This document shows positions 1 through 64,000 of a DNA stretch of 64,000 bases, in pieces. Numbering within the stretch: the stretch's first letter is position 1; each line of letters starts with the position of its first letter. The translations under genes and the position numbers were made by a program. The notes beneath the pieces were generated by a model. The model had not been told where the DNA came from. It made no database searches and saw only the letters and a program-made list of their open reading frames with translations. This DNA is from Chryseolinea serpens (lineage in GTDB: Bacteria > Bacteroidota > Bacteroidia > Cytophagales > Cyclobacteriaceae). Location: positions 496,001 through 560,000 of the forward strand of contig NZ_FQWQ01000004.1 in NCBI RefSeq assembly GCF_900129725.1, in the 5' to 3' direction.

Positions 1-1
1 G

Positions 2-1423
2 AACATTCGTACCCTTCTGGTCATGCACCCCGCCGTCTACACCAACATCGTGAGCTATCCCAACTCACCGAAGCGTTACCAGGAGCAGTTGAGCTACCTC
101 AACGACTACTGGAAGGATTATTTTACGCCGAATGGCGACGGCGTGGCAGGCATCGTGCCCCACATGCGTGAGATCGAGAAACAATACGCTACACTGTCGG
201 CGGAAGACAAGGTCAAGGCCGATGTGTTCCTGAATGCGGCTCATATTGTGTATTACGATCAGACCTCGCAAGTGGTGGATTTGTTTGGCGACATTCCCTA
301 TTCAGAAGCCGGTATGCTGAACCTTACGGGCGAAACCAAGGCGCCAAAGTTTGATAGTGCAGAGGAGATCTACAATGCACTCCTCGCAGGCTTGAAGGAA
401 TCCGCTGCCTACTTTGCAACGGCCAGCCTCGACCCGCTGGTGGCTTCCTCTTTCGGAAAACAGGATATGTTGTTGCAGGGAAATCTGGATAAATGGGAGC
501 GCTATGCCAACTCGGTCCGTCTCCGTCTGCTGATGCGCATTTCTTTCCAGAATGAACAAAAAGCCAAGACCGATATCCTGGAGATGCTGAACGCACCGGG
601 TGACTATCCGTTGATAGACGAAACCACCAACAACATCTTGCTGTCACCGTTGACGACTTATACCGATTATATGCGCAACGCCGTCACTGAACTGGAGACG
701 CACCTCGCCCCGGAATATCTGATGGAAAATGTTCTCCGGCCGGCCAATGATCCCCGCATCCGTGTGTTGTTTGATAAGAATGTTGACACGAAAACCAAAG
801 TGCCAAACGCAGACTACTATAGCATGCCCGCGAACATTCCTTCCACGGACCAGGAAACCAATATCGCGGCGGGTAAGTATGCCGTTCTCGATTCCACCAC
901 GTTCATGTTCAACACCAAATTCCCCGGCATTGTGATGACCGCCGCCGAAGTGAACTTCATCAGGGCAGAAGCCTTCGAACGCTGGGGAAGCAGCGCGCAA
1001 GCACAGGAGGCCTACGAAAAGGCTGTGAAGCAAGCCGTCGACTTTGTTTTCTACCTCAACACGGTTGGGGCAACCTTCAGAGGCGTGCCTGCAGAAGACG
1101 CACTGACACCCACTGAGGTCTCCGACCTGCTGGCCAGCGCCACCGTGGCCTACGCCGGAACGAGCGACGAGAAACTGGCCAAGATCTGGACCCAAAAATG
1201 GGTGCACTTCGGCTTCATGCAGTCCATTCAGGGCTGGTCGGAAGTGAGAAGGACAAAGTATCCCCAGCTCACGTTTGTGCCCGACACCGGCACACCCGGT
1301 TCGGTAAATCCTCCTTCACGCCTGGTTTATCCCGATGCTGAGAAAGTGTACAACGCCACAAACTACGAGGCGGTGCAAGCCAAAGACACCCGCGATACCA
1401 AAATATTCTGGGACGTACATTAG
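2..1423 (+). CDS. SusD/RagB-like outer-membrane lipoprotein, 5' end outside window
   Basis: The reading frame is open to the left edge, so the signal peptide and N-terminus are missing; the first ATG at 23 is probably internal. The visible 470 or so residues have the helical, TPR-like character of the SusD-like_2 group, with an early DLFGDIPYSEA segment and a late segment around MTAAEVNFIRAEAFERWG, which is the usual C-terminal SusD helix-turn-helix. Family knowledge: SusD-like lipoproteins cap TonB-dependent SusC-like porins and capture glycans or peptides at the cell surface. The SusC partner would be expected upstream, outside the window. A strong intrinsic terminator follows 39 bases after the stop, so this is the last gene of its operon. 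Substrate cannot be inferred. Confidence 0.85.
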   Translation, partial: NIRTLLVMHPAVYTNIVSYPNSPKRYQEQLSYLNDYWKDYFTPNGDGVAGIVPHMREIEKQYATLSAEDKVKADVFLNAAHIVYYDQTSQVVDLFGDIPYSEAGMLNLTGETKAPKFDSAEEIYNALLAGLKESAAYFATASLDPLVASSFGKQDMLLQGNLDKWERYANSVRLRLLMRISFQNEQKAKTDILEMLNAPGDYPLIDETTNNILLSPLTTYTDYMRNAVTELETHLAPEYLMENVLRPANDPRIRVLFDKNVDTKTKVPNADYYSMPANIPSTDQETNIAAGKYAVLDSTTFMFNTKFPGIVMTAAEVNFIRAEAFERWGSSAQAQEAYEKAVKQAVDFVFYLNTVGATFRGVPAEDALTPTEVSDLLASATVAYAGTSDEKLAKIWTQKWVHFGFMQSIQGWSEVRRTKYPQLTFVPDTGTPGSVNPPSRLVYPDAEKVYNATNYEAVQAKDTRDTKIFWDVH

Positions 1424-1461
1424 TTTTTTTTCATATTGTTTGGGTGGGATTATTTCCCGAG

Positions 1462-1490
1462 GAGGTTGCGGAAACGCAGCCTCTTTTTTT
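1462..1490 (+). terminator. Intrinsic terminator after SusD-like gene
   Basis: A 9-bp stem (1462-1470 with 1475-1483, one G-T wobble) closes a GAAA tetraloop and runs directly into seven T residues. It ends transcription of the SusD-like gene before the convergent racemase gene. Confidence 0.9.
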
Positions 1491-1508
1491 ACAGACAAAT
1501 CTGCCACA

Positions 1509-2333
1509 CTATGTCATCGCCTGTTTCACCGCGGCTTCGGCCAGCAATTGAATGGGATGAACAAAACCCACGTCGTCAAGATTTTCTTTTAGCAAGAGCG
1601 GGATCTCTGTGCAGCCGGGGATAATGCCATCCACATTTTGTTTGCACAGCTGAGATACCACCTCGAGGGCGATGGCATGATCTTCCGCAGTGTCGCGCCC
1701 TTCCATGACCCGCATGATGGAGGCATCGAGTTTAAGTTGCAGGGCTTCATCGATCGTCGCGGGGACCAATCCCAGGGCACTAAACTTTTGGATATATACC
1801 ATGGCATTCTTAAATCCCGCTACGCCTACCGTGTGCCATTTCCGTCGCGATACTTCTTCAAGGGTAATGTCGATCATACTCAATACTTTTCTCCCCGAAG
1901 CTTGTTCTATCTCCTTCTGCACAAGGTGCGCGCCGTTGGATGCGATAATAATAAAGTCCACCATCGCGCCAAGCCGCTTGGCAAGCTCCAGCAACTCCGG
2001 ATCGGGTTGGAGCGGGAACACGAGGGCATCCCCCTTCACCACGAATGGCGGGCGCCGGTGATAGGCCACCACCAGGGGAGGGTAGCCGCTGTTGATCTGG
2101 GGTGGGATCAATCTTTGTGAGGCAAGGTGGATCTGCACCTCCAGGTCGAGTGTGGCTTGCGGCCCCAGGCCACCCAATATGCCAATGGTCTTCATGCTGC
2201 TCGCGCGGGTGGTGTCATGTGGTTCAGGTTGATGGGTGAATGAATAGGCGGTCGGCACGGCGAGACAGGCCATGCCCAGTGTGCCGATGAGCTTGCGACG
2301 GCTTATGGTGTTTTGTTTTTCTGTAGTGTTCAT
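1509..2333 (-). CDS. Aspartate/glutamate racemase family protein with Tat-like leader
   Basis: This 274-aa protein carries the Asp/Glu racemase fold signature: the GILGGLGPQAT loop (51-61), an IIIASNGAHL segment (128-137) and GIIPGCTEIPLLL (236-248). In PLP-independent racemases two cysteines act as the base pair. Here Cys241 is present, but the first position is Ser132 (ASN instead of CNT), so ordinary racemisation is doubtful. The N-terminus has an SRRKLIG twin-arginine motif (11-17) and a hydrophobic stretch, which suggests Tat export or a membrane anchor and is unusual for this family. Its ATG overlaps the methyltransferase stop by 4 bp (ATGA), so the two are translationally coupled in one operon with the DoxX-like gene upstream. 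Substrate unknown. Confidence 0.8.
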   Translation of the reverse strand: MNTTEKQNTISRRKLIGTLGMACLAVPTAYSFTHQPEPHDTTRASSMKTIGILGGLGPQATLDLEVQIHLASQRLIPPQINSGYPPLVVAYHRRPPFVVKGDALVFPLQPDPELLELAKRLGAMVDFIIIASNGAHLVQKEIEQASGRKVLSMIDITLEEVSRRKWHTVGVAGFKNAMVYIQKFSALGLVPATIDEALQLKLDASIMRVMEGRDTAEDHAIALEVVSQLCKQNVDGIIPGCTEIPLLLKENLDDVGFVHPIQLLAEAAVKQAMT

Positions 2334-3124
2334 TTTGTTTTCTTTTGAGCGTGAAGGATCAACCGGGGTGAGGTGGCGACGTCGTAATCATTCAATTGAT
2401 AGTCGCCGAACACGGTGAGCAGCGTCAAGCCGTGCGCTTCGAACAAACCTTGAAAATCTTTCAATGCAAGTTTGGCCACCCGTTCGGTGTATTCGAAAGG
2501 TCCGTCTGCTTGCAGGTTGTCGATCACGATCTTTTTATAAAAATGCTTCTTGTCGGCATGCCGGGTGATGTGATAAGCGATGCCATCAATTTCTTTTTCT
2601 TCGCGGGGCACGAGGTGCGCCTCGGAGTAGGCCACGTTCAGGTAGTCCATCACCAATATGCCGCCGGGCTTCAGGGTGTTGGCGATGTTGCGGATCACGT
2701 CGTGGTTCTCTGCGTCGGTGTCGAAGTAGCCAAAGCTGGTGAAGAAGTTGAAGACGTAGTCGAAGTAGTTCATGCCAAAGGGCACGCGCATGTCGTGGCG
2801 GTAGAATTGGAGATTGGTGGTCTCAAATTGTCGCGCCGCCTGGATGCTGGACCCCGCCAGGTCAAGACCGGTAACATTGAATCCTTTCGACGCCAGAAAC
2901 TTTGCATGACGTCCCGCACCACAACCCAGGTCGAGCATACGCGCAGCCGGTTCGGGCTGGAGTTTGTCCAGCAATTCGTCTATAAAGTCTGCGGCTTCCT
3001 TTTGGCTGCGGTGGGCGTAGAGTTGGTGGTAGAACGAAGAGTCGAACCACTTTTTGAACCAGCCTGCCGGCGCAGCGTCGACCTGGTGTGCCAGGTTTTT
3101 CATATATCCCAGGTTGATCTTCAT
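2330..3124 (-). CDS. Class I SAM-dependent methyltransferase
   Basis: The 264-aa protein contains the SAM-binding motif I MLDLGCGAGRHAKFLASKGF near residues 63-82, followed by the acidic motif II GLDLAG, and a later motif around NIANTLKPGGILVMDYLN. This is the Methyltransf_25/11 type of Rossmann fold. The acceptor substrate cannot be told. The gene sits in the middle of a three-gene minus-strand operon: its ATG overlaps the frame-corrected stop of the DoxX-like gene by 4 bp and its stop overlaps the racemase-like ATG by 4 bp. Such tight coupling suggests a shared pathway, but none is recognisable. Confidence 0.88.
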   Translation of the reverse strand: MKINLGYMKNLAHQVDAAPAGWFKKWFDSSFYHQLYAHRSQKEAADFIDELLDKLQPEPAARMLDLGCGAGRHAKFLASKGFNVTGLDLAGSSIQAARQFETTNLQFYRHDMRVPFGMNYFDYVFNFFTSFGYFDTDAENHDVIRNIANTLKPGGILVMDYLNVAYSEAHLVPREEKEIDGIAYHITRHADKKHFYKKIVIDNLQADGPFEYTERVAKLALKDFQGLFEAHGLTLLTVFGDYQLNDYDVATSPRLILHAQKKTK

Positions 3125-3512
3125 TGCGCAGCGTTGGTTAAAGATTTAACATCATCGCTAACACGGGACCTGAAAATGGATGCGTTTCGCACGTACGCGG
3201 CGATCCACACGCCGCTGAGAATAATACCGGGAGCAACGGCACCGTTCCATGCGACAACTCAACCGCCATGGCACCACCAAAATATCCGGTCAGCAGAAGG
3301 AGGCCGATATTCATAGAGCGGTTATAAAGAAAGAATGCCACGAACAACAACTCCGCCACGCCAAGCCAGGGCAGGTAGAGGAGAAGTCCGATTTGTGTAA
3401 AGAGGTCCACTAAAGGTGGAGCAGCAGATAGTTTCATGATCGCCCCACCGCCAATGATCACGGTCATCAGAATGGAAGGGATCCAGGAGAGGATTTTTTT
3501 TCTTTTGTTCAT
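3121..3512 (-). pseudogene. DoxX-like membrane protein, apparent frameshift
   Basis: The uninterrupted reading frame (3138-3512, 124 aa) begins with a basic N-terminus and three hydrophobic segments typical of small DoxX-like proteins, but its last 30 or so residues turn polar and unlike the family. Moving to the neighbouring frame near 3238-3245 gives GIILSGVWIAAYVRNAS, a fourth membrane helix with the usual DoxX-like ending, and a stop at 3121-3123 that overlaps the methyltransferase ATG in ATGA. The restored gene therefore fits both the family and the operon. One missing base explains the break. I infer either a sequencing/assembly indel or a recent pseudogene. A perfect FNR-type box lies upstream. 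Confidence 0.75.
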
Positions 3513-3530
3513 ACTGTTTTATTTTTTGAA

Positions 3531-3574
3531 CAAAAGTATCGGCGCATCACAGCGCCGGCATTGATCTATATCAA
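3531..3574 (-). promoter_or_regulatory. FNR-type box and TAnnTTTG -7 element upstream of the DoxX-like operon
   Basis: Positions 3561-3574 hold TTGATCTATATCAA, a perfect match to the FNR consensus TTGAT-N4-ATCAA. On the minus strand TACTTTTG (3538-3531) matches the Bacteroidota -7 element TAnnTTTG. If transcription starts about four bases after that element, the box centre lies near -41, the class II activator position. No good -33 element is visible, as expected for an activator-dependent promoter. The adjacent Crp/Fnr gene is the obvious candidate regulator. Confidence 0.7.
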
Positions 3575-3593
3575 GATCGAAAGGAGCGAAGGA

Positions 3594-4175
3594 TTAGCGC
3601 TTGCGCGACTGAAGCTTGCGGATGCGGCTGAGGGTTTCCGGTGTAATGCCCAGGTAGCTGGCCAGCATGTGTTGTGGCACGCGCGCGGTAATGGAGGGAT
3701 AGGTCTTTATAAAATCGTCGTAACGCTCTTCGGCCGTGGCGGTGAGGGAATTGATGATGCGGGTGTCTTTGGCCGTGGCGCGCTTTTGGATGCCGGCCTG
3801 GAAGGACTTGGCGTAGCCGGGAACCTTGTCCATCAGCGTGAGATGACCAGTGAGGTCCATGAGCAACACTTCGGAGTCTTCGATGGCATCGATAAAAAAA
3901 CTGGCGGTGGTATCCGGGTTCATCCCCGACTTGTCGCTGACCCACCAATTCTCGGGAGCAAACTGGATGATGTGTTCCTTGCCTTTGTTGTCGATGACAT
4001 AACTCCTTAAAAATCCTTTTGCCACAAAAGCACCCACACGTGCCGCATCGCCCTCCCGCAACAAAAACTCTCCCTTCTTCAAGGTTCTGTGCGTGACCAC
4101 CGCAGCGATCTCGGCTTTGTCGTCATCCGATAAGGGAAAACGTTGTTCCAGGTAGGCGAATAGGGGTTCGTACAT
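3594..4175 (-). CDS. Crp/Fnr family transcriptional regulator
   Basis: This 193-aa protein has a cyclic-nucleotide-binding-type beta-barrel (about 20-115, including KKGEFLLREGD), a dimer helix, and a short C-terminal winged helix (about 145-190). The recognition helix reads TPETLSRIRK; the E-T-x-S-R arrangement is the same as in E. coli FNR and fits binding to TTGAT half-sites. The protein contains no cysteine, so it cannot carry an FNR iron-sulphur cluster, and the ligand is unknown. It is slightly shorter than canonical Crp, as is usual in Bacteroidota. It lies upstream of the DoxX-like operon on the same strand, with the FNR-type box in the 81-base gap between them. Confidence 0.9.
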   Translation of the reverse strand: MYEPLFAYLEQRFPLSDDDKAEIAAVVTHRTLKKGEFLLREGDAARVGAFVAKGFLRSYVIDNKGKEHIIQFAPENWWVSDKSGMNPDTTASFFIDAIEDSEVLLMDLTGHLTLMDKVPGYAKSFQAGIQKRATAKDTRIINSLTATAEERYDDFIKTYPSITARVPQHMLASYLGITPETLSRIRKLQSRKR

Positions 4176-4284
4176 AGTGATGGCTAACGCAGAATATAAG
4201 GTTGTGGTTGGTCAGGGGCGTGCAGGGAAGCCAAAAGCATGTCAACATTTTGTTTACAGTAAAATCATGTCCTTGATGAAAGCG

Positions 4285-4680
4285 TTACTGATGCTGCCAG
4301 CAGCGGCCATTCGACGTGGCGGCGCGTTTGCAGCGTGTGCCGGCTTTGGTCATGGCGGTGCATTGTGTTGCTGTCGTTTCCTCGGTTGCGGTAGAATCCG
4401 TTTTTGTGTCGGAATGGTCTGGAATATCCGCGGCGGGCGATACCTGTCTGTCGGGACGGCAAACGTGGCAAGGAGTATAGCCTCGTTTCAGTGCTTCACT
4501 GAGGGTGATGGGGATCTTGCTGGAATGCAGGTGCACGCACGACCCTTCGTGATATTTCTCGCCCGTTCGCGTGATGAAAACCGACTGCGCGTTGGAACTT
4601 GTGCCAGCGGTCAGGAATAAGAACCAAAGCGTGATGCGGACAAAATGCTTTCCGGATATTTGTACAACGGTGTGATGCAT
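4285..4680 (-). CDS. Secreted small protein with DUF5763-type Cys/His tail
   Basis: I place the start at the ATG at 4680, which gives a signal peptide of about 33 residues ending TSSNAQ; the frame stays open upstream but adds no signal-like sequence. The mature protein has a TRTGEKYHEGSCVHL segment followed by GYTPCHVCRPD, a pattern found in small Cys-containing domains beside nuclease or ComEA-like modules. After a Thr/Ser/Asp-rich linker comes CTAMTKAGTRCKRAATSNG and then a CWQH ending, the Cys-Cys-Cys-His motif of DUF5763, probably a small metal-binding or disulphide unit. Function unknown. Transcribed alone, toward the Crp/Fnr gene. Confidence 0.75.
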   Translation of the reverse strand: MHHTVVQISGKHFVRITLWFLFLTAGTSSNAQSVFITRTGEKYHEGSCVHLHSSKIPITLSEALKRGYTPCHVCRPDRQVSPAADIPDHSDTKTDSTATEETTATQCTAMTKAGTRCKRAATSNGRCWQHQ

Positions 4681-5011
4681 AATCTGCGGATAAAACTTAA
4701 GCATTCTAAGATAATCATAAATCCGGCGAGTCCGCAACCTTTCAAAAGCTTCTGCATCCGACAGGTACATCCGTCAGCTTGGTCTTCCTTTTCGTAGAAT
4801 TCCCCAAGGCTGTACGCGGCAAGTCGTGTGTAAAGTATTTTAAAATAGGAGGGATGCTTTGCTGCGTCATCCGGTTTCGTTCCGTCAACGAGCGGGGTAT
4901 CTATGCTGCAAGCGAAACGACAACCCCTATGAGCTGCCCCGGTTTTAGAGCGAAAATCACAACTATTGATTATCTTGTTGTATTCCTTAATCATCCCAAA
5001 CCAACCCGCAT
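4681..5011. other. Intergenic region without recognised gene
   Basis: About 330 bases between the divergent secreted protein and hydrolase genes. It must hold both promoters, but I see no clear paired -33/-7 element, hairpin or conserved coding segment. Confidence 0.5.
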
Positions 5012-5800
5012 ATGGCAAAAAGACCGGTCGTTTTCATCCACGGGCTTTGGATTCACGCCAGCTCGTGGCAACCCTGGATGGACCTCTTCAAACAACACGG
5101 CTACACTTCCCAGAACCCCGGCTGGCCGGGTGACTCCGACACCGTGAAAGCCTGTCGCGCCAACCCACAGATGATCGCCAACCACGGCGTCACCGGCATT
5201 GCCGACAGCTACGCGAAAGTGATCGCCAAACTTCCCGAGCCCCCCATCGTCATCGGCCATTCTTTCGGGGGACTGCTAGCGCAGGTGATCCTGGGTCGCG
5301 GTCTCGCGGCGGCAGGCATCGCGATAGATCCTGCACCGATGAAAGGCGTGTGGCAATTACCTTTCTCGGCGCTGAGAGCATCGCTCCCGGTGTTGGGCAA
5401 TCCCTTCAACTTTAAGAAAGCAAAGTCGCTCACGTTTGGCCAGTTCACCTACGGCTTCGCCAACGCCGTCCCCGAAAATGAAGCCAAAGAACTTTACGAC
5501 CACTGGACCATTCCCGCTCCGTGCCGTCCGCTCTTCCAGGCCGCTACGGCAAGCTTTGCCGGCAACGAAACGAAAGTAGACACCACGAATACTTCACGCG
5601 GTCCGTTGCTGATCACCGGTGGCGAGAAGGATCATATCGCACCGCCTATACTCGGCCAGGCATCTCTAAAGAAATATCCCGCCACTGTCAAGACCGAGTT
5701 TAAACTGTTCGAGGGGCGAGGGCATTCGCTGATTGTGGATCATGGGTGGAAGGATGTGGCGGAATATTGCCTGGCTTGGCTCAATAAGAACGGCCTTTGA
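5012..5800 (+). CDS. Alpha/beta hydrolase
   Basis: This 262-aa protein has the alpha/beta hydrolase core: HGLWIHASSW near the N-terminus (oxyanion region), the nucleophile elbow GHSFGG at about residues 82-87 (Ser84), a probable acid in GGEKDHIAP (Asp about 212) and the catalytic histidine in GRGHSLIVDHGW near residue 236. There is no signal peptide, so it is probably cytoplasmic. The start is the first ATG after a long open leader. The closest recognisable group is small lipase/esterase-like hydrolases; the substrate is unknown. It is a single-gene unit. Confidence 0.9.
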   Translation: MAKRPVVFIHGLWIHASSWQPWMDLFKQHGYTSQNPGWPGDSDTVKACRANPQMIANHGVTGIADSYAKVIAKLPEPPIVIGHSFGGLLAQVILGRGLAAAGIAIDPAPMKGVWQLPFSALRASLPVLGNPFNFKKAKSLTFGQFTYGFANAVPENEAKELYDHWTIPAPCRPLFQAATASFAGNETKVDTTNTSRGPLLITGGEKDHIAPPILGQASLKKYPATVKTEFKLFEGRGHSLIVDHGWKDVAEYCLAWLNKNGL

Positions 5801-5915
5801 ACTGGTCTGGAATGGGAATCATCCGGGCAATTGAGGCAACATCAATGTATAAAATAAGTTTCTTGCTCTTTCCCTACCTGGATCAAGCATGAGACAACCC
5901 TGATCCTATACGTAG

Positions 5916-6158
5916 TCTGTAATTTCCATTGGCCAAAGGCAATCTGAAATAGAGATTGAATTTTACGAATTAATTGAAGAAATTGGGAGGGAATCCGATG
6001 ATTGGTTCTTTGTGAAGGATTTTGCAAATGTCAGTACGAGATTCCCCGTCCCAAATATTGAGTTGATCCTTGCCCGCAAGGCAAGACAGACCCTTCCACG
6101 TTTAAGACAAGTACTGGCGTTGTTTTTTAATTGGATACTTAAAACTGAAGGGCTATGA
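5916..6158 (+). pseudogene. C-terminal remnant of an unrecognised gene upstream of cassette 1
   Basis: About 80 codons stay open from 5916 and end at a TGA (6156-6158) that overlaps the ATG of the following 128-aa gene in ATGA. The translation (for example DDWFFVKDFANVSTRFPVP and LARKARQTLPRLRQVLALF) looks like genuine protein, but there is no plausible start and an in-frame stop lies just upstream. The last third of this DNA is repeated, with disruptions, upstream of cassette 3. I infer the tail of a gene once translationally coupled to the 128-aa gene. Family not recognised. Confidence 0.45.
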
Positions 6159-6165
6159 AACATAA
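6089..6165 (+). repeat. Cassette leader repeat, copy 1
   Basis: This stretch, from GACCCTTCCACGTTTAAGA to just past the start codon of the 128-aa gene, is nearly identical to 15486-15559 in front of the third paralogue. The last part also resembles 12077-12100 in front of the second. In this copy it is still open coding sequence of the upstream remnant. Confidence 0.75.
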
Positions 6166-6541
6166 CAGTACAAAGATGCTACCATCAGGTGAAAGCGATT
6201 TTTTGCAGGACGATCCGCTGGGCAAGCACATCAAGAAGATACAATCTTTCAGTGATTTGGAGGAAGACGAAGACTTAATGCCGGTGGCGCAACGAGAGAT
6301 TGCCTGTGCCATCGCCGCGTTGACGGCCATCTACGAAAAAACAAAACGGCTACCCTATTTTGTCGCGCCCACACGAAGTGGAGGGGTAGGTCTAGAATAC
6401 CAGGTAGTCGGTATCGAGGCATACTTTCATTTTGATATTGACGGTTCGATTCAATTTTCTGCTATCGGTGATGGAAAACTGCTAAACAAGACAAGGTTTA
6501 CAAATCCAGCCGAAGCTTCAACCTTGATAGCCCATCTTTAG
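6155..6541 (+). CDS. 128-aa cassette protein, paralogue 1 of 3
   Basis: This 128-aa cytoplasmic protein is clearly homologous along its length to the products of 12096-12482 and 15549-15935. Shared blocks are LEEDEDxxPVAQREI (about 36-50), a helix ending near Tyr60, TRSGGVGLEY (about 73-82) and an FDxDG-type turn (about 93-97). Small proteins with a PTxxGGxxLEW-like strand often occur as the first gene of two-gene modules of unknown function; I infer an antitoxin- or immunity-like role but no biochemical activity. The start overlaps the stop of an upstream coding remnant. A truncated partner gene follows after 20 bases. Confidence 0.8.
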   Translation: MKHNSTKMLPSGESDFLQDDPLGKHIKKIQSFSDLEEDEDLMPVAQREIACAIAALTAIYEKTKRLPYFVAPTRSGGVGLEYQVVGIEAYFHFDIDGSIQFSAIGDGKLLNKTRFTNPAEASTLIAHL

Positions 6542-6561
6542 CCATATTGAACGTTGTTGGC

Positions 6562-7119
6562 ATGAAGTATAAAACTGGAGATAGAGTACCGAACGGCGAA
6601 GCTATGGTTCGGCGAATCAAAAGGGAGTGGATCAAAGAGAATCGAACCATTTCCCGCGAAGCTTTTCGCCCACGGAAGGATCGCAACGGCCAATTTGAAG
6701 ATGGCGTTTCTGTGGATATTAAGTCATGTTTAACCGAACCCATTGGTCATGACTATTGGAGCAACAAAAGGAAAATGGCCACGGCGGAATTTCTTTCGGA
6801 TGTCATAAATGCATGCCCGCCTTACGTTATCCTATACGATGGACGATCGCCATCTCACTGTATCATAGCCGGGGATATGGTTGCTTTGGATGACGATCCG
6901 GATACCCTTGCCAGAATAGCGGCAAGTGCAATATTGATCCATAATCCGTTTACCCAGAATCGTCGAATGTCGACTTTTAAGTTTCATTCATCTTTTAATG
7001 ACTTTGTCGGATTTGCCAAAGCAGCTTTAACGGCTTGCGCACCTACAGTTAACCCCGTCACCAAAAGAACCAAGATTCCGGTGCCTGCGAAATGCCACCA
7101 CGTCAATTCTATCTTATAA
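6562..7119 (+). CDS. Cassette 1 partner protein, 3' truncated
   Basis: The ATG at 6562 begins MKYKTGDRVP; an RRIKREW helix and AFRPRKDRNG followed by FEDGVSVDI resemble the second gene of widespread uncharacterised two-gene modules (an F-R-P-R...DG-hydrophobic-S-V pattern). I recognise no enzymatic motif. The frame is good protein to about position 6983, then runs about 45 codons antisense through the 3' end of the convergent permease gene. That tail is almost certainly not original, so the native C-terminus has been lost at the junction. The same MKYK start recurs at 15959 after paralogue 3. Confidence 0.6.
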   Translation: MKYKTGDRVPNGEAMVRRIKREWIKENRTISREAFRPRKDRNGQFEDGVSVDIKSCLTEPIGHDYWSNKRKMATAEFLSDVINACPPYVILYDGRSPSHCIIAGDMVALDDDPDTLARIAASAILIHNPFTQNRRMSTFKFHSSFNDFVGFAKAALTACAPTVNPVTKRTKIPVPAKCHHVNSIL

Positions 7120-9383
7120 GCAAAACTGTCGAGCCATTTCCGGGCAATGATATAACTAACGGGGAAGGCAATCAGGATGGCGATGAAGACCGTTTTAAAA
7201 AACTCGCCCGTCAAAAGATAAACGACTCTCCACACAGTCGATCCCAACACCTTCCTGATCCCAATTTCCTTTTTCTTTCGCTCCGCCGTAAACACAGCCA
7301 ACCCAAACAAGCCAAGACAGGAGATGACGATGGAGATCGCTGCAAAATATTTAGAAAGAATGGCCACCCTGTTTTCGGATTCATAGAGCGCCTGGTAGTC
7401 GCTGTCCAGGAATGAATATTCAAAGGCCACCCCCGGATTGTGTACGGCGTAGAGTCTACCAAGCTGTTCAAGCGTTTCCTGTTCACTTCCCGCCTTGATC
7501 TTGACCATAATTTTAGAAACCCTTTTGTTCAGACTCAAATCGAAAAAGAGGGGCTTGATCTCTTCATAAAGGGATTGGAAATGAAAATTTTTTGTCACGC
7601 CTATAATTTCCTGGTCCTCGTTCCAGATCCGGATCACTTTGCCAACCGGATCCTTAAGACCCATCACTTCCACAGCTTTCTCATTCAAAACCACTTTCGA
7701 TTCTTCGGAAGCGAAATTTCTCGAATAGGAGCGACCCTCTTTCATTTCGATGTCAAGCGTTTCAATAAAATCATAGCCACCCGCCAAGTCCGTAAATTCG
7801 ATTGCATGGTCTGCATCCTTGCCTTCCCAGGCGATGTCGGTGGTTCCACCCTGACGGTTGGTGATGCTATGCCTGAAGTTGGTAGCGTTAATCACGCCAG
7901 GGATCTTCTTTATTTCCTGCAGGCGTAGCTCAAGATCAGCCTCAAATGCCTGCTTGTCTTTGATGGCATCGTCGGCGCCCATTTCAAAATGGACAATATT
8001 GTCGCGAACGTAGCCGAGGTTCTTGGTCTGCACCAATTCAATTTGCTTGTACACGATCCAGGTGGAGATGATCAAAACGACGGATATCATGGATTGAAAA
8101 AGCACCAATCCCTTTCTTGTCCAAAGCTCGCCGATGTAAGTGTTCAGTTTACCCTTTAGCGCGGCGACCAGATTGAAATTCGAGAGATAAAGGGACGGAT
8201 AACTACCCGAAACAATTCCTGTAAGAATGGTTATCCCAAGGGCCCCAAGAATAAGCCTCGGATCAAAGCCAAGGGAAAGTTGTTTTCCTGTAACTTCATT
8301 AAACCAGGGAAGAAATAATCGGATCAGAACAATGGCGACGCCGAGAGACAACGAAGTCATCAACATCGATTCCAGGAGAAATTGAAAGACCAACGTCCTG
8401 CGTTTTGCTCCCATGACTTTTCTTACGCCGACTTCTTTAAATCGGCGCATGGCTTTTGCCGTAGACAGGTTCATGAAATTGATGCAAGCATTGAGCAGGA
8501 TGAACAGGGCAACAATGATAAATAACGTTACATAGGCCATTCGCCCGCCGACGGGTTTTCCATTCTCATATCGGTTGTGGAGGTATTTTTCGGAATAGCG
8601 TTGAAGAAACAGCGTGGCCTCTGCGTCTTTATTCTTGCTTTTTATGAACCCGGAGATCTTCGTATTGAACTGATCAACATCGGTGTCCTTTCTCAACACC
8701 ATGTAGGTGCTGGGGTCGCTATTGAGCCAGTTTTCCAGCTTCGGATTTCGCTCAAGAAACAATTCATAGTTGAGTAGAATATCAGACTTCAAAGAAGCGT
8801 TCGGTGGAAGCTGCTTATAAATTCCGGAAACGGTAAAGAGGCCATCGAGTCCTTCATGCTTCCATTCAACGATCTTGCCGACCACGTCCTCCGTTGTATT
8901 GAAGAGCTTCATGGCCAAGTCTTCCGAGAGGAGAATATTATATTTATCCGAAAAGGCTGTTTTCTGATCACCTTGAATAAAACTATAGGAAAATACATTG
9001 AAATAATCCTTGCTCACAAATTGACCTTCCGTCTTGATCCGCGTGCCGTTATAGGAGATCAGCCCTTTCCCCGAGGACCAGTCCGAGTTTGTGACCGAGG
9101 CGGCATACTCCACGTCCGGCATTTCCTTCGCTAAGGCCTCTGCCAACCGTGCAGGCGTACCCTCCATCGTAAAAACCCCAGACGAGGTGGGTGTGTTTTT
9201 CATTACCTGGAAAAGATGCCGGTCTTTTTCATGGAACTTGTCGACCGTAAGCTCGTCGTTCACCCAGAGATAGATGAATAGCGCGGCGGTGAGGCCGGTG
9301 GAGAGGCCGATCAGATTGATGCAGAATGTGCCGTAGTATTTCTTGAAACTTCTGCAGATCAGGATTAAGCTGTGTCGCAACAT
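6984..9383 (-). CDS. ABC-type transporter permease (MacB/FtsX family, two-module)
   Basis: I choose the ATG at 9383, giving 799 aa. After a first membrane helix (INLIGLSTGLTAALFIYLW) comes a large extracytoplasmic MacB-type core domain, then three FtsX helices, then a second helix-core-FtsX unit, with the hallmark segments RRFKEVGVRKVMGAKR and KKKEIGIRKVLGS preceding the membrane blocks and a typical ending NPTKSLKDE. This layout is the common Bacteroidota permease of about 800 aa that works with a LolD-like ATPase encoded elsewhere. Likely role: mechanotransmission or export of peptides, antibiotics or lipoproteins; substrate unknown. The stop lies inside the misread tail of the cassette 1 partner. 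Confidence 0.92.
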   Translation of the reverse strand: MLRHSLILICRSFKKYYGTFCINLIGLSTGLTAALFIYLWVNDELTVDKFHEKDRHLFQVMKNTPTSSGVFTMEGTPARLAEALAKEMPDVEYAASVTNSDWSSGKGLISYNGTRIKTEGQFVSKDYFNVFSYSFIQGDQKTAFSDKYNILLSEDLAMKLFNTTEDVVGKIVEWKHEGLDGLFTVSGIYKQLPPNASLKSDILLNYELFLERNPKLENWLNSDPSTYMVLRKDTDVDQFNTKISGFIKSKNKDAEATLFLQRYSEKYLHNRYENGKPVGGRMAYVTLFIIVALFILLNACINFMNLSTAKAMRRFKEVGVRKVMGAKRRTLVFQFLLESMLMTSLSLGVAIVLIRLFLPWFNEVTGKQLSLGFDPRLILGALGITILTGIVSGSYPSLYLSNFNLVAALKGKLNTYIGELWTRKGLVLFQSMISVVLIISTWIVYKQIELVQTKNLGYVRDNIVHFEMGADDAIKDKQAFEADLELRLQEIKKIPGVINATNFRHSITNRQGGTTDIAWEGKDADHAIEFTDLAGGYDFIETLDIEMKEGRSYSRNFASEESKVVLNEKAVEVMGLKDPVGKVIRIWNEDQEIIGVTKNFHFQSLYEEIKPLFFDLSLNKRVSKIMVKIKAGSEQETLEQLGRLYAVHNPGVAFEYSFLDSDYQALYESENRVAILSKYFAAISIVISCLGLFGLAVFTAERKKKEIGIRKVLGSTVWRVVYLLTGEFFKTVFIAILIAFPVSYIIARKWLDSFAYKIELTWWHFAGTGILVLLVTGLTVGAQAVKAALANPTKSLKDE

Positions 9384-9568
9384 TGCCGAAGGGGTTAGTT
9401 TAAGCAAAACTTGCGATTGTGAAAATGGTTACACTGGAGGATGATTTAAATTTCCTTGGTTAGGATGTGCATGGGTGCTGTGGGTCGGCCAGTTATTTAG
9501 GCCCAAAAAATACCCATTTCCTTGAATCTGCATGGAACTTGGCGTGCCTCAAGGGCACCTGAAGCTGA

Positions 9569-10294
9569 TTACTGAGAAATTACTTCAAGCTTCATCTTTT
9601 CAAGATTTCTTTCAAAAAGCAACCGTTCGTCCACATCAAGTTTATCGATATTCTGATTGACAAAACTCAAATACTTGTCCCGCTCGGAAGTATTGCCTTT
9701 GAGGTGTTGTGCCAGCATGAGATAGATGGCCGCGGCCAGTGTGGTATTGTTCACGAACTTGAAATCCATGGAATGCGACAGCAACAAAAAGCCTTCGGTG
9801 ATGTTCCCTCGCTCGATGAGAACAGAACCACGCGTGCCGCGAAACATGTTTTCTCCCGGAACTTCTTTAAGCGCCATGGCCGAATAGTGATTGGCCAAAT
9901 CGATCTTGTTCAAGATCAGGTAGAGCCAGGCAGCGGTGTTGTAGAAATGGCCTGCAAGACGTTTGAGTTCCTTTTCATGCAGACTGCTTTCGAGGGGCAA
10001 GAGGATGTCGAGTCCTTTTTGGGGTTCGCCCGTTTTCAGAAGAACCGTGGCGATGGTGAGGCGAATGGTTTTGTTTTTGGGGTATTGGCTTTCGTACTGT
10101 TGATAAATGGCAAGCGCTTCGCCGAATTCTTTTCTTTCCATATGTTCCTGAGCATCCCAGAGAGCGTCTACTTTCAACCATTTTTCTACTTCCTGTCTTT
10201 TAAGAAAGGGGAGTTTCAACAAGGCCAGACCGTCTGTTGGAATACGAATTCCCATGACCAGGGAATGAAACGGAAGGAGATTTAGCAATCCCAA
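9569..10294 (-). CDS. C-terminal TPR part of a frameshifted M50 peptidase-like protein
   Basis: This frame starts ALGLLNLLPF and contains a TDGLALLKLPF segment, which is the second half of an M50 active site (membrane helix with N-x-x-P followed by a DG motif). It continues into TPR-like helices (for example GEALAIYQQYESQYP) to the end. It has no proper start codon. It belongs with the reading frame at 10282-10779, from which it is separated by one apparent frameshift near 10311-10330. The intact protein would be a membrane metalloprotease with a TPR tail. See the upstream entry. Confidence 0.65.
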   Translation of the reverse strand: MGLLNLLPFHSLVMGIRIPTDGLALLKLPFLKRQEVEKWLKVDALWDAQEHMERKEFGEALAIYQQYESQYPKNKTIRLTIATVLLKTGEPQKGLDILLPLESSLHEKELKRLAGHFYNTAAWLYLILNKIDLANHYSAMALKEVPGENMFRGTRGSVLIERGNITEGFLLLSHSMDFKFVNNTTLAAAIYLMLAQHLKGNTSERDKYLSFVNQNIDKLDVDERLLFERNLEKMKLEVISQ

Positions 10295-10779
10295 TGCATT
10301 GGCCAGTATAAAGCCGAGGCGGGAGCAAAAGTGACTTGATCGTTCGCCCCAAAGAAGTTAAAGCCAAACAGACTGAAGAATACAAATGCGATCAGGCCAT
10401 TGCACAACACTCCTCCCATCATATAAAAGGCGTATCGAAGTCTCAGGAAACTGGGGTGGTTAAATGTCGCAGTGACACGCGCTCCGCGGAAGGAGGAGTT
10501 GACGACAACACGTACGCCATAGATCTGTGCTCTATAAAGCTCATGCCCTCTGCCCAATATCATTCTTCGCGGGGTTCCGCCAACGAGCTTCGCTGCCAAT
10601 ATGTGGCCTATCTCGTGAAAGATGGTGGCCAATTTAGCGGCCACTAGAAATATTCCGCAATTGATAAAGGCATTGGATAGGGATGAAAAATCGTCGCCGA
10701 GAAATCCTAGGACAGTTCCTGCTACAATGAGAATCCAGTAGGGGAGAGGGAAGAGTGTAAGAAATACTTTTTTGGCCAT
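10282..10779 (-). CDS. N-terminal part of a frameshifted M50 family peptidase-like protein
   Basis: From the ATG at 10779 (a GTG at 10821 is also possible) the protein has a hydrophobic helix, then a second helix with the zinc motif HEIGH in ATIFHEIGHILAAKLVGG, as in site-2 proteases, and another hydrophobic segment after a basic loop. The frame ends abruptly after ALYWPMHW, whereas the next frame supplies LGFILANALGLLNLLPF with the expected Asn-Pro/DG second half. Family knowledge: M50 enzymes cleave transmembrane substrates inside the membrane. The break may be a real mutation or an assembly indel. The gene stands alone in the accessory region. Confidence 0.7.
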   Translation of the reverse strand: MAKKVFLTLFPLPYWILIVAGTVLGFLGDDFSSLSNAFINCGIFLVAAKLATIFHEIGHILAAKLVGGTPRRMILGRGHELYRAQIYGVRVVVNSSFRGARVTATFNHPSFLRLRYAFYMMGGVLCNGLIAFVFFSLFGFNFFGANDQVTFAPASALYWPMHWDC

Positions 10780-11075
10780 CGATCGGAAAAGCTTAAAATA
10801 GTACTTCGCACCTAACGACACAAGCTAAGACGGGCTTGAAAGAAAAGAACCGCCTTTGTTCGCACTTATTTCATTGACGGTTCCCTCCCGTAGCTTGAAT
10901 CGAAATCCGACTGATCTTATCTTGAAATTCGACTTATTTTAACTTAAGATCCGACTGATAATGTTAAGATCAGTGGTTATTTCATCTTAAACAAAGTCGG
11001 ACAATTTTATTTTTCCGCCTGGGAAAAACGCGTTGTTTTTCGCCCGGAATTTTTCTTTCTCACCGGCTGGAAAGT
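10780..11075. other. Intergenic region with a repeated 11-bp motif
   Basis: No gene is visible. ATCCGACTGAT occurs at 10905-10915 and again at 10949-10959, with a related AATTCGACTTA between them. These could be binding sites for a regulator of the M50 gene promoter, but no family is recognisable. Confidence 0.4.
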
Positions 11076-11106
11076 AAAAAAGCCAGCCCGCTGCAGCAGA
11101 CTGGCT
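11076..11106 (-). terminator. Intrinsic terminator of the DUF4469 gene
   Basis: On the minus strand AGCCAG (11106-11101) pairs with CTGGCT (11086-11081) and runs into a six-T tract. An inner GCTGCAGC palindrome can extend the hairpin. It lies 30 bases after the stop of the DNA-binding protein gene. Confidence 0.7.
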
Positions 11107-11135
11107 ATATCGAGAGGGTATACGGAGGAGCGAGG

Positions 11136-11831
11136 CTACTTCACCGTTAGATCATCTAAAAGAAATCCTTCGCGAATTTCCTTGTTGCCGAGCATGATCG
11201 TGCGCAACGACAGGGAATACTCGCCCGCTACCAGGGTAGCCGGGATGATGAAGATGATTTTTGAGGGTGTGGCATCGGCCACCGTTTCTGCTTTGGTCAC
11301 GGTGCCGTTGAGGGAGGTGAAGAATACGCCTTGTGCGGCGTCGCCGGCGTCGAACTTGAGGGCGCTGCCCACGATGTGGCCGATGCCGCCGGGTGTGGCG
11401 ATGTCGCTCTCCGTTTTCGAGGTGAGGTCCTTAAACGATTGGAGCAGGGGCAGGGGAATGATGGCCTGCACTTTCTCTACCTTCACCTGCCCCACAATTT
11501 GCTTCAGGCGTTTGCCTGCTTTCATGCGCACTCTGACCTCATGCCGCGAGGCATCATAGGAATCGCCGGCGTTGTTAAACTTTCCCATGATGGACATGGA
11601 AATGTTGAAAAGGGGCGTTACAATGTTGTGACCATCTTTGAGCAATTGAGCCATGGCCAGGGCCAGTTCCTCCATAACCGAAAGCGCTTCCGCCTTCGTC
11701 ACCGTAGAACCCCGGCTGATCATGAGGTCAACCACCTCTTCCATCGATTTGGTGCTGATGGGCTGCACTACCGCCATCTGATCATCCGGATCAGGTGTTA
11801 AACGGTTTTCAAACAAGGAGTATTTAATCAT
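11136..11831 (-). CDS. HU-like DNA-binding protein with C-terminal DUF4469 domain
   Basis: This 231-aa protein has an N-terminal domain of about 120 residues with the helical start and beta-arm pattern of the Bacteroidota HU-like family (MIKYSLFENRLTPDPDDQMA start, then a helical TVTKAEALSVMEELA block), and a C-terminal Ig-like beta domain with GGIGHIVGSALKFD, which matches DUF4469. Such proteins are common and often multicopy in Bacteroidota. They are annotated as DNA-binding; a nucleoid or regulatory role is inferred. The start is the ATG at 11831. It has its own terminator and stands alone. Confidence 0.85.
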   Translation of the reverse strand: MIKYSLFENRLTPDPDDQMAVVQPISTKSMEEVVDLMISRGSTVTKAEALSVMEELALAMAQLLKDGHNIVTPLFNISMSIMGKFNNAGDSYDASRHEVRVRMKAGKRLKQIVGQVKVEKVQAIIPLPLLQSFKDLTSKTESDIATPGGIGHIVGSALKFDAGDAAQGVFFTSLNGTVTKAETVADATPSKIIFIIPATLVAGEYSLSLRTIMLGNKEIREGFLLDDLTVK

Positions 11832-11908
11832 GGCTACCCCATTTACTATTTACGTACCAAAACTGAAATGCGTTTTCAGGCCGGAAACGGAGCCTCACAT
11901 CCTAGCAG

Positions 11909-11945
11909 CCGACGAAATATCGTCGGACCGACGAAATATCGTTGG
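11909..11945. repeat. Pair of near-palindromic 18-bp boxes
   Basis: CCGACGAAATATCGTCGG (11909-11926) is followed after one base by CCGACGAAATATCGTTGG (11928-11945). Each box is itself a near-perfect inverted repeat, and the two lie 19 bp apart start to start. They sit between the DUF4469 gene and cassette 2 and could be operators or part of a hairpin. Confidence 0.6.
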
Positions 11946-12076
11946 CGAGGCGCCTTGTCTATTGATGGCTTTCTTGTGGAGGAAATATTTCGGACCTTTA
12001 ATCGTATTACTTAAAGACAGCTTGGTTTGTCTTTGGCCCTCGAAGTTTAAGATCGAAGTAATGTTGTTGGATGAGA

Positions 12077-12100
12077 ACACTTAAACCAAAGGGTTATGAA
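12077..12100 (+). repeat. Cassette leader repeat, copy 2 (short)
   Basis: The 24 bases ending just inside the start of paralogue 2 are identical to 15530-15553 in front of paralogue 3 and similar to the end of the copy 1 leader. The part further upstream is only weakly similar (GTTTAAGATC remains). Confidence 0.7.
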
Positions 12101-12482
12101 TTATAATGAAACAGAAATGCCTTCTCAAAGCGAAGGCAATCCAGTGAAGACCGATCCGCTATCGGAAAGCATCGAACTGATACGGTCTTTTGCGTTGCTT
12201 GAAGAAGACGAGGATTCAATGCCTGTGGCGCAGAGAGAAATAGAGCGTGCTATTACTATTGTCGAGGCCGTTTATGCAAAGTTGAGACTGGTACCATTCT
12301 TCGTTGTTGCCACGCGAAGTGGCGGTGTTGGTGTAGAATATAGGATAGGAGGGACCGAGGCATATTATCACTTTGATCCCTTCGGCGATATGGACTTCTC
12401 AGCGATCAAGGGCGTTGAACTGTTGAAGCACATATTTTTTACGAATCTTGACGAGGCACCCAAATTATTGGATGGCATTTAG
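12096..12482 (+). CDS. 128-aa cassette protein, paralogue 2 of 3
   Basis: Same length and block order as the products at 6155 and 15549: LLEEDEDSMPVAQREIERA, then TRSGGVGVEY, then an HFDPFGD turn and a variable C-terminus. It is cytoplasmic, with no catalytic motif. It is the most diverged of the three. Its downstream neighbour differs completely from that of paralogue 1: a zeta-toxin-like kinase begins 51 bases after the stop. This supports a role as the conserved, possibly neutralising, component of a modular two-gene system, but that is inference. Confidence 0.8.
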   Translation: MNYNETEMPSQSEGNPVKTDPLSESIELIRSFALLEEDEDSMPVAQREIERAITIVEAVYAKLRLVPFFVVATRSGGVGVEYRIGGTEAYYHFDPFGDMDFSAIKGVELLKHIFFTNLDEAPKLLDGI

Positions 12483-12533
12483 ATCGATTGGATCTCCGCC
12501 AAAGGTGTTATGTAGAATCTGTTAGCAGCATTT

Positions 12534-13460
12534 ATGAACAATGAGTTTGCAAGACTATTAAGGGATCAGCATCAGGTAGGGCATTTTCTTAACAGCGTGT
12601 TGAAAATCGATCCAAAAGAGTTTAAAGATATAGCTTATCGCATTATTACTTGCGAGACGGGAATTATTGATGGTCTGGAAAATCCAACGTCAAGATCTGC
12701 GAAGTTCCGGGATCCGAGATATCAGAATGACAAGGAAAGACTCGCTTTGCGGGAGAGGATCGTTAAGGAACTCTTCGAAATGCCGTTGCTTGATAGGGAT
12801 GATAAATTAAGACTTGGAAAGGGTGGCGCCAGGCCGATAGAAGTTAAGTCGGAGAGAAAGGCCTTTATAATAATTGGACTGCCAGCTTCCGGGAAATCGG
12901 CTGTCGCTTTTCGATTTGCCAATGAATTTGGGGCGATGATACTAGACGCTGACTTCTCCAAGAGGAAACTTCCGGAGTTTGCCAAATATCCATGGGGAGC
13001 TTCTATTGTTCACAAGGAGGCATCGGAAATGATTTTCAGCAGGGACAAGACTGGTTTTGAGTCACTATTCTATAAGGCAACGCGAGCGAATTATAATCTG
13101 GTGATCCCAAAGATTGGTGCCAGTCATGTTAAGGTTCTATGGATTTGTAATTTGTTGAAAGAAATGAAATATGAAGTGCATCTCACGTTGGTCTATCTGA
13201 GCAGGGAAAAAGCAACTTTAAGAGCACTGACGCGTTATAAAAATACGGACCGATATGTTCCACTCGCGCGCATTTTTGACGTCTATTCTCAAAATCCCTG
13301 CCTGACATACTTTTTTTTGAAGAACAAGAAGGGCGATAGATTCGATTCTTTCGGCGTCATCAACACAGATGTTCCTGTTGGCGAACAACCGAAATGTTCG
13401 GATTTTCTAGGGGATAGCCCAGCGAAAAAATATGAAATTGATTTAGATCTGATAATTTAG
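12534..13460 (+). CDS. Zeta-toxin-like P-loop kinase
   Basis: This 308-aa protein has a Walker A motif GLPASGKS (115-122) after a strand of hydrophobic residues, then ILDADFSKRKLPEF (137-150) and WGASIVHKEAS (154-164), the arrangement of zeta toxins, which phosphorylate UDP-N-acetylglucosamine or related nucleotide sugars and block wall synthesis. A helical N-terminal extension of about 110 residues precedes the kinase. Zeta toxins are normally neutralised by a small epsilon antitoxin; here the flanking candidates are the 128-aa gene upstream and a 92-aa basic protein starting 5 bases downstream. Toxicity is inferred, not shown. Confidence 0.8.
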   Translation: MNNEFARLLRDQHQVGHFLNSVLKIDPKEFKDIAYRIITCETGIIDGLENPTSRSAKFRDPRYQNDKERLALRERIVKELFEMPLLDRDDKLRLGKGGARPIEVKSERKAFIIIGLPASGKSAVAFRFANEFGAMILDADFSKRKLPEFAKYPWGASIVHKEASEMIFSRDKTGFESLFYKATRANYNLVIPKIGASHVKVLWICNLLKEMKYEVHLTLVYLSREKATLRALTRYKNTDRYVPLARIFDVYSQNPCLTYFFLKNKKGDRFDSFGVINTDVPVGEQPKCSDFLGDSPAKKYEIDLDLII

Positions 13461-13465
13461 AAATC

Positions 13466-13744
13466 ATGAAAAAAACAATTAGGAAGAGTTCATTACCCAC
13501 AAAAACAACAGTAAAGAAGAAAGGCGTTTTGAAAACAACGAAGAAGAAAAAGATTTCCTTGAAAAAGTTCGACTATGAGAATTATCCGAAGATCCGGTTA
13601 AGTTATGCCGAGTATGTACGCAGGCACGCGTTAGCCGGCAAGATCATGGATGAGATTGAGGAAGAGGAGCTTGAAAATATTAAAGGCGTGGTTGAAAGGG
13701 TTTTGGCGGAGCGGGCTAAGGATGCTGAGAATGGCACCTCATAG
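13466..13744 (+). CDS. Small basic protein downstream of the zeta-like kinase
   Basis: This 92-aa protein has a very Lys/Thr-rich N-terminal half and an acidic helical C-terminal half (DEIEEEELENIKGVVERVL). It starts 5 bases after the zeta-like kinase stop, so the two are co-transcribed and probably translationally linked. No family is recognised. The basic tail could bind nucleic acid and the acidic helix could bind the toxin, which makes it an antitoxin candidate. Confidence 0.65.
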   Translation: MKKTIRKSSLPTKTTVKKKGVLKTTKKKKISLKKFDYENYPKIRLSYAEYVRRHALAGKIMDEIEEEELENIKGVVERVLAERAKDAENGTS

Positions 13745-13749
13745 CTGCA

Positions 13750-14028
13750 TCACAGATATTTGCCAAGCGTCATCATTGCCGTGAGCGTGGCGTAAAAAAG
13801 CAGGAGCAGCAAATTGGCTAGCCTCTTTGATCTACGACTTTTCGGCGAAGTTGCTTTCCTGAGCAGAAAACCAAAGTCTCTATTGCTGAGCTTGTCAAAT
13901 TTGCCATGGTAGGAATAAAATGGAGGTACGGGTGTTTCTTTGTCTTTTTCCAGGCAGTTGAATTTAAAGACTTGATAGCGCTTCATATAGAAGAGCCAAA
14001 ACGACGCAATCGCTAATACTTCTAGCAT
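13750..14028 (-). CDS. Small membrane protein of unknown function
   Basis: This 92-aa product has a hydrophobic segment at the very N-terminus (LEVLAIASFWLFY) and a second one near the C-terminus (LANLLLLLFYATLTAMMTLG), separated by about 50 polar residues with a basic SPKSRRSKR stretch. The ATG at 14028 is clear. It converges on the basic protein gene with a 5-base gap. No family recognised. Two-helix topology and location in a toxin-like cluster are all that can be said. Confidence 0.5.
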   Translation of the reverse strand: MLEVLAIASFWLFYMKRYQVFKFNCLEKDKETPVPPFYSYHGKFDKLSNRDFGFLLRKATSPKSRRSKRLANLLLLLFYATLTAMMTLGKYL

Positions 14029-14135
14029 AACTCAGATTAGGCCAAAGGTATTTACTGCATACGCTTTACCAAAGGAAAACTTCCTATTCCATTTTTGAAG
14101 CGCACGCGTCGTGCGCACAAAAGCCAAAGTCGGCG

Positions 14136-14456
14136 CTATAATTTTTTGTTGCGTTTTGACGACGGTTTGTCGTAGATCAGCCCCAAATCGCACTCGCTCA
14201 GCGCCTTAAAGAACTCACACAACACATTCACCCGGTGCGCCATCTCGCCAAAGTCGAGGGGGAGGGCGTCGTGGTGGTGTTCTACGTAGCTGTGGTAGAG
14301 TTCCAGGAGGGCTTCGCGGTAGTCGGCGGGGCGGGCCACGTTGAGGAGGAGGCGGAGGTGGTCGAGGGCGGTGTAGTCGCCGGCGTCGTGGTGTGGGTGG
14401 GGCAGGAGCCATTGGCTGGGTTTGGCGGGTTTGTGGGGTTTGATGGGCTTGGTCAT
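14136..14456 (-). CDS. Conserved hypothetical protein divergent from the XRE regulator
   Basis: Starting at the ATG at 14456 the product is 106 aa: a Pro/Lys/His-rich N-terminus (MTKPIKPHKPAKPSQWLL) followed by a helical part with YREALLELYHSYV and LCEFFKALSECD. Reading further upstream only adds unlikely sequence. The DNA is strongly GC-rich, unlike the neighbouring AT-rich cassettes. It is transcribed away from the XRE gene, and similar helical proteins are often found beside such regulators. Function unknown. Confidence 0.5.
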   Translation of the reverse strand: MTKPIKPHKPAKPSQWLLPHPHHDAGDYTALDHLRLLLNVARPADYREALLELYHSYVEHHHDALPLDFGEMAHRVNVLCEFFKALSECDLGLIYDKPSSKRNKKL

Positions 14457-14583
14457 GACCGTGGTGGTTTGGTTGTGCGCACAAGGAGGGCCAACGCCAG
14501 GGCATAATCCATGCCCAGCGGAATATTCCATGCCCACAGCCGTTTTCAATCGGATAGTTTAGCGCCTGGGCACAGGATTTTTT

Positions 14584-14591
14584 TATATTTG
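14584..14591 (+). promoter_or_regulatory. Predicted -7 element for the XRE gene
   Basis: TATATTTG matches the Bacteroidota -7 consensus TAnnTTTG. It lies five bases before the ATG at 14597, so the transcript would be leaderless or nearly so. A TTTA about 22 bases upstream could be the -33 element. Confidence 0.5.
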
Positions 14592-14596
14592 CTACC

Positions 14597-15023
14597 ATGA
14601 CAACCCACGATTCCTCCAAAGAAACCAAACCCGTCCACCACGGCCGGAATATCAAACGCTTCCGCGAAATGTTCGGCCTGAAGCAAGATGGCCTAGCCGC
14701 CAGGTTGGGACCGGATTGGACGCAGAAAGGTTTCGCAGTTGGAGGCGAGTGAGTTGGTTGAATCTAAGTTGCTTCAGCAGATTGCAGAAGCGTTGAAAGT
14801 TCCGGTGGAGGCGATTGAGAATTTTACGGAAGAGGGTGCGAATACGTATTTCAACAGCTTTCATGACAACAGTGGGCCCTCTGCATTTCAATACAACAAT
14901 TCAGCTCCCACAGATAAATATGAGGAGATGGTGGAGAAAATTGAAGGGCTCTACAAAGAGTTGTTGAAAGAGAAGCAGGCGAGGATTGAGCTTTTGGAGC
15001 GGTTGCTAGCTGAAAAGAAATAA
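14597..15023 (+). pseudogene. XRE-family transcriptional regulator, apparent frameshift
   Basis: The ATG at 14597 begins a helix-turn-helix domain (RNIKRFREMFGLKQDGLAAR then LGPDWTQK). That frame stops at 14750-14752. Switching frame at about 14726-14730 continues KVSQLEASELVESKLLQQIA, the normal remainder of this Bacteroidota XRE family, with LKVPVEAIENFTEEGA and a C-terminal coiled coil (YEEMVEKIEGLYKELLKEK). Family members usually read QKK at the junction, so a 2-base loss in an A-run is the simplest explanation. Its stop overlaps the next ATG by one base. If real, the regulator is inactive. Confidence 0.75.
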
Positions 15024-15358
15024 TGACTAAGCCGGCAGATGAAGTCTGGCAAAAGCTAGTGGACTTTGTCGAGTCCACTACCAGCGTTGAGGTTAATGAG
15101 GACTCAATTGTTTTCGATGATTTGAGTATAAATGGATTGGATACTTATTCGTTCATGGAACAGTTTGCTGAAGAGTTTAAGGTAGACTTGTCGGATTTAG
15201 ATTTAAGTAAGAACGTGTTGTCTGAATATGAGTTGGGTAATATTTTTTTAACTTTCTATCGGGCTCTTTTTCGCAGGAAGGCCTTGAAGCGGCGAAGTTT
15301 TAAAGTTTTGCATCTCTATCATGTAATTGAAAAGAGACATTGGTTTGACCCTGATTAA
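15023..15358 (+). CDS. Acyl-carrier-like DUF1493 family protein
   Basis: This 111-aa acidic protein has the layout of DUF1493: an N-terminal helix (VWQKLVDFVES), an INGLDTYSFMEQFAEEF segment where acyl carriers have the DSL serine region, and VDLSDLDLSKNV. Gly-Leu-Asp replaces the phosphopantetheine Ser context, so carrier function is unlikely. The start overlaps the stop of the XRE gene by one base, which makes the two a coupled pair. Function unknown. Confidence 0.6.
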   Translation: MTKPADEVWQKLVDFVESTTSVEVNEDSIVFDDLSINGLDTYSFMEQFAEEFKVDLSDLDLSKNVLSEYELGNIFLTFYRALFRRKALKRRSFKVLHLYHVIEKRHWFDPD

Positions 15359-15485
15359 GATGAAAGAGATCGTAAGGCAGACGGAATACATTATTGTATA
15401 AAAAGAAGTTAAAAGGACTTGATGGTGAACCGTTATTAAGCGACTTTAGATTAGTTACAACGGCCTCTTAGGCTGTATTAGGATT

Positions 15486-15559
15486 GACCCTTCCACGTTT
15501 AAGATAAGTTTTGGCGTTGTTTTAATTGGACACTTAAACCAAAGGGTTATGAAACATAA
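15486..15559 (+). repeat. Cassette leader repeat, copy 3
   Basis: This is almost identical to 6089-6165. Here the frame that is open in copy 1 is broken by an in-frame TAA and a 2-base T-run deletion, so the leader is no longer coding. Its persistence up to the start codon may reflect a promoter or simply recent duplication. Confidence 0.75.
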
Positions 15560-15935
15560 TAACAGAGAGATGCTATCTCCAAACGACATACCGTTTGTGC
15601 CGAGCGATTCGCTGGCTGAAAACATTAAAACAATCCAATCTTACAGTTCGCTGGAGGAAGATGAAGACTTTCTGCCGGTAGCACAACGGGAGATCCAGCG
15701 CGCCGTTTCCGCGTTGGAAGCCATTTACGCGACGGCGAAACTACTGCCTTTCTTTATTGTCCCCACACGAAGTGGTGGTGTTGGTTTGGAGTATAAAGTA
15801 AAGGGCACAAAAGCGAACTATCGCTTTGATCCTGATGGCTTGATGTACTTTACTGTTATGAGAGATGTGACAGTCCTAAAACGGGCAATGCTCACAAGCC
15901 CAGCCGAAGCCCCAGCCTTACTAGAATCTATTTAG
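15549..15935 (+). CDS. 128-aa cassette protein, paralogue 3 of 3
   Basis: Closest to paralogue 1 at both ends (MKHN start, PAEAxxLxxxx end) with the shared LEEDEDFLPVAQREI and PTRSGGVGLEY blocks and an FDPDG turn. It is an intact reading frame although its downstream partner is reduced to a stub at 15959 and the leader has lost coding capacity. Retention of an intact gene without its partner is what is expected of an orphan antitoxin or immunity gene. No biochemical function is visible. Confidence 0.8.
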   Translation: MKHNNREMLSPNDIPFVPSDSLAENIKTIQSYSSLEEDEDFLPVAQREIQRAVSALEAIYATAKLLPFFIVPTRSGGVGLEYKVKGTKANYRFDPDGLMYFTVMRDVTVLKRAMLTSPAEAPALLESI

Positions 15936-15958
15936 CCAACATCACAACGTTGTTTGTT

Positions 15959-16042
15959 ATGAAGTATAAGATTGGTTGGTTTACATTTCAACAAGCAACA
16001 ATTTGTTTTATTGGTGAAGCCAAGGAGGAGCAACAATATTGA
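15959..16042 (+). pseudogene. Stub of the cassette partner gene
   Basis: MKYKIG at 15959-15976 matches the start of the cassette 1 partner (MKYKTG), and the spacer between the 128-aa gene and this ATG is also similar in both. After six codons the similarity ends and the frame runs into the 3' end of the convergent collagen-like gene, stopping at 16040-16042. I infer that the partner was deleted or replaced when the neighbouring module arrived. Confidence 0.55.
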
Positions 16043-16808
16043 GTTCAGTTTCAGCATCTGTTCCAATTGGTCCAGCGAACCCTCCCGGCGCCCCTGGGCC
16101 TCCTGCTGCGCAATCGTTTCCTCCTGGAGCGCCAGGGCCGGGTTGTCCAGGATGGCCATCGTGTCCTTTGCTAGCTAGCAGTGTTATAAACTGCATAGCT
16201 ACCCCTAAATCAATAACGGTGTCACCCGGCCAAATATCAACGATCAATTTTGCGCCGCTACCTCCATGCCCTGCGTATCCTCCGTTGCCACCCTGGCCTC
16301 CGTTACCACACGAACGAAATGGGGAATTTCTGTTCCCCCCAATTTCACCCTTGCCCCCATTGCCTCCATTGCCTCCGTTGCCACCATTAGAGTGAATATT
16401 CAAGCTTCCTATTGCAATCAACCCCAATTTGACTTCAATAATCCGCGCATTTTCTCCACGTTGACCATTTAGTCCGTTAACTCCTTGTGAGCCGTTGATG
16501 CCTGTTGGTGCTTGCGACCACCCTGTCCTCCATGGATCAGCGGGATTTTGTAATGGTGCCGAGGATCCATTCCTTCCATCACTGCTAATTTGTGCATTAA
16601 GGCCGACTGAGAAATTGTCTATTCTCAATTTGCAATGAGTTATAGAATCGTCCAGAATGATCGTCGAATTGTTACCCATTTTCAGTTGAAAGAAGTAAAC
16701 GGATGTTGCTCTAATCACAAAGACTTCGTTGTCTAATAATTCATAGTTCTTTATGATGATTTCGTAATTGTCATAAATGGTTTTTAAATTTTCAGTTCTC
16801 ATACACAT
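16008..16808 (-). CDS. Glycine-rich collagen-like protein next to AIPR
   Basis: This 266-aa protein has a non-repetitive N-terminal half (about 1-75), then long Gly-Asn-Gly and Gly-X-Y runs (for example GGNGGNGGNGGKGEIGG and GHPGQPGPGAPGGN) up to a short hydrophobic C-terminus. There is no signal peptide, so it is probably cytoplasmic, which is unusual for collagen-like sequences. It begins 29 bases after the stop of the AIPR gene on the same strand and is probably co-transcribed. A structural or phage-sensing scaffold is conceivable; nothing in the sequence proves it. AT-rich in its N-terminal part, like AIPR. Confidence 0.7.
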   Translation of the reverse strand: MCMRTENLKTIYDNYEIIIKNYELLDNEVFVIRATSVYFFQLKMGNNSTIILDDSITHCKLRIDNFSVGLNAQISSDGRNGSSAPLQNPADPWRTGWSQAPTGINGSQGVNGLNGQRGENARIIEVKLGLIAIGSLNIHSNGGNGGNGGNGGKGEIGGNRNSPFRSCGNGGQGGNGGYAGHGGSGAKLIVDIWPGDTVIDLGVAMQFITLLASKGHDGHPGQPGPGAPGGNDCAAGGPGAPGGFAGPIGTDAETELNIVAPPWLHQ

Positions 16809-16837
16809 TGAGGGTTAAGTGTTGACTTGGTCAAACT

Positions 16838-18655
16838 CTAATTTTTCCTTCTTTCCAGATACCGTTTATGTTTAGTTTTCTTTTTGATATTTAGGTTGAA
16901 AACAGGCGGAATTTTTTTAGCTTGTTCTATCACTTCAAAAGTGAAATCTTTTAATCGCCTATAATCATTTTGATTTCTGTTCTCGTGCTTATTGTTGAAT
17001 ATCTCAATTGCTTTGTCGATGCAATTTGTGGCTTTTGTAATTATTTCTTTGGTTTCTTTATCCTTAAGCAAAATTGCGTGTAGGCTTTCGCAATATTGGG
17101 TTATGTCATTACTTATGAATTTGGGATAATTAAATCCGCAAACTAGAACTCTAATGAGCGTTAAAAAGTGGTATTTGTACCTTCTATAATGTGCGCGAAT
17201 AAAGCCATGCTTAATTAGTGTATCAACTTTGTGCAGACAAAGGGCGCTCACATAATAGAAGTAAGGATTATGATCTTCTAGAAAGATCTTTCCAGAGTAA
17301 GACTTTAGTAATTCGCCGTAATATCTATGCGTGCTATGTGGCTCATTCCAGAACATGGAAATTACTGCGTTTATTTGCGCTGCGAGTGAAATTATCTTAT
17401 TTCTTGGAATCTCGGGGAAAACCGTATCGTATTCTCTGGGGCGTCTCTCGTAGTAGAGTTTATCATCTTTGGGAAAGCTATCGTAAAATCGTTGGAGTTT
17501 TTTGTGATAGTCTTTGAGGGACTCGAATGCTTCAATTTTTACTTCTGTTTGCCTGTTTGTGGCCTTAATGATGTCATTAATTACATCTTGATCATCGGTT
17601 ACAATTAGTTTAATTGGTATAAAGGTATTATCAAGATCAATGCTTTTCTTGTTATTAAATAAGATGTGACTGGTTTGACACCCATTAACAATTTGAAAGT
17701 CCTTGACTTTAAAGTAAGTGCCGACTTTATTAAGACTTTTCGAGACTATTGTTATACCGTTGTTGAATATAGGAAACTTTAACTGTTTTAGCTTGTCCTT
17801 TAGCGTGAGTTCAATTTCCTTGTTTACTGAATTAACCCCTAAAAAATCTCTAACGTTGTCATAAAAAAGTGTTTTTTGAATTTTATGATCAGAGTCTTCT
17901 ATCAGTTTGAAATACTCCGTCGCTGGTAATATGCCAATGTATGATTCCTTAACACCCTCAATTCGTGGTAATGGAGTATTTTTGTCAAAATTGATCTCTT
18001 TGGTTACTTTGTTTTTTATCTCCTTATATATTTTTTCAATGCCTTCGGCGTCAACCGGAATAAACTTAATGTTGCTAAATAGATTTCTGGACTCAAGCTC
18101 CTTGATTTCGGAGGAAGCGCGACCAGCTACATTTTGGTCATTTGTCCATCGCCCGGTTGTTACATAGTAAAGCTCACAGATTGGACTGTCCTCCATCAAA
18201 ATGCTTTGGGTGTAGATATATTCTTTTAGCTCTCGCAAACTTTTGATGTCATCATTAATTTTAAGACTGGGTGTGTCTTTAAAGAAATCTTTAACTCCAA
18301 ATATGAAAGTTGCGAGGTCACTCGCCTTGAATTCACTGGATGTTTTGCTTTGAATAAAGATAAATTTGACGTCGAGCCTCTGAAGTTGATTCTTTAGTGC
18401 GTCAATTTCTTCGTTTGATGATACGATATGTTCGTTCACAACGATGGCTACGCCATCTATGCCAGTGTCGTTTCCACCACCGACATTTAATTCTTCGATC
18501 TTAAAGTTGTCATTGTAAAAAGCCTCTGGATGAATTTTCGAAAGAATACAGTAATTGCAGAAATGTTCAAATAACTGATCTTCTTTAATCCCTTTGTCAA
18601 AGTCAAAGTCTATTCTAAAATTGCTCAAGTATCCTTGAAGTATCTTATTGTCCAT
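16838..18655 (-). CDS. AIPR family abortive infection protein
   Basis: This 605-aa protein shows the AIPR (PF10592) core: FNNGITIVSKS (297-307), FQIVNGCQTSHIL (320-332) and ATNRQTEVK (about 365). The N-terminal 110 residues carry a nuclease-like pattern, DTGIDGVAIVV (63-73) and IFIQSK (99-104), consistent with a PD-(D/E)xK fold with Asp67 and Gln102-x-Lys104. AIPR proteins were first linked to abortive infection of lactococcal phages and occur in defence islands. The DNA is visibly more AT-rich than the housekeeping genes, suggesting horizontal transfer. It is followed by the collagen-like gene, which may be a second component. Confidence 0.88.
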   Translation of the reverse strand: MDNKILQGYLSNFRIDFDFDKGIKEDQLFEHFCNYCILSKIHPEAFYNDNFKIEELNVGGGNDTGIDGVAIVVNEHIVSSNEEIDALKNQLQRLDVKFIFIQSKTSSEFKASDLATFIFGVKDFFKDTPSLKINDDIKSLRELKEYIYTQSILMEDSPICELYYVTTGRWTNDQNVAGRASSEIKELESRNLFSNIKFIPVDAEGIEKIYKEIKNKVTKEINFDKNTPLPRIEGVKESYIGILPATEYFKLIEDSDHKIQKTLFYDNVRDFLGVNSVNKEIELTLKDKLKQLKFPIFNNGITIVSKSLNKVGTYFKVKDFQIVNGCQTSHILFNNKKSIDLDNTFIPIKLIVTDDQDVINDIIKATNRQTEVKIEAFESLKDYHKKLQRFYDSFPKDDKLYYERRPREYDTVFPEIPRNKIISLAAQINAVISMFWNEPHSTHRYYGELLKSYSGKIFLEDHNPYFYYVSALCLHKVDTLIKHGFIRAHYRRYKYHFLTLIRVLVCGFNYPKFISNDITQYCESLHAILLKDKETKEIITKATNCIDKAIEIFNNKHENRNQNDYRRLKDFTFEVIEQAKKIPPVFNLNIKKKTKHKRYLERRKN

Positions 18656-19170
18656 AGTGTTGTGGTTTGATCCAATGCATACCCGCCACGATCCTGACAG
18701 GTAACGCGAGTTTGTTTCAGCAGTCCAAGTGAGTTCTTTGCGGCTTATTTAGTTTGATGTGGCCGCGCGTGCTATTTGAGGATTCCAGGTGGGCTTGTCG
18801 ATCAGATTGGATCAGGTGGGGCAAGGAATCTTTGACTAAAATAATGATTTTTTTGAGGATCGCAATATGATATTGAGAATCTCCTCCCATGACAAAATTT
18901 TAAAAGTGTTTGGTATCGGTCGATTATTTCGAGAAGATCCAGAAGTAGTTTGTGCGAATTGATAATTGTGGACTGTAAATCCCGAATGCCACCGTTAGGA
19001 TTAATGAGTTGTTTGTTGAACGCTTTATGGATTCGGCCAGGGATAGCAATGGAAAGCCCGAAGTGCGCCGGCCTCGCGCGCTGCCGGACTTGGAATGGAT
19101 AGCCCGACCCTCGGCCTCCGAGGGTGGCCGCCAAGTGTTCCCATTCAGATAACTTTGCCCCCAAACACCC
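18656..19170. other. Intergenic region upstream of purC, possible gene debris
   Basis: There is no intact gene. On the minus strand the stretch 18900-19050 translates into protein-like sequence (such as DLLEIIDRYQTLLKFCHG) without a start, which could be a relic. At 19107-19125 ACCCTCGG and CCGAGGGT form a perfect 8-bp hairpin, and a short motif ending AAAGCCCGA/ATAGCCCGA recurs about 44 bases apart. Confidence 0.4.
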
Positions 19171-19201
19171 TTTGCCAAAACCCTCCCATCCCTTACCTTG
19201 C
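19171..19201 (+). promoter_or_regulatory. Predicted purC promoter
   Basis: TTTG (19171-19174), a 19-base spacer and TACCTTGC (19194-19201) match the Bacteroidota TTTG-N19-TAnnTTTG promoter with one mismatch. The purC ATG follows 17 bases later. Confidence 0.6.
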
Positions 19202-19218
19202 ACCTTCAAACCCATTTC

Positions 19219-20181
19219 ATGCAGGCCATCAAAGAAACCCACTTCAACTTCCCCGGCCAAACCGGGTTCTACCGCGGCAAGGTGCGGGACGTATATTACT
19301 TCGGCGACCTCATGGCCATGGTGGCCACCGACCGCATCTCGGCCTTTGATGTGATCCTGCCCAAGGCCATCCCCGACAAGGGGCGGGTGCTGAACCAGAT
19401 CGCGGCCTTTAACCTGCAGGCTACCCGGGATCTGGTGCCCAACTGGGTGCTGTCTACCCCGGATCAGAACGTGACCATCGGCTTCAAATGCGAGCCCTTT
19501 GCCGTGGAAATGGTCGTGCGCGGCTACCTGGCCGGGCATGCGGCCCGTGAATACAAGGCCGGCAAGCGCACCCTTTGTGGTGTGGCGCTGCCCGAGGGAC
19601 TGAAAGAGAACGACAAGCTTCCCAACCCGATCATTACCCCTACAACAAAGGCGGCCGTGGGCCACGACGAGGACATTAGTCGGGAGGAGATCCTGAAGCG
19701 GGGCATTGTTTCGGAGGCTGACTATAAGACATTGGAAGAATACACCCTGAAGCTCTATAAAAAAGGCACCGAATTGGCCGCCGAGCGGGGGTTGATTCTC
19801 GTTGACACCAAGTATGAGTTTGGGAAGCACAACGGTGTGATCTATTTGATCGACGAGGTGCATACGCCGGATTCGTCGCGGTACTTCTATGCCGAGGGCT
19901 ACGAGGCGCGGCAGAAGGCAGGGGAGACGCAGAAGCAGCTTTCGAAGGAGTTTGTGCGCCAGTGGTTGATCGAGAACGGCTTCCAGGGCAAGGACGGGCA
20001 GAAAGTGCCCGAAATGACCGAGAGCAAGGTGGGCGAGATTTCGGCCCGTTATAAGGAGCTTTATGAGCATGTGAGGGGGGAGGCGCTGGGGGCGGTGGAC
20101 TATGGCCGGCTATCCCAAAGAATCGAGCAAAGCATCCTGAATTCGATAAATTCCGCTAACTTACAAGCCAAGAAAAACTGA
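19219..20181 (+). CDS. purC: Phosphoribosylaminoimidazole-succinocarboxamide synthase
   Basis: The 320-aa product is the long form of SAICAR synthetase, which joins CAIR and aspartate with ATP in purine synthesis. Recognisable blocks are YRGKVRDVY (18-26), [10 protein letters not shown] (36-45), [14 protein letters not shown], and [11 protein letters not shown] with a following [12 protein letters not shown], which covers the metal and substrate site. The ATG at 19219 follows a predicted promoter; an upstream in-frame TTG is unnecessary. The STAS gene starts 3 bases after the stop, so the two form an operon. Confidence 0.97.
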
Positions 20182-20184
20182 CCT

Positions 20185-20565
20185 ATGAAGTATACGATTG
20201 ACAAGCAGGAGAAATACAGTTTGTTGCGTTTGCACGAAGAGAAGCTGGATTCCAGCGTGGCTCCTGGCCTGAAGTCCGAGTTGATCACCCTCCATGCCGA
20301 GGGTGTGCGCAACATTGTGCTGGACCTGGGCGAAGTGAAATACACCGACAGCTCCGGCCTCAGCGCCCTGCTGGTAGGCAACCGCATTGTTCAGGAGGAC
20401 GGCGGCATTTTCATCCTGACCACACTGTCGGACCACACGCTGAAGCTCATCAAGATCTCTCAGCTGGACAGCGTGCTCAACATCCTTCCCAAGGTGGAAG
20501 AGGCCATCGACGCCGTGTTCATGCACGAAATCGAAAAGGACCTGAAAGATTCTGACGGAAATTAA
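20185..20565 (+). CDS. STAS domain anti-sigma factor antagonist-like protein
   Basis: This 126-aa single-domain protein matches anti-anti-sigma (SpoIIAA-like) STAS folds, with the phosphorylatable serine in YTDSSGLSALL (about 53-63) following the LDLGEVK strand. Such proteins bind an HPK/GHKL anti-sigma kinase; no kinase partner is nearby. It is immediately downstream of purC and ends before a strong terminator, so it is the last gene of the purC transcript. Confidence 0.9.
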   Translation: MKYTIDKQEKYSLLRLHEEKLDSSVAPGLKSELITLHAEGVRNIVLDLGEVKYTDSSGLSALLVGNRIVQEDGGIFILTTLSDHTLKLIKISQLDSVLNILPKVEEAIDAVFMHEIEKDLKDSDGN

Positions 20566-20585
20566 ACGAAGGTTACATAACCGGA

Positions 20586-20615
20586 AACCAAAGCCCTCCA
20601 GCTTTGGTTTTTTTT
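20586..20615 (+). terminator. Intrinsic terminator after the STAS gene
   Basis: AACCAAAGC (20586-20594) pairs perfectly with GCTTTGGTT (20601-20609) across a six-base loop and is followed by a T tract. Confidence 0.92.
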
Positions 20616-20644
20616 ATTTTTAATATGTCAAACCCCTGTAAACG

Positions 20645-21562
20645 TTGAGTTTTAAGATCACCATTCTCGGCTCCAGTGGCGCGGTGCCCGCCTATGGCCG
20701 CTACACGTCGTCCCAGTTGGTGGAGATCCAGAACCGCCACTTCCTGGTTGACTGTGGCGAGGGCGCCCAGATGCAGCTCATGAAGCTGCAGGCCAACTTC
20801 CACCGCATCGACCACATCTTTATCAGCCACCTGCACGGCGACCATTTCCTGGGGCTGATGGGCCTCATCTTCACCATGCACCTGCAGAAGCGGACGAACG
20901 AACTGCATATCTACAGCCATCGGGGGCTGGACGAGATCATCACCACCACCTTTCGCTACACGCGGTCGGTGCCCAACTTCAACATCGTGTTCCATCGCCT
21001 GGAAAAGGACGCGCGCGAGGTCATCTTCGAAGACGAGGTGCTCACGGTGGAGACCATCCCCCTGAAACACCGCATCCGCTGCTCGGGCTTCCTGTTCAAA
21101 GAGAAGATCAAGCCCCGGCGCATCGACAAGACCAGGCTGCCCGAAGGACTGCCCCTGCTGCAGGTGGCCAACCTCAAAAAAGGTGACGACATCACCGACG
21201 CGGAAGGCAACATCCTCTACAAAAACGCCGACCTCACCTTCGACCCGCGCCCGTCGCGCAGCTATGCCTACTGCTCCGACACGGCCTACAACGAAAGCAT
21301 GATCGACCAGATCCGCGATGTGGACATGCTCTACCACGAGGCCACCTTCGAGGAGGAGGAAGCGCAGAAAGCCGCCGAAACGTTTCACAGCACGGCCCGC
21401 CAGGCGGCCACCATTGCCCTGAAGGCCAACGCCAAGGGGTTGTTGCTGGGCCACTTCAGCGCACGCTACAAGGACCTGACGCCGATCCTGAAAGAGGCGC
21501 ACGCCACCTTCGAGAACGCGCATTTGGCGGTGGAGGGAGATGTGTTCACGCTTTCGGATTAA
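20645..21562 (+). CDS. rnz: Ribonuclease Z
   Basis: This 305-aa metallo-beta-lactamase-fold protein has GSSGAVPAYGRYTSS near the N-terminus and the zinc motif SHLHGDHFLGL (61-71), plus later metal ligands in SDTAYNES, LYHEATF and LLLGHFSARY, the tRNase Z set. It matures tRNA 3' ends by endonucleolytic cleavage. No ATG lies near the conserved N-terminus; the TTG at 20645 fits exactly. The transporter gene yhhQ follows after 18 bases. Confidence 0.95.
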   Translation: MSFKITILGSSGAVPAYGRYTSSQLVEIQNRHFLVDCGEGAQMQLMKLQANFHRIDHIFISHLHGDHFLGLMGLIFTMHLQKRTNELHIYSHRGLDEIITTTFRYTRSVPNFNIVFHRLEKDAREVIFEDEVLTVETIPLKHRIRCSGFLFKEKIKPRRIDKTRLPEGLPLLQVANLKKGDDITDAEGNILYKNADLTFDPRPSRSYAYCSDTAYNESMIDQIRDVDMLYHEATFEEEEAQKAAETFHSTARQAATIALKANAKGLLLGHFSARYKDLTPILKEAHATFENAHLAVEGDVFTLSD

Positions 21563-21580
21563 TCCTTTATTTTTATCGCC

Positions 21581-22360
21581 ATGGAAAATACGCAACCCGA
21601 CAAACGCCACCGTTTGTTTATCATTCTGGCCGGCATCTTCATCACCAACACCGTGTTGGCCGAGATGATCGGGGTGAAGATCTTCAGCGCCGAAGGGACG
21701 CTGGGACTACAGCCCGCCCACCTGAACATCCTCGGCTTCACGATGGACTTCAACCTCACGGCGGGTGTCGTGATCTGGCCGGTGGTGTTCATCACCACCG
21801 ACTTGATAAATGAATACTTTGGCAAACCCGGCGTGAAGCGCATCAGCTACTTCACAGCGATGCTGGTGACCTATGCGTTTGTGGTGATCTTCATCTCCAT
21901 CCGCCTTGCGCCCGCCGACTTTTGGGTGAATGGCACGGACTCGGAAGGCAACGCGGTGAACATGCACCACGCCTTCAATAAGATCTTTGGCCAGGGACAG
22001 CGGATCATCCTGGGGTCGCTCACAGCCTTTATCATCGGGCAGTTGGTGGATGTGTTTGTGTTTCAGCAACTGCGGAAAGTGACGGGGAGCAAGATGTTGT
22101 GGCTGCGGGCTACAGGGTCTACGTTGGTGTCGCAGTTTGTGGATAGCTTTGTGGTGCTTTATATCGCTTTCGCGGGAACGTTTACCAATGATCAGATCGT
22201 TGCTATTGGGATCACTAATTATATCTATAAGTTCATCGTGGCCATTGCGCTGACGCCTTTGATTTACTTTGGGCATGGGCTCATCGACCGGTATTTGGGG
22301 AAGGAGTATGCTGCGCGGATTTCGGAGGAGGCTTCGCATGGGAGTAAGGGGTTCTTTTAA
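21581..22360 (+). CDS. yhhQ: Queuosine precursor transporter
   Basis: This 259-aa integral membrane protein of the YhhQ/DUF165 family has about six hydrophobic helices, with the family segments IGVKIF, FITTDLINEYFGK, GQLVDVFVFQQLR and QFVDSFVVLYIAF. These proteins import queuine or preQ1 for tRNA modification. It is downstream of rnz, so both genes concern tRNA, although that may be coincidence. A large inverted repeat follows the stop and probably ends the transcript. Confidence 0.93.
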   Translation: MENTQPDKRHRLFIILAGIFITNTVLAEMIGVKIFSAEGTLGLQPAHLNILGFTMDFNLTAGVVIWPVVFITTDLINEYFGKPGVKRISYFTAMLVTYAFVVIFISIRLAPADFWVNGTDSEGNAVNMHHAFNKIFGQGQRIILGSLTAFIIGQLVDVFVFQQLRKVTGSKMLWLRATGSTLVSQFVDSFVVLYIAFAGTFTNDQIVAIGITNYIYKFIVAIALTPLIYFGHGLIDRYLGKEYAARISEEASHGSKGFF

Positions 22361-22376
22361 GGTGATCCCTTCAAAG

Positions 22377-22474
22377 GTTTAAACCGCCCGCCTTCGCTAA
22401 AGCTTCGGCGGGCAAGCCCGAAAGCCTTTGGTCCGACTTGCCTGCCCTTCCGAAGCTTTAGCGGACGGTTAAAT
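22377..22474. repeat. Long inverted repeat containing a dispersed REP-like element
   Basis: A 41-base element (22377-22417) with its own GCCCGCC...GGCGGGC hairpin is followed by an inverted, slightly shorter copy (about 22437-22474), so the whole can fold into one long hairpin. The 41-base element recurs with one change at 30442-30482. Confidence 0.8.
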
Positions 22475-22504
22475 ATTTTTCACACGATCAATACTCATAA
22501 ATAG

Positions 22505-25015
22505 GTGGAACTCTTTGAACAACCCGGCACGGAATCACGCATCACGCTCTTCGCGGAGTTGATGTTGCCTATTCCTGTGCCTAAGCTGTTCACTTACCGC
22601 GTGCCCCTTCCCCTGAATGACAAGATCATGGTGGGGCAACGCGCGATTGTTCCTTTTGGTGATCGCAAGATACTCACCGGTGTGGTGGTGTCGGTCACCG
22701 ATCAGCCACCGAAACAATACGAAGCGAAATACATTCTTGAACTGCTCGACGACTTCCCGTCCGTCACCGAGTTGCAGTTCAAGCTCTTTCAGTGGATGGC
22801 CGACTACTATCTCTGCACGACCGGCGAGGTGATGAACGCGGCGCTTCCCAGTGGGCTGAAGCTCTCCAGCGAGTCGATGGTGCAACTGAATCCGGCTTTC
22901 AACCTGGAGGAGTCGGATTTTGATTTTTCGGAGAAGGAGCGGATGTTGTTGAAGCGGTTGGTGGGAGAGTCGATGGAGTATTCGGCCATCAGCAAGTTCC
23001 TTGGCGTGAAGACGGTCTACAGTTTGCTGAAGTCGTTAGTGGGAAAGGGTGCCATTATTTTGTATGAAGAAGTAAAGGAAAAATATAAACCCCGGACGGA
23101 GCGGCGCATCCGGTTAACGGATGTCTATGCGGTAGCGTCGGCGTTGGAGGGTTTGTTCGAAACGATCGGTACGAAGCCAAAGCAGGAAGCCATTGTGCTG
23201 AAATATCTGCAGGATGTGCCGGTGCTGAGTCATGCCGAAGCAAATAAACATGGCCTGGCGCATAAGCAGTTGATGAGCGACGATACGTTGTCGGAGTCTT
23301 CGTTGCGCACGCTGATCAAGAACGGCGTGTTCGAAGAGTTTGAGGTAGTGGTGTCGCGCTTTGAAGAGGAGCCGCTGCCGGACCAGCACATCATCCAGCT
23401 GAGCGAAGAACAGCACCAGGCACAACAGGCGATCCTGGCCAGTTTCAAAGAGCATAGCGCCACCTTGCTGCAGGGTGTGACGGGCAGCGGCAAGACGGAG
23501 ATCTATATCAACCTGATCAAGCAGGCCATCGAAGGCGGCTCGCAGGTTCTTTATTTGCTCCCGGAAATTGCGTTGACCACGCAGATCGTGCAGCGGCTGC
23601 GAAAGATCTTTGGCACGACCATGGGCGTGTACCACTCCAAGTTCAGCGACAACGAGCGCGTGGAAGTCTGGAACGGCATCCTCAACGGGCGTTTCAAATT
23701 TGTGGTGGGTGTTCGCTCCGCCATCTTCCTTCCGTTCGACAACCTGGGCCTGATCATTGTGGACGAAGAACACGACGCTTCCTACAAACAACAGGAACCC
23801 GCCCCGCGCTACCACGCCCGTGATGTGGCGGTGGTGATGGCGCAGCTGCACCACGCCAAAGTGCTGCTGGGGTCGGCTACCCCGGCCGTGGAAACGTATT
23901 ACCAGGCGCTGCAAGGCAAATATGGTTTTGTGAAACTGGACAAACGCTTTGGAGAAGCCCGCCTGCCCACACTCGTGTTGGCCGACATGGGCCGCGAGCG
24001 GAAACAGAAAACTGTAAAGGGGGAGTTCTCCGGATTGTTGTTGAAGAGCATCGGTGACGCGCTCTCGAAAAAGGAACAGGTCATCGTGTTTCAAAATCGC
24101 CGAGGCTATTCGCCGATGGTGAATTGTGAGGACTGTGGTTGGGTACCCAAGTGCGTGAATTGCGCGGTGAGTCTTACCTATCATCAATATCGTCACGCGT
24201 TGGTGTGTCATTATTGTGGCTATCGCGAAGCCTTGCCGCAGAACTGTCCCACGTGTTCGTCGACTCGATTGAAGACGGTGGGGTATGGTACGGAGAAATT
24301 AGAGGAGGAGCTCATGCTTCATTTCCCTGACGCCCGCATTCAGCGTATGGACCTGGATACTACCCGATCTAAATCAGGCTACGAATCCATTCTCGATCAT
24401 TTTGAAAGAGGAGAAACCGATATCCTCGTCGGCACCCAAATGGTGACGAAGGGACTCGACTTTGATCACGTGAGTTTGGTGGGGATCTTCAACGCGGATC
24501 GCATGATCCACTTTCCTGACTTTAGAAGTTATGAACGCGCCTATCAACTCATCACGCAGGTGAGTGGCCGTGCAGGCAGGCGGGAGGTGCCAGGTACGGT
24601 GGTGATACAGACCAGTAGTCCCGATCACCCGTTGTTGGTGACGATCTTGAATCATAGCATGGAGAAGTTTTATGGCGACCAGTTGGAAGATCGTCGCCAG
24701 CACAGCTATCCGCCGTTTAGCCGGTTGATTGATGTTACGATCAAGCACGTGGATAAGAAAGTATGCCGGGAGGGAGCGGATGCGTTGTTTAAGTTGTTTC
24801 GGAGTGCTATGCCGGGAACGAAGTTGTTGGGGCCGGGTGAGCCGATGGTTTCGAAAATAAGGAATCAGTTTTTGATGAGTATTTTGGTGAAGATCCCGCG
24901 GGGCAGCAGTGAGTTGGGGGCGTTGAAGCAGGCGTTGATGCAATGTATACAGCAGTTGTTGAAGGAGAAAGAGCATCGGAATACGAGGGTGATTGTGGAT
25001 GTGGATCCGGTGTGA
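22505..25015 (+). CDS. priA: Primosomal protein N' (replication restart helicase PriA)
   Basis: This 836-aa protein has an N-terminal DNA-binding domain, then a superfamily 2 helicase with Walker A GVTGSGKTE (about 323-331), DEEHD box (about 419), and an eight-cysteine zinc region between the helicase lobes (from CEDCGWVPKCVNC at about 541 to NCPTCSS), then motif VI with QVSGRAGR. PriA reloads the replisome at stalled forks. The start is a GTG at 22505, with no nearby ATG matching the conserved N-terminus. It is monocistronic between a repeat and an accessory gene. Confidence 0.97.
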   Translation: MELFEQPGTESRITLFAELMLPIPVPKLFTYRVPLPLNDKIMVGQRAIVPFGDRKILTGVVVSVTDQPPKQYEAKYILELLDDFPSVTELQFKLFQWMADYYLCTTGEVMNAALPSGLKLSSESMVQLNPAFNLEESDFDFSEKERMLLKRLVGESMEYSAISKFLGVKTVYSLLKSLVGKGAIILYEEVKEKYKPRTERRIRLTDVYAVASALEGLFETIGTKPKQEAIVLKYLQDVPVLSHAEANKHGLAHKQLMSDDTLSESSLRTLIKNGVFEEFEVVVSRFEEEPLPDQHIIQLSEEQHQAQQAILASFKEHSATLLQGVTGSGKTEIYINLIKQAIEGGSQVLYLLPEIALTTQIVQRLRKIFGTTMGVYHSKFSDNERVEVWNGILNGRFKFVVGVRSAIFLPFDNLGLIIVDEEHDASYKQQEPAPRYHARDVAVVMAQLHHAKVLLGSATPAVETYYQALQGKYGFVKLDKRFGEARLPTLVLADMGRERKQKTVKGEFSGLLLKSIGDALSKKEQVIVFQNRRGYSPMVNCEDCGWVPKCVNCAVSLTYHQYRHALVCHYCGYREALPQNCPTCSSTRLKTVGYGTEKLEEELMLHFPDARIQRMDLDTTRSKSGYESILDHFERGETDILVGTQMVTKGLDFDHVSLVGIFNADRMIHFPDFRSYERAYQLITQVSGRAGRREVPGTVVIQTSSPDHPLLVTILNHSMEKFYGDQLEDRRQHSYPPFSRLIDVTIKHVDKKVCREGADALFKLFRSAMPGTKLLGPGEPMVSKIRNQFLMSILVKIPRGSSELGALKQALMQCIQQLLKEKEHRNTRVIVDVDPV

Positions 25016-25121
25016 GAGGTTATTTCCTGACTGCAAAATTTTTTCAGTGGTCTATGTTATTCTTGTGATAGGTGGGATTTACCCAGCCCATAAGGATGCC
25101 GTTGGTTTAAATTTATAGCCC

Positions 25122-25570
25122 ATGGATTTGCCACATTATTCATTCGTGGTAAGCGACAATCACTTGGCCTACTCATTTTATAGCCTGGGTCCACGCGGTG
25201 TGATCCATAAAGTTATCCGATACACGCGTCTGGAGACAGATCGTCATGTTGTATTTAATCTGTCATTAGGCGACGTTGATTCGGAAACAAGGCAAATCAG
25301 AGAAGATAAGGCATCTGGGAATGCCGACAAGGACAGAATTTTTAAAACTGTTGTCAAAACCACAGCCTTGGTTTGTGAAGAATATCCAGGCGCCTATATT
25401 CAAATTCGTGGGAACTCCCAATCACGAATAGATTGTATCAGATTGCTATTTCGAAATATCAAGAGCAAATTCGGTTGCAATATGATGTTTATGGATTAGT
25501 GGGAATAGAGTGGGAGGTGTTTCGTGAGAACCAGAGATACGAGGGCTTTTTGTTGCATTCCAGAAAATGA
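25122..25570 (+). pseudogene. DUF6934-like protein, apparent frameshift
   Basis: From the ATG at 25122 the product reads YSFVVSDNHLAYSFYSLGPRG, then VFNLSLGDVD and NADKDRIFKTVVKTTA, the pattern of the Bacteroidota DUF6934 family, but this frame ends at 25499. The neighbouring frame from about 25428 gives RLYQIAISKYQEQIRLQYDV and then EWEVFRENQRYEGFLL to a stop at 25568-25570, which is the normal family C-terminus. One missing base near 25428-25430 explains it. DUF6934 proteins are frequently paired with a small second gene, and a 59-aa gene follows. Function unknown; toxin-like behaviour is only suspected. Confidence 0.6.
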
Positions 25571-25599
25571 TTTAACTTTATTTAGTAGATTCGTTAGAT

Positions 25600-25779
25600 A
25601 TGGGCACCGTCAAATCAGGAAAGAATCGGGAAAGAAGCATCAAGAATGAGATCGTTCCTGACTGGGTTTGGAATATTGAAAACGACCCTCATGCCATCGA
25701 AAAGGCTAAAATAGCCCAAAAGCATCTGGATACTTTTGGGCTTCCAAAAGATGATAGCACGGATCGTGGCAAGCATTGA
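25600..25779 (+). CDS. Small 59-aa protein downstream of the DUF6934-like gene
   Basis: This short reading frame (MGTVKSGKNRERSIKNEIVP, then DWVWNIENDPHAIEKA) starts 30 bases after the restored DUF6934 stop. Its composition, clear ATG and convincing helical heptads suggest a real gene. It could be the antitoxin-like partner of the DUF6934 protein. No family recognised. Confidence 0.5.
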   Translation: MGTVKSGKNRERSIKNEIVPDWVWNIENDPHAIEKAKIAQKHLDTFGLPKDDSTDRGKH

Positions 25780-25855
25780 TCCCACGCGTGCTGAAATCCT
25801 TTTTCAGACAACACATCAGTATCTTAGGCTTAAATGATTTTTGTTAAGGAGATTA

Positions 25856-26362
25856 ATGGCTATCAACGCACAAAGGACTATGAGGAATCTTGAATCAGTT
25901 TTTTTATACCTGGGACTTCTTGTCGTCTGTTTGTCCTGCAACGATGACCACTCCTGCTCTGACGGTGCGCAGGATCAATTCAATTATAACTCGACCACGG
26001 GCAAGTGCCAGAGTTGTGACGGAAAAGTTGGTTATAATGTATTTGATCTCGATCGTGTCCAGCAAACCCGGAACGCAGAATGTATGGATCTGAGCAAGAA
26101 AGTGCTGATAACGTTGCTGAAGGGTAGGTCAGAGCAGAGTCTGGGTTATGATTCTTTGTATGACTTCAATTTTCGCGGGGCCAGGTTTGATAGCGCCGAG
26201 TTGTATTTCAATTTTATTAGAAAATCTGATTTTAGTGGTGCCGATTTGAGATTGCTTCAGTATGGCTATGCCGCGATCGATGGTAAGATAGATCAACATA
26301 CACTGCTCCCTGAACAGGGAAATTGCAACGACGATCTGAATACAATTCTGTGTAGCCGATAA
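25856..26362 (+). CDS. Lipoprotein with pentapeptide-like repeats
   Basis: The ATG at 25856 is chosen because AAGGAG lies 4-9 bases upstream, a rare clear Shine-Dalgarno in this window. The 168-aa product has a signal peptide ending in the lipobox VVCLSC, so it is a lipoprotein, with several cysteines in the N-terminal half (CSDG, CQSC). Residues around 110-140 contain pentapeptide-like A/F-x-x-S/G-A units (FNFRGARFDSAELYF, DFSGADLRL). Function unknown. Confidence 0.65.
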   Translation: MAINAQRTMRNLESVFLYLGLLVVCLSCNDDHSCSDGAQDQFNYNSTTGKCQSCDGKVGYNVFDLDRVQQTRNAECMDLSKKVLITLLKGRSEQSLGYDSLYDFNFRGARFDSAELYFNFIRKSDFSGADLRLLQYGYAAIDGKIDQHTLLPEQGNCNDDLNTILCSR

Positions 26363-26414
26363 AGCAACATGCCGAATTTAGCTCGCCTGGCAGACGGGGG
26401 AGATTCCAGTAAAT

Positions 26415-26548
26415 CGCGCTCAATTGATGTAAATCGGGTGAATCCAAGCCTCATGTTGAAACGAATGCTCAAGGCCAACGATTCGGTGGAATTTGATGTG
26501 TTCATACCACGAATTCCACCGAATCGAACCCTTGCACGATTGAGCGCG
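26415..26548. repeat. 134-bp element with nested inverted repeats
   Basis: Outer arms CGCGCTCAAT (26415-26424) and ATTGAGCGCG (26539-26548) are perfect inverted repeats. Inside, CGATTCGGTGGAATT (26479-26493) pairs perfectly with 26512-26526. No protein is encoded. It resembles a miniature inverted-repeat element or a structured RNA; its ends and target duplication are not evident. Confidence 0.6.
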
Positions 26549-26579
26549 TAACCTCCCGTCTTCCTTTTAGAAACGGTTG

Positions 26580-27638
26580 TTAGCGATTTGATTTAAGTTT
26601 TTGAATTTCTTGCTTCTGCAATTCCATCTCCGTCATCATCTTTTTCATTTCCTCTTGCTGTTGGATGACGTATAGCGTAAGTTCTTCGACTTTCTTCAAC
26701 AAGGTCATATTCATGTCGCCGACATTGATGCCATCTTTTTCCATTTCCGTTGCGGACGGAACTTCAGGTAAATGCTTGTTCTTTGCTAAAAAAAGGCTCA
26801 GCTCGGAAAGCGGCAAGAGTTTGTAGTCCTTCTCGAAAACATAGTCGGGACCAGGAACGGACATGTCCACTCTTACCTCTTTGGCATGAATGTCACCTTT
26901 TACGGTGAGGTACGCATCGGGATTGGCAGTGTTGATGCCCACGTAGCCGGAACCTTTCACAATGAATGCAGTGGAATTTCCGCCGATGTCGCGTATTCTG
27001 AAATAGTGGCTGGCGAATGCGTTGGCAGTGTTTCCAAAACTCTGTACGTCAAGGTTCATTCCGTTTACTACACTCGACGATCCGGGAACGAATACGTGCA
27101 GCGTTGCCGTGGGGGCAACACCTAAACCCAGCTTCCCATCCTTCTGCAGGCGCATGAGTTCGTTGTTGTTGGTCGAGTAGTCAATGGTCGCATTATTGAT
27201 GGAGAGCCAACGGAACACGGAGGCGACATTGTCGGGACCTGTCAATCCGAAATTAACCGATGCATTCGATTCCATCACCAGGCCGCTTCGATAGTTCGAG
27301 ATCGCGGCAAAGGAGTACAGGTAGTTGCTATACGCATTGCCGGGATCTTCGATCCGGAATTTCCCGCCGCTAAGCGTGAGTTTCTCTGCGGGCGTTACGG
27401 TCCCTATTCCCAAATAACCGTTGTTCAACAACGTCATGCGGGGCGTGGAGTTCGATGTTTGAAATTGAATACCCCAGGCGGCCGTGCCGATGATCTTTTC
27501 ACCACCACCATAAAATTGAATGCCTCTATCGGCGGTATTGAACAACAAATTGTCGTTTACCCAACTCTGCGCGAATGAATTTACCGCGACAACGGAACAT
27601 AGAATGGCGATGATCAAAATTGTTTTAGTGTTATGCAT
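26580..27638 (-). CDS. Secreted tail-fibre-like repeat protein
   Basis: Starting at the ATG at 27638 (MHNTKTILIIAILC) the 352-aa product has a signal peptide ending SFAQ, a beta-rich body with repeated GxLGIGTVTPAEKL, KLGLGVAPTATLHV and GYVGINTANPDAYL units, and a C-terminal part (KDYKLLPLSELSLFLAKNKH) ending in a coiled coil. This matches the Bacteroidota proteins that resemble phage tail fibres and are found at the cell surface. The role is probably adhesion or surface display; no enzyme motif is present. Confidence 0.8.
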   Translation of the reverse strand: MHNTKTILIIAILCSVVAVNSFAQSWVNDNLLFNTADRGIQFYGGGEKIIGTAAWGIQFQTSNSTPRMTLLNNGYLGIGTVTPAEKLTLSGGKFRIEDPGNAYSNYLYSFAAISNYRSGLVMESNASVNFGLTGPDNVASVFRWLSINNATIDYSTNNNELMRLQKDGKLGLGVAPTATLHVFVPGSSSVVNGMNLDVQSFGNTANAFASHYFRIRDIGGNSTAFIVKGSGYVGINTANPDAYLTVKGDIHAKEVRVDMSVPGPDYVFEKDYKLLPLSELSLFLAKNKHLPEVPSATEMEKDGINVGDMNMTLLKKVEELTLYVIQQQEEMKKMMTEMELQKQEIQKLKSNR

Positions 27639-27866
27639 ATGTGACTTTATTGGTTTAACGTGGTCTGGGGGGGAATCCGGATATAGAAACATGCCGAACA
27701 TGAGCAGTGTTTGATTATAAATTTCAGCTAACGAAAAGACAGCAATGTCTTCATCTTTGTTTAAAGAATATCTCAAAAATTGCGCACAATATTTTGAATG
27801 ACCATCAACGACAATTTCTTAGGACAATAATCGAAAAAGACCGGGACAAATACAACGGTCGGGGTA

Positions 27867-29180
27867 CTAATTCTTTACCGGTATCCCGGCTTTATAGACA
27901 ACGCTGCTTAACAGACCACCGTTTTCATCAAACGTCTTCCACTCCTTATACTTCTTATCCGAAATATATTCCCCCTGCTCCTTCACCTTCCCATTGCTGT
28001 GATAAGCCACAAAGGGTCCATGACGCCGGTTGTTCTTATACTCCGTAGTGGATTCTACCGTACCCGTTTCATAATACGTCTTCACCGGCCCCGCCAGCAA
28101 GTTCACTTTGAAAGTCTCCTCTTTCTGAATTTTTCCGGAAGGATAATAACTGTATCGGATCCCGCTAAGCTTCCCCGCCTCAAACGTCTCTTTCAACTTC
28201 ACAGGCTTGCCACCGGGATAGTAGTAAACACTAGTCCCTGCTAGCACGCCATTTTTTAATTTCTTCTCCGACAGGATAGCTCCATTTTCATCATACTCTT
28301 CAACGGAAGCATCCACACCGCTGGAAGATGCCTGCTCCTTGATCTTGATCTTTCCGGAAGGGTAGTAGTCATAATTGGTGCCCACCTTCTTGCCGTCCTT
28401 GTATTGGTATTTGTGTTGCACCGTGCCGTCGGCGAAGTAGCCGATGTTATTGCCGTGAAGTTTGGCGTTGAGGAAATTGCCGTCCAGCAAGAGATGCCCT
28501 TGGTCGTCGTAGCTTTTGAATTGGCCATTCTTGGTGCCGTTCGCCATGGTGGAGACGGTTTGCAGTTGACCGTTAGTGTAATAGGTTTTATAGAAGCCCG
28601 TAAGGATACCGTCTTTGTAGTTGGCTTCGGTTTCAATCTTGCCGTCGGGATAGAAGGAGCGGGCAATGCCGTTGGGTTTGCCTTTTTCGTATTGCTGCTC
28701 CTTTTTTACTTTGTGGTTCGGATAATATTCGCGCACCATTCCCTCGGGTTTGCCTTTTACGAAGAAGGTCTCGCGCTTCACCGTGCCGTTGTCGAAATAG
28801 AGTTGGATGCTGTCGGTGAGGATATCGTTTTGGTAGTAGGCTTTTTGGAACGGTTTGCCATCCTCATCATAGATCTGTACCACGCCGTGACGCAGCCCGT
28901 TCACGAAGGTGATCTTGCGGGCAACCTTGCCATTGTCGTGGTATTCGGTGAAGAGTCCGTCTTTGTCCCCGTCGTCGTTGAAGGTGCCGTCCACCATGAT
29001 GTTGCCGTTCTCGTAGTAGCGTTGATAGTGGCCGACGTATTTTTCGGGGTCGTCTTTCGATACGAAGTAAACCTCCTGCACGTGTTGTTTGGGGGCGTCG
29101 TAGTAGGTGCGCACTTCTTTTTGTGCACGCGCAGTGACGCAGGCAGCGAGAAGGAATAAAATAGCGATCAGATGCTTCAC
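27867..29180 (-). CDS. Secreted MORN_2-repeat (YwqK-like) protein
   Basis: This 437-aa protein has a signal peptide (HLIAILFLLAACVTARAQ) and about 15 MORN_2 repeats of the form YYENGNIMVDGTF or YYPSGKIKIKE. Bacteroidota genomes carry many such proteins, often labelled antitoxin YwqK by homology, but the label is not evidence of toxin neutralisation. The start appears to be GTG at 29180, 12 bases after a hairpin. The protein is probably periplasmic or surface-associated; its partner is unknown. Confidence 0.82.
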   Translation of the reverse strand: MKHLIAILFLLAACVTARAQKEVRTYYDAPKQHVQEVYFVSKDDPEKYVGHYQRYYENGNIMVDGTFNDDGDKDGLFTEYHDNGKVARKITFVNGLRHGVVQIYDEDGKPFQKAYYQNDILTDSIQLYFDNGTVKRETFFVKGKPEGMVREYYPNHKVKKEQQYEKGKPNGIARSFYPDGKIETEANYKDGILTGFYKTYYTNGQLQTVSTMANGTKNGQFKSYDDQGHLLLDGNFLNAKLHGNNIGYFADGTVQHKYQYKDGKKVGTNYDYYPSGKIKIKEQASSSGVDASVEEYDENGAILSEKKLKNGVLAGTSVYYYPGGKPVKLKETFEAGKLSGIRYSYYPSGKIQKEETFKVNLLAGPVKTYYETGTVESTTEYKNNRRHGPFVAYHSNGKVKEQGEYISDKKYKEWKTFDENGGLLSSVVYKAGIPVKN

Positions 29181-29192
29181 GTTATAAAAATA

Positions 29193-29221
29193 AATAGCCT
29201 TGCAGATAACGCAAGGCTATT
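29193..29221 (-). terminator. Intrinsic terminator after the thiolase gene
   Basis: AATAGCCTTGC and GCAAGGCTATT form a perfect 11-bp stem with a seven-base loop, followed on the minus strand by a T-rich tract. It lies 22 bases after the thiolase stop and only 12 bases before the start of the MORN_2 gene, so it could also act on the leader of that gene. Confidence 0.8.
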
Positions 29222-29243
29222 TTCGATGTTGTTCAGGAACGAC

Positions 29244-30422
29244 TCAAACATTTTCGATCACAATCGCCGAAGCGCCGCCACCACCGTTGCAGATGCCGGC
29301 AACGCCGATGCCCGCGTTGTTTTGCTTCAGCACGTTGATGAGCGTGGTCAGTATGCGCGACCCTGACGATCCCAGCGGGTGTCCCAGCGCGACGCCGCCG
29401 CCGTTCACGTTCACTTTGCCGATGTCGAGGCCCAGGTTCTGGCTGTTGGCAAGAGCCACGGCCGAGAAGGCTTCGTTGATCTCGTAGTAGCCTACGTCCT
29501 TTTTGTCCACACCGGCGTTCTTCATTGCTTTGGGGATGGCAATCGTCGGTGTTGTGGTGAACCACATGGGGTCTTGCGCAGCGTCGGCAAAGCCCAGGAT
29601 CTTGGCGATGGGTTTCAGGCCCAGGGCCTCCGCTTTCTCTTTGCTCACCAGCAGGAGGGACGATGCGCCGTCGTTCAGCGTGGAGGCGTTGGCGGCGGTC
29701 ACTGTGCCGTCTTTGGTGAAGGCGGGTTTCAGGCTGGGAATCTTGTCGAAGTTCACATTCTTGTATTCTTCGTCTTCGGCAAAGATCGTCTTGTTTCCTT
29801 TGCGATCAACGATCTCTACGGGCACGACTTCGTCTTTGAACTTGCCCGTACTCCACGCAGCAGCGGAACGTTTGTAGGAGTTGATCGCATAGTTATCCTG
29901 GTCTTGGCGCGAGATGTTCATTTCCTTCGCCGTATTGTCGGCGCAAACGCCCATGGCCACCTGGTTGTAGATGTCGGTGAGGCCGTCGTAAGTGAGGCCG
30001 TCCAGCAGTTCGCCGTTTCCGAATTTGTAGCCGGTGCGTGCCTTGGCGAGGTAGTAGGGGATGTTGCTCATGCTTTCCATGCCGCCTGTGAGTACCACGT
30101 CTTGTTGCCCCAGCATGATGGATTGTGCGCCCAGCATAACGGCCTTCATTCCTGATGCGCAGACTTTGTTCACCAGGGTGCAGGGAATCTCGAAACCCAG
30201 TCCGGCGCCGGCGGCCACTTGCGTAGCGGGTGCCTGGCCGAGGCCTGAGGCGATGACGTTGCCTACAAAAACTTCCTGAACCAGTTTGGGGTCGATGCCT
30301 GCTTTTGCTACCGCGGCTTTGAAGGCGATGGCGCCAAGTTGAACCGCGGTGAGGGAGCTGAGGCTGCCACCGAAGCTTCCGATGGGGGTGCGTACGGCGG
30401 AGACGATGTATACTTCTTTCAT
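29244..30422 (-). CDS. Acetyl-CoA C-acyltransferase (thiolase)
   Basis: This 392-aa protein has all thiolase signatures: active-site Cys88 in NKVCASGMKAV, NEAFSAV in the middle of the C-terminal domain, and GGGVALGHPLGSSGSRI holding the catalytic His, with the final Cys in GIGVAGICNGGGGAS. It either condenses two acetyl-CoA or cleaves 3-ketoacyl-CoA; sequence alone does not decide biosynthetic or degradative use. It is preceded by a dispersed repeat and followed by a terminator, so it is a single-gene unit. Confidence 0.96.
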   Translation of the reverse strand: MKEVYIVSAVRTPIGSFGGSLSSLTAVQLGAIAFKAAVAKAGIDPKLVQEVFVGNVIASGLGQAPATQVAAGAGLGFEIPCTLVNKVCASGMKAVMLGAQSIMLGQQDVVLTGGMESMSNIPYYLAKARTGYKFGNGELLDGLTYDGLTDIYNQVAMGVCADNTAKEMNISRQDQDNYAINSYKRSAAAWSTGKFKDEVVPVEIVDRKGNKTIFAEDEEYKNVNFDKIPSLKPAFTKDGTVTAANASTLNDGASSLLLVSKEKAEALGLKPIAKILGFADAAQDPMWFTTTPTIAIPKAMKNAGVDKKDVGYYEINEAFSAVALANSQNLGLDIGKVNVNGGGVALGHPLGSSGSRILTTLINVLKQNNAGIGVAGICNGGGGASAIVIENV

Positions 30423-30441
30423 GGGGCGTAGTTTTTCAAAA

Positions 30442-30482
30442 GTTTAAACCGCCCGCCTTCGCTGAAGCTTCGGCGGGCAAGC
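30442..30482. repeat. Dispersed REP-like palindrome, second copy
   Basis: 41 bases matching 22377-22417 with one difference. The GCCCGCC...GGCGGGC arms form a hairpin at the end of the Bat-like operon and may serve as its terminator. Confidence 0.8.
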
Positions 30483-30499
30483 AGAGAAGTGCAAAGGCC

Positions 30500-31135
30500 T
30501 TACCAGTCGGGTTTGCTTTTGTCTTTGGGCTTGGTGGCTTTGCGTTTGTTTTGTTGGAGGTATTGGACCTCCTGGTTCTTCATGGCTTCGAGGATCATCT
30601 TGGCTTTTTCTTCGCTGATCTTCATGTCGCGAAGTTTCTCGTCAAGTTGGGGTGACTTTTCAGGTTTGGTTTTGTTCTTGTCTTCGTTTTGTTGCTGCTC
30701 GTCCTGTTGATCCTTCTTTTCTTTGCCTTCCTTTTCTTTTTGTTCTTTTTCTTTCTGCTCTTTATCCTTCTGCTCCTGGTCTTTTTGGTCCTGGTCTTTC
30801 TGGTCCTTTTGATCTTTTTTCTGCTGGTCCTGTTCCTGCTTTTCCTTATCCTTTTTCTCCTGGTCCTGCTTGTCTTTGTTCTGCTGGTCTTTTTTCTGTT
30901 GCTGATCCTTTTTCTCCTGGTCTTTCTTTTCCTGGTTCAGCTTGTCGTAGAGGGCCTTCAGCTTCTCGTCGGAGGGATATTTTTTCAGGCCGGCGGTCAC
31001 GGAGGCCAGGGCTTCCGGGTTCTTTCCGTTCACATAGAGGTTGGCCGAGGTGTTGAAATACGTCTGGGCGCCCTGCGAAAAGCCGGTTATGGCCACGCAA
31101 ACGAGGAAAAATAGCGTACAGAGCGTTGTTTTCAT
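30500..31135 (-). CDS. Secreted Lys/Gln/Asp-rich protein of the Bat-like operon
   Basis: This 211-aa protein has a signal peptide (TTLCTLFFLVCVAITGFSQG), a short TPR-like part (about 25-65) and then about 85 residues made almost only of K, D, Q and E, followed by a conserved-looking C-terminal helix (LRDMKISEEKAKMILEAM). The ATG overlaps the stop of the BatC-like gene by 4 bp. It resembles the C-terminal half of some BatC proteins, so it may be a second periplasmic adaptor in the same complex. The charged tract is probably an extended or single-helix linker. Confidence 0.75.
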   Translation of the reverse strand: MKTTLCTLFFLVCVAITGFSQGAQTYFNTSANLYVNGKNPEALASVTAGLKKYPSDEKLKALYDKLNQEKKDQEKKDQQQKKDQQNKDKQDQEKKDKEKQEQDQQKKDQKDQKDQDQKDQEQKDKEQKEKEQKEKEGKEKKDQQDEQQQNEDKNKTKPEKSPQLDEKLRDMKISEEKAKMILEAMKNQEVQYLQQNKRKATKPKDKSKPDW

Positions 31136-31782
31136 TTCGGTTTGTTTATGGTGGTCACGTCTTGCAGGCGTGTCATAAAATCCTGGTAATGCATGACGGT
31201 AGGGTCTTTTTTGGCCCCTTCGGTCATGAGCATATTGGCCTCCCCAAAGCGGAATTGGGCCACGAGGGCATCCGCCTGTGCTTTTAACTTCTTTGCATAG
31301 GCAGAAGGTTCCGGGGGCTTGTTTTTGGGGTTCTTTTTCTCGTCTTCCTTCTTCTTTTCGTCCAGTTTGCGCTTCAGCATCTCGTAGTTGTAGCGGGCGT
31401 CGATGTTGGCGGCGTCGGCTTTCACGGCGGCCTTGAAATCGGCCAGCGCGACTTCAAATTTGCCCTGGCGGTGGTGTAGGATCCCCAGTTGTTGGTTGGC
31501 CTTGGAGCGCACCGTCACGTTCATGCTGCCTATCAGCGATTGGTAGGTGGACAAGGCATTGGTGGTGTCGTTGATTTGGAAATAGGTGTGGCCCAGGTTC
31601 AACAACACTTCGTCTTCGCGCACGCCCAGGGAATCGGCCAGGTACCTGTATTTTTCCAGGGCCTTTTTATAATCGCCCGACGTGTAGGCCTCGCGCGCTT
31701 CCGACTTCGCACGATTTTCGCGTGCGATCTTTCCCGGATCGATGAGCCATGCAGCAAGAAGGGCAGCCAGCAGGTACTTCAT
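31132..31782 (-). CDS. TPR protein, BatC-like
   Basis: This 216-aa protein has an N-terminal hydrophobic signal/anchor (KYLLAALLAAWLIDP) and three TPR units (for example YKKALEKYRYLADSLG and ATLLNLGHTY-like helices), then a charged K/E linker. Its gene overlaps its two neighbours by 4 bp each. In the Bat (Bacteroides aerotolerance) operons a VWA protein is followed by TPR proteins of this kind, thought to form a membrane-associated complex in envelope stress tolerance. The gene name is by context only. Confidence 0.8.
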   Translation of the reverse strand: MKYLLAALLAAWLIDPGKIARENRAKSEAREAYTSGDYKKALEKYRYLADSLGVREDEVLLNLGHTYFQINDTTNALSTYQSLIGSMNVTVRSKANQQLGILHHRQGKFEVALADFKAAVKADAANIDARYNYEMLKRKLDEKKKEDEKKNPKNKPPEPSAYAKKLKAQADALVAQFRFGEANMLMTEGAKKDPTVMHYQDFMTRLQDVTTINKPK

Positions 31783-32750
31783 ATTTTCACGGTCGGTACG
31801 TTAATGAGAACATCCAGTAAAAAGAGCAAGGCCGCAAACGCCAGGAAGTAAAAATACTTGTTGGCCGTCACGTCAATAAAGCGCGCATCGCGGAGTTCGC
31901 CTTCGATCTTGCCGATGGTGTTGATGAGGCGGGTGACGTCGTTCTTCGAGTCGTTGATCTCGAAATATTGTCCCCCGGTCTTATCGGCCAGGTTCACCAG
32001 TTCTTTTGGGTTTAGTTTGGTCACGACGATCAGGCCGTTGCGGTTTGTTTTTAACGTGTTGCCGGCATAAATATTCCCACCTTTTTCCGTGCCCACACCG
32101 AGCGTGAAAAGCTTGATGTCGCGCTTTTCAATTTCGTTCACCACGTCATCGGTGTCTTCTCCAAAATCCTCGCCGTCGCTGATGAGGATGATCACCTTGG
32201 ACTTCGCCTGTTCATTGGGTGCGGTGTCGTTCTCTTCCAGCTTTTTCAGGGCCAGCCGAAGGGGCGGGCCGAAGTCGGTGCCCGAGCCGGGGACGAGCCC
32301 GCTGTTCATGGTCTCGATAAAAAGGTTGAGCGCGTTCTGATCGTAGGTGAGGGGACACTGCATAAAAGCCTCCGAAGAAAAAATAATGACCCCGATGCGG
32401 TCCGAGTTGAAGGCGGCCACGAGTTTCTTCATCTCATACTTCACTTTCTCCAACCGCGTGGGCTGGATGTCGAACGCGTCCATGGACTTCGACAGGTCCA
32501 CGCAGATCATGATGTCCTTGCCGACCGACTTCACTTCTTTCTTTGATCCGCCAAATGAAGGTCCCAGCAAAGCCACGATGAACAGGGCGAAGTAAAGCGT
32601 CCTGAAAAACAGTTTGATGAATACATGGCTGTAGGAGCTCTTCAACCGGGTGGCGATGCGGATGATGCGGATAAAATACAGAATGTACAACACGGCAAAC
32701 GCCGTGATGAAGATCAATTCCGTAACTCCAAATTCACGATACCAAAGCAC
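31779..32750 (-). CDS. VWA-domain membrane protein, BatA/BatB-like
   Basis: This 323-aa protein has two N-terminal membrane helices, a von Willebrand A domain from about residue 85 with the MIDAS set DLSKSMDAFD, GSGTDFGPPL and ISDGEDFGED, and a C-terminal membrane helix (YFYFLAFAALLFLLDVLI). This is the Bat-type topology, with the metal-dependent adhesion site facing the periplasm or cytoplasm near the membrane. A GTG at 32750 is the start. No MoxR ATPase, DUF58 gene or second VWA gene is present here, so the cluster is reduced to three genes or split. Confidence 0.88.
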   Translation of the reverse strand: MLWYREFGVTELIFITAFAVLYILYFIRIIRIATRLKSSYSHVFIKLFFRTLYFALFIVALLGPSFGGSKKEVKSVGKDIMICVDLSKSMDAFDIQPTRLEKVKYEMKKLVAAFNSDRIGVIIFSSEAFMQCPLTYDQNALNLFIETMNSGLVPGSGTDFGPPLRLALKKLEENDTAPNEQAKSKVIILISDGEDFGEDTDDVVNEIEKRDIKLFTLGVGTEKGGNIYAGNTLKTNRNGLIVVTKLNPKELVNLADKTGGQYFEINDSKNDVTRLINTIGKIEGELRDARFIDVTANKYFYFLAFAALLFLLDVLINVPTVKI

Positions 32751-32850
32751 TATTCCGTCAGTTTATAAATGGCAATTAACACTTCACAAAGGGTTTCTGC
32801 AATACCTATTCTGTACAAACCGGCGGTTGCTCATATTGTTGGCCCGGTCA

Positions 32851-33360
32851 CTAAAAAGTGAGGCGCATCACGTAGTCGTTCATCCAATAGGGGCCAATGG
32901 GAACGTCTTCTTCCTGGATCACCGTAAAGCCCATCTTTTCATAAAACTCCCGGGCTTTGTTGTGGCGGTTCACGTTCAGGTCCAGGGTGTGGATCCCCTG
33001 CATCTTGAGTCTTCTTTTGACCTCCGCGACCAATTGGGCGCCATAGCCCTTTCCATGGTTGTCGGGCAGCACATAGATCTTGTGGAGTTTGTAGACGTTG
33101 CGCTCGTCGGGGCGGGGGCCATAGGAGGCAAACCCCTGCACGCCAGCCTCATCCTTAATCAAGATGAAATGCTGCGAACCCCCCTGGATCACATTCAGCA
33201 GGGTCTCGGTGGAATAGATGGCATCGAGCATGTAGCGGATCTGCACATCCGTGAGGATGGGGGAGTAAGTAGGCCACCATGTCTTTTCGGCAATGTCCTG
33301 AATAGTGACAATGTCGGCGGCGGAGGCATTGATGATTTCGGAGTTGATGATTTCGGACAC
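32851..33360 (-). CDS. GNAT family N-acetyltransferase
   Basis: This 169-aa protein has the GNAT acetyl-CoA loop in VLPDNHGKGYGAQLVAEVKRR (about 97-117), a preceding KLHKIYV strand and the C-terminal NKAREFYEKMGF signature. The substrate is unknown. It follows the menE gene on the same strand after about 45 bases and may be part of the men transcript, but no functional link is known. Confidence 0.9.
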   Translation of the reverse strand: MSEIINSEIINASAADIVTIQDIAEKTWWPTYSPILTDVQIRYMLDAIYSTETLLNVIQGGSQHFILIKDEAGVQGFASYGPRPDERNVYKLHKIYVLPDNHGKGYGAQLVAEVKRRLKMQGIHTLDLNVNRHNKAREFYEKMGFTVIQEEDVPIGPYWMNDYVMRLTF

Positions 33361-33405
33361 GGTTTTGGTTGGTTTGGGTTGATTGCTAAGATAGCACCGC
33401 GATCG

Positions 33406-34497
33406 TTACAATCCGGCGATCCCTTTCAGGGTTTCTTTTCGATTGATCTTATCGCTCCCGGTATATTGAAAACGCGGCACCACAAAGATCTCTTTCGGCG
33501 TTTTATAGCCTGGCAGTTGCCCCCGCAAACGGGCCATGAGCGTCTCGCGTAATGGCGCCGGCACATGGCCTTCCACGATCAGGATGACCCGGCTCCCCAA
33601 TTTACTATCCGGAAGGCTGCCAACGAAGAAGCGATTGTTAATTTTTTGGGCCCGGAACACCTTCCCGATCTCCGTCTCGAGGTCCTCCGGCATCACTTTC
33701 ATGCCCCCCGTGTTGATGATGTTGTCCCAGCGGCCGAGCCAGGTAAAGGTATGCGCATCCTTGATCTGCACCACGTCGTTGGTCACGATCTTGCCGTCGA
33801 AATGGGGCGCCCCGATGACCAGGCATTCCCGCTCGTCCTGCGAGATGACAATGCCGGGCAGGGTCTTGTAATCGTCGGTGGCGTCGGGGCCGTTCAATTT
33901 TTTGAGGGCAATGTGCGACACGGTTTCCGTCATGCCATAGGTGGCATAGCACCGGCAACGAAACGGCTGGAGCATGGCCAGGCTTTCGTCGTCCAGGGCT
34001 GCGCCGCCGATGAGGAGCGAGCCTAATTGTTGGAGTTTTTCTGGATGGGATGAACGTAAAATATCGTGGACCTGGTAGGGGACCATGGCCGTGAAGTCGA
34101 TCGTTTCAGGACCAAGCTGTTCAAGCGGGTTTGCCGACGGGGTGATGGCAATCATTTTCATGCCAGTAACCAAACAACGCACCACCATCATTTTGCCTGC
34201 TATAAAGTCAGGACTCAAACAGAGCAGCGCCGTGTCGCCAGTCTTTAAGCCCAGCGCTTCGGCCGTGAGGCGCGCGCTGGTAGTCATTTGTGCGCGGGTC
34301 ACGGAAATGTTTTTTGGCATTCCGGTAGAACCGCTGGTGTGTTGTGAAAATTGTTCCGCTCCAGAATGCCATTCACGGATAAATGAGAACAACGATTCTT
34401 CAAAGGCGTCGCGGAATGCCGCGTGCTGCTGCAACACATCGTTCAGGCTCACCACCCTCGCATTCACCAGTAATGTATCGAAGGGGTAGGGGCTCAT
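33406..34497 (-). CDS. menE: o-Succinylbenzoate-CoA ligase-like AMP-forming enzyme
   Basis: This 363-aa adenylate-forming enzyme has the P-loop-like HTSGSTGMPK (53-62), a CYATYGMTE motif and a GRWDNIINTGGMKV hinge, ending with an SDKINRKE lysine region. The length is short for the ANL family because the N-terminal subdomain is reduced, as in Bacteroidota MenE. MenE activates o-succinylbenzoate for menaquinone synthesis. Context with menB, menD, menF and menI supports the assignment. Confidence 0.88.
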   Translation of the reverse strand: MSPYPFDTLLVNARVVSLNDVLQQHAAFRDAFEESLFSFIREWHSGAEQFSQHTSGSTGMPKNISVTRAQMTTSARLTAEALGLKTGDTALLCLSPDFIAGKMMVVRCLVTGMKMIAITPSANPLEQLGPETIDFTAMVPYQVHDILRSSHPEKLQQLGSLLIGGAALDDESLAMLQPFRCRCYATYGMTETVSHIALKKLNGPDATDDYKTLPGIVISQDERECLVIGAPHFDGKIVTNDVVQIKDAHTFTWLGRWDNIINTGGMKVMPEDLETEIGKVFRAQKINNRFFVGSLPDSKLGSRVILIVEGHVPAPLRETLMARLRGQLPGYKTPKEIFVVPRFQYTGSDKINRKETLKGIAGL

Positions 34498-34517
34498 GAT
34501 GACTTCCGCTTAGGTGC

Positions 34518-34886
34518 TTATAGCGTTTCCAGGTCTTTCTTGAACCGGTCGATGATGGTCGCCTCCTTGGGACTAAAGCCGCTACAGGCCTTGGCCACTT
34601 TGTGCATCACGCGGATGGCGGTTTCTTTCATCTCCGGAGTGAAATGATCTTTGTGTTTTCTCAGATCATGGAGCGCGTCTTTGTAAGCTTTCTCGATCGA
34701 AGGCTGGATCACCTCATCCAGCAACTCGAAGCGCCTTTGGGCTGCCCACGATTCAAAGTCAAGCTCTTCTTCGGCGATCTTGGTAAACGCAAAACGTTCT
34801 TCTGCGCTCAACCCTTTGTCGGCCATGGCGATGACATACGCCAGCTCGGCGATGGATCTGTAGATTTCTCTTTTCTCGATGTCCAT
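34518..34886 (-). CDS. TerB-like protein within the men cluster
   Basis: This 122-aa, all-helical acidic protein has the TerB family pattern: IAELAYVIAMADKGLSAEER near the N-terminus (with the paired acidic residues of the TerB fold) and a second repeat-like half, VMHKVAKACSGFSPKEATII. TerB proteins were named from tellurite resistance, but small stand-alone copies have no settled role. The gene lies between menB and menE on the same strand with small gaps, an unusual position. Confidence 0.75.
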   Translation of the reverse strand: MDIEKREIYRSIAELAYVIAMADKGLSAEERFAFTKIAEEELDFESWAAQRRFELLDEVIQPSIEKAYKDALHDLRKHKDHFTPEMKETAIRVMHKVAKACSGFSPKEATIIDRFKKDLETL

Positions 34887-34921
34887 ATAGAAAAATAATA
34901 CCGCGACGTGTCGGATTTTGT

Positions 34922-35746
34922 TTACGGGAACTTAGGGTATTTCGACCAATCCGGATCGCGTTTTTCCAGGAAGGCGTTCTTGCCTTCTTTGGCTTCGTCG
35001 CTGAGGTAATACAGCAAGGTGGCGTTGCCGGCCAGTTCCTGTATCCCGGCCTGTCCATCCAGTTCGGCATTGAATGAGCTCTTCAGCATGCGGATGGCCA
35101 ACGGGCTCTTGGCGATGATCTTGCGGGCCCATTCCACATAGGTTTCTTCCAGTTTCTCCAGGGGCACGACCTTGTTCACCAGACCCATGTCGATGGCTTC
35201 CTGGGCGTCGTATTGATCGCACAAAAACCAGATCTCCCGGGCCTTCTTTTGTCCCACGATGCGGGCCAGGTAGGATGCGCCAAAGCCTCCGTCGAAGCTG
35301 CCCACTTTGGGGCCGGTTTGGCCGAAGCGCGCATTCTCGGCGGCGATGGTCAGGTCACACACGACGTGCAACACGTGCCCCCCACCAATGGCCCATCCGG
35401 CCACAGCAGCGATCACGGGCTTGGGGATGGAGCGGATCATTTTTTGCAGGTCGAGCACATTGAGGCGGGGTGTGGTGTCTTCGCCTACGTAGCCGCCATG
35501 GCCGCGCACGCTCTGATCGCCCCCGCTGCAAAAGGCTTTGCCGCCTTCGCCGGTGAGAATGATCACGCGCACGTCGTTGTCTTCGCGACAGAGGTGCATG
35601 GCGTCGATCATTTCTTGTACCGTCAGCGGTGTGAAGGCATTGTGAACCTGCGGGCGGTTGATGCTGATGCGGGCGATGCCGTCGTATTTGTGGAACAGGA
35701 TATCCTTGTATTCCTTAACGGGCTTCCAGGGAAATTTATAGCTCAT
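34922..35746 (-). CDS. menB: 1,4-Dihydroxy-2-naphthoyl-CoA synthase
   Basis: The 274-aa crotonase-fold enzyme has [13 protein letters not shown], the [15 protein letters not shown] segment characteristic of Men[21 protein letters not shown] (oxyanion glycine loop) and [14 protein letters not shown]. MenB closes o-succinylbenzoyl-CoA to DHNA-CoA. Its start overlaps the end of menD by 11 bases, which suggests coupled translation. Confidence 0.96.
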
Positions 35747-37472
35747 AGCTCTTGTGTATTTTCTGTTTCAAATGGTCGAAGATGGCCTTGTTCAAAACGC
35801 CGTCACTTTCCAGTTCCAGCACTTTGGTTTTGCCATCGGGTTCAAAGAAATCCTTCAGCAGGTTTTTGACCTTGCGCTTGTTGTCCAACTTCAGATGCTC
35901 GAACCCAAACTCTTCGCAGAGTTTGCGGGCATTGAGTTTTTGTTGCGTGATAAAATATTCGTCCGACTCCGGCATCGTACCCGGTCCGTCGATCATCTTG
36001 AAGATCACGCCGCCGTGGTTGTTCAACAGCACGACGCGCAAGTTAGGTAATGGATAATTATGCCAGAAGGCATTGCGGTCATAAAAGAATGCCAGGTCAC
36101 CCGTGATGAGCACATTGGGCCGCGCGCTCACCAGGGCATGGCCCACGGCCGTGCTGGTGCATCCGTCGATGCCGCTCGTGCCACGGTTCGCAAACACATG
36201 GATGTCTTTTTGTGCGGCCGTCAAGCCAATGAAATTGGCATAACGCACGCTCATGCTGTTGGCCAGGTGCAGGTTAGCGTCGGGCGGGAGTTGGTGGATG
36301 ACCTCGCGGACTACTTCCAGTTCGGCCAGTTCTTGCTGCGGAAAGAATTCGTCCAGCGTCCGGACGGCGCGTCGCTCTTCCACTTCCCAGAACTTGTTGA
36401 AGTTCTCTTGCTTCTGTTGTTTGAAAGAATCAGTCGACTGCAGCGTGCTGAGGAAATTGAAGAAGGAGGGGGGTGTGGTATGAAATACTTGCGTAATGCT
36501 CTTGAACGAATCGGCCACGATCCCCGCCGGCTGGATGTGCCAGTGCGCTTTTGGTGCAAAGTCGCGAAGAAAGAGTTTCAGGTTCTTCGAGATCACCGAT
36601 TGCCCGAAGGTGATCAGCAAATCGGGCTGCAACGTTTTCTTCACCGCGGCCGAGGCCTGTCCAAGAAACACATCGGCATGCCGCACCACCTTTTCGATCG
36701 CGTGAACATTGGAGATGATATCGCCCACGATGGGGATGTTATGCGTGTGAAAGAAATTCGCCAGTGAACTCACGCCATTGGTATCGTCGTGTTGTTGCCC
36801 GGCCACGATCAATACGTTATTGAAGGTGGGCCATGCGGCTGATAAAGTTCTTTTTTGTTCTTCCGTCAAGCCAAAGGCAGGTGCGAAATCCTCGATCACC
36901 CGCACGTTCTCGCTAAACCCTATGACTTCATCTTTTTGAGGATACAGGGGCTCGCGAAACGGCGCGTTGATGTGCACCGGACCTTGTGGCTCCTGCAAAG
37001 AAAGATTGATGGCTTCGTTCACGATCCGGTTGATGGCCCACTGGCTATCGGCGTGCTCGTATTCCTGGGGAAGCTGAAAGGTTTTCTTCACATGCTGCCC
37101 ATAAATACCAGGTTGATGAATGGTCTGCCCATCTTGTTGCGCGATCCATTCTGCGGGACGATCGGCTGTAAAGATCAGGAGTGGGGTTTCGCTGAAATAA
37201 GCTTCCGCGACAGCGGGAGCAAAATTGTAAGCCGCCGTTCCCGACGTGCAAACCAACACGGTAGGAAGTTTGGTATGCTGTGCAATGCCCAACGCAATAA
37301 AGCCTGCACTGCGTTCATCGCTGATCGTCCGCGTCTGAATTTTCTTATGCCGTGCAAACGACAGGGTGAGTGGTGCACAGCGGGAACCCGGGCACAGGAT
37401 CGCCTGCGTCAAACGCTTTTTCGCGCAAAGCTCGGCAATGTCGTAGAGGGGCTGCTGGCGGGGCTGGGTCAT
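35736..37472 (-). CDS. menD: 2-Succinyl-5-enolpyruvyl-6-hydroxy-3-cyclohexene-1-carboxylate synthase
   Basis: Starting at the ATG at 37472 ([15 protein letters not shown]), the product is 578 aa, the usual MenD length; the frame extends upstream only antisense to nothing conserved. It has [27 protein letters not shown] and [15 protein letters not shown] at the N-terminal ThDP domain and [14 protein letters not shown] with [10 protein letters not shown] in the C-terminal ThDP-binding domain. MenD adds 2-oxoglutarate to isochorismate. The start overlaps the menF stop in ATGA. Confidence 0.96.
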
Positions 37473-38677
37473 GCGTTCTTCGTGGGGCTGATAACGTTTA
37501 AGAGCGTGTTCATTTTTATTTCTGTTTCTTCCCATTCCTGCTCCGGCACAGAATCGATGGTGACCCCGGCACCGGCATACAGGATGGCTTTTGTTTCCAT
37601 CAGTTGCGCGCAACGGAGGTTGACAAAAATATGAATGTTGTTCTTAAAATTTACCGGTCCCAGGAAGCCGGCATAAAATTGCCGGTCATAGCCCTCATAT
37701 TTCCGAAGAAAATCCACCGCCGGATTCAACGGCATGCCGCAAACAGCCGACGTGGGGTGGAGCAACTGCAGCATGATAGTGCCCAATTGCAGAAAATCCG
37801 TAGCCTGCATGTCGACCGTGAACTCTGACTTGAGGTGGAGTACATTGCCGGCCACCACCGTCTTCGGTCCGTGCTCGTCATATTCGCGCAAGCGGATGCG
37901 CTTGAAGCAGCTGATGATATAACGCTCAACCAGAGCCTGCTCCTCGATGTCTTTCTGGGTCCAGGCTACCGCCTTCAGGTTCATGCCCTCACGATAGGGC
38001 TGTGTGCCGGCCAGGGCAATGGTTTTGAAGGTGGTCCCATCCTCCACGTTCACTAGCAATTCGGGTGTTGCTCCCAACCAGCTTCCCGTTTCGGGTGAGC
38101 TCACAAACGAGATGAGCGCGTTCGGGTTGGCGTGGCACAATTTCAGGAACGAGGTCACTACATCAAAATCCAAAGGAAGATCAACGGACTTGCTACGGGA
38201 GGGAACCACTTTTTCGAAAACACCTTGCTCGATCTCGGCAATGCCTTTTGCTACTAGCGCGATGTAGGCATCCTTTTCAGGATTGCCCGCGGTATGTTCC
38301 TGAGCATAGTGTCTTGCTTTTGCTCTTTTGATTCCCCCGAGCTTCGATTGAAGCCAGGTGGCTGAAGCGGTTTCCAGTGTTGTGGTGGGGGGCTTCAGCG
38401 TATCGTCTGTGAAAGAAAATGAAAAATCAGCTTTCAGAAAGATCCGGTCGCCAGCCGTGTCGAAGGGGGCAAAGATAAACCCCGTCGGGAGCTCTTCCAG
38501 GGCGGCGTCGGGCTTGAGGAGCTCGTGTTCGCGCGAGAGGATGAGGTGTTTGGTGTTGTCGTTGGGAAGCCGCCAGACGGCTACGGAAAAATTCTGGTCG
38601 ACGGCATAGTTGATGAGAAAAGAAAGATAGTCAGTTTCAACAATCCTGGGTGATGAAACTGATGTGGTAGTATCCAT
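37469..38677 (-). CDS. menF: Isochorismate synthase
   Basis: From the ATG at 38677 the protein is 402 aa with the chorismate-utilising domain: FEKVVPSRSKSVDL, GSWLGATPELLV, IALAGTQPYREG, KDIEEQALVERYI and LHPTSAVCGMPLNPA. These are the magnesium- and chorismate-binding segments of MenF. It starts menaquinone synthesis from chorismate. It is 4 bp coupled to menD downstream and lies 17 bases after the menI-like gene. Confidence 0.94.
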   Translation of the reverse strand: MDTTTSVSSPRIVETDYLSFLINYAVDQNFSVAVWRLPNDNTKHLILSREHELLKPDAALEELPTGFIFAPFDTAGDRIFLKADFSFSFTDDTLKPPTTTLETASATWLQSKLGGIKRAKARHYAQEHTAGNPEKDAYIALVAKGIAEIEQGVFEKVVPSRSKSVDLPLDFDVVTSFLKLCHANPNALISFVSSPETGSWLGATPELLVNVEDGTTFKTIALAGTQPYREGMNLKAVAWTQKDIEEQALVERYIISCFKRIRLREYDEHGPKTVVAGNVLHLKSEFTVDMQATDFLQLGTIMLQLLHPTSAVCGMPLNPAVDFLRKYEGYDRQFYAGFLGPVNFKNNIHIFVNLRCAQLMETKAILYAGAGVTIDSVPEQEWEETEIKMNTLLNVISPTKNA

Positions 38678-38694
38678 ACGAAGTCCGGTTCGCC

Positions 38695-39123
38695 TCAATT
38701 TTGTCTGTCCAACACCGCCATGGTGATCCGGCTGATGCACACCAGTTCACCGATCTGGTTACTAATACGGATTTCCCAAACCTGAGTTTTTCGCCCGACG
38801 TGAACGGGCTTCACCACCCCGGTCACAAAACCTTCGCGCGCGCTCTTGATGTGGTTGGCATTGATTTCTAACCCCACGCAGTACTGTTTTGTTCCATCCA
38901 CGCACAAAGTTGCGGCCACGCTGCCCATGGTTTCCGCCAGGGCCACGGAGGCACCCCCGTGCAACAAACCCAACGGCTGGTGCGTACGGCGGTCTACGGG
39001 CATGGTGGCCTCCAGGTAGTCTTCGCCAATCACGGTGAAGGAAATGCCCAGTTGCTCGGCCAGGGTGTTGGCCGACCATTTGTTCAAGGCATCGACGGTG
39101 GTGGTAGTTTTGAAAATTCCCAT
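38695..39123 (-). CDS. menI: Hotdog-fold thioesterase, probable DHNA-CoA thioesterase
   Basis: This 142-aa PaaI/4HBT-type protein has LLHGGASVALAETMGSVAA, the hotdog helix with its catalytic acid (Glu after ALA), and the preceding VDRRTHQPLG segment. Position as the first gene of the menF-menD-menB-menE run makes hydrolysis of DHNA-CoA (the MenI/YdiI step) the likely role; the fold alone would permit other acyl-CoA substrates. It is divergent from the histidine phosphatase gene. Confidence 0.8.
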   Translation of the reverse strand: MGIFKTTTTVDALNKWSANTLAEQLGISFTVIGEDYLEATMPVDRRTHQPLGLLHGGASVALAETMGSVAATLCVDGTKQYCVGLEINANHIKSAREGFVTGVVKPVHVGRKTQVWEIRISNQIGELVCISRITMAVLDRQN

Positions 39124-39181
39124 GAACGAAGGGTCCGAAGGTGGACTATTTCTTTATTTTTGCGCCCAAAATAACGCAAAA

Positions 39182-39796
39182 TTGAGCAGCAAAAAAATTT
39201 ACCTCGTCCGCCACGGCCAGACGGATTTCAACCTCCAGAACATCGTCCAGGGCAGCGGGGTAGACAGCAGCTTAAACGACCGCGGCCGCGCCCAGGCGCA
39301 TGCTTTCTTCCAAAAATACAAGGATATCCCCTTCGACAAGGTCTATACGTCTGCCCTGAAACGCACCCGCGAGTCGGTGCAATCCTTCATCGATCTGGGT
39401 TTACCCGTAGAGTCGTTTGCGGGTCTGAACGAGATCAGTTGGGGCACTAAGGAGGGCTTTCCCATCACCCCCGAAGAAGACCAATATTATCACTACATGC
39501 TCAAACAATGGCAACTGGGCGATACCACGCTGCGCATTGAAGGCGGTGAGAGTCCCGACGAAGTGGTCAGGCGCATGAAGCCCGTACTGGATCACATCAT
39601 GCGCCAAACCGACGAAAAGACGGTGCTCATCTGCATGCACGGCCGGGCCATCCGCATCCTGATGTGCATCATCCTGAACTATCCCCTGAAATCGATGGAT
39701 ATGTTTGAGCACGAGAACCTCGGGCTCTACCTATTGCATTACAGTGGTTCGTTCTTTACGGTCGAGTTGTACAACGATACGGCTCACCTGCGTTGA
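39182..39796 (+). CDS. Histidine phosphatase family protein (phosphoglycerate mutase-like)
   Basis: This 204-aa protein begins at a TTG (39182) directly before the conserved KIYLVRHGQTDFNLQ motif, whose His is the phosphate acceptor; upstream extension would overlap the divergent menI gene. SLNDRGRAQA, SALKRTRESVQ, EISWGTKEG and CMHGRAIRI complete the catalytic pocket. Possible roles are alpha-ribazole phosphatase, phosphoserine phosphatase or phosphoglycerate mutase; the sequence does not separate these. Its stop overlaps the convergent TPR gene end. Confidence 0.9.
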   Translation: MSSKKIYLVRHGQTDFNLQNIVQGSGVDSSLNDRGRAQAHAFFQKYKDIPFDKVYTSALKRTRESVQSFIDLGLPVESFAGLNEISWGTKEGFPITPEEDQYYHYMLKQWQLGDTTLRIEGGESPDEVVRRMKPVLDHIMRQTDEKTVLICMHGRAIRILMCIILNYPLKSMDMFEHENLGLYLLHYSGSFFTVELYNDTAHLR

Positions 39797-41286
39797 TCAA
39801 CCAACCCAATCCCACTGCCGCGTTTTAATTGCGCGAGAGCAGACTTTGCTTTGCTGTCGATACTGTTTTTGTATTCGTGCTTCTTGTACGAGAGCGCGAG
39901 TGTAAAAAAGGTCTTTGCGCTTTCCAGGTCCTTGTCGGCCCAAGCGAGATAGCCCAATTGTAGGCAGGCGTTGGGTGCATAGTACCAGGGCTCCTGGCCG
40001 TTTTGTTTGATGGTCTCTTTGTACAATTCCCTGGCTTGAGGAAGATGGTTGGTCTTGTGCTCCAAGCGCGCTTTGCGATAGATCAACTCTACCTGGTCGC
40101 GTTTGCTGGGAACCTGAGCCGGTGTGATGGCTTCCAGGATCTTGCGGGCGTTGTCGTAGTAGCCGCCGTCGGTGGCGTAGCGGGCTTTGGTGAGTTGCAT
40201 GTGGGGAAGCTCATCGTCGGCCAGGCTGCGGGCGGCGTATTTGTCCGCTTCACTGGCTTCTTTGCCCAGCGTCCGGGCTTGCTTGAAGACCTCCAGGGCG
40301 TCGTTGTTGCTGCCGTTCAGATAGTAGCATAACCCCACTTTATAATAAGCGTCCTTGATAAAGTTCTGCCCCTTGTAGTGGTTGATAAACCAGCGATAAG
40401 AAGCCATGGCCTCCATGTATTCTGCCTTATGCAGGTAGATCTCACCTTTCAGATATTCAGCGTAATAGATAGGCAACCCCGAGTGTTTCGTGCTCAGTGT
40501 GTTCAGCAGGAACAAGGCCTCTTCGCTTTGTGAATTTTTTATTGCCAAGGCTCCACCCAGGAACAGCGCTAGCCGGTTGCCCGGATGATCGGCCAATAAC
40601 TGGCGTGCCTCGGTTACGGCACTGTCGGTTTGCTGCAACAACAAGCCCTTCGCGAGTGCCGAGATCATGCCGGCCTCAAAGCTCAGCGGATGACCCGCCT
40701 TGGTGAAGGACTCCAACTCGGCCATGCCGTCGCCAATAGAACCGTCCATGCTGAGCAGACTCAGCACCCAGTTGTATTGTTCGGGTACCGACCCGATGAT
40801 CACCTCGAGCATGCCCGCCGTCTTCTTGATGGCCTGGTATTCGGGGAAGCGTTTTTTTAACTCCTTCGCCGTGAGGAAAGCCTGGCGCAGGTTGAGGCCG
40901 GCATCGAATTCGTGACCGTATTTCAAATAGACAAAGGCCCATTGCATGCGGATCTCGGCCAGCAACAACAGCTCGTCGGGGGAGTTCAGTTTGATCTTGC
41001 GCTCCAGTCGTTGTTCGAAGTGGTCTTCGTATTCGGTGTATTTTTCACCGTCTTCGGTGATGAGCAACTCCAGCGCTTCACCCAGGGCGAGCACATAGTG
41101 TTCCTGGGGGGTCTTGGGGTTGGGCAGCATGGCATAGGCCTCCACCGTTTGAAGGTTCAGCACCAGGTCGTAGGCCTTCTGCGAGATGGCGTCGAACTTC
41201 CATTCTTCGGGAGGGGCCGCCAGGGCGGTGGCGTAGCACAAAAAAAGGCAAGCGATAGCGCCTGCCTTTCTATAATAAGGTATCAA
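39784..41286 (-). CDS. Secreted TPR-repeat protein
   Basis: The reading frame is open further upstream into the DUF164 gene, but a TTG at 41286 gives a good signal peptide (KAGAIACLFLCYATALAAP) and a 4-base gap to the upstream stop, so I prefer it (500 aa). The rest is a solenoid of TPR helices (for example FIKDAYYKVGLCYYLNGSNN and LYKETIKQNGQEPWYYAPN). Such periplasmic TPR proteins act as scaffolds; partner unknown. It is in one operon with the DUF164 and Nif3-like genes. Confidence 0.75.
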   Translation of the reverse strand: MIPYYRKAGAIACLFLCYATALAAPPEEWKFDAISQKAYDLVLNLQTVEAYAMLPNPKTPQEHYVLALGEALELLITEDGEKYTEYEDHFEQRLERKIKLNSPDELLLLAEIRMQWAFVYLKYGHEFDAGLNLRQAFLTAKELKKRFPEYQAIKKTAGMLEVIIGSVPEQYNWVLSLLSMDGSIGDGMAELESFTKAGHPLSFEAGMISALAKGLLLQQTDSAVTEARQLLADHPGNRLALFLGGALAIKNSQSEEALFLLNTLSTKHSGLPIYYAEYLKGEIYLHKAEYMEAMASYRWFINHYKGQNFIKDAYYKVGLCYYLNGSNNDALEVFKQARTLGKEASEADKYAARSLADDELPHMQLTKARYATDGGYYDNARKILEAITPAQVPSKRDQVELIYRKARLEHKTNHLPQARELYKETIKQNGQEPWYYAPNACLQLGYLAWADKDLESAKTFFTLALSYKKHEYKNSIDSKAKSALAQLKRGSGIGLVDQRR

Positions 41287-41290
41287 AAGG

Positions 41291-42094
41291 TTATTCAACT
41301 TTTTTTCTACGGGTAGGGGCTGGAGTAGCCACTTTAGCGGTTTTGGGCTTGTCACCTTCATCGAGAGAGTCCATATCAACGTCCGCTAAGATACGACCGG
41401 AATGCTCATCGATCACAATTTTCTTTTTCTCGCGGATCTCGGCGATCTTTTGAGGAGGGATCACGATGTTACATCCTTCGGCGGCACCGCGCACCACGCG
41501 CACGACGGCAAGGCCGTTGGTGAGGCTGGTACGGAGGCGTTCGTAATATTTGAGGAGTTTGTCTTCGATTTTCTTGGTGGCCTTTTCGCGTTCTGCTAAC
41601 AGTCTTTTCTCTTCTTCGTGGCTTTCGGCCAGGATGCCATCCAGTTCTTTTTTCTTGTTGTCGAGGTGTTCGCCGCGCTCTTTGATCTGGTTGTTGATCT
41701 TTTCGATCTCTTCCTTCTTGTCGACGATCTGGTCTTTGCCTTCTTTTATCTTTTTCTCGCAGATCTGGATTTCCAGCTCTTGCAGCTCAATTTCTTTGGT
41801 GATGGCGTCGAATTCGCGGTTGTTTCTAACGTTTTTCTGTTGTTCGGTGTATTTTTTGATCAGCTTTTCCGCTTCCTTGATGCCTTCTTTGTATTTTTTG
41901 ATACCTTCTTCAATGTCCTTCTGATCAGTTTCGTATCGCGTTTGGCGCGTCTTGTACCCCTCAATTTCGTCCTCCAAATCCTGGACTTCGTCGGGAAGGT
42001 CGCCCCGGAGCTTTTTAAGTTCGTCTAGCTTTGTGTCAATGAATTGGAGTTTAACAAGCGCTTCGAGCTTCTGTGCAACTGATTGATTTTCCAT
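41291..42094 (-). CDS. DUF164 coiled-coil protein with a degenerate zinc ribbon
   Basis: The 267-aa product has a long coiled coil (about 10-185) and the C-terminal block of the DUF164/C4 zinc-ribbon family (CNIVIPPQKIAEIREKKK, then EHSGRILADVD). The family normally has CxxC pairs at GCxGC and CxxCGR; here only one cysteine remains, so zinc is probably not bound. An unusual Lys/Pro/Thr tail follows (KVATPAPTRRKKVE). It is between the Nif3-like and TPR genes in one operon; DUF164 and Nif3-like genes are neighbours in many bacteria. Confidence 0.88.
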   Translation of the reverse strand: MENQSVAQKLEALVKLQFIDTKLDELKKLRGDLPDEVQDLEDEIEGYKTRQTRYETDQKDIEEGIKKYKEGIKEAEKLIKKYTEQQKNVRNNREFDAITKEIELQELEIQICEKKIKEGKDQIVDKKEEIEKINNQIKERGEHLDNKKKELDGILAESHEEEKRLLAEREKATKKIEDKLLKYYERLRTSLTNGLAVVRVVRGAAEGCNIVIPPQKIAEIREKKKIVIDEHSGRILADVDMDSLDEGDKPKTAKVATPAPTRRKKVE

Positions 42095-42097
42095 TCT

Positions 42098-43204
42098 TTA
42101 TAGGTAGCTTATTGGATTCGTGACAGTCTTTGAAAAATTGATCGCAAAAGTAGGAAATTTTTTCCGTAAAACCTCCTGCAAAAGTTCTTTGGTGAAAGCT
42201 TCGCTCTCGTAATGCCCGATGTCGGCGATGATAATTTTCCCGTCGGCATCAAAGAATTCGTGGTATTTAAAGTCGGCAGTGATGAAAATGTCCGCCCCGG
42301 CCTGAATGGCTTTCGAAAGCAGAAAGCTGCCTGATCCCCCGCAAACGGCCACTTTTTTTATCAGAGGGCGAGAGAGTGCGGTGTAGCGGATCACTTGGGT
42401 TTCCATACGTACTTTTAAACCTTTCAGGAATTCCAAAGGTTCCATGGGCGTTTCCAGCTCCCCGGTCATCCCGGAGCCAACTTCTTGATTCTCATTGGTT
42501 AGCGCGCTCAAATAATAAGCCACTTCTTCATACGGATGGTTTTTCCGCAGGGCCGCCATCACCGCCCCCTCCAGCGGCACGGGAAAGATCACCTCCGCCC
42601 GTATTTCCTCCACCGTTTCCTGCACCTGCGGCTTCCCGATGTGCGGTGTGGCCGATTCGCCGGGCATAAAAGTGCCTGTTCCCGGCACCTGGAAGCTGCA
42701 ATTCTGGTAGTTGCCGATCTGGCCGGCGCCGGCCTGATAAAGGGCCGAGAGCACGGTCCCGGCATGTTCTTTGGGAATGAACGTGACCAGCTTTTTCAGG
42801 GTATCGGTCTTGGGGGCCAGTATTTTTAGGTTTTTCAGGCCAATGCGCTCGCAGATCTTCCGGTTCACCCCGTCGAAGACGTTGTCGAGGTTGGTGTGGA
42901 TGGCGTAGATGGCGATGTCGTTCTTGATGGCGGCAATGATCACCCGTTCCACATAGTGGCTGCCGGTGAGCTTTTTCAATCCTTTGAAAACGATGGGGTG
43001 GTGGGCCACGATGAGGTTGCATCCTTGCTGGATGGCTTCGTGTACTACGGCTTCGGTGCAGTCGAGCGTGACCAGGATGCCGGTGCAATCGGCGTTAGCA
43101 TCGCCGGTGAGGAGGCCCGCGTTGTCATAGTTTTCCTGGTATCCGCGGGGTGCCAGGGCTTCGAGCGTTATGGTTACATCTTTTATTTTTATACTTGCGT
43201 TCAT
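42098..43204 (-). CDS. Nif3-like dinuclear metal-centre protein (DUF34)
   Basis: From the ATG at 43204 the protein is 368 aa, the long YqfO-like form with an inserted central domain. Metal-ligand motifs are IVAHHPIVFKG (about 65-75), YAIHTNLDNV and, at the C-terminus, ADFKYHEF and ADIGHYESE. DUF34 proteins form toroidal hexamers and have been linked to GTP cyclohydrolase-like and metal-handling roles, without a settled activity. It heads an operon with the DUF164 and TPR genes; the gap to DUF164 is 3 bases. Confidence 0.92.
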   Translation of the reverse strand: MNASIKIKDVTITLEALAPRGYQENYDNAGLLTGDANADCTGILVTLDCTEAVVHEAIQQGCNLIVAHHPIVFKGLKKLTGSHYVERVIIAAIKNDIAIYAIHTNLDNVFDGVNRKICERIGLKNLKILAPKTDTLKKLVTFIPKEHAGTVLSALYQAGAGQIGNYQNCSFQVPGTGTFMPGESATPHIGKPQVQETVEEIRAEVIFPVPLEGAVMAALRKNHPYEEVAYYLSALTNENQEVGSGMTGELETPMEPLEFLKGLKVRMETQVIRYTALSRPLIKKVAVCGGSGSFLLSKAIQAGADIFITADFKYHEFFDADGKIIIADIGHYESEAFTKELLQEVLRKKFPTFAINFSKTVTNPISYL

Positions 43205-43303
43205 GAATTTCGACACTCGGACGGCATGGGTTAGGGGTTAAAAATAGCTTCTTCCGGTCAATATGTAAGCAGTGATGAATTCTAAAAATCGGTTTGACGT
43301 GCC

Positions 43304-44338
43304 ATGATCCTTCTCCGCATTTTGCTTTATCCCATGGCCATGGCCTACAACTTTATTACCGGTCTGCGCAACCGGCTTTATGACCGTGGCCTAAAGCCTT
43401 CCGTCACCTTCGAGCTGCCCGTCATCAATGTGGGCAACCTCACCGTTGGCGGCACGGGCAAAACGCCGTTGATCGAGTACCTCATCCGGCTCCTGGCCCC
43501 TAACCATAAGGTGGCCACGCTCAGTCGTGGCTATGGGCGAAACACTACGGGCTTTCGCATTGCCAGCCCGACCGACAACGCCGGGACCCTGGGTGATGAA
43601 CCCACACAGTTCTATCAAAAATATGGCGACCGCGTCACGGTTGCCGTTGGCGAAGAGCGTGCACTGGCCATCCCCAACATTCTTCAGGACCACCCCGACA
43701 CGGAGATCATCCTGCTCGACGATGCCTACCAGCACCGGAAGGTGAGGCCCTCGCTGAACATTCTCCTGTCGGACTACAACCGGCCCTTTTATGACGACCT
43801 GCTGTTACCGGCCGGCCGACTCCGTGAGTCACGTCAGGGCGCGGCGCGGGCCGACGTGGTGGTGGTCACCAAATGTCCCCCCGAGATCACCGACGATGAG
43901 ATGATGGAGATCGACCAGCACGTGCGCCGGTATGTGGGGAAGCCTGTTTTCTTCACGCATGTGCGCTACGGCAACCCCATGCCGGTCACGGCGCGGGCTC
44001 AGAAACTTGGCGATGAAGTGGTTCTCATCACGGGCATTGCCAATGCAAAACCCCTCGTACATTATTTAAAACAAACCTTTAACCTGGTCAGGCATTTCGA
44101 TTTCACAGACCATCATACCTACCGGGCTTCCGACCTGGAGGACTTCACCAGTGCATTAAAAGCCCATCCCAAGGCAAGTTTTCTGACGACCGAAAAGGAT
44201 AAAGTCAAGCTGGTATCACCGGCCTTCCGGGAGGCGATCGAAAAAATTCCGTTGTTTTATTTGCCCATCGAAGTGGAATTCATCAAAAATGGACAGGATT
44301 TTGATGAGATCGTGCTAAATCATTTGAAGCGTGCCTGA
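43304..44338 (+). CDS. lpxK: Tetraacyldisaccharide 4'-kinase
   Basis: This 344-aa protein has the Walker A motif VGGTGKTP (48-55) after INVGNLT, the LSRGYGR segment, DEPTQFYQKYGDRVTVAVGE, and LLDDAYQHRKV, all typical of LpxK, with an N-terminal membrane-associated helix. It phosphorylates the lipid A precursor at the inner membrane. Its last 8 bases overlap the porin gene start. Confidence 0.96.
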   Translation: MILLRILLYPMAMAYNFITGLRNRLYDRGLKPSVTFELPVINVGNLTVGGTGKTPLIEYLIRLLAPNHKVATLSRGYGRNTTGFRIASPTDNAGTLGDEPTQFYQKYGDRVTVAVGEERALAIPNILQDHPDTEIILLDDAYQHRKVRPSLNILLSDYNRPFYDDLLLPAGRLRESRQGAARADVVVVTKCPPEITDDEMMEIDQHVRRYVGKPVFFTHVRYGNPMPVTARAQKLGDEVVLITGIANAKPLVHYLKQTFNLVRHFDFTDHHTYRASDLEDFTSALKAHPKASFLTTEKDKVKLVSPAFREAIEKIPLFYLPIEVEFIKNGQDFDEIVLNHLKRA

Positions 44339-46301
44339 GATAAAAAAATTCCTGAATCCCGCTATCCACACATCGCAACGGTTATTTTTGCCCGTGCATT
44401 TTTTTCGCCCGATACTCACCCTGCTTTTTCTGGCCGCCATCGTCTTTCAAACGGCCGCCCAAGACCAGCCCACGCGTCGCAAGGGGTCGCGCATCATCGA
44501 CGACACGACCAAGCAGGTCTATGGGCCCAAGACCTCGCGCTATTACTACGAGCAGGACTTCTTCTATAACCGCACGGTGTTTTCCACCATCGACACGGCT
44601 ATCCGTAATTTTCACCGGTGGACCTATGTGCAACAGAACCACTATTTCTACCAGGACCTCGGCAACATCGGCACGTCCATGAAGTCGATCTTTTTCAAGC
44701 CCCCCACCCTGATCGGGGCCACGTCGGGGTTCACCTCGTACGATGTGTATTGGGATGCTGAAAAAATCCGCTACTTCGACACCAAGTCGCCTTACTCCAA
44801 CATGCGGGTGAACCTGGGTGGCAAGGGGCGCTCCACGACGAAGATCACCTTTAGCCGCAACATCAAACCCAATTGGAATATCGGGTTCAATTTCCGGGCG
44901 TTGCTCATCGACAAACAGATTCAACGCGCCAGCAAAGGCGATCGCAACGTCAAGGCCACCTACTACGATCTCTATACGACCTATGAAACACCGGACAGCA
45001 GCTATCGGCTGTTCCTCAACTTCCAGCGGGCCAAGCACGACGCCGACGAATACGGCGGTGTTCTGCAACCCCCGGGTGTCAATTTTAAATACGGCGACTA
45101 CTTCTCCACCGACGCGCAGCCCAACCTGCACGAGGCCATCAGCGAAGACCTGCGCATGAACATCCATTTGTACCATCAATACAAAGTGGGATCGGCCCTG
45201 CAACTGTATCACATCTTCGACCGCTATCGGCAAGGAAATAATTTTGTGGATGTTGTGGCCTCCGAGCCGGACGGCTATTACGGAAGTTTTGTAAACATCG
45301 TCGCCGACTCTACCAACGACTATGCGAAGTTCAAGGCCCTTCGAAATGAGGTGGGTATCAAGGGCAACCTGCTAAAGCTTTTCTACAATGGATATTACGC
45401 CTTGCGGAACGTGTCATACACAAACCGGGGGGGCGAATTTATTCAAAACGATTATAAGGCGTCGGAGAGCTACATTGGCGGAAGGATGTCGTTGGCGCTG
45501 GATTCCATCGGTGAACTGGGAGGCTGGGTGGAAGTGCAGCAGAATGGCAACTACCGCGTTGAGGGCACACTTAAAAGCAAGTGGTTTGAGGCTTCGTTAA
45601 AGCAAATGCAGTATTCGCCGTCGTATCTCACACAATCCTATGTGGGCATGTACAACGTCTGGACCAACAATTTCAACAGTACGAACATGACGCAGGTGAA
45701 CGGCTATATCCACTACAAGACACCGACATTCACCGTCTCACCCGGGCTAACATTCACCACACTGAACAACTATGTCTATTTCAAGGAAGTGCCAGAAGCC
45801 AGTGATACTGTGCAGAAGGTCATGCCCTATCAAACCTCCGACGGACAGGTTATCGTGTCGCCCGAAGTAAAGGTTTCGTTGGTGCTGGCCCGTCACATTC
45901 ATTTCGATGCACAGTTCATGTACACCCGCGTCCTCAAGAATGCGGATGACGCGATACAATTGCCGGCTGTGTTTGTGAACTCTCAACTGTCGTACGAAAA
46001 CATTTTCTTCAATGGCAACCTCGACATGCATGGCGGGGTGGATTTCCATTTTCAGTCCGATTACCTGGCCAATAGCTATTGGGTGCCTACCCAGCAGTTT
46101 TACACGCAGCGGTCGTTCACATCTCCCAGCTTTCCGCTGATCGACTTGTTCTTTAGTGCGCGCATCAAACGCGGTCGCGTTTTTCTGAAGTATAACAACC
46201 TGATCCAGGCGTTCACCAAGGAAGGCTATATGGCCACGCCACAATACCCAGGTCAACGTCCGATCCTTGATTTTGGATTCGATTGGTCTTTCTATGATTA
46301 G
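44331..46301 (+). CDS. Putative porin (Porin_10 family)
   Basis: The protein of about 650 aa has an N-terminal signal (FRPILTLLFLAAIVFQTAAQ) and a long beta-rich body with alternating aromatic residues that ends in FGFDWSFYD, a typical outer-membrane barrel C-terminus. Blocks such as FKPPTLIGATSGFTSYDVYW match Porin_10, a Bacteroidota family. The start is uncertain: GTG at 44331 overlaps lpxK, and a GTG just before the HFFRP signal is also possible. It probably forms a general outer-membrane channel. Confidence 0.85.
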   Translation: MPEIKKFLNPAIHTSQRLFLPVHFFRPILTLLFLAAIVFQTAAQDQPTRRKGSRIIDDTTKQVYGPKTSRYYYEQDFFYNRTVFSTIDTAIRNFHRWTYVQQNHYFYQDLGNIGTSMKSIFFKPPTLIGATSGFTSYDVYWDAEKIRYFDTKSPYSNMRVNLGGKGRSTTKITFSRNIKPNWNIGFNFRALLIDKQIQRASKGDRNVKATYYDLYTTYETPDSSYRLFLNFQRAKHDADEYGGVLQPPGVNFKYGDYFSTDAQPNLHEAISEDLRMNIHLYHQYKVGSALQLYHIFDRYRQGNNFVDVVASEPDGYYGSFVNIVADSTNDYAKFKALRNEVGIKGNLLKLFYNGYYALRNVSYTNRGGEFIQNDYKASESYIGGRMSLALDSIGELGGWVEVQQNGNYRVEGTLKSKWFEASLKQMQYSPSYLTQSYVGMYNVWTNNFNSTNMTQVNGYIHYKTPTFTVSPGLTFTTLNNYVYFKEVPEASDTVQKVMPYQTSDGQVIVSPEVKVSLVLARHIHFDAQFMYTRVLKNADDAIQLPAVFVNSQLSYENIFFNGNLDMHGGVDFHFQSDYLANSYWVPTQQFYTQRSFTSPSFPLIDLFFSARIKRGRVFLKYNNLIQAFTKEGYMATPQYPGQRPILDFGFDWSFYD

Positions 46302-46360
46302 AACCGGTGGATTTGAAACATCTTTATCACGGGAAAGTTGTAAATTAAAAAGAACATTAG

Positions 46361-46434
46361 CAGGGGAGACGTAATCGCCTCGTCCGGCAGCGAGCAAAGT
46401 CAATCTAAAGGCTGCGGCGTCTTACCGTGAGGAG
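46361..46434 (+). ncRNA. Candidate structured leader RNA upstream of miaE
   Basis: Between the porin and miaE genes, GAGACG (46366-46371) can pair with CGTCTT (46418-46423) and, inside it, GCAGC (46387-46391) with GCTGC (46411-46415), leaving a large A-rich loop. The region is GC-rich against AT-rich flanks and lies about 25 bases before the start codon. It matches no riboswitch that I recognise. Confidence 0.35.
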
Positions 46435-46460
46435 AAATCATAAACATCACGTTAAAAATC

Positions 46461-47063
46461 GTGGAGAGCAAAGACAAATTTACGCTGGGACTTGAACTGC
46501 CCACCGACCCGCGGTGGATCGACATCGCGCAGGAACATATCCGCGACATCCTGGTGGATCATGCTTACTGTGAGCAGAAGGCAGCGTCTTCGTGCATCTC
46601 GCTCATTATCCTGCATCCCGATCGCGAGAAACTGGTGGAGGTGCTGGCACCCATTGTTGCCGAGGAGTGGAGCCACTTTGAGCGGGTATTGGCCGAGTTG
46701 AAGAAGCGTGGCTACACGCTTGGCCCGTCGCGTAAAGACGAATATGTGGAGGCGCTCTTCAAGCTGGTTAAAAAAGGAGGCAGCCGCGAACAACAGTTGG
46801 TCGAAAAACTTCTCCTCAACGCCCTCATTGAAGCCCGCAGTTGCGAGCGGTTTAAAGTGCTTTGGAAACATATTCCGGATCCTGAGCTCTCAGAATTTTA
46901 TCATGAGCTTATGATTTCGGAGGCGGGGCATTATAAGACCTTTTTGCACCTGGCGAAAGAATATCTTCCGGAAGATGCGGTCATGCACCGCTGGCGCGAG
47001 TGGTTGGAGGCGGAGGCGGAGATTATGCGAGGCTTAGGAGTGAGGGGGGATAGGATTCACTGA
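46461..47063 (+). CDS. miaE: tRNA-(ms2io6A)-hydroxylase
   Basis: The 200-aa ferritin-like protein carries the di-iron ligands spaced as in MiaE: HAYCEQKAASS, EEWSHFERVL (ExxH), EARSCERF and SEAGHYKTF (ExxH). MiaE hydroxylates the isopentenyl side chain at tRNA position 37. The start is a GTG at 46461; the conserved N-terminus begins close to it. A candidate structured leader precedes it. Confidence 0.93.
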   Translation: MESKDKFTLGLELPTDPRWIDIAQEHIRDILVDHAYCEQKAASSCISLIILHPDREKLVEVLAPIVAEEWSHFERVLAELKKRGYTLGPSRKDEYVEALFKLVKKGGSREQQLVEKLLLNALIEARSCERFKVLWKHIPDPELSEFYHELMISEAGHYKTFLHLAKEYLPEDAVMHRWREWLEAEAEIMRGLGVRGDRIH

Positions 47064-47423
47064 ACGTTAAGTGCTTCGCACGTGCAGAAAAGCACGTCAT
47101 TCCGCAGGCACAAACTTCCTCTGGCTTCGCACGTTTTCAAGGAATCCCGTGGACTGCACACTCGATCCGTGTGGTGATGCATTTGGAGAGTGGGGCCGCT
47201 TTCGGTGTTTGCCGGGTTTCGTTTTATTCCGTACGAAGTATATCCAGTTCCTCTGCTCTCGAAATTCGGGATGTCTTGAACTTCTGCCGTAGGTTTTTAA
47301 AAAACTTGTGCCTGCGACATGACGTTGAGGCTCCGCACGCCTGGCTACTTACTACTAACTACTGGCTACTGAATACCGAGCATCAGATTCTGGCTCCAGG
47401 CTCCTGAATACCTCCGCCGCGAA
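47064..47423. other. Non-coding region with simple tandem sequence
   Basis: No gene is seen. 47341-47385 is made of imperfect repeats built from GGCTACT and ACTACT. Further upstream, short motifs such as GTCATTCCGCAGG and GGAATCC look like worn dispersed-repeat ends. Confidence 0.4.
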
Positions 47424-48683
47424 TCACGTTTTCTGCTTCTTCTTCTTCGCCGCCGGGAACAACACATTGTTCAGAATCAACCTGTACCCCGGTGAATTCG
47501 GATGCTGATTCAAGTCCGTGGGTTCTTCACCCACCTGGTGTTGATAGTCTTCAGGATCGTGCCCTCCATAGAACGTCCAGAATCCTTTGCCCAGGACGCC
47601 GTGAATATATTTGGCTTCTTTGATCGATTTGTTTTCGCCCATGATCACCACGTCGGGCTTGATCAGGTTCTCTTTGAACCCTGTGCTTTGTCCGAAGAAA
47701 CCGTTGATGACGCGGGTATGGTTTTGGGTGAGCATGGTGGGGATCGGGTCCCATTTGGCCGAGAATTCGAACAATGAAAAATAGTCGTTGTCCTGGCGCA
47801 GGCCCCGCTCGTTGGGTTGATTGTCGATGTCCGAAAATTCGTATTGGAGGGGATTGCGTTCTAAACGAAAATTGGTGAAGGCAAAGGTGTTTTCGTATTT
47901 CAATTTGTCTTGCGCGGTGGGGTCGGCAGGATCGCCATCGTACATCCGGTCGCAGATGTCAAGGCCTTCGGCGGCCAATGCAATGTCGTAGGTGTCGGTG
48001 GCGGAGCACATGGCGAACAAGAATCCCCCCGAAGTAACAAACTCTTTGATCTTCTTCACCACGGCCAGCTTCAGCTGCGACACTTTGTGGAAGCCAAATT
48101 TTCGGGCGAGGTCTTCGGCTTCTTTTTGCTGCTCGATATACCAGGGCATGTTGCTGTACTGCACATAGAACTTGCCGTACTGCCCGGTGAAATCTTCGTG
48201 GTGCAAGTGCAGCCAGTCGTATTTGGTGAGCATACCATTCATCACCTCGTCGTCAAAGACAATATCGTAGGGAATTTCGGCGTAGGTCAGCACCAGGGTC
48301 ACGGCGTCGTCCCAGGGTTGTTTGGTCTTGGGGGAGTAGACGGCGATCTTGGGGTATTTCTCCAGCTTCATCAGGTCATAGTTCATGGCCGGGCTGGCGA
48401 TCTCGGAGATGATCTGGTTGGTCTGGGCGTCGGAGATGATCTCGAAGCTTACGCCCCGCACCATCAACTCGTTTTGGATTGCGGGATGATAGTCGCACAT
48501 GAAACTGCCGCCGCGGTAGTTCAGCAACCAGTCCACCTGCATGTCGCTGCGCAAGATCCAGTAGGCAATGCCATAGGCCTTCAGGTGGTTGGACTGTTTT
48601 TCATCCATGGGGATGAAAATGGAATTGCTGTGGGCCGTGATGTAGGCCGTCAAAAAAAACAGGAAAAACACGCTACGCTTCAT
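47424..48683 (-). CDS. Conserved secreted Bacteroidota protein (often labelled asparagine synthetase B)
   Basis: The ATG at 48683 gives a 419-aa protein with a signal peptide (KRSVFFLFFLTAYITAHSNS). It contains YGIAYWILRSDMQVDWLLNY, HLHHEDFTGQYGKFYVQY and GGFLFAMCSATDTYDIALA, and ends in a lysine-rich tail. The middle part has the look of a class I glutamine-amidotransferase-like fold, but the Cys/His pair is not clearly that of a synthetase. The common database name is not supported by any synthetase ATP-pyrophosphatase motif. Real function unknown. Confidence 0.75.
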   Translation of the reverse strand: MKRSVFFLFFLTAYITAHSNSIFIPMDEKQSNHLKAYGIAYWILRSDMQVDWLLNYRGGSFMCDYHPAIQNELMVRGVSFEIISDAQTNQIISEIASPAMNYDLMKLEKYPKIAVYSPKTKQPWDDAVTLVLTYAEIPYDIVFDDEVMNGMLTKYDWLHLHHEDFTGQYGKFYVQYSNMPWYIEQQKEAEDLARKFGFHKVSQLKLAVVKKIKEFVTSGGFLFAMCSATDTYDIALAAEGLDICDRMYDGDPADPTAQDKLKYENTFAFTNFRLERNPLQYEFSDIDNQPNERGLRQDNDYFSLFEFSAKWDPIPTMLTQNHTRVINGFFGQSTGFKENLIKPDVVIMGENKSIKEAKYIHGVLGKGFWTFYGGHDPEDYQHQVGEEPTDLNQHPNSPGYRLILNNVLFPAAKKKKQKT

Positions 48684-48844
48684 ACTCAAACCCCGTTATA
48701 GAACTTAAATTTACTTCGCTGCTGCGACATTTTTGATGGAATAGCACAAAATTAGGGCCTCACCCTAAAAAATCGGCTGCCGGCTGTAACATTGGGGGGT
48801 ACTTTATCAACGTATTGTAACACAACGCAATTGTAGACAGTTTC

Positions 48845-50080
48845 ATGAACCTGATTGAAAATATAAAAGAGGGCCTCCGCTCCATACAAGCCAACTTGTT
48901 GCGCTCGATCCTTACAGCCCTCATTGTGGCCATCGGCATCATGTCGCTGGTAGGCATCCTTACGGCCATCGATGGGATCGAATATTCCGTCAACGAGAGC
49001 CTGGCCTCCCTGGGTGTGAACACGTTCGACATCCGCTCCAAGACCAACCGGGGCTCCAATCGCCTTGGGATCAAGGAAAAAACATATCCCCAGATCCGCA
49101 TGACTGAAGCCTTCCGCTTCATCGACCAATATAAAGTGCCCTCCACCATCAGCCTGTCGGCTTTTGTCACCGAGATCGCCGAAGTGAAGCACCTTTCGAA
49201 AAAGACCAACCCCAACGTCCAGGTGCAGGGCGTCAACGCCGATTTCCTGCCCATAAAGGGGCTGGAGGTGGAGACTGGCCGCAATTTCTCAAAGCTTGAA
49301 ATGGAATATGGCACCCAAGTCGCCATCATCGGCCATAAAGTGTTCACTTCCCTCTATGGAAAGACGGAGGAGCCCATTGGGTCCGAGATCAACATTTCCG
49401 GCTTCCAGTTCCGTGTCATCGGGGTGATGAAGGAAAAGGGCGAGTTCTCCGACAACAACTACGACAATATGGTGCTTATGCCCATCATCAAGGGCAACCA
49501 GATGGCCAAAGGCCGAGGCCTGTGGTATGACATGACCATCGGCATTTCCGACCCCTCCCAAATGGAATATGCCATGGGTGAGGCCACTGGCATCATGCGC
49601 GCCATCCGCCGCGACCAGGTGGGACAGCCCAACTCGTTCGAACTGGAGAAAAGCGAGACCCTGGCCCAGGAAATGGAAAGCATCATCGGCGGCCTGCGCA
49701 TGGGCGGCTTTGGTATCAGTTTTATCACACTGCTGGGCGCCTGTATTGCCCTGATGAACATCATGCTCGTGTCGGTGACCGAGCGCACCCGTGAGGTTGG
49801 TGTTCGTAAAGCCCTGGGCGCCACGCCTTTGCGCATACGGCAGCAGTTCCTCATCGAGGGTATCGTGGTGTGTTTGCTGGGCGGTATTTCGGGGGTTATT
49901 CTCGGGATCCTCATCGGCAATGGCCTGGCAAAGCTCATGGGCATCAACGCGTTTGTGATGCCGTGGGTGACCATGTTGTGGGGCCTTGCCGTCTGCATCT
50001 TTGTAGGCGTCATCTCGGGCTACTACCCTGCAAAACGGGCCTCGCGCCTGGACCCCATCGAGTCGCTCCGCTTCGAGTAA
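48845..50080 (+). CDS. ABC-type transporter permease (MacB/FtsX family)
   Basis: This 411-aa protein has one N-terminal helix (LLRSILTALIVAIGIMSLVG), a MacB periplasmic core of about 230 residues and three C-terminal FtsX helices preceded by TERTREVGVRKALGATPLRI, ending with SGYYPAKRASRLDPIESLRF. This is the standard macrolide-exporter-like permease, which needs an ATPase and a membrane-fusion protein encoded elsewhere. Substrate unknown. A terminator follows. Confidence 0.94.
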   Translation: MNLIENIKEGLRSIQANLLRSILTALIVAIGIMSLVGILTAIDGIEYSVNESLASLGVNTFDIRSKTNRGSNRLGIKEKTYPQIRMTEAFRFIDQYKVPSTISLSAFVTEIAEVKHLSKKTNPNVQVQGVNADFLPIKGLEVETGRNFSKLEMEYGTQVAIIGHKVFTSLYGKTEEPIGSEINISGFQFRVIGVMKEKGEFSDNNYDNMVLMPIIKGNQMAKGRGLWYDMTIGISDPSQMEYAMGEATGIMRAIRRDQVGQPNSFELEKSETLAQEMESIIGGLRMGGFGISFITLLGACIALMNIMLVSVTERTREVGVRKALGATPLRIRQQFLIEGIVVCLLGGISGVILGILIGNGLAKLMGINAFVMPWVTMLWGLAVCIFVGVISGYYPAKRASRLDPIESLRFE

Positions 50081-50104
50081 AAAATAAACGAAGGTTTTTT
50101 AGAA

Positions 50105-50138
50105 AACTCTCGCAAAGCCTGCGGGAGTTTTTATTTTT
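50105..50138 (+). terminator. Intrinsic terminator after the permease gene
   Basis: AACTCTCGC (50105-50113) pairs with GCGGGAGTT (50121-50129) with one G-T wobble and is followed by TTTATTTTT. Confidence 0.88.
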
Positions 50139-50175
50139 GCACCCGCATCCGCCGGCTGGCGGATTCAGACCACAC

Positions 50176-50265
50176 AGAGAGATGTCAGAGTGGTCGAATG
50201 AGACGGTCTCGAAAACCGTTATGCGGGCAACCGCATCGAGGGTTCGAATCCCTCTCTCTCTGCCA
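50176..50265 (+). tRNA. tRNA-Ser (anticodon CGA)
   Basis: The acceptor arms AGAGAGA (50176-50182) and TCTCTCT (50255-50261) pair, followed by G and an encoded CCA. The anticodon stem ACGGT/ACCGT encloses CTCGAAA with anticodon CGA at 50210-50212. A long variable arm (GCGG/CCGC) identifies a serine tRNA. The T arm carries GGTTCGAAT. Confidence 0.95.
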
Positions 50266-50267
50266 TC

Positions 50268-50304
50268 AAATAAGCCCTTGTAATCCAAGGGCTTATTTGT
50301 TTTT
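50268..50304 (+). terminator. Intrinsic terminator after tRNA-Ser
   Basis: AAATAAGCCCTTG (50268-50280) pairs perfectly with 50286-50298 across a five-base loop and runs into GTTTTT. Confidence 0.9.
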
Positions 50305-50961
50305 GGCCACTCCAAGGTGATATTTTATGCTACTATTTAGTCATCGTTTTTACATAGAACCGGTGACTAAAAAAGAGAAGCCGGGAACTCCATCCAGCTT
50401 GAAATTTTTGAACAACAATCAGGTTTCCCGAAGACCTCCTGATGAACGCTATCTTTATTTGAAGAGAAATCTATTCTAAAAAACTTTATTTCCAGAGATC
50501 GCACAACCGGCTGATGACATCATGGTGAACGACGATTTTTTTTATGGGACTGCAATGGAAAGGAACCTGATTTCAGGGATCATAAGTAATGCAGCAAATT
50601 TTTCTGAATAAAAGACCTGTTATTGTAAAAGCAGGGTGCCCCCACTGGAGAAAATATCCGATAAGATTGGATTTACGGTTAGCGTGATAATCATTTGAGA
50701 TGTAGCGTAATCTCCGGAGCAGGCTAAGCGGTCTGCCAAGAACTTACTAAAGTAAATTCTTTTTTATTATATTCGATAGCAGGAGCAAAAGACGTGCTGA
50801 TGTGCTTTTCTCCGAACGTTGGCCGGGTGATCAATTTTCAACTCAATTGCTTGCCGGTATTGAGCCAATTTCTCGTCTTGATTCCAGACGAACGTTTAAA
50901 CGAATTCCTGGTCGATTTGAATCGGTACAATTAAATATAGCGCACTCAACTTAATTCCATT
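50305..50961. other. AT-rich non-coding region after tRNA-Ser
   Basis: About 650 bases without a plausible gene in any frame. There is no integrase, no obvious repeat of the tRNA 3' end, and no strong hairpin. It may be old debris at a tRNA insertion hotspot; that is speculation. Confidence 0.45.
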
Positions 50962-51345
50962 GTGAAACGAAGAGATTTTGTGCTTTCCGCAGTGGGCGGC
51001 ATTGGTTTCATTTCGATTTCGGCAGCCTACTACTACATGAGCGATGCCGGGGATGACGACGCTTTGACCCAGCCTCAATCCCTTTCCCTTATTTGGGACA
51101 CCAAAGCCATCCGTCACATCGGAAACCAGTATCGCCTGATCGTGCCTGTAGAAAATAGCGCACATGCGCTGAGCAATTTATTGCGTGCGGAATCTTTCAA
51201 CGCCGGAGCGTCGATAGTTTCCAGACTGAACGAAAGCATCACGCATGATTTTGAAACCGGAAACACGGTGTTGGTTGATGGATGGATCCTTTCCGTTACA
51301 GAAGCTCGCCAGTGCGCACTTGCCTCGACGCTACAACCTGATTAA
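50962..51345 (+). CDS. Small Tat-exported partner of the GMC oxidoreductase
   Basis: This 127-aa protein starts at GTG 50962 with a twin-arginine leader (MKRRDFVLSAVGGIGFISIS), then a polar mature part ending before a 7-base gap to the oxidoreductase gene. Its position and leader recall the small gamma/subunit-3 proteins that help export and fold GMC dehydrogenases such as gluconate 2-dehydrogenase and fructose dehydrogenase; sequence similarity is weak, so the assignment rests on context. Confidence 0.65.
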   Translation: MKRRDFVLSAVGGIGFISISAAYYYMSDAGDDDALTQPQSLSLIWDTKAIRHIGNQYRLIVPVENSAHALSNLLRAESFNAGASIVSRLNESITHDFETGNTVLVDGWILSVTEARQCALASTLQPD

Positions 51346-51352
51346 AACCACT

Positions 51353-52912
51353 ATGCACGCAGACGCAAGAATTATCCCAAACAACACCGTTATCGAGGGT
51401 GATGTGTGCATTGTAGGCGCCGGTGCCGCCGGGATCAGTATGGCACTTGATTGGACGAAAACGTCGCATAAAGTAATTCTCCTGGAAAGTGGTGGGTTCG
51501 AGTATGACGACAACGTGCAGGATTTATATATCGGGAGAGGAACCGGACAGCGATATTATCCCTTGCGGTCAAGCCGTCTATCCCTCTTTGGTGGTACCAC
51601 AGGGCATTGGGCGGGTATGTGTTCGCCGTTTGATGAAATTGATTTTATAAAACGGGAATGGGTGCCGGACAGCGGATGGCCGATCACACGAAAAGACCTG
51701 GACCCGTTTTATGCGAGGGCCAACGAAAAATTGAAACTCGGTCCTTATCGCTACGACCTGGAGTACTGGCAAAAACAATGGCCAAGTCTTAAACCGTTTC
51801 CGCTTGATGCAAAAACAGTGTGGCACAAAATGTGGCAGCTCAGTCCAGTCTGGGGACCTAACGGAGGTCTTGGAGAAGCCTATAAAGACGACATCATCAA
51901 AGCAAAGAATGTCCATCTCTTTACCTACGCCACGGTGGTCAATGTTGTGGCCAATGAAAATGTTTCCAGCGTTCGCGAAATTCAGGTCAAGAACCTGCAA
52001 GGAAAAACGCATACGATCAAGGCGAAGCATTTTATTCTTGCCGGCGGGGCGATTCAAAATGCCCGGATCCTGTTGGCATCGAACACACAGGCGAAGCAGG
52101 GGCTGGGAAACGATCATGACGTAGTGGGCCGCTACTTCATGGAGCATCTCGAGATTCAGACTGCCGAATTGTGGTTGTTTAAACCCTTCCCAACAGACTT
52201 GTTTACGTTCGACGGGGAAGAGAAAAGATTGTGGTGTGAACTGGCGATTGCAAAAGATGTTCAGATTAAAAACAAGATACTCAACGGGACGGCTGGATTA
52301 AGTCCGCTCGCCATAGCAAAACACCAGCAAGCCCGCATGGACGTATGGCAAAATGAAGATCCCCGTAAGGCGATCGATAATTTACTCAAGAGCTGGGGCA
52401 ACGCAGGCCGTGCTGCGGAGCGTGAAAAAGGCCACGCGATCGAGCGGGCATATGAATTTCAAACCCGGATTGAGCAGGCACCAAACCCTGACTCGCGTGT
52501 AACGATCGGTGCAGAAAAAGACGAGCTCGGCGTACCGAGAGCCAATCTCCATTGGGCGTTAACCGAACTTGATAAAAGAAGTATTCGGAGCGTTAATCAA
52601 TTGATTGGTCAGGAAATCGGCCGGGCGGGCTTGGGGCGTGTGCGGTTAAAGGAATTTTTGCGCGACGAACATGACATGAGCTGGCCTGTTGGAACCAACG
52701 GAGGCTGGCACCACATGGGTACGACTCGAATGGGTACCGATCCTACTAAAAGCGTAGTGGACAGCAATTGCCAGGTCCATGGCATAAGTAATTTATATGT
52801 GGCTGGCGCCGGTTGTTACACTACTTCGGCTGCGCCGAATCCTACGCTGACCCTTGTCGCGCTTTCCTTGCGTTTGGCGGATTATGTAAAAGACAAATTG
52901 GCCTCCGCCTGA
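51353..52912 (+). CDS. GMC family oxidoreductase
   Basis: From the ATG at 51353 the protein is 519 aa, with the FAD dinucleotide fold CIVGAGAAGISMAL (19-32), LLESGGFEYDD, SSRLSLFGGTTGHWAGMC, HFILAGGAIQNARILL and the C-terminal HHMGTTRMGTDP with NLYVAGAGCYTTSAAPNPTL. It lacks its own signal peptide and is probably carried to the periplasm by the Tat-tagged partner encoded just upstream. Likely a sugar, polyol or alcohol dehydrogenase passing electrons to a cytochrome; no cytochrome gene is next to it. Confidence 0.9.
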   Translation: MHADARIIPNNTVIEGDVCIVGAGAAGISMALDWTKTSHKVILLESGGFEYDDNVQDLYIGRGTGQRYYPLRSSRLSLFGGTTGHWAGMCSPFDEIDFIKREWVPDSGWPITRKDLDPFYARANEKLKLGPYRYDLEYWQKQWPSLKPFPLDAKTVWHKMWQLSPVWGPNGGLGEAYKDDIIKAKNVHLFTYATVVNVVANENVSSVREIQVKNLQGKTHTIKAKHFILAGGAIQNARILLASNTQAKQGLGNDHDVVGRYFMEHLEIQTAELWLFKPFPTDLFTFDGEEKRLWCELAIAKDVQIKNKILNGTAGLSPLAIAKHQQARMDVWQNEDPRKAIDNLLKSWGNAGRAAEREKGHAIERAYEFQTRIEQAPNPDSRVTIGAEKDELGVPRANLHWALTELDKRSIRSVNQLIGQEIGRAGLGRVRLKEFLRDEHDMSWPVGTNGGWHHMGTTRMGTDPTKSVVDSNCQVHGISNLYVAGAGCYTTSAAPNPTLTLVALSLRLADYVKDKLASA

Positions 52913-53300
52913 ATCCGTCGCGGGCTGGCATTCCTCGATGAGTAAGTTGAAACGCATCCACGTACGGTATCTTTTGCCGGGAACGTTAGGGCGCTTTGCC
53001 GGTGATGTATTTCATAGCTCGAATCCCTCTCCTTACCAACGGATCGCCCATCATATCCTTGTAGATCAATGGTTTACAGGGGTTTTAACACCTCGTAGCA
53101 GATGCGAGAGCCCGTTGTTCTAAATTTTTCGCAAACAGGTCCGAAAAATTAAAGGAGGTTTAATAGCTGGTTTTTTTGTATCTTGAATTTCTTGTCACGG
53201 CTGGATTTGAATCTGCCTGACGGGAAAGTTGACTTCATGGCGACGTAATTCCGGTGGGACGAAAGGCCCTTTTATATAATCGTTTTCTAAATCCCCGTTT
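52913..53300. other. Intergenic region with a 9-bp inverted repeat
   Basis: No convincing gene. AATTTTTCG (53123-53131) and CGAAAAATT (53142-53150) form an AT-rich hairpin that could weakly terminate the oxidoreductase transcript. A 61-codon frame at 52938 has no recognisable features. Confidence 0.4.
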
Positions 53301-53399
53301 ATGAAAAATGTTTTGAACCTTATTGTATTGGCAGTATTTGGCACCCTGATCATGGGGATTGCTATTGCTACTTTCTTTTTTTGGAAAAAGGTGATTTGA
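53301..53399 (+). CDS. Small membrane peptide (32 aa)
   Basis: The ATG at 53301 begins MKNVLNLIVLAVFGTLIMGI and ends FFFWKKVI: a single hydrophobic helix with positive ends, the form of real small membrane proteins. There is no homology I can name. Confidence 0.35.
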   Translation: MKNVLNLIVLAVFGTLIMGIAIATFFFWKKVI

Positions 53400-53540
53400 C
53401 CAAAGGGAAAGTCAAGACGTGCTATGGGTTTGGGGCATTTGTGAGTAGGTTGCTGGTTGCCGGATAGGATGGCAACGAGTATTCTGACGTACGGAGGGAG
53501 GGTTCGTCAGCTCACTGTCGCCTTTTGCAAGAATCGTTGA

Positions 53541-53690
53541 ATGAACAGCAGTTACAAAATGGATTTCACCAAAGCTACAGATCACAAAATACCACCAACC
53601 GTTATCGGGATTGCAGCTATGGGATGGGTGTGTGTTATCGCGAAAAGGCCGGGCGATCGATTTGAAATTAGACGAAGTGATTTTAAGTGA
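53541..53690 (+). CDS. Small hypothetical protein (49 aa)
   Basis: This short frame begins MNSSYKMDFTKATDHKIPPT, followed by a weakly hydrophobic VIGIAAMGWVCVIA segment and a basic end. Its TGA shares one base with the ATG of the next small gene (TGATG), which hints at coupled translation. Evidence is weak. Confidence 0.3.
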   Translation: MNSSYKMDFTKATDHKIPPTVIGIAAMGWVCVIAKRPGDRFEIRRSDFK

Positions 53691-53785
53691 TGGAAGATAT
53701 CATCAAAATCATTCTCATCGCGGCGTGGTTGATGGTTGGGACCTACGCATTGGTCAAGTTGGTCAGGAGGATTTTTAAATTCTAG
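53690..53785 (+). CDS. Small membrane peptide (31 aa)
   Basis: MEDIIKIILIAAWLMVGTYA, then LVKLVRRIFKF: one amphipathic or membrane helix with a basic C-terminus. It overlaps the preceding small frame by one base. It could be a regulatory membrane peptide or a type I toxin-like peptide; no antisense RNA is visible. Confidence 0.35.
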   Translation: MEDIIKIILIAAWLMVGTYALVKLVRRIFKF

Positions 53786-53960
53786 TGGCAACGACATCTT
53801 TCAGTTCCCCTGCATTACATTTTCTTTCAGCTTTCCGGTTGCCCGCTGTAAATCCAGCAGCCTCGACGACGGCCGTTTGAGCCGATGCTATCTATCGATG
53901 CTGCATGAACGCTGAACGGCTCAAACGTAAACAGCCGTAACCGCAGATTTTTCCGGTGCA

Positions 53961-53993
53961 GCAACCAGAATACCTCCATTCGCAACCAGAGTA
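53961..53993 (+). promoter_or_regulatory. Direct-repeat operator, copy A (21-bp period)
   Basis: GCAACCAGAATA (53961-53972) and GCAACCAGAGTA (53982-53993) are spaced exactly 21 bp start to start, two helical turns, the usual AraC-family half-site spacing. After 28 bases a TTTG (54022-54025) follows. It lies upstream of the secreted protein and TonB receptor genes. Confidence 0.65.
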
Positions 53994-54065
53994 TCAGCGC
54001 CGCGCTGATGCGACCCGTAATTTTGAGCCTTATCAAAAGCGCTAATCCGCTTAAGGCTTCAAAAA

Positions 54066-54719
54066 ATGACAACCCTCTCTCATCCCCATCGCGCTGTTGG
54101 CGGTCGCCTTCGCGTGATGATCATGACCGCCAACGTCGTGTTATCCCGGCAAATGCCTATCCTTTTCTTTGCGTTTTGTTTGCGCAGCGTTTGTGCGCAA
54201 TCCTACCCGGAACCCGTAAAGGTTCTGTTGCCGGGTAAGGATCATGCCGAAGTGTATAACCCAACATTTGTCATTCGCTGGAAATCGGCAGATCACGGGA
54301 CATCCTACAAAGTCACGCTCAAGGACCTCTTTGAAGAGGAGTTGTTGAAAATAGAGACCACCGGGAACCGTGTCGATGTGGACTGGCGGAATCTAAAAAT
54401 CGCCGACACGGACGCGCTCCTGGTAGAGGTGCAGATCAAAGGGAACAATGGCAGCAAATCTCCACCCAACCTGGTAAAAAAACTTTCGACAAAAGCGCGG
54501 GCGGTTATCGACAAGCTTCTGTCTGCCGAGGTCCTTGCCATAAAAGCGGAAGACGCGCACAGCAAATTGTTGCGTGCTTTATTCTATGAAGAACACCATC
54601 TGTTGATCGACGCGCTCACGGCCTATGAGCATGCCATCGCGTTGGCTCCCGACGCGGCGGAGTATCGCGTGGCATACGAGGCTTTCCTGATCAGAAATGG
54701 AATGGATGCCACCGAATAA
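54066..54719 (+). CDS. Secreted hypothetical protein upstream of the TonB receptor
   Basis: The 217-aa product has a signal peptide that fits best from the inner Met (MPILFFAFCLRSVCAQ) although the ATG at 54066 is the first. The mature part begins with an Ig-like strand pattern (VLLPGKDHAEVYNPTFVIRW, then TSYKVTLKDLFEEELLKIET) and ends in a helical TPR-like part (LLIDALTAYEHAIALAPDA). It lies 47 bases before the receptor gene and is probably co-transcribed, behind direct-repeat operator A. Function unknown. Confidence 0.65.
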   Translation: MTTLSHPHRAVGGRLRVMIMTANVVLSRQMPILFFAFCLRSVCAQSYPEPVKVLLPGKDHAEVYNPTFVIRWKSADHGTSYKVTLKDLFEEELLKIETTGNRVDVDWRNLKIADTDALLVEVQIKGNNGSKSPPNLVKKLSTKARAVIDKLLSAEVLAIKAEDAHSKLLRALFYEEHHLLIDALTAYEHAIALAPDAAEYRVAYEAFLIRNGMDATE

Positions 54720-54766
54720 CCTCCTGCCGGCGCTTCACAAAATCTTAAAAATTAAAAATCATTTTT

Positions 54767-57172
54767 ATGTTTAAAATCAAGTTGTTCGTGTTGGCTTTGC
54801 TATGCCCGGCGATGAGTTGTCTGGGGCAATTGACCATCAAAGGAAAAATTTTCGACCGTCAGCAGCCCTTGCCTTTCGCAACCGTGCTCTTGCTGGGACC
54901 GGACTCTGCAGTGGTGAAAGGGGTGATGACTGAAAATACAGGAGCGTTTCTTTTTGAGCATATTCAGCCGGGGCAATATTTTTTATCTGCCTCTATGGTG
55001 GGCTATGTGAAATTTCATTCGGCCTTGATGACGGTAGACAAGGATCTGATCATGCCTGACGTCACCCTGGAGGAGTCGGCCACGGCCCTGGATGAAGTTT
55101 CGGTCATAGCAGACAAACCGCTTTTCGAACAACAAACCGACCGGCTCGTGGTGAACGTGGCCAGCAGCATTACGTCGTCGGGCAACACGCTCCTGGAGGT
55201 TCTGCAGAAATCGCCCGGTGTGGTGGTGAACCGGCAGAGCAATAGCATCGCGATCAATGGAAAGACGGGGGTGCGCATCATGATCAACGACAAAGTTGTC
55301 CAAATGCCGCTGGACGCGGTCGTGCAGATGTTGGATGGCATGAGCGCTTCGAACGTTGAAAAAATTGAGCTCATCACTACGCCCCCGGCAAAGTACGATG
55401 CCGAGGGCAATGGCGGGATCATTCACATCGTCATGAAAAACAATGAAGACCTGGGCACAAACGGCTCGTTCGGGTTGACCTTGGGATACCGTGGTGCAGA
55501 GACGTTGGGGGCAAATTTTGCAATCAATCACCGCGCAAAAAAGACGGCCTGGTTTCTGGACTATTCCTGGCTGCGAGATCACAACTGGCATACCATGGCG
55601 ATGGCGCGGACGTCGGTCGGAAGCAGATTTCCAGCGACGGTCAACGACCGGAGCGATCGCGAGAATTGGACGACGCAACAAAATCTGAATGCCGGCTTTG
55701 AATGGAAGCCCACCACGAATTCGGTGCTTAGTCTGGGCATCACGGCCTACCGGAGAGACTGGGAGCTAACGGCCCTGGCCTACGACGAGCAGCACTTGGC
55801 GGCAGACTCCATGCGCCATACAAAAACAAACATCCAGGAGACGAACATCTGGCAAAGCGCAACGGTGGGACTGACCTACCAAACCAGGATCAACCCGAAA
55901 AGTGATCTCAATGTTTCCGTCGATTATCTGTATTATAACAACGACAATCCGTCAGTCTACGACAATGGCGTCGTCGATGAACACGGCAACATCTCTGAAA
56001 CGTCGCGAATAGCGCTGAGCAAAGTTACGCCCATTCATTTTCTGATCGGCAAAGCCGACTACCGCTATTCACCTTCTGCAGCCCTGACCATAGACGCAGG
56101 CATCAAGGGTGTGAAATCGGGTCTCGACAATGACGTTGTCGTGCGGCGATGGCTGGGAGGGGATGAATGGATTGTGGATCCATTTTTTTCGTCGCATGCC
56201 ACCCTTTCCGAAAACGTGAGTGCCGCCTATGTCTCTACCACGTGGCAACCCGAAAAACGATGGTTGCTCACCGGCGGTCTCCGGTATGAATACACGCACA
56301 CCCACATCAGCACACCGGCCGAGCAGGATGTGATCGACCGGAAGTATGGCTATTTCTTTCCAACCCTCTTCATAAAGAAAGACCTCGACGTCGAAAAGGA
56401 TATCCAGTTTTCCTATTCCAGGAGGATCAACCGGCCGACGTTCAACGACATGGCGCCCTATGTATTTCTCTGGGGACCGAACACGTTCTCCGGGGGAAAC
56501 ACGTCGTTGCTGCCTGCGGTGGCCGATGCGGTAAAGGTAGGCTTTCATGTAAAGCAGTGGGTTGTTTCCCTGCAGTACACACATTCGCGCAGAGAGATCA
56601 ATTCGTATCAAGCGGAAGTAGATACGGTGTCCAACACGCTTACCTACCGGGCTCAGAACCTGGACTATTTAAATACTCTTGGTCTCACCAATTCCTATTC
56701 GCTAAGCATCACACCATGGTGGGAAGCACAGGGCAGCGTGACGGTGCAATATCAGGTTGCCGAGGCGGGGCCGGTGCAACACCATGTCAGGAAGGACTTG
56801 TTTGGTGTGAACCTGAACGTAGTCAGCATTGTGAAGTTGCCAAACGATTTTGCGATTGAGATCTCGGGGAGCTATCAATCCACCACGCTGTCGGGCATCG
56901 CGGTGTACTTGCCACAAGGGTCTCTCAATGCAGGTGTTCAAAAGAAACTGGGTGAGAACGGGACGTTAACCTTAGCGATGGACGACATTCTGTACACCAA
57001 CATGTGGAGGATCAAAACTAACTCGCCGGAGAACTACGTGAACGATTATTTTAAATACGACTTTCACAATCAGTATGTCAGGCTCACCTACAAACGAAAC
57101 CTGGGCAGCCGGAAGATTGCGGCGGCTAAATTGAAATCCGGATCAGATGAAGAACGGCGAAGGGTCAACTGA
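54767..57172 (+). CDS. TonB-dependent receptor-like outer-membrane beta-barrel protein
   Basis: This 801-aa protein has a signal peptide (FKIKLFVLALLCPAMSCLG), a carboxypeptidase-like regulatory domain (about 22-105), a plug-like domain (NTLLEVLQKSPGVVVN, VEKIELITTPPAKYDAEGNG) and an outer-membrane beta-barrel of the OMP_b-brl_3 group from about residue 230 to the end. The C-terminus is followed by a charged extension rather than the usual terminal aromatic residue. Substrate unknown; no SusD gene is adjacent. It converges on the acyltransferase gene. Confidence 0.88.
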   Translation: MFKIKLFVLALLCPAMSCLGQLTIKGKIFDRQQPLPFATVLLLGPDSAVVKGVMTENTGAFLFEHIQPGQYFLSASMVGYVKFHSALMTVDKDLIMPDVTLEESATALDEVSVIADKPLFEQQTDRLVVNVASSITSSGNTLLEVLQKSPGVVVNRQSNSIAINGKTGVRIMINDKVVQMPLDAVVQMLDGMSASNVEKIELITTPPAKYDAEGNGGIIHIVMKNNEDLGTNGSFGLTLGYRGAETLGANFAINHRAKKTAWFLDYSWLRDHNWHTMAMARTSVGSRFPATVNDRSDRENWTTQQNLNAGFEWKPTTNSVLSLGITAYRRDWELTALAYDEQHLAADSMRHTKTNIQETNIWQSATVGLTYQTRINPKSDLNVSVDYLYYNNDNPSVYDNGVVDEHGNISETSRIALSKVTPIHFLIGKADYRYSPSAALTIDAGIKGVKSGLDNDVVVRRWLGGDEWIVDPFFSSHATLSENVSAAYVSTTWQPEKRWLLTGGLRYEYTHTHISTPAEQDVIDRKYGYFFPTLFIKKDLDVEKDIQFSYSRRINRPTFNDMAPYVFLWGPNTFSGGNTSLLPAVADAVKVGFHVKQWVVSLQYTHSRREINSYQAEVDTVSNTLTYRAQNLDYLNTLGLTNSYSLSITPWWEAQGSVTVQYQVAEAGPVQHHVRKDLFGVNLNVVSIVKLPNDFAIEISGSYQSTTLSGIAVYLPQGSLNAGVQKKLGENGTLTLAMDDILYTNMWRIKTNSPENYVNDYFKYDFHNQYVRLTYKRNLGSRKIAAAKLKSGSDEERRRVN

Positions 57173-57184
57173 GTTTCAAAGACC

Positions 57185-58465
57185 TCAGACATAGCTCACC
57201 CACCATTTTTCCTTGTTCCGCGTCTTGAAGGTATTCCATAACACACAAAGCGGATAGAGCAATAGCACCACCGATACCCAGACGATGTACACTTGAGGAA
57301 GGTTGAACCCGAAGTGACCGACGAGCTCCGGCGAGCTTTTGGCGACGGCTCCGGAAAAGATCATGGATCGCCAGGAGAATCCGGTGAGCACGGCGGCGGC
57401 CATGGCCAGGAGATGGATCAGGTAGATGTGCGCCACATAATAGAACAACGCCACTTTTCCAAAAAGTGAAACGGGTTTCCATGCGGTTACATTTTTTCCT
57501 TCCAGCAGGCCAAGTAATGTTAATGAAATGCCCAGGGTCGCGGATACGTAGAGTAACGATGGTGGGTATTTTTGCAGGTTGAAAAAAGAAATAACCGTAA
57601 GAGACCATTCGGATTGTACGCTCCAGGGGAGGGGATCGCCATAGCGATTGATAAACCGCAGCCCGACAAATATGACGAGGCTCGACACGCCCAAAAGCAA
57701 GAGCACTTTTCGTCTCTTTTTAGAAGTAAAATCGATTTCATAGAGTCGTCCGAGACAATAGCCCAGTGCCATCACGCCGGCCCAGGGAATGAGCGGATAA
57801 AGAAAAGAGAATTTATAACCATGCCCCAGATCGAATATCTTTGCCACGTGCAGGAATGACCAGACAACATCGGCAGCCGTTCCTTTTTCAAAGGCAATGT
57901 TGTCCAGCCGGTTGTGGCCCAATACGAGGGCAAGCCCAAAAAAAAGAATGGCTGAAGTGGGCAGATGAATAAGGCCTGCCAACACAATCATGCAAACACC
58001 GATAATGGAAATGATGGAGCTTCCATTGTAATGAAGAAGCGGGTCGAAGTGCCACCCAAACCGTACCAGGGTCAGTTGAAGAGCAATGAGCCAAAGACCA
58101 CGCGTGAGCAGGAAGAAGGATGTTTCTTTTTTGGTTTTTCTTCGCGCCACAAAATACGATGATGTGCCGGCCAGAAAGATGAAGGTTGGTGCGCAGAGGT
58201 GCGTGATCCACCGCGTGAAGAACAGACCGGGAGAAGTGTGTGCGAGGTCCTCCGGACTATAGAGAAAAGCATCGAAGTGGAACAGGTCACGCACGTGATC
58301 AATGGCCATGATGATCATGACAATTCCCCGCAGCAGATCGATCGATTCGATCCTACTGACCTGACTGGAATTTTCCAGTTCCTTCATGAAACGAATGTGT
58401 TGAGGCGCCGCCTCAATCTGCGAAGAAGCGAGCGCCTGGGTGGGGACGGGACGTGAGCTATTCAT
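57185..58465 (-). CDS. DUF1624 heparan-alpha-glucosaminide N-acetyltransferase-like membrane protein
   Basis: This 426-aa protein starts with RIESIDLLRGIVMIIMAIDH, the DUF1624 signature with the conserved DxxRG and MxxDH motifs, then about ten hydrophobic helices including FFTRWITHLCAPTFIFLAGT. Such proteins move acetyl groups from cytoplasmic acetyl-CoA across the membrane to sugars. Its start overlaps the lipoprotein gene end by 8 bases, so the two form an operon. The substrate is not known; an alternative start at MKELENSS is possible. Confidence 0.85.
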   Translation of the reverse strand: MNSSRPVPTQALASSQIEAAPQHIRFMKELENSSQVSRIESIDLLRGIVMIIMAIDHVRDLFHFDAFLYSPEDLAHTSPGLFFTRWITHLCAPTFIFLAGTSSYFVARRKTKKETSFFLLTRGLWLIALQLTLVRFGWHFDPLLHYNGSSIISIIGVCMIVLAGLIHLPTSAILFFGLALVLGHNRLDNIAFEKGTAADVVWSFLHVAKIFDLGHGYKFSFLYPLIPWAGVMALGYCLGRLYEIDFTSKKRRKVLLLLGVSSLVIFVGLRFINRYGDPLPWSVQSEWSLTVISFFNLQKYPPSLLYVSATLGISLTLLGLLEGKNVTAWKPVSLFGKVALFYYVAHIYLIHLLAMAAAVLTGFSWRSMIFSGAVAKSSPELVGHFGFNLPQVYIVWVSVVLLLYPLCVLWNTFKTRNKEKWWVSYV

Positions 58466-60029
58466 AGGAGTACTCTACCTTGGTGTGAAAAGAAAGGTCC
58501 GAATCGTTTTGATCATCCTGGCTTCCTTTTTTGTAGGTCGTAATTTTTGTGATCGGGTATCCATCGGGATCGTACGTATAGGCGTGTGCCACCGGAATGA
58601 TAGAAGGGAATCCACAAGCGATGTAGTGGACATCTTCGGCTACTTTATTGTTAGCCGGCCAATTTTCAAAGTCGAAGTCCATGTAGCCGAGGTGCAGAAA
58701 GGGGTTGATATTTTTATCGTAGGCATAACTGCCGGTGTTGCAAACCTGGCCTTGGGTGGTCTGATCGCTGGCGATATTTTTATAACGAACATCAAACGCA
58801 TACACGAATGCCCTGCCATTGGAATAGCTGTAGCTCACATTGACGCGATTGTTTCCGGCCTCTGGCCGAGCGGTTTGTGTGCCCACGAGTTCATTGGCAT
58901 AGTGCAAGGTCGCGACTATCTTATTTTCTATGCCATAGCTGTATCGATATTCCGCATAGGGTTCTCCATTCATGACCGTCGATATTTCGGAGACCACATC
59001 ACCTTCGTACACGAACGTGTCGGTTGTGGTTTCTTCGAACTGTGCGGTTTCGGGGTTGTAGGTTTTATGATGGATGTGATCGATGTGACCCGCGGCCGTG
59101 TAGGTGTACTCCACTTTGATGTTGGGTTGGTATCTTGTGCCGCCACCGGCAACACTGACTTCGTTGGAGAGGATATAGCTCGATAGTTTTTTGGCGTCTT
59201 TCGATCCTACCAAAACATAGGTCACGGGAAGCGGGCCGTCAGACCTTCCTTCCCAAAATGCTTTGCCGGGGATGTCCGATTGAATGTCGTTCGTTCCCCA
59301 CTTGTCCACCAGGGCGATGCTGTAATGATGAAACCCGTTTTTAACTTCCAGCAGGTTGTCGACGGGGCCGACGAAGTTGAAGTCCTTCTCCCATTGCAGT
59401 ACATTGTTGGCGTCAAAACCACTGACCCTGAGGTGCGCATCCACATTTTCGTAGAGCACGCCGCCGATCTTAACTTTAACATTTGATTTGATGAGCATCA
59501 CCTCGTTCGGGTTCGTGGTGTCAATTCCGAAGCTGGTGTAGCCGAATGCTCCGGGAGTATCGTCCGGTGTCACCGCCAGCACCGGTGGAACAACCTTGCC
59601 GCCGCCATTTTGAGAAACGACGAAACCCAGAGGAAGGGGATTAGCGATGTTGGGCGCCAATGCCGATCCTTCCTTGGGCGTCGCGTAGAGGGTTTTATGG
59701 GCTCCATCTAAAATGGCAAATTCAAGAAGCTCGTAGTTTCCCGGTTGCAGGTCCAGACCTTCGCTGCTATAGCCCTGGTCGCGTGGGGACAGGGCGAGCG
59801 TTATGTTTTCCTGTAGGTTGCCTTGGCCGTCTTTCAGGTTCAGCAGCACAAAGGCGGGCGTGGAGGTTCCGTCGGTCGTGCCAGCATCTCGTTGAACCTG
59901 GGAAAATGAAAAAGTTTCCTTGGCGTTCGCGGGCTCCAACCGATCCTCCGTCGTGCAGGAGGTGAGCATCGTCAGGAGCGCATACAAGATGGCAAACAGG
60001 AAAAAAAATGGGGTCAGTAATTTTTTCAT
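58458..60029 (-). CDS. Large lipoprotein of unknown function
   Basis: This 523-aa protein has a signal peptide ending in a lipobox (LTMLTSC), so it is exported and lipidated. The N-terminal 230 residues are beta-rich; the C-terminal half is a series of RHS/YD-like strand pairs (KVEYTYTAAGHIDHIHHKTY, AEYRYSYGIENKIVATLHY, YTYDPDGYPITKITTY). It is encoded upstream of, and overlapping, the DUF1624 gene. A half-site of the direct-repeat operator lies upstream of its start. Perhaps a surface binding protein; no family named. Confidence 0.7.
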   Translation of the reverse strand: MKKLLTPFFFLFAILYALLTMLTSCTTEDRLEPANAKETFSFSQVQRDAGTTDGTSTPAFVLLNLKDGQGNLQENITLALSPRDQGYSSEGLDLQPGNYELLEFAILDGAHKTLYATPKEGSALAPNIANPLPLGFVVSQNGGGKVVPPVLAVTPDDTPGAFGYTSFGIDTTNPNEVMLIKSNVKVKIGGVLYENVDAHLRVSGFDANNVLQWEKDFNFVGPVDNLLEVKNGFHHYSIALVDKWGTNDIQSDIPGKAFWEGRSDGPLPVTYVLVGSKDAKKLSSYILSNEVSVAGGGTRYQPNIKVEYTYTAAGHIDHIHHKTYNPETAQFEETTTDTFVYEGDVVSEISTVMNGEPYAEYRYSYGIENKIVATLHYANELVGTQTARPEAGNNRVNVSYSYSNGRAFVYAFDVRYKNIASDQTTQGQVCNTGSYAYDKNINPFLHLGYMDFDFENWPANNKVAEDVHYIACGFPSIIPVAHAYTYDPDGYPITKITTYKKGSQDDQNDSDLSFHTKVEYSYE

Positions 60030-60116
60030 GGCTTCGGAGGATTTTCAAAATTATTTTCCCAGCCAGAGACGCAGAAAATGCAGGTTAGGGTTGGTGACTT
60101 TTGTGTCAAAAAGGGA

Positions 60117-60149
60117 TACTCTTGTTGCATCCTGCCCAAATCAGCTTGA
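60117..60149 (-). promoter_or_regulatory. Direct-repeat operator, copy B (weaker)
   Basis: On the minus strand GCAACAAGAGTA (60128-60117) is identical to the first half-site of copy C. At the 21-bp period upstream, TCAAGCTGATTT (60149-60138) matches the element at 8 of 12 positions. It lies 88 bases before the lipoprotein start, with TTTG-N19-TAACCTGC just downstream. Weaker than copies A and C. Confidence 0.45.
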
Positions 60150-60221
60150 AAAAGGGGTCAAATCATTTCTTCTGGGGTGAGTGGAGAAGGAAAAAAGAAA
60201 TAGATCAGGCAACCCGAAAGT

Positions 60222-63008
60222 TCAAGCCTTTTGGGGAGCGTTCTTTTTACTGTACTCGCTGGGTGCGACTCCAAATTTCTTGCGGAAGCGTTTGGCGAAG
60301 TACGACTGTTCGTTAAAGCCCACGGCATAACTGATTTGCGTGAGTGTGTCGGCCTTTGAAAGAATGAGCTGGGCTGCTTTCTGCAAACGGATCTCATTGA
60401 TAAATTCATTGGGCGACAATCCGGCGATCGCCTTCAGCTTTCGAAACAGTTGGGCCCGGCTCAAGTGCATGTTGTCGGCCATCTTCTCCACCCCAAACCC
60501 GGGATCGGCGATGTTGTCTTCCACAAGCTGTTTGGCTTTCAGAAGGAATTTGTCATCCAGCGAGGGCTCCTTTGGCGGGGGCGCTGCGACGGAATAGCCC
60601 GCTCTATATATAGTGGCCAGTTTCTTTCGCTGCTCGATGAGATTGACTGCCCTTACTTTGAGTTCTTCGGAGGAGAATGGTTTGGAAAGATAGTCGTCGG
60701 CACCCGTCTGCAGGCCTTCGATTTTTGATCCCCGGTCTGCCTTCGCGGTGAGCAATACCACGGGTATGTGAGAAGTACGCTCATCGGCCTTTAACTTTTC
60801 CGTCAGACCCATGCCGTCGAGGTTTGGCATCATCACATCGGAGATGACCAGGTCGGGGATGCGCTCGATGGCCAGTGCGTATCCTTCGGCTCCGTCTTTG
60901 GCCGTTAGCGTGATGAACTGACCTTTTAATGTCGACGCGATATAATTCCGGAGGTCGTCATTGTCTTCGACGATCAGGACGGTGTCTTCTTGTGCGGGCT
61001 CGCTGGCCCACGCGGCCTCGTCGTTGATATCTTCAGCGTTGGACTGAACGGGTTCTGCAGGTTTCGCGGCCAGTTGATTCATTTGGGGAACCTCTTCCTT
61101 GAGCACAGCAAATGCGGGAAGTCTCTCCTTTGTCTGGGGCAGCGTGATGCGAAGGGTAGTGCCCTGATGTAAAACGCTGGTGAGTTCGATGGTGCCCTGG
61201 TAGAGATTTACCAATTCCTTCACCAACGACAAACCCAGGCCCGTTCCAAACCGTGCATCGTCGGCTGCCTGACGGGATTGATAAAATGGCGAGAAGATAT
61301 GCTGTTGTTCGTCTTCCGGAATTCCTTTCCCGGTATCGCTGATCGCGATTTCCAGGTCGTTCGTTTGGGGAGACTGTGTAATGGCAAACGTGACTTGCCC
61401 ACCTTCGGGTGTGAATTTGAAGGCGTTGAACAAAACGTTGTTGATGATCTTTTCGAGCTTGTCGGCGTCAAACCAGGAGCCGGCCGTTTCCAGGGCGATG
61501 CTTTTTTCGAAGCGGATCTTTTTATTTTCCGCCAGCGAATCGAACGAGGCCGACACCACGGTTAAAAACTTTTTCAAATCGCCTTGTTGCACGACGAGCT
61601 CCATCTTTTTGGCTTCCAGCTTGGTGAGGTCCAGCACCTGGTTTACCAGGGAAAGCAAGCGGTTGGCATTGCGTGCCACCAACTGGAACGATTCTTTTTC
61701 TTCGGGCGCCAGGGAAGGAGAGGCCAGCTTGTCTTCGATGGGGGTGAGGATGAGCGTTAGTGGTGTGCGGAATTCGTGCGAGATGTTTGCAAATAAATTG
61801 GACTTTAGCTGGTCGGCTTCCTGCAACCGCAGGTTTAAAGATTTTTGGTTTTCCAGCAGACCGCTCACTTTCCGGTTGTGCGACCGCTGCAAAAAGTAGA
61901 TGGCCGCCGCGATCATGCTCATGGCCAGCAGCCCGAGGACGAGGTACAGTTGTTTTAGGTTTTGAATTTCTTTTTGTTGTTGCAGGGCGAGGATGGTCTG
62001 ATCCTTTTTTTCCGTTTGATAGCGCGCTTCCACTTCGGCAATTTGTTTTGCCTTCTTCTCCGTATAAATGCTATCCAAATAGTTGTGCTTTAATTCAAGA
62101 TACGCCAGCGCCTGTTTGTGCCGGCCTGTTGCCGACTCCAGGAGAGTTAGTTTGTCGTAGACTTCGGCCAGCACTTCTTTGTGGTGCAAGGTGGTGGCCA
62201 TCGCGAGGGCGGCCTGCAAATAGCGACCCGCTTCGTCGTATTTTTTTAAGTAGATATAGACTTCACCCAGATTGGTGTAGTTCACCATCGTCCTGTATTT
62301 GTTGCCGATTCTTTCCAGTATAGCCAGGGCCTTTTGATAATATTCCACGGCAGCAGTGTATTCCTTCTTTTTCATAAAGATCACGGCCAGGTTCCCATAC
62401 GTTTGACTCAGGCCGTCTTCATCCTTGAGTTCTTCCCGGATCTTGAGCGACTTCTGGAAGTAGTCCCGGGCCTCGTCAAATTTGGAAAGGTTATAATAGA
62501 GTGATCCCAGGCTGTTGAAGCTATAGGCTACATCCCGTTTGAGCCCTGCCTTTTGACGGATCTCGAGCGCCTTGGTGTAATAATATTTTGCTTTTTCAAA
62601 GTCCTGGCTTCGTTCATGAATAAGGCCCAACAAATTATAGGCTTGACTCAATCCCAGTACGTTGGTAGAAGTTTCGAACGTCTGCAGCATTTGAATGGCA
62701 TATTGGGTCGCGGGGTCGTAGTCGCCGATCACCCAATAATAGAGTGCCATGTATTTGAGCGCAGTGCCGGTGCCGAAGGTGTAGTGAAGCTTTCTGGAAA
62801 TGCGCAGGGCCTCGGTGGCGTGAAGTTTATTGCGCTCGTTGTCGGAGGTGTATTCATAATAGCAGATTCCCACGAGCAGTTGCACGCGTACCGTGTCTTC
62901 TTTCGGATGTTGATTGAGCTGATGGTAGAGGCTGTCCAATTTTTTGTTTTGGCCCCAGGCCGGTAAACTGGCCAGCAAAGACAAATACAACCACGCAAGT
63001 TTTTTCAT
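60222..63008 (-). CDS. Hybrid two-component sensor with AraC-type output
   Basis: This 928-aa protein has a signal peptide (1-20), a TPR sensor region (about 40-340) predicted to be periplasmic, a membrane helix (353-373), a histidine kinase with phospho-acceptor His411 in FANISHEFRTPLTLI, an ATPase domain with GTGLGLSLVKELV, a receiver (VLIVEDNDDLRNYI; phospho-Asp near 722 in VISDVMMPN) and an AraC-type helix-turn-helix (about 830-925, ending near KKFGVAPSEY). Such single-chain regulators control nutrient uptake loci in Bacteroidota. The TPR sensor replaces the usual beta-propeller. Nearby 21-bp-period direct repeats are likely targets. Confidence 0.93.
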   Translation of the reverse strand: MKKLAWLYLSLLASLPAWGQNKKLDSLYHQLNQHPKEDTVRVQLLVGICYYEYTSDNERNKLHATEALRISRKLHYTFGTGTALKYMALYYWVIGDYDPATQYAIQMLQTFETSTNVLGLSQAYNLLGLIHERSQDFEKAKYYYTKALEIRQKAGLKRDVAYSFNSLGSLYYNLSKFDEARDYFQKSLKIREELKDEDGLSQTYGNLAVIFMKKKEYTAAVEYYQKALAILERIGNKYRTMVNYTNLGEVYIYLKKYDEAGRYLQAALAMATTLHHKEVLAEVYDKLTLLESATGRHKQALAYLELKHNYLDSIYTEKKAKQIAEVEARYQTEKKDQTILALQQQKEIQNLKQLYLVLGLLAMSMIAAAIYFLQRSHNRKVSGLLENQKSLNLRLQEADQLKSNLFANISHEFRTPLTLILTPIEDKLASPSLAPEEKESFQLVARNANRLLSLVNQVLDLTKLEAKKMELVVQQGDLKKFLTVVSASFDSLAENKKIRFEKSIALETAGSWFDADKLEKIINNVLFNAFKFTPEGGQVTFAITQSPQTNDLEIAISDTGKGIPEDEQQHIFSPFYQSRQAADDARFGTGLGLSLVKELVNLYQGTIELTSVLHQGTTLRITLPQTKERLPAFAVLKEEVPQMNQLAAKPAEPVQSNAEDINDEAAWASEPAQEDTVLIVEDNDDLRNYIASTLKGQFITLTAKDGAEGYALAIERIPDLVISDVMMPNLDGMGLTEKLKADERTSHIPVVLLTAKADRGSKIEGLQTGADDYLSKPFSSEELKVRAVNLIEQRKKLATIYRAGYSVAAPPPKEPSLDDKFLLKAKQLVEDNIADPGFGVEKMADNMHLSRAQLFRKLKAIAGLSPNEFINEIRLQKAAQLILSKADTLTQISYAVGFNEQSYFAKRFRKKFGVAPSEYSKKNAPQKA

Positions 63009-63256
63009 AGAGGGTCTTTTAGAAAAAAATATGGGGTAACCAAAAACTTCATAAACGCAACTGTAACGTTTTGGGTTTCTGTCAGGGAAAAAATGTGGAC
63101 GCGAAACACATATATCTGCAACGTCGCGTAATAGGTTACGGAAAATGTTGTGGCATTGTATAATTCGGATATTGTCACTACTCTATTATAAGAGAGATGC
63201 TTCAGCACGTTTTCAAAAGTAAATAGGCATGATTCATTCGTGACAAAATTCAACCT

Positions 63257-63289
63257 GCAACAAGAGTATCGCCCTTCGCAACCAGATTA
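63257..63289 (+). promoter_or_regulatory. Direct-repeat operator, copy C (21-bp period)
   Basis: GCAACAAGAGTA (63257-63268) and GCAACCAGATTA (63278-63289) repeat at 21 bp, like copy A. A TTTG (63318-63321) follows after 28 bases, exactly as in copy A. It lies between the hybrid kinase gene and the DUF4242 lipoprotein gene, oriented toward the latter. Confidence 0.65.
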
Positions 63290-63385
63290 CGAGCCTGCGC
63301 GAGGCGAGGTGCTGACTTTTGTGACGCGAAGACAATGAAAGAATACTTCGCATGATCCTTTTCACAAAACAAAACATTTATCATT

Positions 63386-64000
63386 ATGAAAAACGCACTC
63401 TCCATTCTCGTTGCTTCAACGGTCTTTTATTTTTCATGCAGTTCTAAAATTGACAAATCCTCCACGACGGCCGTGCCTGTGAAAGATGTAAAATCTGTGA
63501 GTTCGAAGAAACTTTATTTGGACGTACATAACCTGGAACCAGGGAAGGTGACCTTCGAAGCGGTTGCCGGAGCACACCAGAAAGATCTCGCCACGCAAGG
63601 AAAGTATGACGTGAGCTTTATTAAATACTGGGTCGACGAAGCCGCGGGCAAAGTCTATTGCCTCGTCGAATCCCCCGATTCCGCATCCGTCTACAAGACG
63701 CACCAGGAAGCCCATGGGCTGGTGCCGCAGTTAGTGCGTCCCGTCAGCGATGGGCCGGAGTCCACCATCACGCTCAATCACACATTGTTTTTGGATATCC
63801 ATAAACTCGGCGCCGGCAACGTCACAGCTGAAGCCGTGGCCGCAGCCCACGCCAAAGATCTGGCAACGCAAGGCAAATACGATGTCAACTTCATAAACTA
63901 TTGGGTCGACGAACAGACGGGCACGGTGATGTGCTTGTCGGAAGCGAAAGACGAACAGTCCGTAATCAACACCCACAAAGAAGCACACGGACTCATCCCC
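63386..64000 (+). CDS. Lipoprotein with tandem DUF4242 repeats, 3' end outside window
   Basis: The ATG at 63386 starts a signal peptide with the lipobox YFSC (ILVASTVFYFSC), and the frame is open to the window end (205 codons seen). Two tandem repeats of about 83 residues follow: each has LYLDVHNLEPGKVTFEAVA or LFLDIHKLGAGNVTAEAVA, then AHxKDLATQGKYDV, YWVDE, CL and THQEAHGLVP or THKEAHGLIP. This is the DUF4242 pattern (a ferredoxin-like fold; a Streptomyces member binds nickel). More repeats may follow. It lies downstream of operator copy C and is probably controlled by the hybrid kinase. Confidence 0.8.
   Translation, partial: MKNALSILVASTVFYFSCSSKIDKSSTTAVPVKDVKSVSSKKLYLDVHNLEPGKVTFEAVAGAHQKDLATQGKYDVSFIKYWVDEAAGKVYCLVESPDSASVYKTHQEAHGLVPQLVRPVSDGPESTITLNHTLFLDIHKLGAGNVTAEAVAAAHAKDLATQGKYDVNFINYWVDEQTGTVMCLSEAKDEQSVINTHKEAHGLIP

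Follow-up and report, generated by a model that had tools for sequence, protein, structure and literature searches.

The window analysed here, a 64,000-nucleotide stretch of the Chryseolinea serpens genome, holds three paralogous genes (family A, copies 1 to 3), each followed by something different. What is constant in such a module, what is exchangeable, and what does the module do? An earlier note on this DNA had read the arrangement as a first gene that stays constant while the second is exchanged, as in antitoxin or immunity modules, and as having a constant component not known from any described system.

Three A genes share invariant protein blocks and a leader repeat

All three A proteins are 128 aa long (Table 1), with copies 2 and 3 aligning to copy 1 without gaps at 49 and 51% identity, respectively, and the LEEDED, PVAQREI, and TRSGGVG blocks invariant across all copies. 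Third codon positions were identical in 52% of codons between copies 1 and 3 (67/128), 43% between copies 1 and 2 (55/128), and 38% between copies 2 and 3 (49/128). Over the ungapped columns of the 60 bp that precede the ATG, the leaders of copies 1 and 3 were 88% identical (50/57), those of copies 2 and 3 81% (46/57), and those of copies 1 and 2 76% (41/54). The earlier description of three equal-length paralogs with common blocks and leader DNA (76 to 88% identical) was therefore confirmed, as was that of different downstream sequence: a gene termed B behind copy 1, a Zeta_toxin kinase plus a basic ORF behind copy 2, and a six-codon stub behind copy 3. In the C. serpens genome (8.36 Mb, 99.33% complete, 10 contigs), these three copies were the only family A genes found, even with a broad profile, and a single B gene was found.

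Every leader carries TTTAAG and CTTAAA separated by 28 to 31 bases, an arrangement that occurs three times in the window, where shuffled sequence would give 0.10. Genome-wide, GTTTAAG-N(20-42)-ACTTAAA matched three times, exactly at the three A leaders. A reversed control pattern gave nine genomic matches, hence it is the placement of the repeat, and not its number, that counts. Folding of the three leader RNAs was no better than that of shuffles, and we read the repeat as a putative DNA operator.

Table 1. Features of the three A loci (window coordinates)
Feature	Position	Strand	Remark
Leader inverted repeat TTTAAG...CTTAAA, copy 1	6101-6143	+	
Copy 1 of A	6155-6541	+	128 aa, putative antitoxin/immunity protein
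Copy-1 partner B	6562-7119 (first ATG)	+	putative ART-fold toxin; profile match ~6592-6933
Leader inverted repeat, copy 2	12046-12085	+	
Copy 2 of A	12096-12482	+	128 aa, without B
Zeta-toxin-like P-loop kinase	12534-13460	+	308 aa, Pfam Zeta_toxin E 6.8e-11
Basic ORF behind kinase	13466-13744	+	92 aa
Leader inverted repeat, copy 3	15498-15538	+	
Copy 3 of A	15549-15935	+	128 aa, without intact B
Six-codon remnant of B start	15959-15976	+	MKYKIG, versus MKYKTG in copy 1

Profiles link the window genes to a widespread A-B pair

Direct searches with the window sequences found no relatives of the A/B family: copy 2 had no match in the 145 other relatives, in plasmids, or in phages, and window B recovered no convincing relative from plasmids. 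A composed probe for a suspected B-like family matched two plasmid genes, from Hymenobacter (L049) and Limnohabitans (L050), and in both the gene directly upstream ended in a domain like the 128-aa A protein, the comparison of the L050 upstream gene with A alone being weak (probability 18%). Hymenobacter queries then found A in five plasmid records and B in three, all within the five. Scanning a genome collection with five A sequences yielded 74 pattern matches, 45 of them confirmed loci, whose titles name Bacteroidetes, Planctomycetota, Acidobacteria, Chloroflexi, Nitrospirae, proteobacterial lines, and others.

Kinship was assessed with independent profiles, iterated on the relatives' loci without any window row and run against 2,191 ORFs. 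The only window ORFs matched by the A profile were the three 128-aa ORFs (iE 2.9e-7 for copy 3, 1.4e-5 for copy 2, and 3.0e-4 for copy 1), and the only one matched by the B profile was the copy-1 partner (iE 6.2e-5). With broader profiles, copies 3 and 2 gave 3.3e-6 and 6.0e-4, copy 1 did not fall below 1e-3, and the copy-1 partner improved to iE 2.4e-7. These profile matches establish, at the level of sequence, that the three genes belong to family A as divergent members, A being the first gene in an A-B pair of wide distribution, and that window B is homologous to family B. A W-D-x-Y-G motif, near-invariant in other A members, is absent from the window proteins, where LEEDED occupies its place with a short deletion. 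None of the scanned A and B members had an above-cut-off match in Pfam or NCBIfam.

B is constant downstream of A and the upstream gene varies

In the relatives, A precedes B with the gene ends overlapping or touching. Across 296 Bacteroidota genomes (C. serpens included), B lay directly downstream at 17 of 19 A places outside C. serpens, the exceptions being L110 and L112; at L104, L106, and L114 it was a short ORF only (65 to 74 aa). A was directly upstream at all 10 B places outside C. serpens, of which eight coincide with places from the A search and two (L126 and L127) had their A recognized solely by the broader profile. Both this profile and its B counterpart had been iterated on the loci they were used to assess. 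In the genome collection, B was detected by profile at 35 of 45 A loci, and two more (L081 and L091) had a divergent B-like gene of the B2 group, five sequences grouped by eye (profile-profile probability 95.4%, single members 2.6 to 79%). The remaining eight lacked B, including L064, which stops at a contig end. B thus follows A in most relatives and the neighbors of A homologs are not random. The proposal of a constant first gene with exchangeable partners is not borne out; an antitoxin- or immunity-type module, with the 128-aa proteins as one family with partners, nevertheless remains the best reading.

On gene order, the variable element of A-B loci lies upstream of A. A TIGR04255-like gene occurred there at 28 of 45 genome-collection loci (five of them fragments or cut) and directly upstream at 4 of the 19 Bacteroidota places; NCBIfam named TIGR04255 in 17 of 21 hand-picked upstream proteins. 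Another family, of 240 aa, preceded A at 3 of 45 loci, and in three near-identical Hymenobacter loci the long upstream ORF corresponds, at equal length, to the protein annotated as DUF4209 on plasmid L049. DUF4209 is described as a HEPN family (PMC3710099). Neither the TIGR04255-like gene nor the 240-aa family was found in the window by profile search.

Several mobile elements carried related arrangements. Hymenobacter plasmids L049 and L051 to L053 encode a DUF4209 (HEPN)-A-B operon, the DUF4209 protein of L051 also matching the PADLOC candidate PDC-S39 (E 4.2e-18). An Acetobacter plasmid gene (L054:2926-3819) has two tandem A domains and no B, and the next gene is annotated SspB-like. On viral contigs, B was recognized at one of nine A loci; the other eight (L136 to L140 and L142 to L144) carry A without a recognized B, some as solo ORFs of about 100 aa (e.g., L137, L139, and L142), and these may be phage-borne antidotes. 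The A proteins of L139 and L142 are identical.

B is predicted to adopt an ADP-ribosyltransferase fold

The ORF behind copy 1, which carries FRPR and DGVSV, was listed as 6547-7119 (190 aa), with a TTG start at 6547, 5 bp from A, and the first ATG at 6562, 20 bp from A. Over its last ~44 codons it runs antisense to an FtsX-like permease gene (6984-9407, minus strand), overlapping the 3' end of that gene. Of 146 genomes, the full ORF matched 23 besides its own, always in the antisense part and just before it (from residue 119 on), as expected from the overlap with the permease gene; together these observations put the real B at about 130 aa. A structure model of 6562-6981, omitting the antisense end, reached a pLDDT of 89.3, and its fold matches place the predicted structure in the ADP-ribosyltransferase (ART) fold. 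R17/R18, S50, and H99 are near-invariant in family B. We infer that B is an ART-fold, NAD-dependent toxin whose active site these residues would line.

Against the RNA 2'-phosphotransferase KptA/Tpt1, B is shorter, its alignment covers a single part of the enzyme, and identity is 4 to 17%; a phosphotransferase role is not expected. Structural scores against window B were weak for TreTu-TriTu, reported as an ART effector with its immunity protein (PMC10469887), and for KreTA, in which KreT is reported as a RegB-like RNase and not an ART (PMC12487901). CmdTAC, described as an ART toxin, an antitoxin, and a SecB-like chaperone (PMC11618068), offers a possible analogy in its three-part logic of ART-fold effector, small antitoxin, and third protein; the likeness is one of layout, and copy 1 has no recognized third gene.

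Relatives of the pair are cataloged as PDC-M32

The view that no described system has this constant component proved wrong: PADLOC-DB (2.0.0) lists the relatives' A-B pair as PDC-M32A/PDC-M32B, a phage defence candidate. At E <= 0.01, one PDC-M32A model was matched by 38 of 43 A relatives and one PDC-M32B model by 11 of a set of 30 B sequences that contains window B, and the Limnohabitans protein of L050 matched PDC-M32A over nearly its full length (E 4.6e-86). Among the window proteins, copy 1 of A came nearest to a PADLOC model (E 0.042), and copies 2 and 3 and B matched none. PDC-M32 and the A-B pair of relatives share both domains and their order, but window A corresponds to the C-terminal domain only, 128 aa against a 375-position model, without W-D-x-Y-G and without the N-domain. 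An A-domain protein lies directly before B at copy 1 and not at copies 2 and 3. Kinship with PDC-M32 is thus shown by sequence through intermediate relatives, and since window A and B fall below the model matches we do not file them as PDC-M32. PDC entries are presented as hypothetical candidates (PMC12429752 and PMC11514479); one paper mentions PDC-M32, in Sinorhizobium prophages, its available part containing no functional test.

A putative antidote-poison pair with two possible orphan antidotes

The predicted ADP-ribosylating-enzyme fold of B suggests that the pair works as antidote and poison. On balance, we favor A as an antitoxin or immunity protein and B as an ART-fold toxin, with toxicity, neutralization, autoregulation, and the orphan role all inferred. 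A would be made first and bind B as its cognate antitoxin or immunity protein, and the leader repeat would serve as the binding site for self-control of the module. Copy 1 would be a pair reduced to its minimum, lacking the additional upstream part (TIGR04255, HEPN, or a fused N-domain) that may provide sensing or chaperoning elsewhere. For copies 2 and 3, loss or original absence of B is the better reading: A would have been duplicated together with its leader and B then lost, apart from the six codons that copy 3 keeps, and orphan antitoxins under the same control as copy 1 would remain. Behind copy 3, MKYKIG gives way to sequence unlike the copy-1 partner; behind copy 2, no trace of B was established.

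Other genes surround the two orphans. Upstream of copy 2 is an HU-like DNA-binding protein with DUF4469 (11136-11831, minus strand; Pfam 7.7e-28 and 1.2e-16). Near copy 3, an XRE-like helix-turn-helix gene (14598-15022, read by eye) is apparently split between two frames around 14730, the adjacent ORF 15023-15358 matches DUF1493 (Pfam E 1.8e-4), and a glycine-rich collagen-like ORF (16008-16808, minus strand, read by eye) lies just behind.

It is unlikely, though the best placed of the alternatives, that copies 2 and 3 are kept against B arriving on plasmids or phages, an anti-addiction array in place of mere relics. All three A genes are open, their leaders are conserved, the protein blocks stayed invariant while silent sites diverged, and A stands alone at eight of nine viral loci; against this, a foreign B from this subfamily is not known, and in the searches described above copy 2 found no match and window B no convincing relative on plasmids.

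We give still less weight to A as a general-purpose antitoxin or chaperone that neutralizes B at copy 1 and the zeta-like kinase at copy 2. That kinase starts 51 bp downstream of copy 2, has an apparent P-loop (GLPASGKS, by eye), and qualifies as a zeta kinase domain by its Pfam match (42.4 bits against a cut-off of 22.3); A also adjoins DUF4209, TIGR04255, and SspB-like genes. Outside the window, a kinase beside A is hinted at only on two viral contigs, L139 and L142, which are identical over the parts compared; there, a small protein with a P-loop by eye (LRGLPGSGKT; L139:2246-2680) lies ~300 bp upstream of solo A. However, none of the ORFs downstream of 11 A loci without B looked like a P-loop kinase by eye, and the constant partner in relatives is B. 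No relative of the window kinase turned up among 97 related genomes, on plasmids, or among solved structures. Its neighbors 12096-12482 and 13466-13744 gave no hit to the antitoxin models of Pfam, PADLOC, or NCBIfam, although either may still be a divergent antitoxin. With neither relatives nor a recognized antitoxin, it is treated as a separate unit, most likely an independent neighbor of copy 2.

Equally improbable is that A and B, instead of antitoxin and toxin, form the two parts of a sensor or RNA/DNA-modifying complex dependent on an upstream third gene and dead here. In its favor, TIGR04255-like genes are frequent upstream (28/45 loci; 17/21 picked proteins), none was found in the C. 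serpens genome (control genomes gave no match either), and the B ORF runs into antisense sequence; against it, A-B pairs with no such gene recognized in the flank also occur (e.g., L063, L077, L105, and L107).

More speculatively, and with less confidence than the antidote-poison reading itself, A-B may be a widespread immune core of ART-fold effector and antidote with pluggable upstream sensors (TIGR04255, DUF4209-HEPN, or a fused N-domain). In this view, orphan A genes on phages and on bacterial islands such as this one would be antidotes against the effector, here under the original operator. New in this analysis are the link to PDC-M32, the exchange of constant and variable parts relative to the earlier reading, the interpretation of B as an ART-fold protein, and the leader conservation among the orphans. 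For PDC-M32, otherwise encountered only as a database entry and one prophage listing, the analysis identifies a fixed A-B core and a variable upstream part, indicates orphan antidotes in phages, and offers the ADP-ribosyltransferase fold as candidate biochemistry.
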